This document shows, one piece after another, positions 1-45,488 of a DNA stretch of 45,488 nucleotides (its first letter is position 1; every line of letters begins with the position of its first letter). Below the pieces are notes generated by a model. That model saw only the letters and a list, made by a program, of their open reading frames with translations. It was not told the DNA's origin and did not search any database. Position numbers and translations under genes: made by a program. The stretch is from Xenococcaceae cyanobacterium MO_167.B27 (lineage in GTDB: Bacteria; Cyanobacteriota; Cyanobacteriia; Cyanobacteriales; Xenococcaceae): positions 1-45,488 of the forward strand of contig JASJCP010000059.1 in the NCBI GenBank assembly GCA_030065935.1. The letters run 5' to 3'.

Positions 1-615
1 TATATAAGTAGTTTATCTAAATATTTAACTATGTATTAATTTACAAAACTAAATAACCAAAGAACCTGCAAATAAGCTATATTTAAAGGGGCTTTCAGAG
101 GTTATCTATCGCAAAATAGTTTGCGTACTGTGCGACGACCTACAGGAGTCAACCGCGTAGCCTGTAAAGGCGTAGCAGTAATAGTCATAGCCATTTAGCC
201 CTCCAGAGAGTCTAGCTTAAAATTGAACAGATAGATGTTGATGTAGCTCAATCCTATGAAGGTCAATAGGTTGGACATTATTTCACCTTCTTTGACCCTC
301 ACAATGTTTAATTAAGGGGTATTAATTCATTTGATACGGGGTATTCTTTGTGATACACAGCCCACACCAAATACCACTCAATATAAGAGTAAATAAGCTA
401 ATTGACAATGATTCTTACTCTGATGGTCATGATTTTAATTTTTAAGGGACATGACTATTTGAAAAAAGGGGAATAGTTTTTAGAGCAAAGGGTTATAAAT
501 TCTCAAAATAAGGGGAATAGTTTGAGGAGAATTTAGTCTTATTTTGAGCGATATGATGAACTTTTATACCCTCAGATATAGCTGCTATATGTAGTAATTG
601 TTAGACAAAAATATT
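1..615. other. Noncoding left edge with short repeats
   Basis: No convincing gene is seen. The stretch is A+T-rich. A 14 bp direct repeat, AAGGGGAATAGTTT, occurs at 466-479 and 510-523, and GGGGTATT occurs twice near 316 and 339. A GC-richer patch near 130-175 resembles small dispersed repeat debris. It lies downstream of the minus-strand gene at 616-1449, so it may hold that gene's transcript end, but no clear hairpin with a T-run was found. Confidence 0.5.
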
Positions 616-1449
616 TCAAGCTGTTGCTCTACAAATATAGAAGAGCCTACCGCCAACCACTTGAGAAATCCCAGCATCGATTTGCTCTGTGGTATATGCT
701 TCTACCTCTGCTAATGTACTGAAATCGATTTTGTTTGCTGCTTGTAATCTATATAGTGCCTGATCTAGTTTCTCTCTTGATAATGATCGGAACTGATTAC
801 GAAGGTAGAAAATTGGTAAATAGTTATCAGTTTTGTGCGACTCATCTAGATCGGCGATCGCCTGATAAATCATATTATCATCCACATTTTCATTGGCGGA
901 TAATTCTTCTTGTGCTGCTGGTGTCACCTGCTCTTCTGGTTGGGCAGTGGAAAAATATCCTCGCAGGAACTCAAGATAATCTGCCAACATTTTCTTACTT
1001 AGGTTAATATTGCCTCCGCCAGTTGGTTTGTACAAAATTGCCAGATATTCTTCTCCAGGAGCGGTTAGCCACACTTCATGAATCTTGGTCAAAACAGTGA
1101 TCAACCCAAGAGCTACCAATTCGGAGATTATTATCTCTCGTCCCTGTGCGGAGCTAATTCTAGTACCACTAGGAGGGATACCCTTTTTCAGACACGCCTT
1201 GAGGACTTTTAAGTGAAGCTGTGTTAGTTGTTCAGCATTCTTATTTAATGCAGTTTTCCCCTTAGCAGTGATTCTGATTTTGGCAATTTTTTCAGTAAAT
1301 TGTACCAATCTAAGGTCATATAATCGCCTACACACATTATTCCTAACGCTAGCTTGAATTGAAGTGCCAAGTCTAATGTTACTGATGGTGGTGCGATGGT
1401 TCTTGTCTGCCAGGAGCTTGAGTAGGAACTTGATTTCTATGACTTCCAT
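616..1449 (-). CDS. Hypothetical protein, winged-helix-like, 277 aa
   Basis: I do not recognise this family with confidence. The ATG at 1447-1449 opens a 277-residue protein. Residues 1-70 (IKFLLKLLADKNHRTT..., RRLYDLRLVQF, RITAKGKTAL) look like a winged helix: a helix, a recognition-type helix, then a beta-hairpin wing ending in 'I-T-x-K-G'. A second similar unit follows at about 75-135 (LKVLKACLKKG...LVALGLITVL...VWLTAPGEEYL). The C-terminal third (about 195-250) looks like a third helix-wing unit. The protein is therefore probably a tandem winged-helix DNA-binding protein. It is transcribed away from the iteron-like block at 1845-2355, which makes a role in replication or regulation of the island possible, but that is inference. 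Confidence 0.6.
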   Translation of the reverse strand: MEVIEIKFLLKLLADKNHRTTISNIRLGTSIQASVRNNVCRRLYDLRLVQFTEKIAKIRITAKGKTALNKNAEQLTQLHLKVLKACLKKGIPPSGTRISSAQGREIIISELVALGLITVLTKIHEVWLTAPGEEYLAILYKPTGGGNINLSKKMLADYLEFLRGYFSTAQPEEQVTPAAQEELSANENVDDNMIYQAIADLDESHKTDNYLPIFYLRNQFRSLSREKLDQALYRLQAANKIDFSTLAEVEAYTTEQIDAGISQVVGGRLFYICRATA

Positions 1450-1647
1450 GATTCGTTGAAAATCTGGGTGAGAAGCTGCTTACCCGACTAGTGTTGAGTC
1501 TTGCCGATGATGAGATGGCGTGAGGATAATGAACTTATATATATAGTAGTATATTTTAGACTAAATATCAAGCATAAAAGTGATTTAATCTAAAAAATAT
1601 CTATTTTTATCTAATTTATTTTAAATATGCTGTTTTATTGCTATAAA

Positions 1648-1670
1648 TTTATGTATGTCGTTATGTAGTA
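1648..1670. repeat. Direct repeat, partner at 2434-2456
   Basis: The 23 bases at 1648-1670 and 2434-2456 match at 21 positions and lie in the same orientation, about 786 bp apart. Both contain TATGTATGTCGTT. They flank the iteron-like array, one on each side, so they may delimit a functional block such as a replication origin or an element end. No function can be assigned from the sequence alone. Confidence 0.6.
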
Positions 1671-1844
1671 GTTTATTTAATAGTGATTTTCTTTTCATTC
1701 TACTACACGAGGTGGTTTCATCCTCAAAGGGAAATCCTCCAAACTAGAGAATCGGAAACGGTTCGAGCAAAATCTCTAATTAATTCTCTGTAGGTACTTA
1801 ATTGTATCTATTTCATAAGATATAGTATTTATAGTTGACTTATA

Positions 1845-2355
1845 TTGTTAGACAAATTGTAAGTTGAATAGTTTTACTGTTGCTGTGAATAAAAAAATAG
1901 CACGACCAACTATGCCGTGTTATTGAGCTTTTATCCAAGATTTAACAGTAATTACAAGCTTTTGTATAACAATATAAGCTGGCTCTATATTTATTGTCTA
2001 ATGAATTGTAAGTAGATTTTGACTAGATATTATTCAATAGTTTATTTAAGTATTTAGATAAACCTTGTATTGGCTAGATTATTGAGTTGAGTTTTTTAAA
2101 TTAAAACCTTGTAAAATATATTGTAAGTTATTGTTTAATAACATTACTTACAGCGTTAAACATTTTGTAACTAAGACGCTTAAATATAGATTTCGTTAAC
2201 TCGTTATCTGGCTAATTGTCTTAATAATTTACTTACAATAACTTTTAAGCTGCAAAATACTGTTAAACATAGTGTAAGTAAATTACTAGTTTTATACCTA
2301 TTCAGTAAGATATTGTTTGATACTGTTAATTACTTTGTTTGACAAAATGTAAGCA
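1845..2355. repeat. Iteron-like repeat array, candidate plasmid-type origin
   Basis: A degenerate ~20 bp repeat with the core TGTAAGT recurs in one orientation at about 1845-1864, 1994-2013, 2109-2128, 2153-2171 (TGTAACT), 2260-2280 and 2334-2354 (TGTAAGC). The best copies read TTGTTAGACAAATTGTAAGT and CTGTTAAACATAGTGTAAGT. Inverted cores (ACTTACA) occur at 2145-2151 and 2231-2237. The block is very A+T-rich and gene-free, and lies upstream of a helicase gene set. Clustered iterons in A+T-rich DNA are characteristic of Rep-bound plasmid origins, but no Rep protein was recognised here. Ends of a Tn7-like transposon are an alternative, although no transposition genes of that type are present. 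Confidence 0.5.
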
Positions 2356-2638
2356 ATTAACTGAAAAACTATCTATAGAGTTTTTTCTCTACAAATAGTT
2401 AACTTCTATAGATAGTTATTTATAACTTATTACTTTATGTATGTCGTTGTGCAGTATTACGACAAGAGGTCGGAAATCAATGGCAAGACGATATTAACGG
2501 GACTTAAACAATTTTTGCGGTCAAAATAAGATATAATGGTTTTAATGATTGACTTTAGCATTACTATATATAGCGATCGCAGTCATGAAAGAAACAACTC
2601 CCGCAGCGATGCCCCCTTGCTTTGATAGATGGTGTAAA

Positions 2639-2738
2639 CAAATGACTTTAAAAATCAAGGGGGTCTTAATAGCCGTTCAGTTAATAGCTTTGACCATCAA
2701 ATTAATTTAAAAGACCCCCTTGATTTTTTTGTCTCCTC
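2639..2738 (+). repeat. Palindromic MITE-like element, copy 1
   Basis: About 100 bp, flanked by a perfect 6 bp duplication TGTAAA (2633-2638 and 2739-2744). Its core, 2650-2728, is a hairpin with an 18 bp perfect stem: AAAAATCAAGGGGGTCTT at 2650-2667 pairs with 2711-2728. It encodes nothing. Removing the element plus one TGTAAA restores the transposase frame and the natural-looking sequence WCKKFDDLL. The reverse complement of this copy aligns along its whole length with copy 2 at 3131-3232. Confidence 0.85.
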
Positions 2739-3130
2739 TGTAAAAAGTTTGATGACTTACTTAGGAGTAAAGCTCAAAAAAGAGAGTTTAGACACTATTT
2801 GGGAGGATTATTGGGAGAAAGTGAGAGAAAAAATGTATCTCAAATGGCGAGAGACTCAGTAGAGGTCACATACCACAAATTACATCATTTTTTAACTGAA
2901 GCAACTTGGGAAGCGGATAAGATTAATGAGCGTCGGTTAGAAGTAATGAGTAAATCCAACCAAACTAGAATAAGTCGGGGATTTAGTCTAATTGTTGATG
3001 ATAGTGGGCATAGGAAAAGTGGTAATTTTACCGCAGGAGTAGGACGGCAGTATATTGGGGAAATCGGCAAAACTGATAATGGAAATGTAGTAGTAACAAC
3101 ACATCTTTATGATGGAAAAAAAAGCTACAG

Positions 3131-3232
3131 AAGGAGACAAAAAAAATTAGGGTGGTCTTTTAAATTAATTTAATGGTCAGAGTTATTAAGTTATCGGCTA
3201 CTGAAGACCACCCTAATTTTTCAAGTCATTTG
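3131..3232 (-). repeat. Palindromic MITE-like element, copy 2, inverted
   Basis: The same element as at 2639-2738 in opposite orientation. Shared landmarks are GGAGACAAAAAAA near one end, TAAATTAATTT in the loop and AAGTCATTTG at the other end. The hairpin core is 3142-3221, with arm AAAAATTAGGGTGGTCTT (3142-3159) perfectly paired to 3204-3221. The stem differs from copy 1 at three positions, and each change is matched on the opposite arm. A clean target duplication is not obvious; only TAC is shared by both flanks. It splits the transposase between SerTyr and the LPLDIELYQ segment. Confidence 0.8.
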
Positions 3233-4077
3233 TTACCTTTAGACATAGAATTATATCAACATGGTAATTCGTTACCTGAAGGAAAGAAAGACCCAGAATT
3301 TAAGAAAAAACCAGAGTTAGCTTTAAGTTTAATTGATAAAACTATTGAAAGAGGATATAAACCAGGAATAGTCTTAATTGATTCAGGATATGGGAACAAT
3401 ACAACTTTTTTATTAAACCTTGATATAAGAAAATTGAATTATTTAGGGGGGATAGCTAAAAATATAAAAATTACTATTAATAAAGAAAAAAATATTGCAT
3501 CCATGCGAATAGATAAGTTTGCAGAAAGCTTGTCAGAAGATGCTTTTACAGAAGTCATACTAAATTTAGATAAACCCAAAAAAGTTTGGGTGACAACAAA
3601 AGAAGTTGAAATTAGTACCTTCAAAGAAAAAAGAATTGTTGCTATCGTTATGAATGCAGCTACTTTTTCTGAAGCTACAGATATTGATTATTTTATTACA
3701 AATGTCTCTCCAGATATTGTAACTCCAGAATGGATAGTCTCAACCTATTCTCAAAGGAACTGGGTTGAAGTTTTTTACCGTGAAGTCAAAGGCTGGTTGG
3801 GATTAAAAGAGTATCAAGTTAGAAGTAAAAGAAGTTTAAAACGACATTTTATTCTAGTTTTTTGTGCCTATACTTTTATCCTTTGGCATAAGCTTACTGG
3901 TGGTTTAAGAAGGCGTTGGGCTAATAAACCTTTAAACACATTTCCTGAAGCGTTAGAGGCATTTCGTACAGCTATGTCTTTCCGTTTTATAGAATGGCTC
4001 AACCAAAATCAGAACGTATTTGCAGCTTACAAAGCGAGTTGTGGTTTTGTTTGGGCTTAATTTTTGTTTAAGTCCCG

Positions 4078-4457
4078 CTAGGAATATAAAGGGTTTAACT
4101 AGTTCTCAAAGAGCTATCAGTTTAGACCTAATTGCTGTGGGCATTAGTAGCCGTATCTGGAATGATGAAGCTGAAGCAGTAAAAGACTTGAAACAATGCT
4201 TTGAGTGGATAGAAAACGATTTAAAAGTCACCCAATCCCCATTAAAAGATTTAATAGGGCATCTAGTCAAGCAGGAAGAAACCAATGCTATTAACGGCGA
4301 CTATAACCCTAGTCTTGATGCTAATACTTTACGTTCTTATGCTCAAAATTGGTACGAAAAAGGTTGGCTATTAGATAAGCCTCACAGTAAAGATATTGTT
4401 GTGATTATGGGTGAACATGGTTACAAATTGAACAAAGGAAAATGGCTCAAACAATAG
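4078..4457 (+). CDS. 5'-truncated hypothetical protein, about 125 aa left
   Basis: An open frame runs out of the right end of the insertion sequence and ends at 4457. Gene-like sequence begins about NIKGLTSSQRAISLDLIAVG and includes AINGDYNPSLDANTLRSYAQ and a C-terminus EHGYKLNKGKWLKQ. The true start seems lost or displaced by the insertion; a GTG at 4137 could serve as a new start. The family is not recognised. It overlaps the next gene by 16 bp, so it was probably the first gene of the co-directional set that continues to 7157. The position downstream of the iteron-like block would suit a replication or partition protein, but no motif supports that. Confidence 0.55.
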
Positions 4458-4744
4458 TAGATGTTTATGATTTCTGGGACATTATTCAAGAGTTAGATGA
4501 CCGCATGAAATTACTCGGTTGGGATAGGTCGCAAGGGAAAGAGTATTTATCCCAAACCTATAACGTTTCGACAAGATTCAGGCTTAATGATGAACAGTTA
4601 CTAGAGTTCTTAAGCTTTATGCGTAAACTTTCATTTTCCCTTGAAAATAAACGCAACCCTGTTAGGAAAGCTAAACCAATCAATCAATTGCCAACACCCA
4701 AGAAAACTACTCGCAAAAAGCAATTCAAGTTGAAACTCAAGTAA
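4442..4744 (+). CDS. Small basic hypothetical protein, 100 aa
   Basis: The ATG at 4442 overlaps the end of the previous gene, and the stop lies two bases before the helicase start, which indicates translational coupling. Residues 1-70 are predicted mostly helical (DVYDFWDIIQELDDRMKLLG, LNDEQLLEFLSFMRKL). The tail from about residue 72 is strongly basic (KRNPVRKAKP, KKTTRKKQFKLKLK), as in nucleic-acid binding tails. No family is recognised. The tight spacing suggests it works with the helicase, perhaps as a loader or DNA-binding partner; this is inference. Confidence 0.6.
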   Translation: MAQTIVDVYDFWDIIQELDDRMKLLGWDRSQGKEYLSQTYNVSTRFRLNDEQLLEFLSFMRKLSFSLENKRNPVRKAKPINQLPTPKKTTRKKQFKLKLK

Positions 4745-4746
4745 TT

Positions 4747-6027
4747 ATGGGACTAACACAAGACCAAGAAAAAGCATTATCAAAATTACAGGAATTCACA
4801 AATAGTAACCACAAGTACTTTAGGCTTACAGGTTATGCAGGTACAGGAAAAAGCTATCTTATAGCTCAGTTTATGGAGTGGTTGCTAGGACAAAAAATAA
4901 GTTTTACTGCTGCATCCCCTACTAATAAAGCTGCTAGGAATCTCGCTAGATTAGCTAAGGAAAATGACTTGTATTCTGTTGAGGTTACTACCGTAGCTAA
5001 ATTATTAGGTCAGCAACCCGAACTTAATGAGGACTCGGGTAAGGAAGAATTTGTTACTAATGATTCGTCTATTGGCAGCTATCAAGTAGTAATCATAGAT
5101 GAGTTTTCAATGATTAGTAAAGCTAACTTTGAGGATATTACTTGGGAGGCAAAATACAGTGACGCGAAAATAGTATTTGTTGGGGATGCTGGACAATTAC
5201 CGCCAGTGGGGGAAAAGTTCCCAATGGTAGCTCAAAGCGAATTGATTGACACTGAAGCTACTTTAAACGAGGTTGTACGGTATGACGGCGATATTGCTCA
5301 TGTAGCTGAATACATCAGGGTACAGAAACAGTATAGAGATTATCTGTATCCGTTTAATACTACCAGTGACAAGACCATTACTTGCTTTAAACGTTTTGAG
5401 TGGTTAGAGAATGCGATCTCATTTTTTAAGTCAGATGAGTATAAAAACAATCCTGATTATGTGAGATTCCTGGTATGGCGCAATGACACAGCATCAGCAC
5501 TTAACCAGTATGTCCGTGGGGAATTGTGGGGAAAGGACGCACCAGATTATGTAGTAGGGGATAGGTTAATTGCTAGATACCCAGTATTCCGCCCTAATCC
5601 CAACAGTCAAAGTAAAAAAGATAAATGGGTAATTCTGATCAACAATTCGGAAGAATGCGAAGTAGTAGGGAATGCTGTTGTTCAAAAAACTCACTATGAA
5701 TCTTGGAAATTCTGGGAAGTGCCAGTAAGAACCGATGAAGGGTTATGTACTACCCTACGAGTACTTACAGAAGAAAGTGAGATTGAGAGACAAGCTCAAC
5801 TTAAGCAGCTTAAGAAAGATAGGAAGTTTTGGAAATATTACGAGCTAAGAAAGCTGTTTGATAATGTCCCCTACAGCTACGCTATCACCACCCATAAAGC
5901 ACAGGGATCGAGTATTGATTATGTTGCTCTGGATGTACAGGACATGGTCAAATGCCCCGATTTACAACAAATACTCTATACAGGTTTAACCCGTGCGGTC
6001 AAACAAGCTTTTATCCCAGTATTTTGA
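4747..6027 (+). CDS. SF1 DNA helicase, RecD2/Dda-like, 426 aa
   Basis: This is an ATP-dependent DNA helicase of superfamily 1. Visible motifs in order: Walker A GYAGTGKS (about residues 29-36), motif Ia AASPTNKAARN, Walker B VVIIDEFSM (about 114-122), motif III VGDAGQLPPVG, and near the C-terminus the UvrD_C_2-type motif YAITTHKAQGSSID followed by YTGLTRA. Length and layout match short Dda/RecD2-like helicases of phages and plasmids rather than the long chromosomal RecD2. The ATG follows the previous stop by two bases. The context (iteron-like array, HTH protein, IS) suggests replication or transfer of a mobile element. Confidence 0.9.
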   Translation: MGLTQDQEKALSKLQEFTNSNHKYFRLTGYAGTGKSYLIAQFMEWLLGQKISFTAASPTNKAARNLARLAKENDLYSVEVTTVAKLLGQQPELNEDSGKEEFVTNDSSIGSYQVVIIDEFSMISKANFEDITWEAKYSDAKIVFVGDAGQLPPVGEKFPMVAQSELIDTEATLNEVVRYDGDIAHVAEYIRVQKQYRDYLYPFNTTSDKTITCFKRFEWLENAISFFKSDEYKNNPDYVRFLVWRNDTASALNQYVRGELWGKDAPDYVVGDRLIARYPVFRPNPNSQSKKDKWVILINNSEECEVVGNAVVQKTHYESWKFWEVPVRTDEGLCTTLRVLTEESEIERQAQLKQLKKDRKFWKYYELRKLFDNVPYSYAITTHKAQGSSIDYVALDVQDMVKCPDLQQILYTGLTRAVKQAFIPVF

Positions 6028-6127
6028 TGAATTATCATCAATTTTCAATTCTTCAACAGCTACCATTACCCGACTCGGATGGATCGATTATCAGCATCAA
6101 TTAATAGCTGAACAATTACAAGAATAG
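6026..6127 (+). pseudogene. 33-codon coding remnant after the helicase
   Basis: Immediately after the helicase stop, the +1 frame stays open from 6026 to a TAG at 6125-6127 and reads DELSSIFNSSTATITRLGW then IDYQHQLIAEQLQE. The composition looks like protein, not random sequence, and the frame has no start of its own. It may be the tail of a gene joined here by deletion, or the original end of the helicase after a frameshift. The source is unknown. Confidence 0.35.
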
Positions 6128-6213
6128 CTGGAAAGTGCCTTTAGGGTAGGGTTTTGCTGGGATAAAGGCGCAGTGTTCGAGAAGTATCTATTACATTCAT
6201 TGAGGATTTTACC

Positions 6214-6960
6214 GTGTTTAACTTTGACGACAAAGATTTCAACTTTGAGGAAATCATCCAACAAATTCAACTCAATTGCGGAGTTAGTTTTGAAATGGCT
6301 CAAAAAATATTCCAGAAAGTGTTACAGCTTTCAGCAGCCAACGGACAGCTTGAATTAGCTCAAAGTTCTGTAGTTGTCGAAAATCTGGAGAAACGAGTTA
6401 AAGAGCTAGAAAGCATAGTACACAAGCAATCTCAATACCTAGATAAGTTTATCGGGTATTTGAACCTTGAGGACAGAGTAGAAGACAAAATGAGATACAT
6501 GATGGAACAGTTTAAGAACGAGATAAAGCATGAGTTAGCGGAGCTTAGAACAGTAGAGCTTACTAAGGGTTCATTGGAAGTTGCTAATGATGAACTTGAA
6601 TTCTATACCGTTAATGCTACTGGTGAATCAGGGATGTCCCAGAGTGCCTTGGCTAAATTGGCTGGTGTGAGTCAACAAGCTTTGAGCAAATTAGAAAAAG
6701 CCCTAACAACGAAGTCTCCCTCTGAATACCTTAAAGTCCATACAGGGCAAGACTTTTATCTCACAACCACTGAGCTAAATATCCTTACCGTAGATGGAAA
6801 AAACCCAGGTAAGTTGACCCTGTACAAAGCTGAGTACTGCGGTGCTGTAATTGCTCATTATGCGATGAAGGGCAATCAAACAGCTTTTCAGAGTATGGCT
6901 AAATTCTGCTCAATGGGCATTACTAAATGGATTCAAGGCATTACTGGATGGAGTAAATAA
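6214..6960 (+). CDS. HTH and coiled-coil protein of mobile elements, 248 aa
   Basis: The GTG start at 6214 is preceded by a GAGG Shine-Dalgarno about 8 bases upstream. Three parts are visible. Residues about 50-115 form a long charged helix or coiled coil (ENLEKRVKELESIVHKQ, EDRVEDKMRYMMEQFKNE). Residues about 138-165 are a helix-turn-helix (MSQSALAKLAGVSQQALSKL). The C-terminal part has an aromatic-rich module (EYCGAVIAHYAMKGN, AKFCSMGITKWIQGITGW), a pattern I recall from cyanobacterial plasmid and phage-like proteins. It is probably a DNA-binding regulator or adaptor encoded with the helicase set; the exact role is unknown. Confidence 0.65.
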   Translation: MFNFDDKDFNFEEIIQQIQLNCGVSFEMAQKIFQKVLQLSAANGQLELAQSSVVVENLEKRVKELESIVHKQSQYLDKFIGYLNLEDRVEDKMRYMMEQFKNEIKHELAELRTVELTKGSLEVANDELEFYTVNATGESGMSQSALAKLAGVSQQALSKLEKALTTKSPSEYLKVHTGQDFYLTTTELNILTVDGKNPGKLTLYKAEYCGAVIAHYAMKGNQTAFQSMAKFCSMGITKWIQGITGWSK

Positions 6961-6965
6961 GCAAA

Positions 6966-7157
6966 ATGAACAATCAGGAAATATTGAACAGGTTAGAGAA
7001 ATTGGAAAAGGCGATGCAATTGATTGAGGACTTGAAAAAAATAGCAATTGATACTAATGAGCAAGTGTGGGAGCAAGTAGAAAGTAATACGTTATCCCTT
7101 AACAGTCTTAAGCAAAAACTTAGGGTAATGGGTTGTGAGATAGACCGATTCAAGTAA
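6966..7157 (+). CDS. Small coiled-coil protein, 63 aa
   Basis: The ATG lies five bases after the previous stop. The protein is almost wholly heptad-like helix (NRLEKLEKAMQLIEDLKKIA, LNSLKQKLRVMGCEI). It has no recognised family. The spacing and the terminator directly downstream mark it as the last gene of this transcription unit. A role as partner of the coiled coil in the preceding protein is plausible but not shown. Confidence 0.5.
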   Translation: MNNQEILNRLEKLEKAMQLIEDLKKIAIDTNEQVWEQVESNTLSLNSLKQKLRVMGCEIDRFK

Positions 7158-7190
7158 ATTACTTTAATTTCCCTATTTGACGAATTTATT

Positions 7191-7219
7191 AAAGCCTGGT
7201 AAAATGCGAGGCTTTTTTT
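7191..7219 (+). terminator. Rho-independent terminator closing the island operon
   Basis: AAAGCC (7191-7196) pairs with GGCTTT around a 13-base loop and is followed by a run of seven T. It lies 33 bases after the 63-residue gene and faces the plus-strand set. Confidence 0.75.
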
Positions 7220-7384
7220 GCTTTACAGATATTTTAAATGAATATGAAGAGTTGATGAAGCCGATTTACTACCCGTTTAGGTATGTGGGAATAATGGATT
7301 ATTGGAGAAAATTTGGAGACAAGTTAGGCGTGTTAGCGAAGGCAATGCGAGTGAAAGTATCGCCATTACCCTGTTACAGACCAA

Positions 7385-7466
7385 TGCGGATGGCGAGACT
7401 CGAACTCGCATGGCGTGAGCCACACGCCCCTCAAGCGTGCGTGTCTACCGATTCCACCACATCCGC
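7385..7466 (-). tRNA. trnL-GAG: tRNA-Leu (anticodon GAG)
   Basis: Read on the minus strand, the acceptor arm GCGGATG pairs with CATCCGC. The D arm contains GGTGGAATCGGTAGACAC, the anticodon stem CACGC/GCGTG encloses loop TTGAGGG, giving anticodon GAG, the long variable arm marks a class II tRNA, and the T arm is GCGAG-TTCGAGT-CTCGC. CCA is not encoded. The 3' end faces the mobile island at lower coordinates, the usual side for integration into a tRNA gene. Confidence 0.95.
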
Positions 7467-7580
7467 GTATCGTGCAATAACCAAGATATCACATTTTTTG
7501 GCAAAGGCAACAATTTAATTTGATTTTACGCTTACAGCGATCGCCATAACCCTAATCAACCCGCCGAATCGATCTGAATC

Positions 7581-8147
7581 TCAAAACTGTTTCATTTCCC
7601 CAATCAGGTGATTAAAATAGGGTGCTAAACTAGCTTGTTGTTCTGTAGCAAATTGTTTGAGGCTATAGAACTTCAAATTTTCTAAACCCAACACCATAGC
7701 ATCTAGAGGTACTTGTAATTCTTGATAAAGCTCTTTCATATAGCCTAGCCCTTCTGGACTAGTGTATTCAACACACTGAAGAGCAATACCGTAACTAATA
7801 CACCGTAAAAAATGCCAAAAATCTCGCCAACAAGCTTCTGCTCTTACAGGAGGGTATAACCCCCCTCCAGGTTCGGTAATTTGGGGATAGGTAGCTAAAA
7901 TTTCTCCCCTGGCTTGAGAGACAATAGTATTAACGTTATCTCTTAGTATTTTGGCTTGTTCTAAAGAATCTTGGCAGTTTGGTGCGATCGCTTTTAACTG
8001 CTCTATGGCTTCATCACTAAGATATTCTCCTCGATCATCAGCTTCTTGAAAAATTGCGATCGCTGAATCGGGATATTTTTCTTCCCAAGCAGCAAAACTG
8101 ACAATACGAGACTTTTTAATTAATTCTTTGACTTTATCACTCAACAT
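7581..8147 (-). CDS. Phycobiliprotein-like protein with conserved chromophore Cys
   Basis: The likely start is ATG at 8145-8147 (MLSDKVKELIKKSRIVSF), giving 188 residues; an upstream TTG at 8231 would add 28. The sequence fits the phycobilisome globin fold. The region EACWRDFWHFLRCISYGI matches the bilin-attachment pattern of phycocyanin and allophycocyanin (Cys-x-Arg-Asp-x-x-x-x-Leu-Arg), followed by the usual L-x-x-x-G/P-L-D helix (LQVPLDAMVLGLENLK). Length is a little over a canonical alpha or beta subunit. It is not one of the standard apc/cpc genes I can name. It stands alone and divergent from a HEAT-repeat lyase-like gene, so a link to phycobilisome turnover or bilin handling is suggested. 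It could bind a bilin covalently. Confidence 0.75.
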   Translation of the reverse strand: MLSDKVKELIKKSRIVSFAAWEEKYPDSAIAIFQEADDRGEYLSDEAIEQLKAIAPNCQDSLEQAKILRDNVNTIVSQARGEILATYPQITEPGGGLYPPVRAEACWRDFWHFLRCISYGIALQCVEYTSPEGLGYMKELYQELQVPLDAMVLGLENLKFYSLKQFATEQQASLAPYFNHLIGEMKQF

Positions 8148-8299
8148 TTTATTAAAAAAATTAGGTGCAAGATCATCCTTTATCCTTGATTCTGAGTCCC
8201 TCTGAAGAATCATTGACCAAGATCGTGACAAAAGTAGTCCCCTATCGGGGAAAATGTAAAGGAAAGTAAAGCAAAAAAAATTTTTCTCAGTCAGTAAAC

Positions 8300-8956
8300 A
8301 TGGATCTTAACGAAATAAAAACCTTTTTAGATAGCTCCGATCCGCAAAAGCGCATGAAAGGAGTTTTAGAATTGCGTAACCAAGAAGTAGAAACCGCCGT
8401 ACCTCTACTGAAGGGAAAAATGGACGATCCAGAATTTTTGGTGCGCTCCTTTGCTGCTATGGGTTTAGGGAAAAAACAAAACGCAGAGTCTTTTGCAGCA
8501 CTCCTAGAGATGATGAAGTTTGATCGAGATCCTAATGTTCGTGCGGAAGCATCTAACTCCCTTTCTTTATTTGGCGAAGTAGCTGCACCCCATCTAGCTT
8601 TAATGTTTGAGCAAGACGATCATTGGCTAGTTCGTCGTAGTATTCTAGCTGCTTTAGCAGAATTAGACTCTCATGAAGAACTTTTGCAAGTCTCGTTACT
8701 AGGCATTTTAGGAGAAGATCAAACCGTCAAAGAATCTGCGATCGACTGCTTAGGAATTTTAGCAAAAACCGAGAAAAAAGACTCCGCTCTCGAAAAACTC
8801 TTATCCTTAACTAAAGATGAGTTTTGGCGTATCAGATGGCGTGTCGCCAAAGCTTTAGGCAAATTTGAGGATATCAAAGCTGAAAATGCTCTGAAGGAAC
8901 TAAAACAAGATGCAGATCATCGAGTTGTAGGAGCAGTCTTAGAACTAGGACTTTGA
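8300..8956 (+). CDS. HEAT-repeat protein, PBS-lyase/NblB-like, 218 aa
   Basis: The protein is built of about six HEAT-like repeats of roughly 31 residues (for example RMKGVLELRNQEVETAVPLL, DPEFLVRSFAAMGLGKK, DPNVRAEASNSLSLFGE, DHWLVRRSILAALAEL, DEFWRIRWRVAKALGKFED). This is the repeat of phycobilisome lyase CpcE/F relatives and of NblB, which act on bilins or in phycobilisome breakdown. The length is close to NblB. Divergent placement beside a phycobiliprotein-like gene strengthens the link. A general HEAT scaffold is the alternative, and no catalytic residue can be pointed to. The ATG at 8300 lies 152 bases from the neighbour's preferred start, so the promoters probably share that gap. Confidence 0.8.
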   Translation: MDLNEIKTFLDSSDPQKRMKGVLELRNQEVETAVPLLKGKMDDPEFLVRSFAAMGLGKKQNAESFAALLEMMKFDRDPNVRAEASNSLSLFGEVAAPHLALMFEQDDHWLVRRSILAALAELDSHEELLQVSLLGILGEDQTVKESAIDCLGILAKTEKKDSALEKLLSLTKDEFWRIRWRVAKALGKFEDIKAENALKELKQDADHRVVGAVLELGL

Positions 8957-8980
8957 ATAATGGATAACGGATCGGGGGAT

Positions 8981-9062
8981 AATTACCTCTCCTTAGAAAG
9001 AAGAGGATTCTTACTCGTAGGATTAATCTTTTTTTGTTTCCCCTTAATAAGGAGAGGTAATT
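8981..9062. repeat. 82 bp palindromic repeat
   Basis: AATTACCTCTCCTTA at 8981-8995 is perfectly complementary to 9048-9062. An outer partial pairing (AATGGATAA near 8958 and TTATCCATT at 9079-9087) extends it. It follows the HEAT gene directly, so it may end its transcript, but the size and nested arms look more like a palindromic MITE remnant. Confidence 0.55.
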
Positions 9063-9098
9063 TACACCGAAAAGTCAATTATCCATTGGTAAATATAT

Positions 9099-9290
9099 GT
9101 ATTTTGACATCCTCTCGCTCTCTCAGAGCGAAGTCCTTGAAGCTACTTTTTGAACACAAATCTATCAACCTATGTGTAATTCACTCACTACTCAGTATCT
9201 AATTCAGACTCGGTGAGTGTCACCTGTTCGCCAAAACGGTATAGGCTGCAAAGCGCGGTTGTGTCCGATGGCTTAAAAAGGGGGTGATGA
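9099..9290 (-). mobile_element. IS200/IS605-type remnant (TnpB tail and right end)
   Basis: On the minus strand a hairpin TCGCTCT-CTC-AGAGCGA (9115-9131 on the plus strand) is followed by GAGAGGATGTCAA. The same sequence ends the TnpB element at 44346-44358. Upstream on the minus strand a frame ends at 9188 with ...YRFGEQVTLTESELDTE, which would suit the tail of a TnpB protein, though that identification is weak. The rest of the element is gone. It fills the gap between the HEAT gene and the next minus-strand gene. Confidence 0.45.
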
Positions 9291-9294
9291 GCAA

Positions 9295-9684
9295 CTAAGC
9301 TAGAGTTTCGGGACAATATCCTAAACCTCTAGTAAACTGCTGACGAAAAGCCTCAATATCTTTAGTATCAGGAATACCATGAGATACAATTGCGACTTGA
9401 TAACGACGCATCACTTCTACAGGAGATTGCCCTGTTTCCAGACTCCAAAATACCATTTGTAAGCGCATTTCTGGTTCGTAAGAAATCCCCAATTCACTCA
9501 TAAAAGCACAAAAGTTGCCAGTATTGAGGACAGAGAGGGGTTTTGGATAACGAACTTTAATAATCCAGCCATCTATTTGATGCACTACTGTGATAGATGC
9601 TCCTGTACCATGTTCCATGGAACGAAGATACTCAATTGTCCTTAAAGTCAGGCTTGCATTAGCAAGAAAATAGATAAAATCCAT
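9295..9684 (-). CDS. Hypothetical cyanobacterial protein, 129 aa
   Basis: ATG at 9682-9684 (MDFIYFLANASLTLRTIEYL) has a CAGGGG Shine-Dalgarno a few bases upstream; a GTG at 9690 is a less likely start. The protein is a single small soluble domain. A predicted beta segment (GASITVVHQIDGWIIKVRYP) is followed by helices including PEMRLQMVFWSLETGQSPVE. The tail reads QFTRGLGYCPETLA. No signal peptide or membrane segment is seen. I do not recognise the family, and neither neighbour suggests a job. Confidence 0.6.
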   Translation of the reverse strand: MDFIYFLANASLTLRTIEYLRSMEHGTGASITVVHQIDGWIIKVRYPKPLSVLNTGNFCAFMSELGISYEPEMRLQMVFWSLETGQSPVEVMRRYQVAIVSHGIPDTKDIEAFRQQFTRGLGYCPETLA

Positions 9685-9845
9685 AAACACCCCTGTTTAT
9701 TAAGCTTCACCTTATATATAGTTTGACAAGACAGTAAAGGGGAACGCTAGGGGAAAAGCACCCGATTTTTAAATTTCTTTATAGGGGAAATTACCCAACT
9801 TGGGATGTATCAGGTGAATCATCAACTAAGAATTATCAACTAGAT

Positions 9846-10934
9846 ATGAGTGAAGATTTATTGCTCTCTAACTATAGTTACCAACTGCCTTCGGAACTCA
9901 TTGCCCAAAGTCCTGCTGTACCTAGAGACAGTTCTCGTCTGTTGGTAGTGAATTCACGGACAAGCATATTTCATACTACCTTTTGTAACTTACCAGATTG
10001 GTTATTACCAGGAGACTTATTAATTCTCAACAATACTCGCGTTATTCCTGCTCGACTTTATGGTTACAAAAAAACTGGCGCAACAGTAGAGATTTTGTTA
10101 CTAGAAGAGACTAAAGCCAACTGTTGGTTAGCTTTGGTGAAACCAGGAAAACGATTTAAACTGGGGACAGAAATATTTTTTGGCTCTCCTACGGAAGCAG
10201 AAATTTCCCTCAAGGCAAAAGTCATTGCTAAAGATGAAGCAACGGGAGGGAGAATTTTACAATTTGATGTTCCATCCCAAGAGTATTTTTGGGAACTACT
10301 AAAATCTATTGGGGAAGTTCCTCTACCTCCTTATATTACCTCCCATGATTCCCAACCCGAGCAATATCAAACTGTTTTTGCAGACAAGATGGGAGCAGTG
10401 GCAGCACCCACCGCAGGATTACATTTTACAGAACAGTTATTACATCGTCTGCAACAAAAAGGCATCCAGCAAGCCTATATCACCCTTCATGTAGGGGTGG
10501 GTACTTTTCGCCCTGTGGAGACGGAAAACATTACGGAACATTCTATGCACCAAGAATGGATTGAAATCACTCCTGAAACAGTAGCCAAAATTGTCAAGAC
10601 TAAAGCTCAAGGAGGTAGAGTTATTGCAGTGGGAACAACCGCAGTCAGAACTTTGGAAGGTGCTGCTAAAGCCTCTGAGGGAAAAAGCTTACAACCGTTT
10701 CGGGGAAAGACAGACTTGTTTATCTATCCTGGGTATCAATGGCAAATAGTTGATGGTTTAATCACTAATTTTCATCTACCAGGTTCTAGCTTATTGATGT
10801 TAGTGAGTGCTTTTACAGGAAGAAAGAGGTTACTCAATTTATACCACAATGCGATCGCCGAACGCTATCGTTTCTATTCCTTTGGTGATGCCATGCTCAT
10901 CTTACCAGAAGCCAAATCAGTCATTAATCATTAG
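9846..10934 (+). CDS. queA: tRNA preQ1 ribosyltransferase-isomerase QueA
   Basis: QueA transfers and isomerises the ribosyl part of S-adenosylmethionine onto preQ1 in the wobble position of tRNA, forming epoxyqueuosine in the cytoplasm. Family blocks are clear: YQLPSELIAQSPAVPRDSSR at the N-terminus, LPGDLLILNNTRVIPARLYG, PLPPYI, then VAAPTAGLHFTEQLL, ITLHVGVGTFRPVE and, near the end, ITNFHLPGSSLLMLVSAF. The length of 362 residues is typical of cyanobacterial QueA. It is a single gene with its own start and no close partner. Confidence 0.97.
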   Translation: MSEDLLLSNYSYQLPSELIAQSPAVPRDSSRLLVVNSRTSIFHTTFCNLPDWLLPGDLLILNNTRVIPARLYGYKKTGATVEILLLEETKANCWLALVKPGKRFKLGTEIFFGSPTEAEISLKAKVIAKDEATGGRILQFDVPSQEYFWELLKSIGEVPLPPYITSHDSQPEQYQTVFADKMGAVAAPTAGLHFTEQLLHRLQQKGIQQAYITLHVGVGTFRPVETENITEHSMHQEWIEITPETVAKIVKTKAQGGRVIAVGTTAVRTLEGAAKASEGKSLQPFRGKTDLFIYPGYQWQIVDGLITNFHLPGSSLLMLVSAFTGRKRLLNLYHNAIAERYRFYSFGDAMLILPEAKSVINH

Positions 10935-11059
10935 TGGGTTTGAACCGACTTTATCTATGAGTCAGGAAATTTATTTCCTGTCTCACATTATCGGTGGCGC
11001 GGTGTTAGATAAGTAAGTAAACTTTTGCAGCCTAACTGTTTAACTTATTACTTATGTAC

Positions 11060-11078
11060 GGGCGCAAGCCTTGCGCCC
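11060..11078. repeat. GC-rich perfect hairpin between convergent genes
   Basis: GGGCGCAAG-C-CTTGCGCCC is a perfect 9 bp palindrome in the gap between queA and the minus-strand gene ending at 11092. It has no long T-run. It may act as a shared transcript end or may be a dispersed GC-rich repeat, both common in cyanobacteria. Confidence 0.5.
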
Positions 11079-11091
11079 TACTTATTACTTA

Positions 11092-12018
11092 TTACCTAAT
11101 AGTTTCGGCTCTACCTAGAGGAGAAAAGCGAATTTCAATACGTCGGCGACTTGCATTAGCTCTACGTTCAGCAGGAGCAAAATCTCCTGATGGTAATTGT
11201 AATTGTGCAGCAGAATAGACTCTAAATTGTACTCCTTGAAGTCTTCCTCGTCTTTGCGACCGTTGTAATTGTTTAACTACTTCTAAGGCTCGCATTAAAC
11301 CCAAGTCTGCATTAGAACCAGGAACTAAAGTACTTATATCCTTATTGCCGTTAGCTACATCTTCTAAATTTTCATCTAAATTACTAACATGATTAAAGTT
11401 TACTTGCCCATCAGTGTGTCCAATAATTTCTACTACATAAAGATTTCTCTGACGACTAATTCCTTCAATACGTTCCACCAACTGATTGGAGATATAATTT
11501 TTTAATTCCCTAGGTAAAGCAGCACTTCCTGAGGCAAATCTATACTCTCCAGAATCTTGAATTACTACTACTGGGGGAGCAGATTTTAACCTTTGATTTT
11601 CTAATTCTAAGTCATCAACTTGGCTATTTAACAAATCAGCTTGGCTATTTAACACATCAATTTGACTATTTAACACATCAATTTGGCTATTTAACACATT
11701 AACTTTATTCCTACTGCTTTGCCAAAGATTTTCTAGCTCTGAGGAACGCTTTTCTAATCTTTGAGCATTATCAAGACTTTCTCCTAGACGATTTTGCGAT
11801 ACTGCTAATTTCCGTTTGAGTATTCTTACTTCTCTCTCAGTTTCAGTTAAATTTAGTTCTGTTTCTTCAGCAGTATATTTTAGAAACAGAGACTTAAATA
11901 ATGCTAACAACAAAAACAGGCTAATGATCATAAAGGCATTAGCCATTAAGTCAGTAAATGAAGGCCAAACATTTATAGTTTCTATGGCATTATCTCGATA
12001 TTTGAGGTTTCTTTTCAT
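11092..12018 (-). CDS. ZorB/MotB-like OmpA-domain motor protein, 308 aa
   Basis: A short N-terminal segment with NVWPSFTDLMANAFMIISLF places an Asp (about residue 23) at the mouth of a single transmembrane helix (about 27-46), the proton-binding arrangement of MotB/ZorB. A long coiled coil follows (about 50-148), including near-perfect heptads DVLNSQI repeated four times. The C-terminal OmpA-like peptidoglycan-binding domain (about 150-300) shows VVEIIGHTDGQVN, LGLMRALEVVKQL and RRIEIRFSPLG. The WPSFTDLM start resembles ZorB more than flagellar MotB. It is the downstream partner of the channel gene, nine bases away. It likely anchors an ion-driven motor to the cell wall. Confidence 0.85.
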   Translation of the reverse strand: MKRNLKYRDNAIETINVWPSFTDLMANAFMIISLFLLLALFKSLFLKYTAEETELNLTETEREVRILKRKLAVSQNRLGESLDNAQRLEKRSSELENLWQSSRNKVNVLNSQIDVLNSQIDVLNSQADLLNSQVDDLELENQRLKSAPPVVVIQDSGEYRFASGSAALPRELKNYISNQLVERIEGISRQRNLYVVEIIGHTDGQVNFNHVSNLDENLEDVANGNKDISTLVPGSNADLGLMRALEVVKQLQRSQRRGRLQGVQFRVYSAAQLQLPSGDFAPAERRANASRRRIEIRFSPLGRAETIR

Positions 12019-12027
12019 ATTTTTTCT

Positions 12028-13140
12028 CTATACTTCTGTATTTAATTGCTCCATTCTATCTACTAATTTTGCTAACTCGGTTTGAACTTCTTTCAGTCCA
12101 TGATACTCCACTTTATTACGGTTTTTATTGAGTTCTAACAAATCGGAATATTTCTGATTAATTTGATTAACTTGTTGCCCAACCTCCACTACTTTACGAG
12201 TTAAAGTTTGCATAGAATCTAAACTAGTTGTCAAAGATTGAGTAGATTTTTGCAGTACTAAAGAAGATTGAGAGAAAACATTTTGAGCAATAGCCAGATC
12301 GTTGGTAGCAGAGGAAAGTTTTTCAGGAAAACGGCTTTGTTCTAAAGTATTTGCAGCTTGCTCAAAACTATTAGCACTAGTTTCAATTTTGCTAAAAGCT
12401 TTAGTCATTGACTGTTCTATTGTATGCCCCAAATTAGTCATCATAGAAGAAAAATCTTGATTGAGGCGATCAATGGTTGAATTTAATGGATTCTCGGTTT
12501 GTAGGCTTGGAACACAAATATTGTCTATATAGTCTTCCAGGAAACTGAGTAAAGCAGATTTAGCAATATTAGTATTCCAAAATAAGTTAATTACTGTTAA
12601 TAAAGCACTAGCTGCGATCGCAATTAAACTCGTAATAAAAGCTACTCCCATTCCTTGTAGTGGTTGATCTAATTCTTCTATCAAACTTCTGACATCTGTA
12701 ATATCAACTTGGGTAATAGTTTGACTTAAGCTAGCTAGATTAATAGTAATTCCTAAAAATGTTCCTAATAAACCAAAAGATAACAATAAATTGGGGAGGA
12801 TACGAGTAAAATAGTCTATAACGTCACAGAAAACACTTAAGCCTAATATTTTGACTTTTTCTTGACTATAAGTACCTTCAATAATCGCAGCCGTATTCAA
12901 TTTTTCCGCTCCTGAAGCACTAATTTCAAATCTTGGTTCTATGCGGTAAATAATATGAGGTAGTCTCTCCAATTCACCTCTATGAAGTAAATATTTAATT
13001 GCTTGACTCACCTCTGATAAATGATTGTATAGGGATATACGACATATTATTCCCAATATTGCCGGAATAATTATTAAAAAGATTGCTAAAAAAACTAAGT
13101 AACCAGGTAATAACTGAAAAAGCGTAAACAATTGTTGCAT
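12028..13140 (-). CDS. ZorA/MotA-TolQ-ExbB-like channel protein, 370 aa
   Basis: This is the ion-channel subunit that would surround the ZorB-like protein in a 5:2 motor. An N-terminal transmembrane helix lies at about residues 10-34 (PGYLVFLAIFLIIIPAILG). The conserved pair follows at about 115-145 (PNLLLSFGLLGTFLGITINL) and 165-195 (GMGVAFITSLIAIAASALL), the MotA/TolQ/ExbB core. A long coiled-coil tail (about 235-370) would extend into the cytoplasm, as in ZorA. No zorC, zorD or zorE gene is beside the pair, so calling it Zorya defence would go too far. The ATG lies over 250 bases from the divergent gene start. Confidence 0.85.
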   Translation of the reverse strand: MQQLFTLFQLLPGYLVFLAIFLIIIPAILGIICRISLYNHLSEVSQAIKYLLHRGELERLPHIIYRIEPRFEISASGAEKLNTAAIIEGTYSQEKVKILGLSVFCDVIDYFTRILPNLLLSFGLLGTFLGITINLASLSQTITQVDITDVRSLIEELDQPLQGMGVAFITSLIAIAASALLTVINLFWNTNIAKSALLSFLEDYIDNICVPSLQTENPLNSTIDRLNQDFSSMMTNLGHTIEQSMTKAFSKIETSANSFEQAANTLEQSRFPEKLSSATNDLAIAQNVFSQSSLVLQKSTQSLTTSLDSMQTLTRKVVEVGQQVNQINQKYSDLLELNKNRNKVEYHGLKEVQTELAKLVDRMEQLNTEV

Positions 13141-13392
13141 AATTTTAATTATTATTTATTTTGGTTATTATGTACTAACAGACTATAATTTTAACCAAGC
13201 CAAGTTATTTTATTTCAGTCTTACATAAGAATTATATTGTCTGAAAATAATTTAAGATTTTCGCTATATTTAATGTGAAAACTATAAAATAAATCAAGAT
13301 AATTGTTTCTACGAGGCACAGCCTAGACAAGGCGAGGGGGAGATAATATTAATAATTGAGCTATTTTGGCAGCGAATCTATCACTTTTAGAA

Positions 13393-14178
13393 ATGAAACA
13401 CATCTTTATCCCTGATACGCCTAATGTTAGCTTAGTAGCTTTTTATGGTGATAAACCATCATCATTAAAATCATTACTTATACTCTTGCAACAATATCTT
13501 GTTAATAGTGCAGTTTTTAAGAGTAAGTTTCATCCCTATTCTCTAGAACAAGCACATTGTACTGTTATTGGTTGTGAAGGTTTAAAAACAGAATTAGGGA
13601 TAGTCAATAAGTGGTTTTATGAAAAAAGACGAGAAATCAAATATATCAAACTTGCTGAATTTCTTGATTATTTATTGACCAGTAACTTATTTGCTTTAGA
13701 TATTAGATTCGGTAGTTACAAACCAAGTCATGATTATAATTTTCTCAGTCGTAATTTCCATCCTTATAAACGTTCATTTCACTTGCAGCCATCAAGAAAC
13801 AACACTTTAATTCCCATATTAATTGGCTGGTCAGTAAAAGGCAACCTTATTACTCTAGAGCTAGAAACATTACGTAAACAAGCGCAAAAATGTAATTTAC
13901 TACACAAGTATCATAATCGTACTGAAAGTATCGACAATGACTTTTATCTGAGATTGGGAACGATTAAAGGTCAATTCAATCCAGAAGCAATTGCAGAAAT
14001 AGAAACAGAAATCAGAAATATCTTACAAAAAATTCCACCTGTGAGAATAGTTCTAGAAAAAAAACATCTAGCATTTGTGCAATACCAAAACTTATCCCTA
14101 CCTATAGAAACATCTAAAATAATTCCTCTATCAGAAATTACAGAACAAAAACTTCTAGAACTTTATCCTCATTGCTGA
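13393..14178 (+). CDS. 2H-phosphoesterase-like hypothetical protein, 261 aa
   Basis: The likely start is the ATG at 13393 (MKHIFIPDTPNVSLVAFYGD); a TTG at 13366 would add nine residues. The segment YSLEQAHCTVIGCEGLK has the His-x-Thr strand of LigT/2H phosphoesterases. In the second half, LEKKHLAFVQYQNLSLP stands where the second motif is expected, but reads His-x-Ala, so the site looks degenerate. 2H enzymes act on 2',3'-cyclic or 2'-5' phosphates of RNA and nucleotides. It is divergent from the motor pair. Function is unproven and family membership is moderate. Confidence 0.55.
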   Translation: MKHIFIPDTPNVSLVAFYGDKPSSLKSLLILLQQYLVNSAVFKSKFHPYSLEQAHCTVIGCEGLKTELGIVNKWFYEKRREIKYIKLAEFLDYLLTSNLFALDIRFGSYKPSHDYNFLSRNFHPYKRSFHLQPSRNNTLIPILIGWSVKGNLITLELETLRKQAQKCNLLHKYHNRTESIDNDFYLRLGTIKGQFNPEAIAEIETEIRNILQKIPPVRIVLEKKHLAFVQYQNLSLPIETSKIIPLSEITEQKLLELYPHC

Positions 14179-14214
14179 TTTTTTACCTTTACCTCACCTG
14201 AATGCACCTTGTAC

Positions 14215-14580
14215 TTACAATATGCAAAATGTAAGTAGATCATCTTTAAGGACTAATTCTGCTGAATGTTTGGAGGTGAGGTTATAGGGAACATAAAACC
14301 CGAAGGTAGAATCGGGACTTACAGTCAAAGCTACAGAGGTATCTGGAATTAAAGTAGTCAGATTGCTAGATGGTTGTTGAGCTTGACATTCACTTCGACT
14401 AGCACCACTTGCGGTATTTTTAGGTCTTCCATCTTCAGAAAAGTCTGGAGATTTACGCTCGGAAAGTTCTCCAGAAATAGACTCCGCTCGTAGCTGTGGT
14501 GAAGAATTAATCATTAAACTGAACCAAACTAGAATCAGTATCCAGGGTCTTATTTGAGTTTGAGAGGGTAATCTCAACAT
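14215..14580 (-). pseudogene. DUF928 protein, C-terminally truncated
   Basis: A signal peptide (about 1-31, IRPWILILVWFSLMINSS) is followed by the DUF928 core: GRPKNTASGASRSEC, then NLTTLIPDTSVALTVSPD and FGFYVPYN, AELVLKDD. Intact DUF928 proteins go on for roughly another hundred residues after this point. Here the frame ends after DDLLTFCIL at an inverted ACTTACA/TGTAAGT sequence (14215-14236), so the tail has been lost. DUF928 genes commonly sit with TPR-CHAT and haemagglutinin genes in cyanobacteria, which are found just downstream here on the other strand. Confidence 0.75.
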
Positions 14581-14886
14581 AGTTAATTGGTCTGAATCAG
14601 GTATTTATTTGCGAGATTAATTTAAGTATTTCTTTCCTTAAGTTTAACAGCGATCGCTTTTTCAGATTGGGAAATTTTCTCTGAAGCTTTCTATGCTGAC
14701 AATTTTTCTAACAAAGATTAGGAATTATAGTTTTTATTTGGCTCTATTGTCACAAAAAAACTTCTTTCCATAGAGCGATTCTCAAGTTTTGTAAAGTTTA
14801 GTAGTTGAATCCCCAAACTTTTGGAATTAAGGGCTGAAAAATTATTAGATACAAAGACAGGTTATCTATCGATTTATCTAACTCTG

Positions 14887-17124
14887 ATGAATAAACGATT
14901 ATTCTTGATTTTTATCTGTAGCCTTGGCTTAATTATAGTAAGCAATTTCATCAATCATGAGAATCAGCAATTATATGGTACATCTCTAGATACAGCCTCT
15001 ATCCAAAAACATCTATTAGCGCAGAATGAAACAGAACTAGAATACCTGATTTTAGGGCAAAAAATCCCCCTCACTCTCAAACAAGATACAACAGCAGTTG
15101 TCTTCAAACCGCAAAAAAAAGATCGTGGTAATAGTGGTCAACCCTATCATATTCAGTTACAAGAACATCTTAGCGTAGGCGATCGCGCTTCGGAAAGAAA
15201 ATCAGAAGTTGAAATAACTCCTCTAGGACAGAATTATGCTCTAGTAAAACTAGCGGTAGAAGATCAAGACATTTCTGTCATTGAAACCGAAATCCAGAAA
15301 CAAGATTATGTAAAAGAAGTCTTACCAGTACTGACTCTAAGTAACAGTGATTCCTCCACAGCTAGAGATATCATCTTACCTAACGAGATAATAGTGAGTT
15401 TTGATGGGAAAATATCAGAAGCAGAGCGGGAGGCTATTTTAAAAGAAAACAACTTAGAGTTAATTCGTCCAGTTCGTTTTTCTTCCAACTTATATATAGT
15501 CAAGTCTTTAACAGCTTCGGGTGTTGAGGTCTTAAAAGTTGCTAATGAATTAAACGCAGTAACTTCTATTTCTACCGCAGCACCGAATTTTATTGAGACA
15601 TTTATTGAAGAAATCTCTCTTCTAGATCCTTTCCACCCTCCTCTATCCCAACGAACGTCCCTCTATCGCCCCAAAACGGTTTCTCGAAATGAGCAAGAGC
15701 ATCTAGCTTTTCGTCCTGATTATGATTCTTTATTAGGGATACAATGGCATCTTAAAAGTAGTCGGTTAAAGTCTTGTTTAAATAGTGTTAAAACTAAAAC
15801 CATAGATACTATTACTATTACCCAATGCAGCAAAGATCACAATTTAGCTCATCGTGATGATAATAGTCGCACTGATGTAAGGGCGATAGAAAGTTGGAAA
15901 GATAGTAATCAAGGAGAAGGGGTAGTAGTAGCAGTAATAGATAGCTTGATTCAATGGGATCATCCTGATTTAATCAATAGCATCTATAAAGTTAGGAATG
16001 TAGCTCAGAAATTACCAGGAGAAACTAGAGGTTGGGATTTTGTAGAAGAAGATAACGACACAAGACTCGAACCAGATCAAGTTCATATTATTCGTCATTT
16101 TCGTAACGCTTTTATTCTAGATTCTGCCATGATTAAATGGCGTTATCCCCAGACCTTTTCTGAGTTGAAACAGAAATATCCTCAAACTTCAGAAGCCAAA
16201 ATTATTAGAACAATTCGCCAAGGATTAGTCAACGAAGTAGCAGGGCGTTCCTTTCACGGTACAACAGTAGCAGGAGTAATTGCAGCAAATCCTCAAGATA
16301 ATCAAGGAGTGTATGGAGTAGCACCCAAGGCAAAGATATTACCTATTACTGCTGGTGATGGTCAATTTAGTGCAGTAAATTTGATTGAGTCCATTGGCTA
16401 CGCGGAAACAAGAGGAGCAGATATTATCAATCTGAGTTTAGGTCGTAAACTACCTAACTTATTGGTAATTCAAAGAATTCAACAGCTATTACAAGCCAAT
16501 CCCAATGTAGTGATAGTAGCAGCATCAGGAAATAATGGCAGCAATCAAATTGATTATCTTGCTGCTATTCCTGGTGTTATTGCGGTGGGTGCTACTAATA
16601 TGGAAGGATTCCGTCCTAGCTATAGTGATTATGGCTCAGACGCGCTTTATGGAAGTAAATTAACTGTGGTTGCTCCTGGGGGCGATTTTGCGACGCATGG
16701 GGCGTTTGGTGGTGTTTTGACTACGGGAGGAACCGCTCAACCGTTACTGATGGATGGGTTGACTATCAAAGGACATTGGGGTCCTAATTGGGATCTACAA
16801 GGAAAATATCGTTGGAGTACAGGCACATCTTTCTCTACACCAGTAGTATCAGGAATAGTCGCTTTAATTAAAGGAGAAGATAGAGATAATCGTCTGAATC
16901 GGCAAGATATTATTGATATTCTGCAAAAAACCGCTAGTTACGACCAATTAAACCTGAGAAACTCAGAAACAAGATTTTATAACACTGCTAGACCGACTAA
17001 TTTTAATTCCCCAGAAGAGTATTTCTTTGGTGCTGGTTTAGTTAATGCAGAAGCAGCAGTAGAGGAGGCAAAAGCAAGATTGTATCTTAAACAAAGTAGT
17101 TTGATTGTAGGACATCCTAAGTAA
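14887..17124 (+). CDS. Secreted S8 (subtilisin-like) serine protease, 745 aa
   Basis: The preferred ATG at 14887 gives MNKRLFLIFICSLGLIIVSN, a signal peptide or anchor; an upstream TTG at 14821 would spoil it. The catalytic triad is visible: Asp in VVVAVIDSLIQWDHPDL, His in RSFHGTTVAGVIAANP, Ser in STGTSFSTPVVSGIVALIKG. The oxyanion Asn lies in IVAASGNNGSN. A long N-terminal region of about 330 residues precedes the catalytic domain, with inhibitor/propeptide-like character (LPNEIIVSFDGKISEAER). An unusual insert with many charged residues lies between the Asp and His motifs. It is followed after 28 bp by the TPR-CHAT gene, so the two are probably co-transcribed. It likely acts in the periplasm or outside the cell. 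Confidence 0.92.
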   Translation: MNKRLFLIFICSLGLIIVSNFINHENQQLYGTSLDTASIQKHLLAQNETELEYLILGQKIPLTLKQDTTAVVFKPQKKDRGNSGQPYHIQLQEHLSVGDRASERKSEVEITPLGQNYALVKLAVEDQDISVIETEIQKQDYVKEVLPVLTLSNSDSSTARDIILPNEIIVSFDGKISEAEREAILKENNLELIRPVRFSSNLYIVKSLTASGVEVLKVANELNAVTSISTAAPNFIETFIEEISLLDPFHPPLSQRTSLYRPKTVSRNEQEHLAFRPDYDSLLGIQWHLKSSRLKSCLNSVKTKTIDTITITQCSKDHNLAHRDDNSRTDVRAIESWKDSNQGEGVVVAVIDSLIQWDHPDLINSIYKVRNVAQKLPGETRGWDFVEEDNDTRLEPDQVHIIRHFRNAFILDSAMIKWRYPQTFSELKQKYPQTSEAKIIRTIRQGLVNEVAGRSFHGTTVAGVIAANPQDNQGVYGVAPKAKILPITAGDGQFSAVNLIESIGYAETRGADIINLSLGRKLPNLLVIQRIQQLLQANPNVVIVAASGNNGSNQIDYLAAIPGVIAVGATNMEGFRPSYSDYGSDALYGSKLTVVAPGGDFATHGAFGGVLTTGGTAQPLLMDGLTIKGHWGPNWDLQGKYRWSTGTSFSTPVVSGIVALIKGEDRDNRLNRQDIIDILQKTASYDQLNLRNSETRFYNTARPTNFNSPEEYFFGAGLVNAEAAVEEAKARLYLKQSSLIVGHPK

Positions 17125-17152
17125 TTAATTTAAAATCTGATGACAAACTATC

Positions 17153-20107
17153 ATGATTACTCACCACAACATGATTAAATTAATCTCTCAAAGCGTAATC
17201 GCCTTAACTTTGATTCTGGGACAGGCTTCTGCTTTCAAAGCAATACCTTTATCTGAAGCCAAACTCAATTCATACGCCCAAGCAAATACTACTGAGCCAG
17301 AAAAACTAGCCACTGCTAATAGATTATTGGAAGAAGGATTGAAGCTATTTCAACAAGGGACAAAAGAATCACTATTACAAGCTCTTGAAAAATTCCAACA
17401 AGCCTTACCTCTATATCAAGCTGTAAAACAATCTCAGACAGAAGCAATAACACTATTGAGAATTGGTCGATGTTACGATTTATTAGGAGACAAGCAAAAG
17501 GCATTAGAATACTTTAACCAAGCTTTACCTCTTTCTAGCTCTGTCGGCGATCGCAAAGTCGAAGCTGAAACTCTCAGTAATATTGGTAGTATTTATAATG
17601 ATTTAGGAGAAAATCAAAAAGCATTAGAATACTTTAACCAAGCTTTACCTCTTTCTCGCTCCATAACCGATCGCACAATCGAAGCTACTATTCTGACTCG
17701 TATTGGTGTTGCCTATAATGATTTAGGAGAAAATCAGAAGGCATTAGAATACTTTAACCAAGCTTTACCTCTTTCTCGCTCTGTCGGCGATGGCACAGTC
17801 GAAGCTCGTATTCTCAGTAATATTGGTGCTATCTATCATGAGTTAGGAGAGAAGCAAAAGGCGTTAGATTATTACCACCAAGCTTTACCTCTTTCTCGCT
17901 CTGTCAACGGTCGCCGAATAGAAGCTACTACTCTCAGTAATATTGGTGCTATCTATCATGAGTTAGGAGAGAAGCAAAAGGCGTTAGATTACTTCAACCA
18001 AGCTTTACCCCTTTCTCGTTCTGTGGGCGATCGCCGAATGGAAGCTATTACTCTTAATAATATTGCTGCGGTTTATAATGATTTAGAAAAGAAGCAAAAG
18101 GCGTTAGATTACTACCACCAATCTTTACCTCTTTCTCGCTCTATAGGCAATCGCCAAGGACAAGCTCGTACTCTCAATAACATTGGTGCTGTTTATCATG
18201 AGTTAGGAGAGAAGCAAAAGGCGTTAGATTACTATCACCAAGCTTTACCGATTTTTCGTTCTATAGGAGAACCCACAGGACAAGCTCGTACTCTCAATAA
18301 TATTGGTGCTGTCTATCATGAGTTAGGAGAGAAGCAAAAGGTCTTAGATTACTTCAACCAAGCTTTACCGATTTTGCAGGCATTAGGAGATCTCAGTGGG
18401 GAAGCTATTACTCTTAATAATATTAGTGTCATCAACTACAATCGCAAAAATTACTTCTTAGCATTACAAAACATCAATCAAGCTATAGAAATTGTAGAGG
18501 GAATTCGCAGCAACATTGTGAGCAGCGATTTCAAAGCTTCCTATTTTTCTATAGTAGAAGGCTATTACAAACTAAAAACAGCAATCTTGATGGAATTACA
18601 TCAACAACATCCCCATCATGGTTACAATATTTTGGCTTTTGAAAATAGCGAACAAGGTAAAGCTAGAAGTCTTTTAGAATTATTAGAAGAAGCTAATATT
18701 GATATTCGTCAAGGTGTTACACCTGAGTTAGTTGCTCAAGAAAAAGAGCTACAAAACAAATTAGATGCCATAGAACAAAGCAGAATCAGTTTATGTCTTC
18801 AAGACTGTAGTGAAACAAAGCTTAATCAACTAGAAACAGAAAGAACCAAGATTTTAGAACAGTATAAACAGATACAAGCTAACATTCGTGCTAATAGCCC
18901 AGAATATGCCGAATTAACTCAACCCCAACCGATTAATCTTCAACAATTACAACAACTCCTCGATAAAGATACAGTATTGTGGCAATATTCTTTAGGGCAA
19001 GGTCGTAGTTATGTTTGGGTAATATCTCAAGACAATTTCATCAGCTATGAGTTAGCATCCATTGGAAAAATTGAATCTCTAGCCAGGGAATATCAATATC
19101 TGTTGCAAGATACTAAACAACCTGAAGAATTAATTTCTATAGGCAAAAAATTGAGCAAACTAATTCTACCAACCATTGATGAAGCCACAGAAAAACCCAG
19201 GGTAGTAATAGTAGCTGATGGTGTTTTGCAATATGTTCCTTTTGCCAGTCTTCCCATAGAAAATAATCAGCTATTATCTGATACTCATCCAATAGTTAAT
19301 CTTCCTTCTAGTTCCGTATTAGCTCGTTTGCGAACTAATCAAAAACAGAGAAGACCAGCCCCGAAACAATTAGCGATACTGGCAGACCCCGTTTTTAGTA
19401 AAAGCGATCTTCGTTTGCCTCAAAAACAAGCCTCTGGCACAGAAGATTTAGGTTACGATCCTCTCAGAAATACTCTAACAAGTTTCGATTTACAATTAGC
19501 TCGTCTTCCAGGGACGAGAAGAGAAGCTGAATCTATACTAGGTTTTGTTCCCGAACTAGGAGCAACTTCGGTATTTGATTTTGATGCTAATTTAGAATTC
19601 GCTACCAGCCCAGAATTAGGTAACTACAGTATTGTCCATTTTGCGACCCATGGTATTCTTAACAGCCAACAACCAGAATTATCAGGAATAGTTTTATCTT
19701 TATTTGATGAACAAGGAAATCCCCAAAATGGTTTTTTGCGTCTGCATGAAGTATTTAACCTGGAGCTTCCCGCCGAGTTAGTAGTGTTAAGTGCTTGTGA
19801 AACAGGATTAGGGAAACAGATAAGAGGAGAAGGCTTGGTAGGTTTAACCAGAGGTTTTATGTATGCAGGAGCAACAAGAGTCTTAGTAAGTCTCTGGAAA
19901 GTAGATGATGCTGCTACCGCAGAATTTATGAGCTATTTTTATCGTTTAATGTTGCAAAATGGTTTAACTCCAGCAAGAGCATTAAACGCTACACAAAGAT
20001 ATATGCAACAACATCCCCAATGGAATCATCCTTATTATTGGGCTGCTTTTACTCTTCAAGGAGATTGGATGGGTTGGAACTCTGAGAGTTTTGCTTCATT
20101 TTTTTGA
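17153..20107 (+). CDS. Secreted TPR-CHAT caspase-like protein, 984 aa
   Basis: A signal peptide (MIKLISQSVIALTLILGQA after a possible second start at 17171) is followed by about ten TPR units. Eight of them repeat with an exact 120 bp period (about 17484-18350; key residues LGE-KQKAL-YF-QALPLSRS). A helical linker leads to a CHAT domain of the caspase-like clan from about residue 670 to the end. The His/Cys dyad is seen in SIVHFATHG and LVVLSACETGLG, with RGFMYAGATRVLVSLWKVDD and a final WAAFTLQGD. CHAT proteins cleave protein partners when their sensor domain is triggered. Neighbouring subtilase and haemagglutinin genes suggest an extracytoplasmic processing role. The target is unknown. Confidence 0.92.
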   Translation: MITHHNMIKLISQSVIALTLILGQASAFKAIPLSEAKLNSYAQANTTEPEKLATANRLLEEGLKLFQQGTKESLLQALEKFQQALPLYQAVKQSQTEAITLLRIGRCYDLLGDKQKALEYFNQALPLSSSVGDRKVEAETLSNIGSIYNDLGENQKALEYFNQALPLSRSITDRTIEATILTRIGVAYNDLGENQKALEYFNQALPLSRSVGDGTVEARILSNIGAIYHELGEKQKALDYYHQALPLSRSVNGRRIEATTLSNIGAIYHELGEKQKALDYFNQALPLSRSVGDRRMEAITLNNIAAVYNDLEKKQKALDYYHQSLPLSRSIGNRQGQARTLNNIGAVYHELGEKQKALDYYHQALPIFRSIGEPTGQARTLNNIGAVYHELGEKQKVLDYFNQALPILQALGDLSGEAITLNNISVINYNRKNYFLALQNINQAIEIVEGIRSNIVSSDFKASYFSIVEGYYKLKTAILMELHQQHPHHGYNILAFENSEQGKARSLLELLEEANIDIRQGVTPELVAQEKELQNKLDAIEQSRISLCLQDCSETKLNQLETERTKILEQYKQIQANIRANSPEYAELTQPQPINLQQLQQLLDKDTVLWQYSLGQGRSYVWVISQDNFISYELASIGKIESLAREYQYLLQDTKQPEELISIGKKLSKLILPTIDEATEKPRVVIVADGVLQYVPFASLPIENNQLLSDTHPIVNLPSSSVLARLRTNQKQRRPAPKQLAILADPVFSKSDLRLPQKQASGTEDLGYDPLRNTLTSFDLQLARLPGTRREAESILGFVPELGATSVFDFDANLEFATSPELGNYSIVHFATHGILNSQQPELSGIVLSLFDEQGNPQNGFLRLHEVFNLELPAELVVLSACETGLGKQIRGEGLVGLTRGFMYAGATRVLVSLWKVDDAATAEFMSYFYRLMLQNGLTPARALNATQRYMQQHPQWNHPYYWAAFTLQGDWMGWNSESFASFF

Positions 20108-21117
20108 GCTATTCCTACTGTGTTGTTTTTAACCGACACGATAACCAGTTAAATTGTAGAATTGCGTAAAATTTTAACTACTTTGTCCCAATGAAACTAA
20201 TATCCTGGTCATTTCTCAGTTTATTTTTCGTCCCTACATCCATTGTGCCAGCCTTCGCCCAAATTACTACTGATGGCAGTACCAATACTACTTTAACTCC
20301 TACCGATAATGGAATAAGAATAGATGATGGAGAACGCGCTGGCGGTAACTTATTTCACAGTTTTGGAGAATTTTCCGTACCTACAGGAAGTGAAGCTTTC
20401 TTTAACAATGCTAATAATATAGTTAACATCTTTTCTCGCGTTACAGGCGGAAATATCTCCAATATTGATGGATTGATTCGTGCTAATGGTGGAGCGAATT
20501 TATTTTTAATTAATCCTGCTGGTATTTTGTTTGGTGAAGGTGCAAGATTAGATATTGGTGGTTCATTTTATGGCAGTACCGCCAATAGTATTTTATTTCC
20601 TGATGGAATAGAATTTAGCGCGATAAATTTAGATAATTCTCCTTTATTGACTATTAATGCCCCTATTGGTTTAAATTTTCGGGATAATCCTGGTTTAATT
20701 GCCGTCAATGGTAGTAATCTGCAAGTAGATAACGGACAGGCTTTAAGCCTGGTGGGTGGGGATGTGTTCTTAGATGGTGCTTCCTTACAGGCATCAGGAG
20801 GTAGAGTTGAGTTAGGAGGAGTCAGCAGCGAAGGAATAGTAGAGTTGAATATCCTACAGTCAGAAGGGACATCAGAGTTGGCTTCTTTGAATTTTCCTAC
20901 TGATGTAGAGGGAGCAGAAATATATCTAATTAATGGAACTTTGGTTAATGTTGTGGCAGAAGACGGTGGTAGTATCGCTCTCAATGGCAGCAATGTAAAT
21001 CTACTAAGAAGTAGTAGTCTGCAAGCTGGAATAGCGGAAGGACAAGGCACACCTTCCAGCCAAGCAGGAAATATTACAATAAATGCGGAAAACAGAGTGG
21101 TTATTGATGGTACAGGA

Positions 21118-21354
21118 ACATTCGACAGCTTTTTGGTCACTGGTGCATTTAACCAAGTAGCAGATGGAGCTACGGGTAACGCTGGTAACATCGAGATTAA
21201 TCCAAGTAATGGTAATGTTGAGGTAACTCAAGAGTTAACTAATTTTAGATGAACATTCAACAGTTCGGTCACTGGTGCATTTAACCAAGTAGCGGATGGA
21301 GCTACGGGTAACGCTGGTAACATCGAGATTAATGCAAGTAATGTTGAGGTAACT
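21118..21354 (+). repeat. 135 bp tandem duplication inside the haemagglutinin gene
   Basis: Unit 1 starts at 21118 (ACATTCGACAG) and unit 2 at 21253 (ACATTCAACAG). Both continue with near-identical sequence through GGTCACTGGTGCATTTAACC to GAGGTAACT. The period is 45 codons, with in-frame differences of 3 and 6 bases later. The gene's only internal stop sits exactly at the boundary of unit 2. Confidence 0.85.
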
Positions 21355-21450
21355 AATGGCGGTCAACTCAATACTAGTACTCTGGGTACGGGAAATTCTG
21401 GCACAATCCAAATCAATGCTACAGGTAGAGTAGTGTTTGATTCCTCCAGT

Positions 21451-22200
21451 TCAGCAGAGAGCCTAGTGGGAGAGAATGGGGTAGGCAATTCAGGTGGTAT
21501 TCAAATCCAAGCAGCTAATGTGGAGATTACCGATGGGGCGCAACTGACTACTACTACTTTGGGTAGGGGAAATTCTGGCACAATCCGAATTAATGCCACT
21601 GGTAGAGTGGTGTTTGATGGGACTGTACAAGTGCGTGATGAAATTGGAAGAGTGCCGTTGGGTGGCGGAGTGTTTATACCAGAATTTTCATTTTCTGAAT
21701 TGGCAAGTTCAGCAGAGAGCCTAGTGGGAGAGAATGGGATAGGCAATTCAGGTGGTATTCAAATCCAAGCAGCTAATGTGGAGATTACCGATGGGGCGCA
21801 ACTGACTACTACTACTCTGGGTAGGGGAGATTCAAGTTTGATTGATATTAGTGCTACTGATACAGTGGTGTTTGATTCCTCCAGTTCAGCAGTGAGCCTA
21901 GTGGGAGAGAATGGGGTAGGCAATTCAGGTGGTATTGAAATCCAAGCAGCTAATGTGGAGATTACCGATAGGGCGCAACTGACTACCACTACTCTGGGTA
22001 GGGGAAATTCAGGTTTGATTGATATTACTGCTACTGATACAGTGAGGTTTGATTCCTCCAGTTCAGCAGTGAGCCTAGTGGGAGAAAATGGGGTAGGCAA
22101 TTCAGGTGGTATTGAAATCCAAGCAGCTAATGTGGAGATTACCGATAGGGCGCAACTGACTACTACTAATCTGGGTAGGGGGGATTCGGGTTTGATTGAT
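21451..22200 (+). repeat. Four long repeats in the haemagglutinin beta-helix
   Basis: Copies begin at 21451, 21709, 21886 and 22063, so the last three have a 177 bp (59-codon) period and the first carries an 81 bp extra piece. The encoded unit includes SLVGENGVGNSGGI, IQAANVEITD, AQLTTTTLGRG. DNA identity is very high, which points to recent duplication or gene conversion. Confidence 0.88.
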
Positions 22201-23123
22201 ATTACTGCTACTGATACTATCCTCTTGGATGGACGGACGAGGGATGGATTCGGGGGTTTCCCTGCTTTGGTTAGAACAGGAGCATTAGGTGATGCAGTAG
22301 AAATCCCAGAAAATAATACCAATAATCCTAGTGATTTTGCTGCAACAGTAGCATTAAGTAGTGGAGAACAAATCCAAATTGGTACGACTAACCTAACTCG
22401 CACCAATGAAGGGCAAATTCAAATTACTAGCAGTAATTTTGGTGGGGGCAATACACTTTTCGACTTTAGAGTCACCATTACGAATAATAGTATTGATGGG
22501 AATGATACTATTTCTGTTTCTGTGGAACATAGACCCCCTGGTGGCGGTGGCATATCTCCTATTACAACAACCATAACAATTACTCTGACCCCAATTAATA
22601 GTGATACAGATTCTGTGCCTCAAGAGAACAGGGATGGATTGGGTAATGGGGCTGATACGGTTTCTGTGCCTCAAGAGGACAAGGATCGATTAGGTAATAG
22701 CATAATTACTAGTTGGGTTGGACAAGATGCTTGTACTTCTGATGCAGGAGCATCTGGGTTAGTGCTTAAAGGTAACGGAGGAGTCCCACCAGCACCCAAT
22801 TTACCTTTAAATGCTGAATTACTGCTTGGTGATAGCAAACCTATCACGCCTAATATTTCTCAGGTCAATAATCAGCAAACAACCCAGAATAATACATTTC
22901 AAGTTCAACCAGTTAAAACATCTGTTGGAGATATTTATCCAGCCAGAGGAATCATGAAAACTGAAGATGGCAGAGTGATTTTAACTGCTTATCCCACTGG
23001 CAATAATACAGTTCGGGTTGCTAGGGATGCAGCAAATTGTCATCAAATACAATAGCAATGACTGATTCAAAGGTTATACTCATAAGTACCCGATGTACGA
23101 TTAATTTAACATTTGGTGGAGGT

Positions 23124-23151
23124 AGGCAATAGGCAATAGGCAATAGGCAAT
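23124..23151. repeat. Heptamer short tandem repeat (AGGCAAT x4)
   Basis: Four perfect AGGCAAT units, followed by a degenerate AGGGAAA. Heptameric short tandem repeats between genes are a known cyanobacterial feature. Confidence 0.8.
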
Positions 23152-23288
23152 AGGGAAATATAACCTCGTTATCAATATACAAATAATTTTGCCTACCTAC
23201 ATATCTTGCACCTTAAACCCATACAGCTACCACACTCAAGTTTCGCGGATTAAACAATCAGTCTATTTTAATAGACTACAAATTTGTT

Positions 23289-23320
23289 GAACCTCCCATC
23301 GCTAAAAGCGAGGGATTCCC
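23289..23320. repeat. Palindrome resembling an IS200/IS605 end
   Basis: TCGCT-AAA-AGCGA lies within ACCTCCCATCGCTAAAAGCG and is followed by AGGGATTCCC. Just upstream, AGTCTATT TTAATAGACT (about 23260-23279) forms a second small palindrome. The arrangement resembles remnant ends of IS200/IS605 elements. The rest of the gap 23056-23440 holds the heptamer repeat and nothing gene-like. Confidence 0.4.
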
Positions 23321-23440
23321 TTTGAGACTCTTAAGCAAACTTAAATAGAAATGGTATTAGTCCTCTTGAGAGAACACAGGTAGTATCAGCCAAGAAATTG
23401 ATTTTAAGATGATGTATCCCACTGATGCAAGAATTGATTT

Positions 23441-24244
23441 CTATGCAATTGCTTCTTTAAGACTCTTACAAAACTCCCCAATAGCTTGTAAACCTTCTTC
23501 TGGACTTCCTTGGGATAAACGCTTAACTAAGGCACTACCCACAATAGCAGCATCAGCACCCCAGTCTTTAACCTGTTTTGCTTGTTCAGGGGAAGAGATA
23601 CCAAAACCCACACCAATAGGTTTATCAGTTACTTTGCGTAAATCTAAAAGTAAATCTTTCACTCTTGTACCCATCTGAGTACGCATTCCTGTAACACCAG
23701 TGACAGAGACAAGATAAATAAAGCCTTGAGACTTAGCAGCTATCGCTTCTATCCGTTCCTGAGAACTAGTAGGAGCAACTAACAGTGTAACTTCTATTCC
23801 CATTTTTTGTGCAGTTTCCAGCAAAATTTCTGCTTCTTCTAGAGGGAGATCGGGTACAATTAACCCCTTGACCCCTGCGGATTTAATTTGCTGTAAAAAA
23901 GCTTCGAGTCCTCGGTAATAAATTGGATTATAGTAAGTGAAGAGAATAATCGGAACATCAATCTTACTGCTAGTTTCTCGAACAATATTTAAGACATCTT
24001 CTAACTTTACTCCCTTTTCCAAGGCTCTAGTCGCAGCAGCTTGAATTGTGGGACCATCTGCGAGAGGATCCGAATAAGGTACACCAAGTTCGATCACATC
24101 TGCGCCATTTTCTGCTAATACTTGTAGGGCTTTCCCTGTCGTCTCTAGATCAGGATCACCAGCAGTAATAAAAGGAATCAAAGCGCATTGATTATGAGAT
24201 TTTAACTGGTTAAGGCGATCGCCAACAGAAGTCATAGTAAACAT
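23441..24244 (-). CDS. trpA: Tryptophan synthase alpha subunit TrpA
   Basis: TrpA cleaves indole-3-glycerol phosphate to indole and glyceraldehyde-3-phosphate and passes indole to TrpB. Key blocks: [16 protein letters not shown] near the N-terminus, [20 protein letters not shown] with the catalytic Glu, [30 protein letters not shown] with the catalytic Asp, [12 protein letters not shown], and the phosphate-binding [11 protein letters not shown] and [13 protein letters not shown]. The length of 267 residues is normal. The ATG at 24244 is used here; a second ATG three codons later is also possible. trpB is not adjacent, as is usual in cyanobacteria with scattered trp genes. Confidence 0.98.
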
Positions 24245-24547
24245 ATTTTTCTAACAAGCCTGATAATTATACATCTGGTGGTAGGTGATTCATAATTCAT
24301 CATTTACCATTCATCATTTATTAGGGAGTGATTGCTGACGGGGAGACAACCGCCAAAATCCATATATGACAAGGTACTTATTAGCTTTCGTACCTCAGTA
24401 AAAATATCAGTTAAATTAACTTAATATTCAACTTTTTATTAAGCAAAAACGCTACCGTAGCTGATTTAATCTATTGCCTCTTGCACCTGTTACTAAGTTC
24501 ACCGTTACTTTTGAGAAACGGTCTAACAATCAACAAAATATTAAATA
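24245..24547. other. Noncoding gap with short ATTCATCATT repeats
   Basis: No gene is seen. Near-repeats of ATTCATCATTTA lie at about 24292-24320, a type of sequence common between genes in this kind of genome. The gap must hold the trpA promoter on the minus strand, but no convincing -10/-35 pair was picked out. Confidence 0.45.
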
Positions 24548-25972
24548 TTAAAGGCTCAATGATTTAACTAATTCATTAAAAGGTTGCCAGTTATCTTCTT
24601 CAGTAATAGATTGCCAAACTGACTCAATAAGAGGACGAATCAAATATACTTGAGGATTATAAACATTCAAGCGATCGCCTACTTTTTCCATTTCTGACTG
24701 AGATAATTTATTTAAGCATTTATGATACAAAGTTTTCCATTCTTCACTAATTTCAGCAGCAAAAGTAGCATTCTCTAAAATCAAATTACTATGTTCGCGC
24801 CAGCCATAATTAAATCCTTGAGCTAACTCGGCAAAAAAGCCACCATAAATAATATCTGTATTGCGCAATAAATTAATAGTAGCTGTTAACAACTCTTCTG
24901 CTTCAGGAGTAAAGATCCCATCAAAACCCAATCGCTGTAACATCAACTGTTGATGAGTAGAGCTATAGCAATCATCAAATTGGGCTAATCCTGCTTCCAA
25001 ATCCGATTCTGAAATTACAGCACTTAATGGAGCTTGTAACATCTCCAAATTTAACTTACAAATAAAAGGTTGATTCCCATAACTGTAGCGTCTTCCATAG
25101 TCAAAATATGCAGCAGTAAACTGGGGTTCATAAGTAGGAATAAAAGCATAGGGACCATAGTCAAAACTTTCCCCAGTAATAGACATATTATCTGTATTTA
25201 AAACACCATGACAAAAACCAGCAGCCATCCATTGTGCTGTTAACTTTGCCACCCTCTCTACCAATTCACTATAAAATAAAGCATATTTGGCTTCTGTATC
25301 AGGAATCTGAGGATAATATACCCCAATTACCCGATCTAGCAGTTTCTTAATTAAATCAGGACGCTTTATATGATGTAGCCTTTCAAAAGTACCAAAACGA
25401 ATATGGGAACGGCTAAACCTTATCATTACAGAAGAACGAGTAGGAGATGGTTCATCACCACGCCATAAAGATTCTCCTGTCTCAATCATACTCAAACACC
25501 GAGAAGTACGAACCCCTAAACGATGTAAAGCTTCTGCTGCTAATACCTCTCTCACACCCCCTTTTAGAGTTAACCTTCCATCCGCAGTACGAGAATAGGG
25601 AGTTTGACCCGAACCTTTTGTGCCAAAATCATATAGTTCCCCGTCTGTACCCCTTACCTGTCCATAAAGAAAACCTCTACCATCCCCTAGAAAGGGGTTA
25701 TACTTTCCAAATTGATAACCGTGGTAGCGTAAGGCTAAAAAAGGTCTAACTCCCTGAAATTTGCCAAAAGCTTCTATAAAATGGCGGTCGCTGACTAATT
25801 CTGAGTCTAATCCCATAATAGGCAATAGGCGATCGTTTCTAAACCGCAAGATGTGCTGAGGAAAGTCGGCTGCTGCTACAATATCGTAATAATCTTCTCC
25901 CAGATAGTTTTCTACTTCTGGTTCGTATTCAAGATTTAAAAAAGGATTTAGTGCGAGGGGAAATTGGTTCAT
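24548..25972 (-). CDS. selO: SelO/YdiU pseudokinase-fold protein AMPylase, 474 aa
   Basis: SelO has a kinase fold with inverted ATP and transfers AMP to protein hydroxyls. Family signatures are clear: [21 protein letters not shown] near the glycine-rich region, [39 protein letters not shown], then [20 protein letters not shown], which holds the catalytic Asp/Asn pair, and [18 protein letters not shown]. The length is close to the usual 480 or so. It is an independent minus-strand gene after psbK. In other bacteria SelO is tied to redox stress; nothing in this context tests that. Confidence 0.95.
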
Positions 25973-26033
25973 CGGTCATCAAATTAAGCAGGCTTTAAAA
26001 TACACCATAAAATATTTAACAATAGTTAACAAC

Positions 26034-26058
26034 AAAAAAAGCATCCCCCTGGATGCTT
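26034..26058 (-). terminator. Rho-independent terminator of psbK
   Basis: On the minus strand AAGCATCC-AGGG-GGATGCTT is followed by a T-run (26038 down to 26034). It lies about 28 bases past the psbK stop, and separates psbK from selO transcription. Confidence 0.85.
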
Positions 26059-26085
26059 CAAATTGTAATTTAAAATATCCTTGAT

Positions 26086-26223
26086 TTATCTAAATCCTAC
26101 TGCTGCTTGCCAAACAAAAGCTAATAAAAGGAAAAATAAGGGAATCAAGGGTAATACATCAACCAAAGGACTAAATGCTTGATAAGCTTCTGGCAATTCT
26201 GCCAATAGCACTGTTAGTTCCAT
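26086..26223 (-). CDS. psbK: Photosystem II reaction centre protein PsbK
   Basis: A 45-codon gene starting at ATG 26221-26223 and ending at TAA 26086-26088. The mature part KLPEAY-type sequence reads [19 protein letters not shown], followed by the single membrane helix [17 protein letters not shown], which is diagnostic for PsbK. The first eight residues (MELTVLLA) are the short leader that is removed. PsbK binds near CP43 and helps stabilise photosystem II and its plastoquinone-side lipids in the thylakoid membrane. It is monocistronic with its own terminator. Confidence 0.97.
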
Positions 26224-26336
26224 ATATCGCTCTACCTTCCTAGTATTTTTTTAAAAGATAGTAGCAATAGTATCATGAAAAATGCGCCCGCTTCGACCAG
26301 CAGACGCACCCAATTAATAATTTAGATTGTACTCAA

Positions 26337-27662
<1,326 letters not shown>

Positions 27663-27684
27663 TTAATAGCCTATCATTGGAAGG

Positions 27685-27698
27685 GTATACCTAGTTAC
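27685..27698 (-). promoter_or_regulatory. Candidate NtcA box upstream of petH
   Basis: GTATACCTAGTTAC fits GTA-N8-TAC exactly, the binding pattern of the nitrogen regulator NtcA, and is palindromic at its ends. It is about 150 bases before the long-form petH start. NtcA control of petH is established in other cyanobacteria. A well-spaced -10 box about 22 bases downstream was not clear, so the exact promoter is unsure. The gap to prk (27537-28085) holds nothing else recognised. Confidence 0.55.
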
Positions 27699-28085
27699 AA
27701 TTAAGATAGCTCTCCTGATTCATGGTTAGATTAGAAAGGCAGTAATTATCCATCTAGTTCAGGTTATCGAAACTAAAATGTCTAGATTGTTACAAAGAAG
27801 TCAATTTTAGTTTTTTTTAAGCCTTAATTTGAGTTTACAATTTTACTCTTGTAGAGTGGGTATAGCTTCTGGTAAACTTTGTCAAAGTTAGTAGTTAGTA
27901 TTAGATACTTGCTTAAAAAGCCCTTAGTCGAATGTTACAACAACATAATCTTGACCTAGCTCACTGCTTTTTTTAATATCAGATTGAAAGAAAAGCTTGA
28001 GATTTATAGATAGATTAATGAGATAATTTGACTTGGACTTGATTAATAACTATGGTTTAAATCATTTTTGTAAAAGAGGGAAGTT

Positions 28086-29081
28086 ATGACTGGCGATTTT
28101 GACCGCGTGATACTCATTGGAGTAGCAGGGGATTCTGGATGTGGTAAATCGACTTTTCTTCGTCGTTTGACTGATTTGTTTGGCGAAGAGTTTATGACCG
28201 TTATTTGTTTAGACGACTATCATAGTCTAGATCGTAAGGGTAGAAAAGCAGCAGGTGTTACAGCTTTAAACCCCAAAGCTAATAATTTTGATTTGATGTA
28301 CGAGCAAATCAAAGCCCTTAAAGAAGGAAAAGCTATTGAAAAACCAATTTATAATCACGAAACAGGAGAAATCGATCCTCCAGAAACAGTAGAACCTAAC
28401 AAGGTTATCGTAGTTGAAGGATTACACCCTATATATGACGAGAGAGTTCGTGGCTTATTAGACTTTAGCGTCTATCTCGACATCAGCGACGAAGTAAAAA
28501 TTCAGTGGAAAATTCAACGAGATATGGCAGAAAGAGGTCACACCTATGAAGATGTGCTAGCCTCAATCAATGCTAGAAAGCCTGACTTTACCGCTTACAT
28601 TGAACCACAAAAAGAGTTTGCTGATGTAGTAATTCAAGTCTTACCTACTAAGTTGGTAAATGATAAAGAAAGTAAACTACTAAGAGTACGTCTAGTTCAA
28701 AAAGAAGGTATCGAAAACTTTGAGACTGTCTATCTATTCGACGAAGGTTCTACTATTGACTGGCGACCTTGTGGACGTAAACTAACCTGTGCTTATCCTG
28801 GTATTAAAATGTACTATGGTCCAGATAGCTTTATGGGTAACGAAGTTTCCATCCTAGAAGTAGATGGTCAATTCGACAATCTTGAAGAAATGATTTATCT
28901 CGAAAGCCACCTCAGCCGAACTGGTACTAAGCACTACGGAGAAATGACAGAATTACTCCTTCAACACAAAGAGTATCCAGGTTCTAACAATGGTACTGGT
29001 TTGTTCCAAGTACTAGTAGGACTCAAAATGCGTGAGACTTACGAGAAACTCACACAAGTTAAAGAACCTGCTGCTGTGTAA
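28086..29081 (+). CDS. prk: Phosphoribulokinase
   Basis: Prk uses ATP to phosphorylate ribulose-5-phosphate to ribulose-1,5-bisphosphate, the substrate of Rubisco. The P-loop GVAGDSGCGKSTFLRRL lies at residues 12-28, CLDDYHSLDRKGRK and VIVVEGLHPIYDERV carry the catalytic Asp and Walker B part. Cys pairs for redox/CP12 control are present: Cys in the P-loop and CLDDYH at the N-terminus, CGRKLTCAYPG near residue 230. A GAGG Shine-Dalgarno precedes the ATG. It is divergent from petH, which supplies NADPH to the same cycle, and ends in its own terminator. Confidence 0.98.
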   Translation: MTGDFDRVILIGVAGDSGCGKSTFLRRLTDLFGEEFMTVICLDDYHSLDRKGRKAAGVTALNPKANNFDLMYEQIKALKEGKAIEKPIYNHETGEIDPPETVEPNKVIVVEGLHPIYDERVRGLLDFSVYLDISDEVKIQWKIQRDMAERGHTYEDVLASINARKPDFTAYIEPQKEFADVVIQVLPTKLVNDKESKLLRVRLVQKEGIENFETVYLFDEGSTIDWRPCGRKLTCAYPGIKMYYGPDSFMGNEVSILEVDGQFDNLEEMIYLESHLSRTGTKHYGEMTELLLQHKEYPGSNNGTGLFQVLVGLKMRETYEKLTQVKEPAAV

Positions 29082-29123
29082 AGTTGGATTAACGACTCAG
29101 GTATTTTTAAAATTATGATGACA

Positions 29124-29150
29124 AGAGCTATTAATAGCTCTCTTTTTTTT
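29124..29150 (+). terminator. Rho-independent terminator of prk
   Basis: AGAGCTATTAATAGCTCT (29124-29141) is a perfect self-complementary stem followed by eight T. It lies 43 bases after the prk stop. Confidence 0.9.
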
Positions 29151-29248
29151 GATAAAACCTGATTCTCACATTTTTCCCCCACACAGCCCACACTCTATCA
29201 TCAATATTTTATATTTAATTTCATCCAGCTACTTAACTATATTGAATT

Positions 29249-30025
29249 ATGATCTACTCATTGCCGACAATTATTGCCCTGGATTTTGATGGAGTAATCT
29301 GTGATGGTTTAAAGGAATATTTTGCCACGACCAAACGAGCTTATGAGCAAATTTGGCAACAAAACCTTGAACAAAACTTACAGAAACTAGAAATAAGTTT
29401 TTATAAACTACGCCCTGTAATTGAAACGGGTTGGGAAATGCCAGTTTTATTACGAGCTATAATCCTGGAAATAGATGAATCAGAAATACTGACATCTTGG
29501 AATTTAGTTAGAGATCAAATAGTTGCTACAGAAAAATTAGATACTAAACTAGTTGGTAACACTTTAGATTCTATGAGAGATGATTGGATTACTGATGATT
29601 TAACTAGCTGGTTAGAATTACATCGTTTTTATCCTGGTATTTTAGAAATAGTAACCAAAATTATTAGCTCTTCTAGCGAACTATATATAGTTACAACCAA
29701 AGAAGGTAGATTTGTTCAACAACTATTACAGCAGCAAGAAATTTCTCTACCAAGAGATAAAATTATTGGTAAAGAATCAAAACGTCCCAAGTATGAAACT
29801 CTCCGATTATTACGAGATAACAGCCAAAACCCAGATGTAAGTTTTTGGTTTGTCGAAGATAGATTACCAGCCTTACAACTAGTTAAAGAACAACCAGACT
29901 TAAAACCCATAGTTAAATTATTTATGGCTGACTGGGGATATAATATAGAACGAGATCGCCTAATCGCCTCGAACGACCCAGATCTTGAATTAATCTCTCT
30001 AGAAGAATTGACACAAAAATTTTAA
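29249..30025 (+). CDS. HAD-superfamily hydrolase, 258 aa
   Basis: Residues 9-15 ALDFDGV carry the nucleophile Asp of motif I (DxD form: Asp-Phe-Asp-Gly-Val). Motif II is LYIVTTKEG with Thr, the motif III Lys is in the KIIGKESKRPKYETL region, and motif IV FVEDRLPAL has the acidic pair. A helical cap lies between about 20 and 125. It is therefore probably a phosphatase of a small phosphorylated metabolite. The substrate cannot be told from sequence. It stands between prk and the toxin-antitoxin debris, with no operon partner; the next gene begins six bases later but is unrelated. Confidence 0.85.
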   Translation: MIYSLPTIIALDFDGVICDGLKEYFATTKRAYEQIWQQNLEQNLQKLEISFYKLRPVIETGWEMPVLLRAIILEIDESEILTSWNLVRDQIVATEKLDTKLVGNTLDSMRDDWITDDLTSWLELHRFYPGILEIVTKIISSSSELYIVTTKEGRFVQQLLQQQEISLPRDKIIGKESKRPKYETLRLLRDNSQNPDVSFWFVEDRLPALQLVKEQPDLKPIVKLFMADWGYNIERDRLIASNDPDLELISLEELTQKF

Positions 30026-30031
30026 ATCAAT

Positions 30032-30268
30032 ATGAAAACACTAATCAAATTGAAAATTGAAAAATTTGAAGAACAAGGGCAAGAGTATTTTGTCGCAACT
30101 AGCGATGAATTACAAGGATTAGTTGCTGAAGGAGAAACTGTAGAGAAAGTGATAGAAATTGCCGAGGATGTTGCTCGTACCTTGCTGGAACTTGAACAAG
30201 AAAATAAATTTAAAGATTTCGCGATCCATTTTGGATTTGATTTGGCATATTATCACTTTACCGCTTAG
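30032..30268 (+). CDS. DUF1902/HicB-like protein with a chimeric tail, 78 aa
   Basis: Strand-turn-strand KIEKFEEQGQEYFVATSDEL and the following helix GETVEKVIEIAEDVARTLLE are typical of DUF1902/HicB-fold antitoxins. No HicA-like toxin is beside it. The end is odd: from about 30248 the DNA matches part of the wzm gene (32059 onward), so the last residues YYHFTA and the stop come from duplicated wzm sequence. A near copy of codons 58-71 is left at 31388-31429 with a different continuation, which may be the original tail. Confidence 0.75.
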   Translation: MKTLIKLKIEKFEEQGQEYFVATSDELQGLVAEGETVEKVIEIAEDVARTLLELEQENKFKDFAIHFGFDLAYYHFTA

Positions 30269-30271
30269 AGG

Positions 30272-30371
30272 GCGATCGCGTTTTTGGCTTCAATGGGTGT
30301 AGGGTTATGGTTATCTGCTCTTAATGTTCAGTATAGAGATTTTCGTTACATCGTTCCTTTTATTATTCAGT
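30272..30371 (+). repeat. Exact 100 bp copy of an internal wzm segment
   Basis: Bases 30272-30371 are identical to 32084-32183 inside the ABC-transporter permease gene, starting at GCGATCGCG and ending at TTATTATTCAGT. Similarity extends weakly some 20 bases further left, with a one-base length difference. It is a noncoding duplicate here. Confidence 0.95.
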
Positions 30372-30472
30372 ATAGAGTATCCAAAATATAGAGATATCCC
30401 GTCTGGCAGCAATGGAACAAGAGTCAGAAAAAATGGTACAAGGAGAATTAGAAGTCTATTGATAATAAAATC

Positions 30473-30778
30473 ATGAAGCGCGTTATCGATTTACCAGACG
30501 AATTAGCTCAAAGCCTAGATACTTATTTACAAGAACATCCAGAGGAAACTTTTTTTAGTCTCGTTAAGGAAGCTTTAGAAAATAAACTAACATCTTCAGA
30601 AACGATACCGACTTGGGAAGAAACTTTAAAACGAATTGAAGCACGAAGAAAAAAAATTCATGGGCGGACTGGCGGAAAACCTTTCAAGCCATCTGTGACT
30701 GAAATTATCCATCAAATGCGAGAAGAAAGAGATGAACAATTGATGCAAGCTTGTTTTCCTCAAGAAGAGGAAAAATAA
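30473..30778 (+). CDS. VapB-like antitoxin, 101 aa
   Basis: The N-terminus KRVIDLPDELAQSLDTYLQ has the ribbon-helix-helix pattern of DNA-binding antitoxins, and the tail (about 50-101) is charged and helical, as expected for a toxin-wrapping segment (TEIIHQMREERDEQLM). Its stop overlaps the toxin start by one base (TAATG), the classical order for antitoxin then toxin. It should neutralise the PIN toxin and repress the pair's own promoter. Confidence 0.8.
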   Translation: MKRVIDLPDELAQSLDTYLQEHPEETFFSLVKEALENKLTSSETIPTWEETLKRIEARRKKIHGRTGGKPFKPSVTEIIHQMREERDEQLMQACFPQEEEK

Positions 30779-31203
30779 TGCCAGAAATTATTTGTGTTGA
30801 TGCTAACTTTATCGTGCGTTTGCTATCAGCTCCTCCTAATGCAATTTCTTATAATAATTTATGGCGACAATGGAAAACCGTAGGTAATCAAATTATTGCT
30901 CCGACAATATATTGCTACGAAGTTACTAATGTCTTCCATCGCATGAGTTTAGCAGGGCAAATTTTACCTGAAGAAGCAGAACAGTTACTAGAATCCGCTT
31001 TAAATTTAGGAATTACCTTGTATGGTGACAAAGCTTTGCATCAAAGGGCTTTAATCTTAGCCAGAAGTTTGAATCTTTCTGCTGCTTACGATGCTCATTA
31101 CCTTGCTCTATCAGAGAGATTCAATGCTGAATTTTACACTTCCGACCGAAGATTATTTAACACCGTAAAAGATACTTTCTCTTGGATTAATCTAGTTACG
31201 TGA
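30778..31203 (+). CDS. vapC: PIN-domain toxin, VapC-like, 141 aa
   Basis: VapC toxins are Mg-dependent RNases. The start at 30778 gives MPEIICVDANFIVRLL; longer starts would run back into the antitoxin. The acidic residues of the PIN site are in VDANF (Asp), CYEVTNVFHR (Glu), AAYDAHYLAL (Asp) and FYTSDRRLF (Asp). The length is typical. It is translationally coupled with the upstream antitoxin. The set appears complete, unlike the HicB and DUF1902 fragments around it. Confidence 0.88.
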   Translation: MPEIICVDANFIVRLLSAPPNAISYNNLWRQWKTVGNQIIAPTIYCYEVTNVFHRMSLAGQILPEEAEQLLESALNLGITLYGDKALHQRALILARSLNLSAAYDAHYLALSERFNAEFYTSDRRLFNTVKDTFSWINLVT

Positions 31204-31299
31204 AGTATCACCTTGTGTAAAAATATCCTCAGTTAAACACTCTGCAACAAAAGCTCCATCTTCTTCTTGGGATACTTCAAATACAATAATATTTTTCAC
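31192..31299 (-). pseudogene. HicB-type antitoxin stub, 35 codons
   Basis: A GTG at 31297-31299, preceded by a good GGAG Shine-Dalgarno, opens MKNIIVFEVSQEEDGAFVAE and continues CLTEDIFTQGDTSRN. This is the first half of a HicB-like antitoxin (strand, turn, strand). It then stops where family members continue with a helix and DNA-binding domain. Its last codons overlap the 3' end of vapC on the other strand, so vapC insertion probably cut it. Confidence 0.65.
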
Positions 31300-31603
31300 A
31301 TTTGTAGTCTCCGAAAATTAGAGACAAACACGATCATTTCTTATTATATCTAGCTCGCGCGATCGCAGTTAGGCAAAAAAAATGATCATAAATTTAAAGA
31401 TTTCGCGCTCGATTTTGGATTCGATTTGGGTACTTTAACAATGACAGGGATCAAATCACTGACAAAACCCATTATTTATGTATGGTCGAATCCTCTAGTA
31501 ACAATTCACAGAGAAGACAAAACACTCAAAAGCGTGTAACCTTTTATACGCTAATTACTTAAATTAATTTGTATTTGATCTCAGAAAATTCTCTTAATAG
31601 ATA
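31300..31603. other. Noncoding gap with DUF1902 remnant
   Basis: Bases 31388-31429 repeat 30204-30245 (a segment of the DUF1902 gene) with about five differences in 42, and read KFKDFALDFGFDLGTL. Two TGATCAT motifs lie nearby. Nothing else gene-like is seen. The promoter of the polysaccharide operon should lie near the right end, before 31604. Confidence 0.65.
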
Positions 31604-32425
31604 ATGAGCCAAGAATTAATTATTGAAGCTGGTCGCACGGAAAGGCAATATTGGAAAGATATTTGGCGTTATCGAGAGTTATTTTATTTTCTGGCTTGGC
31701 GAGATATATTAGTACGTTACAAACAAACTATTATTGGTATAGCCTGGGCATTACTCAGACCATTTTTGACCACAGTAGTTTTTACGCTAGTATTTAGCAA
31801 ATTAGCCAAACTTCCTTCAGAAGGTGCGCCCTATCCTATATTAGTTTTTGCAGGAATGCTTCCCTGGCAATTTTTTGCCAATGCTTTAGCAGAATGTAGC
31901 AACAGCTTAATTACTAACGCTAATCTGATTTCTAAAGTTTATTTTCCCCGTTTAATAGTACCCATCAGCGCAGTGATAGTCAGTTTTGTAGATTTTTTAA
32001 TTTCTGGAATGATTTTACTGGGGTTAATGGCTTGGTATGATTTTGTCCCGAGTTGGCGTATTATAACTTTACCGCTTTTTATTGCGATCGCGTTTTTGGC
32101 TTCAATGGGTGTAGGGTTATGGTTATCTGCTCTTAATGTTCAGTATAGAGATTTTCGTTACATCGTTCCTTTTATTATTCAGTTTGGCTTGTATATCTCT
32201 CCTGTAGGTTTTAGTAGTAATATTGTCCCCGAACAATGGCGATGGTTATACTCTCTCAATCCAATGGTAGGAGTTATCGACGGTTTTCGATGGGCAATTA
32301 TTGGCGGAGATATTCAGATTTACTGGTTAGGTTTTAGTCTTTCTCTGGGTTTAGTAGTTTTTCTGTTTACTACTGGTGTTTGGTATTTCCGTAGAATGGA
32401 ACGAACTTTTGCTGATGTAATTTAG
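31604..32425 (+). CDS. wzm: ABC-2 polysaccharide exporter permease Wzm
   Basis: This is the membrane half of a Wzm-Wzt type transporter, which moves a lipid-linked glycan across the inner membrane. The N-terminus YRELFYFLAWRDILVRYKQT is the amphipathic interface helix of the family, followed by six membrane helices (for example GIAWALLRPFLTTVVFTLVF, IAFLASMGVGLWLSALNV). The conserved NVQYRDFRYIVPFIIQ and the end LNPMVGVIDGFRWAIIGG are diagnostic. The length of 273 is usual. It is the first gene of the co-directional glycan cluster. Part of this gene, 32084-32183, has an exact copy at 30272-30371. Confidence 0.95.
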   Translation: MSQELIIEAGRTERQYWKDIWRYRELFYFLAWRDILVRYKQTIIGIAWALLRPFLTTVVFTLVFSKLAKLPSEGAPYPILVFAGMLPWQFFANALAECSNSLITNANLISKVYFPRLIVPISAVIVSFVDFLISGMILLGLMAWYDFVPSWRIITLPLFIAIAFLASMGVGLWLSALNVQYRDFRYIVPFIIQFGLYISPVGFSSNIVPEQWRWLYSLNPMVGVIDGFRWAIIGGDIQIYWLGFSLSLGLVVFLFTTGVWYFRRMERTFADVI

Positions 32426-32620
32426 TCTTGACTATATCTTTGATAATTATTCTGTCCCAAGATTATAGTCTATATATCTCTGAATACATATTCATTCATA
32501 AGAGATCGCCTTTACCAGTACTCAGCAAAAAAAAACTCTCCCAGATGATCGCTTTTAACTAACAATTGGGCATCCTAGTGATGAAGCTCACATAAAGTTA
32601 CTGTAAAGTTTAGTAATAGC

Positions 32621-33910
32621 GTGTCTGATACTATCATTAGGGTCGAAAATCTCGGTAAAAAGTATATCATCTCCCATCAACAAGAAGGGCGATCGAATTA
32701 CACTGCTTTACGAGATGTGATTGCTAATGGTGCTAAGTCTTTAATCAAAAGATTTACTCAACCTCCTCCAGAAAAACTCGACAAAGAAGAGTTTTGGGCG
32801 TTAAAAGATGTATCCTTTGAAATCAAACAAGGAGATGTAGTTGGTATCATTGGGCGCAATGGCGCAGGAAAATCAACCCTACTCAAAATTTTAAGTCGCA
32901 TTACCGAACCCACTACAGGGCGCATTTCTATTAAAGGAAGAGTCGCCAGTCTCTTAGAAGTAGGTACGGGTTTTCATCCAGAGTTGACTGGTAGAGAAAA
33001 CATCTATCTCAATGGTGCAATTCTAGGGATGAGTCGAGTAGAGATTAAAAAGAAGTTTGATGAGATAGTTGCGTTTGCAGAGGTAGAAAAGTTTTTAGAT
33101 ACTCCTGTTAAGAGATATTCATCGGGAATGTATGTACGTTTAGCGTTTGCAGTAGCAGCCCATCTTGAACCAGAAATTTTAGTAGTAGATGAAGTACTAG
33201 CAGTTGGTGATGCTGCGTTTCAGAAAAAATGTCTAGGAAAAATGGGAGATGTGGCAACCAAGGAAGGAAGAACCGTTTTATTTGTTAGTCATAATATGGG
33301 AACGATTAAATCCTTATGCAATTCTGGTGTTCTTCTTAATAAAGGAAATTTAGTTAAACATGGCATTACCTCTGAAATTGTTGATTCTTATCTTCTATCT
33401 GATATGGGTAAAAACAGAGAGCAAGGTGAGATTTATTGGTTAGATAGCAAGACAGCACCTGGTGGTAAGGAAATGCGCCTGATATCTATCCGTCTACTTA
33501 ATCACAGATATGAAGTTCAATATAATTTTGATAGTGAACAGCTCATTCATATAGAAATTTCTTACAAGCTTTTTGAAGTAGTAAGAGGAATGAGAATGAT
33601 TCTTCAAGTAATTAATTCTGAAGGAGTTCTCGCTTTTGCTTCTACGGATCATGCTTTTCGGGAAGAAGAATCAAAACCAGGTGAATATCATACTATCTGT
33701 ACTATTCCTCCCTATTTACTAAATTCAGGATTGTACTTTATTAAAATCCATTCTGGATGTCCAGGGGTAAAAGTTTTGATTCAAGGACAAGAATTTTTGA
33801 ATTTTTTTATTGAAAAAAGTATTCATCACGGTTCTTTGTTTTCGGAAAAATGGCCTGGTGTTGTTGCTCCCAAGCTTAATTGGAATACTAAGTTAATAAC
33901 AAAAATCTAA
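32621..33910 (+). CDS. wzt: ABC transporter ATPase Wzt with glycan-binding tail
   Basis: The GTG at 32621 starts the ATPase. Walker A GRNGAGKSTLLKIL (about 80), signature YSSGMYVRLAFAVAAHLEP, Walker B ILVVDEVLAVGD and the switch His in LFVSHNMG are all present. The N-terminal part includes the long insert typical of polysaccharide exporters (LRDVIANGAKSLIKRF). From about residue 270 to 429 a beta-sandwich Wzt-C domain follows, which in O-antigen exporters recognises the finished, capped chain. So chain-end modification, perhaps by the adjacent sulfotransferase or methyltransferases, may be needed for export. There is a gap of about 195 bp after wzm. Confidence 0.95.
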   Translation: MSDTIIRVENLGKKYIISHQQEGRSNYTALRDVIANGAKSLIKRFTQPPPEKLDKEEFWALKDVSFEIKQGDVVGIIGRNGAGKSTLLKILSRITEPTTGRISIKGRVASLLEVGTGFHPELTGRENIYLNGAILGMSRVEIKKKFDEIVAFAEVEKFLDTPVKRYSSGMYVRLAFAVAAHLEPEILVVDEVLAVGDAAFQKKCLGKMGDVATKEGRTVLFVSHNMGTIKSLCNSGVLLNKGNLVKHGITSEIVDSYLLSDMGKNREQGEIYWLDSKTAPGGKEMRLISIRLLNHRYEVQYNFDSEQLIHIEISYKLFEVVRGMRMILQVINSEGVLAFASTDHAFREEESKPGEYHTICTIPPYLLNSGLYFIKIHSGCPGVKVLIQGQEFLNFFIEKSIHHGSLFSEKWPGVVAPKLNWNTKLITKI

Positions 33911-33912
33911 AT

Positions 33913-34692
33913 ATGTTTAACTTAAAACAAATTATATTTAAGAAAAAATATCAAAAAATATTTAATAATATTGATATATATCCCGATGATATTTTTTTAG
34001 TGTCTTACCCAAAATCGGGAAATACATGGCTTCGATTTTTAATTGGTAATTATTTAACAAGCAATAAATGTGATTTTAATAATTCTCATTTAATAATTCC
34101 TGATATTCATTTTAATCCAGAAGATTGTAATTATATAAAAAGACCAAGATTTATTAAAAGCCACATACCTTTTACAACTAAATATAATAAAGTTATTTAT
34201 TTAGTCAGAGATGGCCGTGATGTTGCAGTATCTTATTATTTTTATATGCTTAAATATGGAAAAATACATAAATCAACTAAATTTGAAAATTTTCTTGAAA
34301 TTTTCAATTCTGGTAATTTAGATAAATATACATTATGGAGCGATCATGTAAAATCTTGGATTACAAATTCATCTAACAATTTTTTTTTATTGACATATGA
34401 AGAATTAAAAAAATATCCAATATCATCACTTGCCAATGTTTTAAGTTTTTCGGAAATTGCATTTGATTATAAGCGGATATTATCTGCTGTTAATGCATCA
34501 AGTTTTGATGCTATGAAAAAAATAGAGCAAAAGCAACATGATCAAGTTAGTTTATTTGCAAATTCAGATCCAAATATTCAATTTGTTAGAAATGGTGAAA
34601 TAGGAGAATGGAAAAAGTTTTTCACTACTGAATCTGTTGAAAATTTTATAAATATTCATGGTGATGCTCTTAAAATGTTAAGTTATATATAA
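33913..34692 (+). CDS. PAPS-dependent sulfotransferase, 259 aa
   Basis: It transfers sulfate from PAPS, probably to the glycan. The 5'-phosphosulfate loop FLVSYPKSGNTWLRFLIGNY is at residues about 29-48 and the 3'-phosphate motif KVIYLVRDGRDVAVSYY at about 93-109. The end has FVRNGEIGEWKKFFT, the R-x-G-x-x-G-x-W-K dimer/PAPS motif of cytosolic-type sulfotransferases. It starts two bases after wzt and is much more A+T-rich than wzm/wzt, as are the next genes, which suggests separate acquisition. The acceptor is unknown. Confidence 0.92.
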   Translation: MFNLKQIIFKKKYQKIFNNIDIYPDDIFLVSYPKSGNTWLRFLIGNYLTSNKCDFNNSHLIIPDIHFNPEDCNYIKRPRFIKSHIPFTTKYNKVIYLVRDGRDVAVSYYFYMLKYGKIHKSTKFENFLEIFNSGNLDKYTLWSDHVKSWITNSSNNFFLLTYEELKKYPISSLANVLSFSEIAFDYKRILSAVNASSFDAMKKIEQKQHDQVSLFANSDPNIQFVRNGEIGEWKKFFTTESVENFINIHGDALKMLSYI

Positions 34693-34721
34693 TTTCTTAT
34701 TTCAAATAATATATAAATACT

Positions 34722-35636
34722 ATGTATATCAGAAGTCCTCTTACTGAAACAAATAATATTAGTTTAATTAAAACTATTAGAGTAGATGAATTAATTCAAA
34801 AATGGAAAAATAATTTCCAAATAGATATTACCCAAGAACTAAAAAATTATCAAGAAATAAAACTTTATCAATGCAATCAAACAAGACTTAAGTTCTTTTT
34901 TCCTTGCGATATTGATGGTTCTGAGACTTTGTACAAACAACTTCAAAAATTTGATTGGTTTTATTTACCAGATAAATGGGAATATAATGTTGCTTTAAAT
35001 CATTTAAAATTATTAAATTGTAATAGTATTTTAGAAGTTGGATGTGGTGTTGGCTTTTTTGTAAAAGCTTGCATTGATTCTGGTTTTGTAATTAATGGAA
35101 TAGAGCTTAATAAATTAGCTGTTAATCTCGCTCAAGAAAATAAGCTTCCTGTAAATCATATTACTTTACAAGAATTTGCACAATTCCACCCTCAATCTAT
35201 GGATGCTATTTGTAGCTTTCAAGTATTAGAACATATTTCTGATCCGAAAAGTTTTATTAATAATTGTCTTAAAATATTAAAGTCAGGTGGGAGATTAATT
35301 GTATCCGTTCCAAATGCAGAAAGTTTTCTTAAATATCAATATAATTTACTTGATATGCCTCCTCATCATATGACACAATGGTCAGAATTTTCTTTTAGAT
35401 CACTTGAAAAAATTTTTCCAGTTAAAACAGAAAAAATCATAAAAGAACCTTTAGCGTCATATCATATATCAGGATATGTTGATTCATATAAAAATTATTT
35501 AACATCTAGCTTTTATCCAATGAATTTACTTTTTAATCGATTTAGTATTTATTTTTATAAAAAAATATTGAAGGCTGGATTGAGAAAATTTTTAACTGGT
35601 CAAAGTTTATATGTTCAATTTTGTAAAATAATATGA
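34722..35636 (+). CDS. SAM-dependent methyltransferase, class I, 304 aa
   Basis: The methyltransferase core has motif I ILEVGCGVGFFVKAC (about residues 105-120), motif II Glu in GIELNKLAVNLA, motif IV-like MDAICSFQVLEHISDP and the strand SGGRLIVSVPN. The N-terminus (about 1-95) contains a short domain with a Cys-rich hint (LYQCNQTRLKFFFPCDIDG) seen in methyltransferases of polysaccharide clusters. It overlaps the next gene by 4 bp (ATGA), indicating coupled translation. The likely target is a sugar of the glycan or a capping group. Confidence 0.88.
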   Translation: MYIRSPLTETNNISLIKTIRVDELIQKWKNNFQIDITQELKNYQEIKLYQCNQTRLKFFFPCDIDGSETLYKQLQKFDWFYLPDKWEYNVALNHLKLLNCNSILEVGCGVGFFVKACIDSGFVINGIELNKLAVNLAQENKLPVNHITLQEFAQFHPQSMDAICSFQVLEHISDPKSFINNCLKILKSGGRLIVSVPNAESFLKYQYNLLDMPPHHMTQWSEFSFRSLEKIFPVKTEKIIKEPLASYHISGYVDSYKNYLTSSFYPMNLLFNRFSIYFYKKILKAGLRKFLTGQSLYVQFCKII

Positions 35637-36487
35637 ATTATCTTAATTTAGGATGTGGAGATCGTTTTCATCAACAATGGACTAATATTGATATTAAATC
35701 TGCTAATGACGCAGTAATATCTTATAATATTTGTCAAAAAATTCCTTATCTTGATAATTCATTTGATGCTGTTTATCACTCTCATTTATTAGAACATTTA
35801 ACAAAACATCAAGCTCAATCGTTTCTTAGAGAATGTTTTCGCGTATTACGCCCTGATGGTACTTTAAGAGTAGTAGTTCCCGATTTAGAACAAATTGTAA
35901 AGACATATTTATTAGCTCTTAAAAAAGTTCAATTAGATTTTCAAGAATGGTCTGATAATTATGATTGGATTTTACTAGAAATGTACGATCAGACCGTGAG
36001 AAATGATTCTGGTGGAGAAATGGCAAAATATTTATCTAAAGATAATATTATCAACCAAGATTTTATTTTGAAGCGTTGCGGTATTACAGCTAAAAATTTA
36101 ATAGAAAAATTCCATAAAGAACGAAAAGAAGTGAAAAAAAAATTAACTATAAAAAATAAAATAAAACTTTGGCTTAAACCAATTTATAACTTTGTCTGTT
36201 CTTCTAATTATCGTCGAGAGTTATTTCTAAAGTTTATCTTAAAAAATGAATATGATGCTCTTCAAATCGGACGTTTTAGACAAAGTGGCGAAGTGCATCA
36301 ATGGATGTATGATCGCTATTCCTTAGCACGTCTTTTGGAACAATGTGGTTTAGAGAAGATTACTCAACGTACAGCTTATGATAGCTACATTCCTAATTGG
36401 ACGAGTTTTAACTTAGATACAGAACCAGATGGCACAATTTACAAACCCGACTCATTATATATGGAAGCTATTAAACCATCTGTATGA
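35633..36487 (+). CDS. SAM-dependent methyltransferase, class I, 284 aa
   Basis: Motif I is YLNLGCGDRFHQQWTNIDI at the very N-terminus, followed by YLDNSFDAVYHSHLLEHLTK and FRVLRPDGTLRVVVPDLEQI, typical of a compact glycan-cluster methyltransferase. The C-terminal half is longer than the core and holds many charged helices, then HQWMYDRYSLARLLEQCG, the usual end of such proteins. It overlaps both neighbours by 4 bp, so the three genes 34722-37704 are a tightly coupled block. The substrate is unknown. Confidence 0.88.
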   Translation: MNYLNLGCGDRFHQQWTNIDIKSANDAVISYNICQKIPYLDNSFDAVYHSHLLEHLTKHQAQSFLRECFRVLRPDGTLRVVVPDLEQIVKTYLLALKKVQLDFQEWSDNYDWILLEMYDQTVRNDSGGEMAKYLSKDNIINQDFILKRCGITAKNLIEKFHKERKEVKKKLTIKNKIKLWLKPIYNFVCSSNYRRELFLKFILKNEYDALQIGRFRQSGEVHQWMYDRYSLARLLEQCGLEKITQRTAYDSYIPNWTSFNLDTEPDGTIYKPDSLYMEAIKPSV

Positions 36488-37704
36488 AAGTTCTTCAGAT
36501 TAACTATTCCGATATCTTAGGCGGTGCTGCGATCGCAGGATATCGACTACATCAAGGATTATTATCTCAAGGAATAGACTCAAAATTATTGGTAGATATA
36601 GTAAAAACAGATAGCGCTCGCGTTGCCACAATTAACAGGAAACGTAACATAGAAAATTTAGCTAATAGTTTAGGGTGGCGATTGGGATTAAATAATATTA
36701 ATAGTATTAGTACTTTTCAAATAAATCAGCATCAATTTTATCAAAAAGCAGATATTCTCAACTTTCATAATCTTCATGGTGGGTATTTTAACTATTTAGC
36801 AATTCCTTCTCTGACAAAAAATAAACCAGCAGTATTTACTCTACATGATATGTGGAGTTTTACAGGTCATTGTGCTTATAGTTATGATTGCGATCGCTGG
36901 AAAACTGGTTGTGGCAAGTGTCCTTATCTAAATATAGTTCCTTCTGTAGGCAAAGATAGCACCTTTTTAGAATGGAAGCTAAAAAATTGGATTTACAGTA
37001 ATTCTAATTTAGCTATTGTCACTCTCAGCAATTGGCTAACCGAACAAGTCAAACAGAGTATGCTCAATCGCTTTCCCATTCATCATATTCCCAATGGTAT
37101 AGATACTGAAGCTTATCAACCTTTAGATTCAGTAGAATGTAAATCTGTTTTAGGAATTTCACAAAATAAAAAAGTGTTGATGTTTGTTTCGCAAAATCTC
37201 AATGATTCTCGTAAGGGAGGAGATTTATTAATTAAAGCACTTCAAGAATTAGCATCATCTTTAAAAAAAGAAATCATAATTTTAGTAATGGGTAATGGTG
37301 GAGAACAATTAACTAAAAATATTGATATATCTGCAATATATTTGGGATATGTAGATGGTGACAAATTAAAATCTATTGCTTATTCTGCTGCTGACTTATT
37401 TATATTTCCTACTCGCGCTGATAATTTGCCTTTAGTATTACAAGAAAGTATGGCTTGTGGTACGCCGATGGTTTCTTTTAAAGTTGGCGGAGTCTCCGAT
37501 TTAGTACGTCATGGCATTACAGGATATTTAGCACAACCAGAAGATTATCAAGATTTTAGTAAAGGTATCCAAGAACTCTTAGAAGATACTAATTTAAGGG
37601 AAAAAATGAGTCAAAATTGTCGCAATATAGCTATTCAAGAATATTCTATCGAACTACAAGCACAAAGATATATCGAGCTTTATAATCTGTTGAAAAGATA
37701 CTAG
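36484..37704 (+). CDS. Glycosyltransferase family 4, 406 aa
   Basis: The N-terminal GT-B domain has VLQINYSDILGGAAIAGYRL and the sequence HDMWSFTGHCAYSYDCDRW with a Cys cluster (GCGKCPYL) seen in a known GT4 subgroup. The donor domain has the E-x7-E-type motif in LPLVLQESMACGTPMVSF and GGVSDLVRHGITGYLA. It would add a sugar from a nucleotide donor to the growing lipid-linked chain on the cytoplasmic side. Its GC content is nearer to the host average than that of the two upstream methyltransferases. Confidence 0.93.
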   Translation: MKVLQINYSDILGGAAIAGYRLHQGLLSQGIDSKLLVDIVKTDSARVATINRKRNIENLANSLGWRLGLNNINSISTFQINQHQFYQKADILNFHNLHGGYFNYLAIPSLTKNKPAVFTLHDMWSFTGHCAYSYDCDRWKTGCGKCPYLNIVPSVGKDSTFLEWKLKNWIYSNSNLAIVTLSNWLTEQVKQSMLNRFPIHHIPNGIDTEAYQPLDSVECKSVLGISQNKKVLMFVSQNLNDSRKGGDLLIKALQELASSLKKEIIILVMGNGGEQLTKNIDISAIYLGYVDGDKLKSIAYSAADLFIFPTRADNLPLVLQESMACGTPMVSFKVGGVSDLVRHGITGYLAQPEDYQDFSKGIQELLEDTNLREKMSQNCRNIAIQEYSIELQAQRYIELYNLLKRY

Positions 37705-37826
37705 GAACTGTTGTATACGATTATGAATTTGAATAGTTAATAAAAATTAATTTTTCTATCAGCGATCGATCTTCTAGGCAATTTGGGTACAAATAACATA
37801 AGTAAGTCTCAAGTTACTTTATTTAC

Positions 37827-38714
37827 ATGAATGTAGCTGCAAAAGAACCAGTTTATATAATTATTCCAGTTCACAATAGAAGACAGATTACTCTCAAATG
37901 CTTAGATAATCTTAGTAAGTGTGGTGATTTACAACGCTATTACGTTGTCGTAGTAGATGATGGTTCTACTGATGGTACAACAGAAGCAATTAATTCTTCA
38001 TATCCTGATGTAACAGTGCTTCCTGGTGATGGTAACTTGTGGTGGACTGGTGCAATTAAAAAAGGAATGCAGTATGCTTATGAGCAAGGTGCAGAGTATT
38101 TTATTTGGTTAAATGATGATTGCTATCCTTTAGAAAATGCGATCGTGAAATTAATAGAAATATCTAAATCAGGTCATAACTTAATTGTTGGTGGTCAATC
38201 TTTAGACCCAGATACAAAAGAACCTAGTTATGGTGGTATTGTTGCGAAAGGAACAAAAATTCAACACATAAATGCTCATGATAAATTGACCCAAGAGTGT
38301 GATGGTCTAGCTGGTAACTTTGTTTGTATTTCCAGCAAAATTATTAATTCAATTGGCTACCCTAAAAACAAAATTTTTCCTCAATATTATGGTGATGTAA
38401 CCTATACAAATACAGCTAAAAAGAAAGGATACAAATTATTAATATCAAAAGAAGCAATAGCCTATTGCAAGAATCAACATTCTGTTGTTTCTTGGCTCAA
38501 CCCAGATAAACCTTTAATAGATTATTGGTTAGATTACTTTAAAATCAAGTCCACTTTCTATTGGAAAGCAGAATTATTATACTATAAGCAGTTTTTAGGC
38601 TTCATGGGACTTGTAATGTATTTTATTAATAGAATTTTAAAGTTTTGGGTTATTTTTTTATTAATTAATCCTTTGCCCTTAAATTTAAAGTTAAAAATTA
38701 AGCATATTTTTTGA
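37827..38714 (+). CDS. Glycosyltransferase family 2, 295 aa
   Basis: The GT-A fold is marked by YIIIPVHNRRQITLKCLDNL, then VVVVDDGSTDGTTEAI and the metal-binding EYFIWLNDDCYPL (Asp-Asp). GDGNLWWTGAIKKGMQYA is typical of rhamnosyl/galactofuranosyl-type GT2 enzymes. A hydrophobic C-terminal stretch (about 255-285, FLGFMGLVMYFINRIL, FWVIFLLINPLPLN) probably attaches it to the membrane. It starts 122 bp after the previous gene. Confidence 0.92.
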   Translation: MNVAAKEPVYIIIPVHNRRQITLKCLDNLSKCGDLQRYYVVVVDDGSTDGTTEAINSSYPDVTVLPGDGNLWWTGAIKKGMQYAYEQGAEYFIWLNDDCYPLENAIVKLIEISKSGHNLIVGGQSLDPDTKEPSYGGIVAKGTKIQHINAHDKLTQECDGLAGNFVCISSKIINSIGYPKNKIFPQYYGDVTYTNTAKKKGYKLLISKEAIAYCKNQHSVVSWLNPDKPLIDYWLDYFKIKSTFYWKAELLYYKQFLGFMGLVMYFINRILKFWVIFLLINPLPLNLKLKIKHIF

Positions 38715-38727
38715 GGCATTATATTCC

Positions 38728-40023
38728 ATGAAAATAGGATATGATACGACTGTTTTAGGGCAGGGATATATTAATTCAAAAGCAAGAACTGGCATTTATA
38801 GAGTTGTAGAATCTCTATTTCAGGAACTGATTAAAATTCCTACTTTAGAAATTAATGCTATTTCATTTAATCAGCAGCATAATATTTGGGACGAAATTAG
38901 CTCAAAACTATACTTTTATCAACAAGATAAAGATAATGTAAAATATCTTTTTTATCCTTCTTACAAGAGTCGGTTTAATTTAGATTATTTATATACAAAA
39001 TCAGTAAAAATTCAAAAAAATCTAATTAACAATTTTCTAGATAAAAACGATTTACTTTACAAACTTTGTCTTGCATTACAAATTCCATTCAAAATTATTG
39101 GCAAAGTAGATATGCAACTAAATACAATAGATAAAAGTTATGACTTATATCATTCTCCATTCTATGCCTTGCCACCAAAAGCAAAGGATTCTCGTGTTAT
39201 CAGAGCGATCACAATATACGATCTTATTCCTATTATTTATCCCGAAAAATTTACAAAAAAGATTTATTCACAGTTTCTTAACACTATAAATAGTATCGAT
39301 CTAGATCTAGATTGGGTGATTTGTATCTCAGAAAACACAAAAAATGATTTTTGTGAATATACTAATATGAATCCAGATAGAGTTTTTGTAACACCCTTGG
39401 CTGCTGCGGATCATTTTTATCATGTAAAAGAAAAACAATTAATTAATTCTACTATTAGCAAATATAATATTCCACAAGTTCCTTATATTCTGAGTCTTTG
39501 TACTTTAGAACCGCGTAAAAATTTAAGCTTTCTAATTCAATGTTTTTCAGAAATTATCGCAGATAATCCTAGTTTAGAACTTAATTTAGTTTTAGTTGGA
39601 GTTAACGGTTGGAAAAATAACGCAATCTTTAAAGCAGCAGGAAAAAATCCAGATTTGAGCAAAAGAATTATTTTCACTGGTTATGTGCCTGATGAAGATT
39701 TAAGTGCAATATATAGTGGTGCTACAGCTTTTGTTTATCCTTCACTTTATGAAGGTTTTGGTTTACCTCCTTTAGAAGCCATGCAATGTGGCACTCCTGT
39801 TATTAGTTCTAATACTAGTTCCTTACCTGAAGTAGTAGGAAATGCAGGAATTACTATAAATCCTAAAGATAAAGATGAATTATGCCAAGCTCTACTCAAC
39901 ATTATTAATGATTCTAATTTAAGGGATAGCTTATCTAAAAAAGGAATTGCAAGAGCCAAACGATTTAGCTGGAAAAAATGTGCAGAAGAGACTATCAAAG
40001 TCTATCAACTTGCAACTAGTTAA
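38728..40023 (+). CDS. Glycosyltransferase family 4, mannosyltransferase-like, 431 aa
   Basis: The start KIGYDTTVLGQGYINSKART and TGIYRVVESLFQEL match GT4 enzymes that act on mannose-type chains. Later come ITIYDLIPIIYPEKF, VICISENTKNDFCEYT, SLCTLEPRKNLSFLIQCF and the donor motif LYEGFGLPPLEAMQCGTPVI with SSLPEVVGNAGITINPKD. It is full length. The gap to the GT2 gene is only 13 bp, so they are read together. Confidence 0.93.
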   Translation: MKIGYDTTVLGQGYINSKARTGIYRVVESLFQELIKIPTLEINAISFNQQHNIWDEISSKLYFYQQDKDNVKYLFYPSYKSRFNLDYLYTKSVKIQKNLINNFLDKNDLLYKLCLALQIPFKIIGKVDMQLNTIDKSYDLYHSPFYALPPKAKDSRVIRAITIYDLIPIIYPEKFTKKIYSQFLNTINSIDLDLDWVICISENTKNDFCEYTNMNPDRVFVTPLAAADHFYHVKEKQLINSTISKYNIPQVPYILSLCTLEPRKNLSFLIQCFSEIIADNPSLELNLVLVGVNGWKNNAIFKAAGKNPDLSKRIIFTGYVPDEDLSAIYSGATAFVYPSLYEGFGLPPLEAMQCGTPVISSNTSSLPEVVGNAGITINPKDKDELCQALLNIINDSNLRDSLSKKGIARAKRFSWKKCAEETIKVYQLATS

Positions 40024-40041
40024 TCATTATTAAGATAATTT

Positions 40042-40724
40042 ATGAAAAAATATAGTATTAAACTCGGTATTCGTAACTTAATAGGAAAATATCCATTATT
40101 ATTTTACAGTATTTACTGTTTAAAATATCAAAATCGTAGTAATCTCATCAATATAGATACAGAGTTAGTTATTGAGGGATTTCCTCGTTCTGCAAATTCA
40201 TTTTCAGTAACGGCTTTTAGAAGATTACAACCCAAACAAATTAAAATCGCTCATCATCATCATGTTCCCGCTCAAATTACTAACGCGATCAAATTAAATA
40301 TTCCTACTATAGTATTAATTAGAAATCCATTAGATGCAGTTATTTCTTTTAAAATATATAACACAGATATATCCCTGATTCAAGCCCTAAAAACTTATAT
40401 ATCTTTTTATCAATCAATTGCCATACACAAAAATTTTTATGTAATAGCTTCTTTTGATGAAATAATATCAGATTTACCAACAATACAATAGTTAAAAAAA
40501 TAAATTATAAATTTAATACTAATTTTAATCATCAAATACCTGATTCAAATTTTGTAGATAAAATTTTAGATGAAATTAAAATTTTAAACACATTAAAATC
40601 CCCAAATCCTTGTAAATATCGAGATAAAATAAAACAAAAGTATCAGGAACAATTAAATAGAGATAGAGAAAAGAAATTATTAACCATAGCAGAGTCTATT
40701 TATCAAAATTTTATATCTACTTAA
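40042..40724 (+). pseudogene. Second sulfotransferase, frameshifted
   Basis: The first 149 codons carry LVIEGFPRSANSFSVTAF (the 5'-phosphosulfate loop) and IPTIVLIRNPLDAVISFKIY (the 3'-phosphate motif). They end at TAG 40489-40491 inside an A-rich stretch. The frame offset by one then stays open from about 40483 to TAA 40722-40724 and reads NYKFNTNFNHQIPD and KSPNPCKYRDKIKQKYQEQL, which looks like the normal C-terminal part. One base gained or lost near 40480-40500 explains the break. Together the pieces give about 227 residues. It may be a sequencing error in the A-run or true inactivation. Confidence 0.8.
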
Positions 40725-40733
40725 TTAAGTTTA

Positions 40734-41915
40734 ATGAAGCTACTTTATACTTTAACAGCTTATCCTCCCTATATTGGTGGCGCACAACTCCATCAACATC
40801 TATTAGCACAACAACTAAATAATAAACATATCATTCAGGTTATAAGTCATTGGAAGCAAAATCGTACAGATTGGTTATTGGGTACAACAATTAATGCTCC
40901 TCATAAAAGTAATGATTATGTAATTGATGGGGTAAACGTACATCAAATAGGATTATCTGTTAAAGACAAACTTAGTTTACTTCCTTACATCCCTATTTAT
41001 TATCCTTTGATGGATATTGCTTTACCTAAAATTGCTTCTTGTTTAGAAAAAGATTTATCTTCTTATACCAGTCATGCAGATTTAATTCACAATGTGCGTA
41101 TCGGGAGAGAAGGATTAAGCTATGCTTCTTATTACGTTGCGAAAAAACAAGATATTCCTTTTGTTTTTACCCCCGTACATCATCCTCGTTGGATAGGATG
41201 GCGATATCGTGCTTATATTAAACTATATAAATTAGCTGATGCTATAATTGCTTTAACTCAAGCAGAAAAAAAAGTATTAATTGAATTAGGAGTACAAGAA
41301 GAGAAAATTCATGTTACTGGACATGGTGCAATTTTAGCAGAACAAGCTGAATCAAAAAAATTTAGAAATAAATATCAGATAGATGAACCAATAGTCTTAT
41401 TCTTAGGACAGCATTATGGGTATAAAGGATATCAACAATTATTACAAGCAACCTCTCTAGTTTGGCAGAAAATACCAGAAGCTAATTTCGTTTTTATTGG
41501 TCCAACAGTTGGTAAATCGGAAGCTTACTTTAAACATTTCCAAGATAAGCGTATTCATCATTTAGGTAAAGTTGATTTACAAGAAAAAACTAATGCCATA
41601 GCTGCTTGTGACCTACTTTGTGTTCCTTCAAATCAAGAAAGTTTTGGTGGTGTTTATACCGAAGCTTGGAGTTTTGCTAAACCAGTGATTGGCTGTAATA
41701 TTCCTGCCGTATCTGAAGTAGTTAGTCACGATAAAGATGGGTATCTAGTCCAACAAAAACCAGAAGAAATTGCTAAGGCAATTTGTGAATTATTATTAAA
41801 CCAAAATCAAGCAAAACAGATGGGATTAGCAGGCAAAAAAAAAGTAGAGTCTAAGTTTAGTTGGCAAAAATTAGCTAATAAAACAGAACAAATTTATGAG
41901 AGCGTTATTAGTTAG
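40734..41915 (+). CDS. Glycosyltransferase family 4, 393 aa
   Basis: The acceptor-side start is LLYTLTAYPPYIGGAQLHQH (glycine loop YIGGAQ), followed by PFVFTPVHHPRWIGWRYR and VHVTGHGAIL-type junction. The donor domain has LFLGQHYGYKGYQQLLQA, DLLCVPSNQESFGGVYTEAW and CNIPAVSEVVSHDKDGYLV. It is full length and is the last gene of the glycan cluster. No terminator with a clear T-run was found in the 170 bp after it. Confidence 0.93.
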   Translation: MKLLYTLTAYPPYIGGAQLHQHLLAQQLNNKHIIQVISHWKQNRTDWLLGTTINAPHKSNDYVIDGVNVHQIGLSVKDKLSLLPYIPIYYPLMDIALPKIASCLEKDLSSYTSHADLIHNVRIGREGLSYASYYVAKKQDIPFVFTPVHHPRWIGWRYRAYIKLYKLADAIIALTQAEKKVLIELGVQEEKIHVTGHGAILAEQAESKKFRNKYQIDEPIVLFLGQHYGYKGYQQLLQATSLVWQKIPEANFVFIGPTVGKSEAYFKHFQDKRIHHLGKVDLQEKTNAIAACDLLCVPSNQESFGGVYTEAWSFAKPVIGCNIPAVSEVVSHDKDGYLVQQKPEEIAKAICELLLNQNQAKQMGLAGKKKVESKFSWQKLANKTEQIYESVIS

Positions 41916-42089
41916 TTATTATCCATTAAATCTATATATTTTAGCTGAACGAGAAAATTGATACATATTAATTGTTCAAGAGCTTTTGGCGATCGCAGTC
42001 TGATTAAGATTAAATATTCATCCTCTTAAAAAAGAGCTAATATTCGCCAACCAAATCAAAATTAAGTATTTCTATTGAGTAATTGATAA

Positions 42090-42743
42090 CTAATTAAACC
42101 ATTCATCACCACCAGGTAATTGAGCTAAAACCCGATCTATTTCCAGAGGTAATTCTTTAGCAGAATATTGATAAGTTAATCTTAATAGCTGATGACTAAT
42201 CTGAATAATATCTTCTCGAATGATTTGGGATGAAATTGCAGAAGCTTTTAACTTACCATCCATAACTTCTACACTAGCAGGACGAATAGCTCTTTTGATC
42301 GCTTCTTCTAAATAATCATTCCATTCATCTTGCTTGATATAGTAGCGGTGCGTCCGCGTACGCGAAGCGACTACCGTCAGGTCAGCGACTACCGTCAGGT
42401 CTCCCGCCTCGGCGTAAGACGCAAACGCCAGTTCCTTCAAGTCGCGAAACCCGCCCAACGGACTGGCTTGGGAACGCGCACCAAGACAAGATTTGCGATT
42501 ATCTTTAAGATTAAGGCTTTGAATTTCAATCACAGAATTAGAGATAGACGCAATCCAAGAATTAGTCAAACGTTGCTCAAGTTGATTTTTAATTAGATGA
42601 ATCATTAATCTAATTAGAAAAGACATGATATTCCGTATAATTGCTCTTTTACTCATGTCTTCTAGCTCGTCAACAATAATAAGAGCATCTTCATATCTTC
42701 CTTCTAAAATGCTATTTCTTAAATCGACTAATTCTTGTGTCAT
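42090..42743 (-). CDS. DUF29 family protein with in-frame repeat insertion, 217 aa
   Basis: The outer parts fit DUF29-type cyanobacterial proteins: ELVDLRNSILEGRYEDALII, SKRAIIRNIMSFLIRLMIHL, EQRLTNSWIASISNSVIEIQ and then YYIKQDEWNDYLEEAIKRAI. The middle, about residues 86-132, is unlike the family. It is encoded by a GC-rich block (42345-42480) containing a 17 bp tandem repeat and reads RSQASPLGGFRDL, FASYAEAGDLTVVADLTVV. The insertion keeps the frame. Function of DUF29 is unknown; these genes are numerous in mobile parts of cyanobacterial genomes. Confidence 0.8.
   Translation of the reverse strand: MTQELVDLRNSILEGRYEDALIIVDELEDMSKRAIIRNIMSFLIRLMIHLIKNQLEQRLTNSWIASISNSVIEIQSLNLKDNRKSCLGARSQASPLGGFRDLKELAFASYAEAGDLTVVADLTVVASRTRTHRYYIKQDEWNDYLEEAIKRAIRPASVEVMDGKLKASAISSQIIREDIIQISHQLLRLTYQYSAKELPLEIDRVLAQLPGGDEWFN
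42345..42480. repeat. GC-rich dispersed repeat with a tandem 17-mer
   Basis: The block is clearly richer in G+C than its surroundings. GCGACTACCGTCAGGTC occurs twice in tandem (42367-42383 and 42385-42401). Palindromic CGCGTACGCG and GCG-rich words resemble the small dispersed repeats of filamentous and unicellular cyanobacteria. It lies inside the DUF29 reading frame without a stop. Confidence 0.75.
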
Positions 42744-43067
42744 GGTTATATTTCCCTGACGATATCTGTAGGATGTGTTAATTTATATCTCTTCCTATTC
42801 TCGATCTAAACTATCAAAGTTTCTGCGATCGCATTATGACAAATCTTCTTCCGTTAATCCAGCTATTTTCATTAAAGTTAGTCTAACTCGATCACATTTT
42901 ATCTGTCTTCCGCAAGAAGACCCCCATGTCCCATGGTGGGATGAATTGCGGGCATAGTTTAATTGTTCAAAACTTGATCTTCTAATTTAAACACATAATT
43001 AGAAAAATTTGACTTTTCTCTAATTAAGCTTTAAAGTATTCTTGTAGGTCGATATGTTTTGAACGCC
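42744..43067. other. Gap before tnpB, candidate element left end
   Basis: No solid gene is seen. Two hairpin-like sequences lie at 42905-42921 (GTCTTC-CGCAA-GAAGAC) and 42922-42941 (CCCATG and CATGGTGGG parts). Since TnpB elements have a subterminal hairpin at the left end, the end may lie here, but it was not fixed. A short open frame finishing PHVPWWDELRA at 42957 was not accepted as a gene. Confidence 0.35.
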
Positions 43068-44255
43068 ATGATAGTAATGAATTGGGAGTACAAGTTACTT
43101 CCAACGCCAGAACAAAAAGAATACATAGAACATACGTTAAATGTATGTCGTTCGGTGTGGAATTATAACTTAAGAGAGTTAAAAGACTATCTTAACTCTA
43201 GAAGTTGTAGTATTAATTCTTGTTCTTTGGTAAGTGAATATATAATACCAGCTTCTGCACCATTCCCTACTTACTATCATCAAGCACAAAATTTAGTAAC
43301 TGCTAAGAAAAACAATGATTTTCTAAAATCTGCACCATCGCAAGTTTTACAACAGGTCTTAAGAAAACTAGAAACCGCTTTTGTCGATATGAAGAAACGC
43401 GGATTTGGGTTTCCTAGATTTAAAAACAAGTATCGATTGAGAAGCTTTGTATATCCACAATTAAACAAAGGAAAAGTAATAACTAATAACCAAATTAGAT
43501 TACCAAAACTTGATTGGGTAACATACATTAACTCTCGACCGATACCCGATGGATGTAAAATCAAGCAAGCCAGAGTAATCAGAAAAGCATCTGGTTATTT
43601 TGTGATGCTATCGTTACAGCTAGATGTAGATATTCCCGATTCTATTCCTCATGGAAAAGCCATAGGTATTGATTTAGGATTAGATAAATTTGCTGCAACT
43701 AGTGAAGGTTTATTAATAGCTCGACCCAAGTTTCTTAAAAAATTACAGCGCGAGATTAAATTACTGCAACGTAAGTTGAGAAACAAGAAAAAGGGTTCTA
43801 ATAATCGAGTTAAAATTAATCATAAAATAGCCAGGCTACATCAAAGAATTACGGACACAAGAAAAGACTTTCATTTCAAAACTGCTCATAAATTGTGTGA
43901 AGGAGCAGGGATGATATTTGTTGAAGATATAAACTTCAAAACTTGGACAAGGGGAATGTTACGAAAACATTTCACTGATGCTGGTTTTGGCAATTTTGTA
44001 AATATCCTTCAATGGGTATGTAAAAAAACTGATACCTATTTTGCCAAAGTAGATAAAGATTACACCTCACAAATATGTCCTAGATGCGATACTTTAACTG
44101 GAAAAAAGTCTCTTGATATTCGTATTCATCACTGTGATAATTGTGGATACACCAACAATCGTGATGTAGTTGCTAGTGAAGTAATCCTGAAAAGAGGATT
44201 AGGGGCGGTCGGGCTGACCGTGTCTTTAGATAAAATGTCTGCGGAGGCGATCTGA
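43068..44255 (+). CDS. tnpB: TnpB RNA-guided nuclease of an IS1341-type element
   Basis: TnpB cuts DNA guided by an omega RNA made from the right end of its element. ATG 43068 (MIVMNWEYKLLPTPEQ) is preferred; 43077 is also possible. The RuvC acidic residues are intact: Asp in AIGIDLGLDKFAATS, Glu in MIFVEDINFKTW, Asp in YTNNRDVVASEV. The zinc knuckle is CPRC and CDNC (about residues 342-365). No tnpA gene is present, so the element needs a transposase from elsewhere to move. The length (395 residues) is typical. It lies directly before the truncated relaxase gene. Confidence 0.93.
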   Translation: MIVMNWEYKLLPTPEQKEYIEHTLNVCRSVWNYNLRELKDYLNSRSCSINSCSLVSEYIIPASAPFPTYYHQAQNLVTAKKNNDFLKSAPSQVLQQVLRKLETAFVDMKKRGFGFPRFKNKYRLRSFVYPQLNKGKVITNNQIRLPKLDWVTYINSRPIPDGCKIKQARVIRKASGYFVMLSLQLDVDIPDSIPHGKAIGIDLGLDKFAATSEGLLIARPKFLKKLQREIKLLQRKLRNKKKGSNNRVKINHKIARLHQRITDTRKDFHFKTAHKLCEGAGMIFVEDINFKTWTRGMLRKHFTDAGFGNFVNILQWVCKKTDTYFAKVDKDYTSQICPRCDTLTGKKSLDIRIHHCDNCGYTNNRDVVASEVILKRGLGAVGLTVSLDKMSAEAI

Positions 44256-44320
44256 CGGGGGCTTCTGGCAACAGTAGTCTAGTTAAAAGCCGAAGAAACA
44301 GAAAGCCTAAGTTGTGAGTC

Positions 44321-44358
44321 TTAGGAATCTCTCGACTCCGTCGAGGAGAGGATGTCAA
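44321..44358 (+). mobile_element. TnpB element right end, omega RNA 3' hairpin
   Basis: CTCGAC-TCC-GTCGAG (44331-44345) forms the terminal hairpin, followed by GAGAGGATGTCAA. Past about 44358 the DNA becomes relaxase coding sequence. In TnpB systems the omega RNA covers the 3' part of tnpB and the right end, and the bases directly outside act as guide, so here the guide would start near 44359 (CACTTTAGTGTCGGG). The same ending sequence occurs in the remnant at 9099. Confidence 0.7.
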
Positions 44359-45394
44359 CACTTTAGTGTCGGGATAATATCACGTGGTAAGGGACGCTCT
44401 GTGACGGCAGCAGCAGCGTATAGGGCAGCTGAAAGAATTAAGGATTTAAGGACGGGTGAGATTCATGATTATAGGAAGAAGAAAGGAGTAGATGAGAAAT
44501 TTATATGAGCTTCCATCTCAAGCCCCTGATTGGGTATATAATCGGGACAAATTATGGAATCAAGTAGAGTTAGGAGAAAGACGAAAAGACTCTCAACTTT
44601 CCCGAGAAATTAATGTAGCCTTACCCGTGGAGTTGAGTAAGTCTCAGCAGATAGAACTGGTCAAAGAATTTGTACAAAAACAATTTGTTGATCTAGGGAT
44701 GATAGCTGACGTAGCTTTTCATAATCTGTCGAGTCATAACCCCCATGCTCACATCATGTTGACGATGCGAGAAATATCAAAGGAGGGGTTCAGTAAGAAG
44801 AAGCAGACTGCTTGGAATAGAAGAGAACTACTTGAAAAACAACGTGAGGCTTGGGCAGAGATAGCGAACCGAGCTTTAGAGAAAGCACAAGTTAATGAGA
44901 AGATAGACCACCGAACTTTAGAAGCACAGAATATCAATAGGATTCCTCAAATCCACCTGGGTGCTAATGTCAATGCCATGATGAAGCGAGGCATAGCTAC
45001 AGAGAAAGGTGATAGGTGGATGGCGATCGCAAAGGCTAACCAAGAATTGATGGAGACAGAGAATCAAATAGATGGATATCGTACTTATGCTAGGGCTAAC
45101 TTTGTTCTAGATAATGCTGGAACACCTGGTAGAAGCGGTTATAGATTTTTCGAGGGTAAGACTTATACGATTGAAAAGCTTGAAGAGACCATAACGATTT
45201 TTCGTAATGATCTGCCTGACCCGATCTTTATTGCTACTTACCGCCAGGACGAGCTTAGTAATCTTTCTGTATCATCAGTTAATTACTACAGAGAGTTTCA
45301 GAACAAGCTTAGTAATTTAGTAACACTGTTGAAGGAACAAATACAACAAAAACAGCAAAAACAGCAGGTTCGACGAGGTGGTATGAGTATTTAG
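44358..45394 (+). pseudogene. MobA/MobL relaxase, start lost and frameshifted
   Basis: MobA/MobL relaxases nick plasmid DNA at oriT to begin conjugative transfer. The N-terminal core HFSVGIISRGKGRSVTAAAA appears right after the TnpB element end, without its start codon region. The frame then breaks near 44490-44508 (GVDEKFI, then YELPSQAPDWVYNRDKLWNQ in the +1 frame). The second part carries the metal-binding histidines HNPHAHIMLTMRE and runs to 45394. So two lesions are present: the IS insertion at about codon 4 and a one-base shift. It marks the right edge of the window as plasmid-derived or integrative-element DNA. Confidence 0.88.
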
Positions 45395-45488
45395 TCTTCT
45401 CAAGAAAGTATAGTTTCTCATCACATATCTTTTTCAAGTAGTATTTTTTGAATGATTGTTCAAATACTATTAATTAGTGTCGGCTATT

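Follow-up and report, generated by a model that had tools for sequence, protein, structure and literature searches.

The window, the 45,488-nt stretch of DNA analysed here (Xenococcaceae cyanobacterium MO_167.B27, contig JASJCP010000059.1), carries two hairpin copies inside one transposase gene, which we take to be IS701-like, as the earlier note on this DNA does. As that note had described, the copies are each about 100 bp long and lie on opposite strands, at positions 2639–2738 (+) and 3129–3232 (−). The interrupted gene (2585–4060, +) would encode a DDE transposase of 420 aa without both inserts and is matched in pieces by Pfam DDE_5 and DDE_Tnp_1; NCBIfam calls a different but similar site, at C223, IS701, below the cut-off. 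The host insertion sequence (IS) is probably bounded by a left terminal repeat at 2495–2511 (+) and a right one at 4064–4080 (+), which pair with each other as a 17-nt inverted repeat (94%). Upstream of it, positions 2112–2290 hold several clustered direct and inverted repeats that resemble TTACTTACAAT; the two members of one direct pair are spaced 107 nt.

Copy 1 is 100 bp long and was matched by a covariance model over 2639–2741 (E 2.8e-18), copy 1 itself being one of the 18 sequences from which that model was built. The perfect 6-bp duplication TGTAAA reported earlier was found at 2633–2638 and 2739–2744, and the homologous gene of L009 has the empty site GGTGTAAAAAGTTT. The 18-bp left arm of the stem (2650–2667, +) pairs with the right arm at 2711–2728 (+). 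Copy 2, 104 bp long and opposite in orientation, has its stem arms at 3142–3159 and 3204–3221 (both −) and a TAC at 3126–3128 that recurs at 3234–3236; this TAC may be the GTAA of other copies minus one base. In each copy the 18-bp arms pair with 100% complementarity, and the copies differ at three stem positions, each altered on both arms, exactly as the earlier note had claimed. Its statement that the loop is conserved held only in part, the loops being similar but differing at 8 of 44 columns. Likewise, taking out 106 and 107 bp did restore the 420-residue frame, but the rebuilding was repeat-exact only for copy 1. Repeat-exact excision of copy 2 removes 108 bp and leaves a frame that stops after 147 residues, so the copy 2 site has probably lost one base.

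Size and anatomy of the hairpin family

A BLAST search with copy 1 against its own 7.02 Mb genome returned 31 matches at 30 places, C258:32397 being counted on both strands; with the weakest match at E 5.5e-5, this is a hairpin repeat beyond chance. The covariance model R1, built from 18 copies, gave 69 matches at E ≤ 1 with both strands counted, and model R2 gave 75 matches at E ≤ 0.01, corresponding to 51 distinct places. R2 was built from 77 matches, most of which it later found again, so its E-values are partly circular, whereas the BLAST matches are not. The working set comprised 52 places, namely the 51 from R2 and the weaker R1 place C155:270 (E 0.18), with the BLAST partial copies C280 and C64 left out. 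The earlier note had proposed an unnamed family of mobile hairpins, to be given up if a whole-genome search turned up no other copies. Further copies exist, they have target duplications and two-sided stem changes, and no name was found for the family.

The element is non-coding and about 98–105 nt long. It consists of a near-perfect hairpin (mostly 16–21 bp) enclosing a conserved loop of about 43–45 nt, with short outer tails that are hardly inverted repeats of each other (CAAATGA... / ...TTCCTCTCTC). The target duplication measures 3–6 nt and is mostly GTNA in the subfamily of the window copies. Two subfamilies were distinguished by eye from tails and target, CAAATGA...CTTCT between GTNA repeats and AAAAGGAATT...CTCCTCTC between TNAT repeats. 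Target-site duplication as in miniature inverted-repeat elements (MITEs) was found in four pairs of occupied and empty sites (L001/L009, L003/L029, L010/L004 and L017/L018, the last with one mismatch in the left repeat) and in border repeats of at least 3 nt at 46/52 places, with none at 6/52; these repeats were sought across a wide zone, and those of 3 nt may be due to chance. Unrelated sites, too, hold near-identical copies (C256:2093, C206:37137 and C174:673; C236:3129 and C71:23255). One hairpin element apparently lies inside another at L066/L070 (G001:C307:3258-3441), where element-like ends flank the second element. At L030 (G000:C64:56434-56473), a 38-nt remnant stands where the similar region L020 carries a full copy; the hairpin is mostly deleted, and the tails and flanking repeat are retained.

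An Rfam scan of the sequence at gathering thresholds returned tRNA only. Relaxing it to E ≤ 1 added three look-alikes below threshold, which were rejected: two psbJ 3'UTR models reached 56–57% of the gathering score and MIR319 reached 36%. A scan for intrinsic terminators found 0; it admits loops of 3–8 nt only and is blind to a hairpin with a loop of about 43–45 nt.

The family was detected by R1 in 7 of 60 genomes, its own included, and by a more sensitive search in 5 of six relatives, G049 giving 74 matches when both strands are counted. Applied more widely, R2 found it in 1 of 292 genomes, its own, with 13 candidates scored per genome, which makes this weak evidence of absence. The same elements occur in metagenome bins of Xenococcaceae, Pleurocapsa and Prochloraceae. 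A search with the loop pattern gave 7 stretches in named genomes and 0 in viral contigs. One of the seven, in a Pseudohongiella bin (L120, 7519–7556), was rejected as a family member since it holds only tandem repeats of CCGATAACTTAAA without a hairpin; CCGATAACTTAAA is a dodecamer in the hairpin loop of relatives.

Pairing of the arms and recurrence at the same site

We counted arm pairing directly in 65 distinct elements. The 1169 stem pairs comprised 1154 Watson-Crick pairs, 1 G.T, 4 A.C and 10 others, in a count that trims mismatched stem ends and includes model-only copies chosen partly for pairing; among the 23 distinct plain-BLAST copies, mismatches were present in C258:90315 only. A structure-fitted alignment of 77 matches, 68 of its rows distinct, had two-sided changes in 18 of 18 pairs (238 cells, where shuffles averaged 68.9), and the score fell from 0.534 to 0.232 when the partner was shifted by one column. 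Pairing was seen in 86.9% of the cells of this alignment, in which column pair 29/137 is misaligned (30 U-G and 29 one-sided cells), an artefact removed by pairing each element with itself. Element pairs whose loops differ at no more than 8 positions, 64 in all, showed 181 two-arm and 4 one-arm changes, these pairs overlapping, so that the changes are not independent events. Stem differences that failed to covary, which the earlier note had named as grounds for dropping its reading, were thus not what we found. Up to five stem pairs differ at loop distances of 2–3 and up to seven at a loop distance of 7, and the changes between close copies include transversions, such as GC to TA.

Under selection on an RNA helix, G.U pairs are the usual intermediates. 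Their near absence from the stems argues for a process at the DNA level, and selection for a folded RNA, one of the options in the earlier note, is not supported, with a single G.T in 1169 pairs. The arm data point to a palindrome that is either copied from arm to arm in the hairpin or required as perfect DNA for movement.

Identical copies were also found at one nucleotide of homologous IS genes whose flanks are 8–19% different, and the ISKra4-like and IS1380 pairs show 0/102 differences in the element with 26–40 differences per ~200 nt of flank. C92 and C154, the ISKra4-like pair, have an identical 102-nt element, their flanks differ at 32/200 (left) and 40/208 (right) positions, and the shared run ends 8 nt to the left and 1 nt to the right of the element. 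An identical 102-nt element occupies the same nucleotide of three IS1380 genes (C256, C187 and C23), whose right flanks are 14–17% divergent over 610 nt; the left flank of C256/C187 (76/206) was set aside, C187 having a second insert there. If element and flank changed at equal rates, the chance of zero differences in the element would be 4e-7 in the ISKra4-like pair and at most 1.3e-7 in each IS1380 pair.

Of the paralogues compared within the own genome, the empty IS1380 gene C34 comes closest to the occupied C23 (66/610). On a tree that covers seven genomes with 14 IS1380 genes, the three occupied genes need three changes (2–3 in bootstraps), and their union in one clade was rejected (delta lnL 46.25, p-AU 0.0036); the three changes could represent one gain and precise losses. 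In the ISKra4-like left flank, the empty C200 is nearer to C92 (17/212) than the occupied C154 is (32/212); in the right flank it is not nearer (20/130 vs 14/130).

The pairs C155/C192 and C207/C130 have identical elements, one member of each lying at a contig end, and the ISL3 pair C226/C122, with 3/106 differences and runs of 24 and 27 nt in common, may go back to a single old insertion. One same-site member abuts a contig end at C130, C192, C23 and L062. No flank conversion was seen in the clearest same-site pairs; very short conversion tracts are possible, chiefly in C207/C130, C256/C23 and C226/C122, which share a run of 22–27 nt on one side. The same site is also occupied across genera: the elements at L062 of G026 and L063 of G049 are identical over 104 nt, that at L072 of G012 differs at 3/104 positions, and the left flanks of the three are about 75–77% identical over ~580–600 nt. 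L063 lies in a host gene with a match to the transposase domain DUF772.

At L077 (G012), the loop is inverted relative to the tails when compared with the same-site L063 and L072, suggesting that it flipped within the palindrome, as processing of a hairpin or cruciform would lead one to expect.

Vertical inheritance would demand an element that mutates far more slowly than its flanks, yet copies at different sites vary widely. From the sequences compared, we prefer recurrent precise insertion; precise losses or very short conversion tracts may account for the pattern instead. An ordinary MITE is a possible but rather unlikely source of the same pattern. Here a DDE transposase would use terminal repeats that match imperfectly (roughly ACAAATGAC / AGAGGAGAC) and leave a 3–5 bp duplication, short-tract recombination between IS copies would produce the same-site copies, and quasipalindrome correction in replication would equalise the arms. 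The target repeats, the palindromic body and the several near-identical copies at unrelated sites all suit such an element. What it leaves unexplained is that the loop is conserved, whereas the arms, an expected part of DDE-read ends, vary freely yet stay paired, and that in some same-site pairs the flanks begin to differ 1–8 nt away from the element; moreover, searches for its ends in the own genome revealed no autonomous partner.

Host genes and reading frames

Transposase or TnpB open reading frames (ORFs) host 31 of the 52 places, inside or at the edge, and comprise ISL3 (6), TnpB (6), IS1380 (5), IS701-like (4), ISKra4-like (2), IS5-like (2), Y1 (2), IS630-like (1) and IS1-like (1) genes together with 2 other DDE genes, one of each type. 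Six of these 31 assignments lie below curated cut-offs (the two ISKra4, IS630, IS1, IS701 of C223 and TnpB of C192:628), those of C122, C187 (twice), C23 and C154 were made by similarity to a scanned relative, that of C71 comes from a flank match, and three elements are found right at the ORF boundary (C61, C148 and C256:2093). At random positions, at least 7 of 82 ORFs were transposase-type (5 TnpB and 2 IS110-type), a lower bound counted among the 25 most-matched families, in which single transposase matches are invisible. This control sampled contig starts with contigs equally weighted (86 distinct ORFs, of which 82 were scanned and 4 left out for overlap), and its sites received a less thorough annotation than the element sites did. 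A several-fold enrichment in transposase genes is hard to avoid, and part of it may reflect survival, such genes being dispensable. In G049, 20 loci were examined, and 6 of the 7 proteins scanned were transposase or serine-recombinase ORFs. This concentration in the genes of other mobile elements, like the same-site recurrence, had been missed by the earlier note. A spanning ORF of at least 85 aa without the insert was present at 42/52 places compared with 91/110 random positions, indicating that the copies are neither kept out of genes nor specially intragenic.

We consider it very improbable that the hairpin is cut from the mRNA like an intron, or skipped by the ribosome, with the transposase still made. 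The ORFs are otherwise open around many inserts, at least four transposase genes carry two inserts (C226, C187, C256 and C236), and same-site recurrence resembles that of introns and inteins; yet inserts occur in both orientations within genes, the frame of copy 2 is restored by 107 bp and not by the repeat-exact 108, additional frameshifts are present in the host genes of L063 and L072, and no Rfam family was found at threshold.

Some copies are read through in frame. A CyRepA1-type plasmid replication gene (NCBIfam, 1452 aa) contains two copies, both open and in frame, and read-through also occurs in a 431-aa ORF, a 254-aa DDE_Tnp_1_2 ORF and the 442-aa IS1380 frame of C256. The net insert length is a multiple of three at 23/52 places (about 17 expected), the lengths having been chosen in a way that favours open frames. 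These cases would suit a protein-coding palindrome kept for its in-frame translation, in the style of the Rickettsia palindromic elements. Against this, open frames among 47 distinct elements equal expectation (23 vs 22.0), so the in-frame cases look like tolerated accidents, and there is little reason to credit selection for a peptide.

The CyRepA1-type protein (L114, G000:C84; copies at C84:12972 and C84:13550), if made, would bear two inserts of about 34–35 residues. In the ISL3 gene of L116 (G000:C226), an extra in-frame insert of ~32 residues (AVRPRVAVRRKR...), absent from the C122 paralogue, lies downstream of the second hairpin; it is perhaps a different small repeat.

An assembly artefact, in which a short repeat is collapsed or mis-joined in the draft genome and related metagenome bins, is hardly credible even though many contigs end in or beside the element (C130, C192, C23, C279, C232 and C6) and the relatives with same-site copies are metagenome bins, since C92/C154, C256/C187 and L063/L072 lie within contigs and have distinct flanks.

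Mode of movement and comparison with known systems

These results describe a diverse mobile hairpin family with arm concordance at the DNA level and homing-like recurrence, a stronger finding than the earlier note stated. The account that we favour, by a modest degree, is a hairpin mobilised in trans whose arms template each other and whose site-directed insertion seeds empty homologues. The element would travel as a folded single strand, and an enzyme supplied in trans would recognise the loop and tails. One arm would template the other, which would keep the palindrome perfect, and a target duplication would be produced on insertion. If insertion is site-directed, an occupied IS gene could seed its empty homologues, that is, home. 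Insertion breaks the host gene, unless the insert happens to be in frame and open.

The data are consistent with movement as a single strand, as suggested earlier. Single-strand enzymes are at hand, the own genome containing 43 Y1_Tnp matches, none of them tied to the element. A search of the own genome for solo ends and end patterns gave nothing convincing, with element copies and two-mismatch matches near the control level; it yielded two element-like ends beside contig ends (C170 and C233) and single matches at C144 and C36. No mobilising enzyme, autonomous relative or excision intermediate was found. As for the choice of site, GTNA is too short to account for it, the near-identical copies at unrelated sites indicate that targeting is not strict, and stem sequence showed no relation to the flanks that would mark the stem as a guide (permutation p 0.10–0.25).

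A bolder extension of the favoured account, which we think improbable though worth stating, is a class of homing elements in which a non-coding folded single strand of about 100 nt, copied arm to arm, re-invades the same nucleotide of transposase genes across genera and acts as a gene drive against insertion sequences. Memory of the site would then come from the flanks, for example if adjoining sequence were carried along as a guide on a transcript or strand, and not from an encoded endonuclease. A categorically new homing class is possible. Among the titles and abstract openings covered, which are part of the literature, we found no account of this hairpin family or of homing by a non-coding hairpin, and no small bacterial repeat reported to home. 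Should the recurrence at one site hold, homing is possible for a DNA element with no room for an enzyme gene. The family would also be a naturally occurring example of predation on insertion sequences by other mobile elements. With its conserved loop and free but paired arms, it would further provide a clean system for separating the correction of DNA palindromes from selection on RNA structure, which covariation tests usually cannot distinguish.

The nearest known kinds are REPINs, Rickettsia palindromic elements and MITEs. REPINs are outlined in passages of PMC3116915 as small non-autonomous hairpins with compensatory changes on both sides, for which single-strand mobilisation has been proposed; they comprise two conserved inverted REP ends and a less conserved spacer, are extragenic, and are reported in Nostoc punctiforme too. 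The hairpin family resembles REPINs, which go with RAYT (REP-associated tyrosine) transposases, in its small non-autonomous hairpin, its compensatory arm changes and its proposed movement as a single strand. It differs in that its arms vary and its loop is conserved, and in its target duplications, its mostly intragenic location (a spanning ORF at 42/52 places) and its recurrence at homologous sites. The Rickettsia palindromic elements, according to passages of PMC10969869, are small palindromes in ORFs, some read in frame, with a conserved peptide. The likeness lies in small palindromes inside ORFs, some of them read through in frame; in contrast, the open frames of the hairpin family are at chance level and its hosts are mostly transposases. 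Nezha is a cyanobacterial MITE according to a title cited in PMC10969869. MITEs such as Nezha are likewise small and non-coding, with target duplications and an inverted-repeat body, whereas no parent IS was found for the hairpin family in the searches above, its tails are weakly inverted, its stems diversify in concert and it recurs at the same site.

The small dispersed repeats (SDRs) of Nostoc are tiny mobile repeats of 21–27 nt with compensatory stem changes. The hairpin family shares with them its small size, its mobility in cyanobacteria and its compensatory stem changes and is longer, at ~98–105 nt; we know of no same-site homing by SDRs. Homing group I and II introns and inteins insert into coding sequence, and related copies share a site in diverged homologues. 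The hairpin family is like them in occupying the same site of diverged homologues, with reservations on conversion and contig ends; unlike them, it has neither coding capacity nor a recognised splicing fold, and it makes a target duplication.
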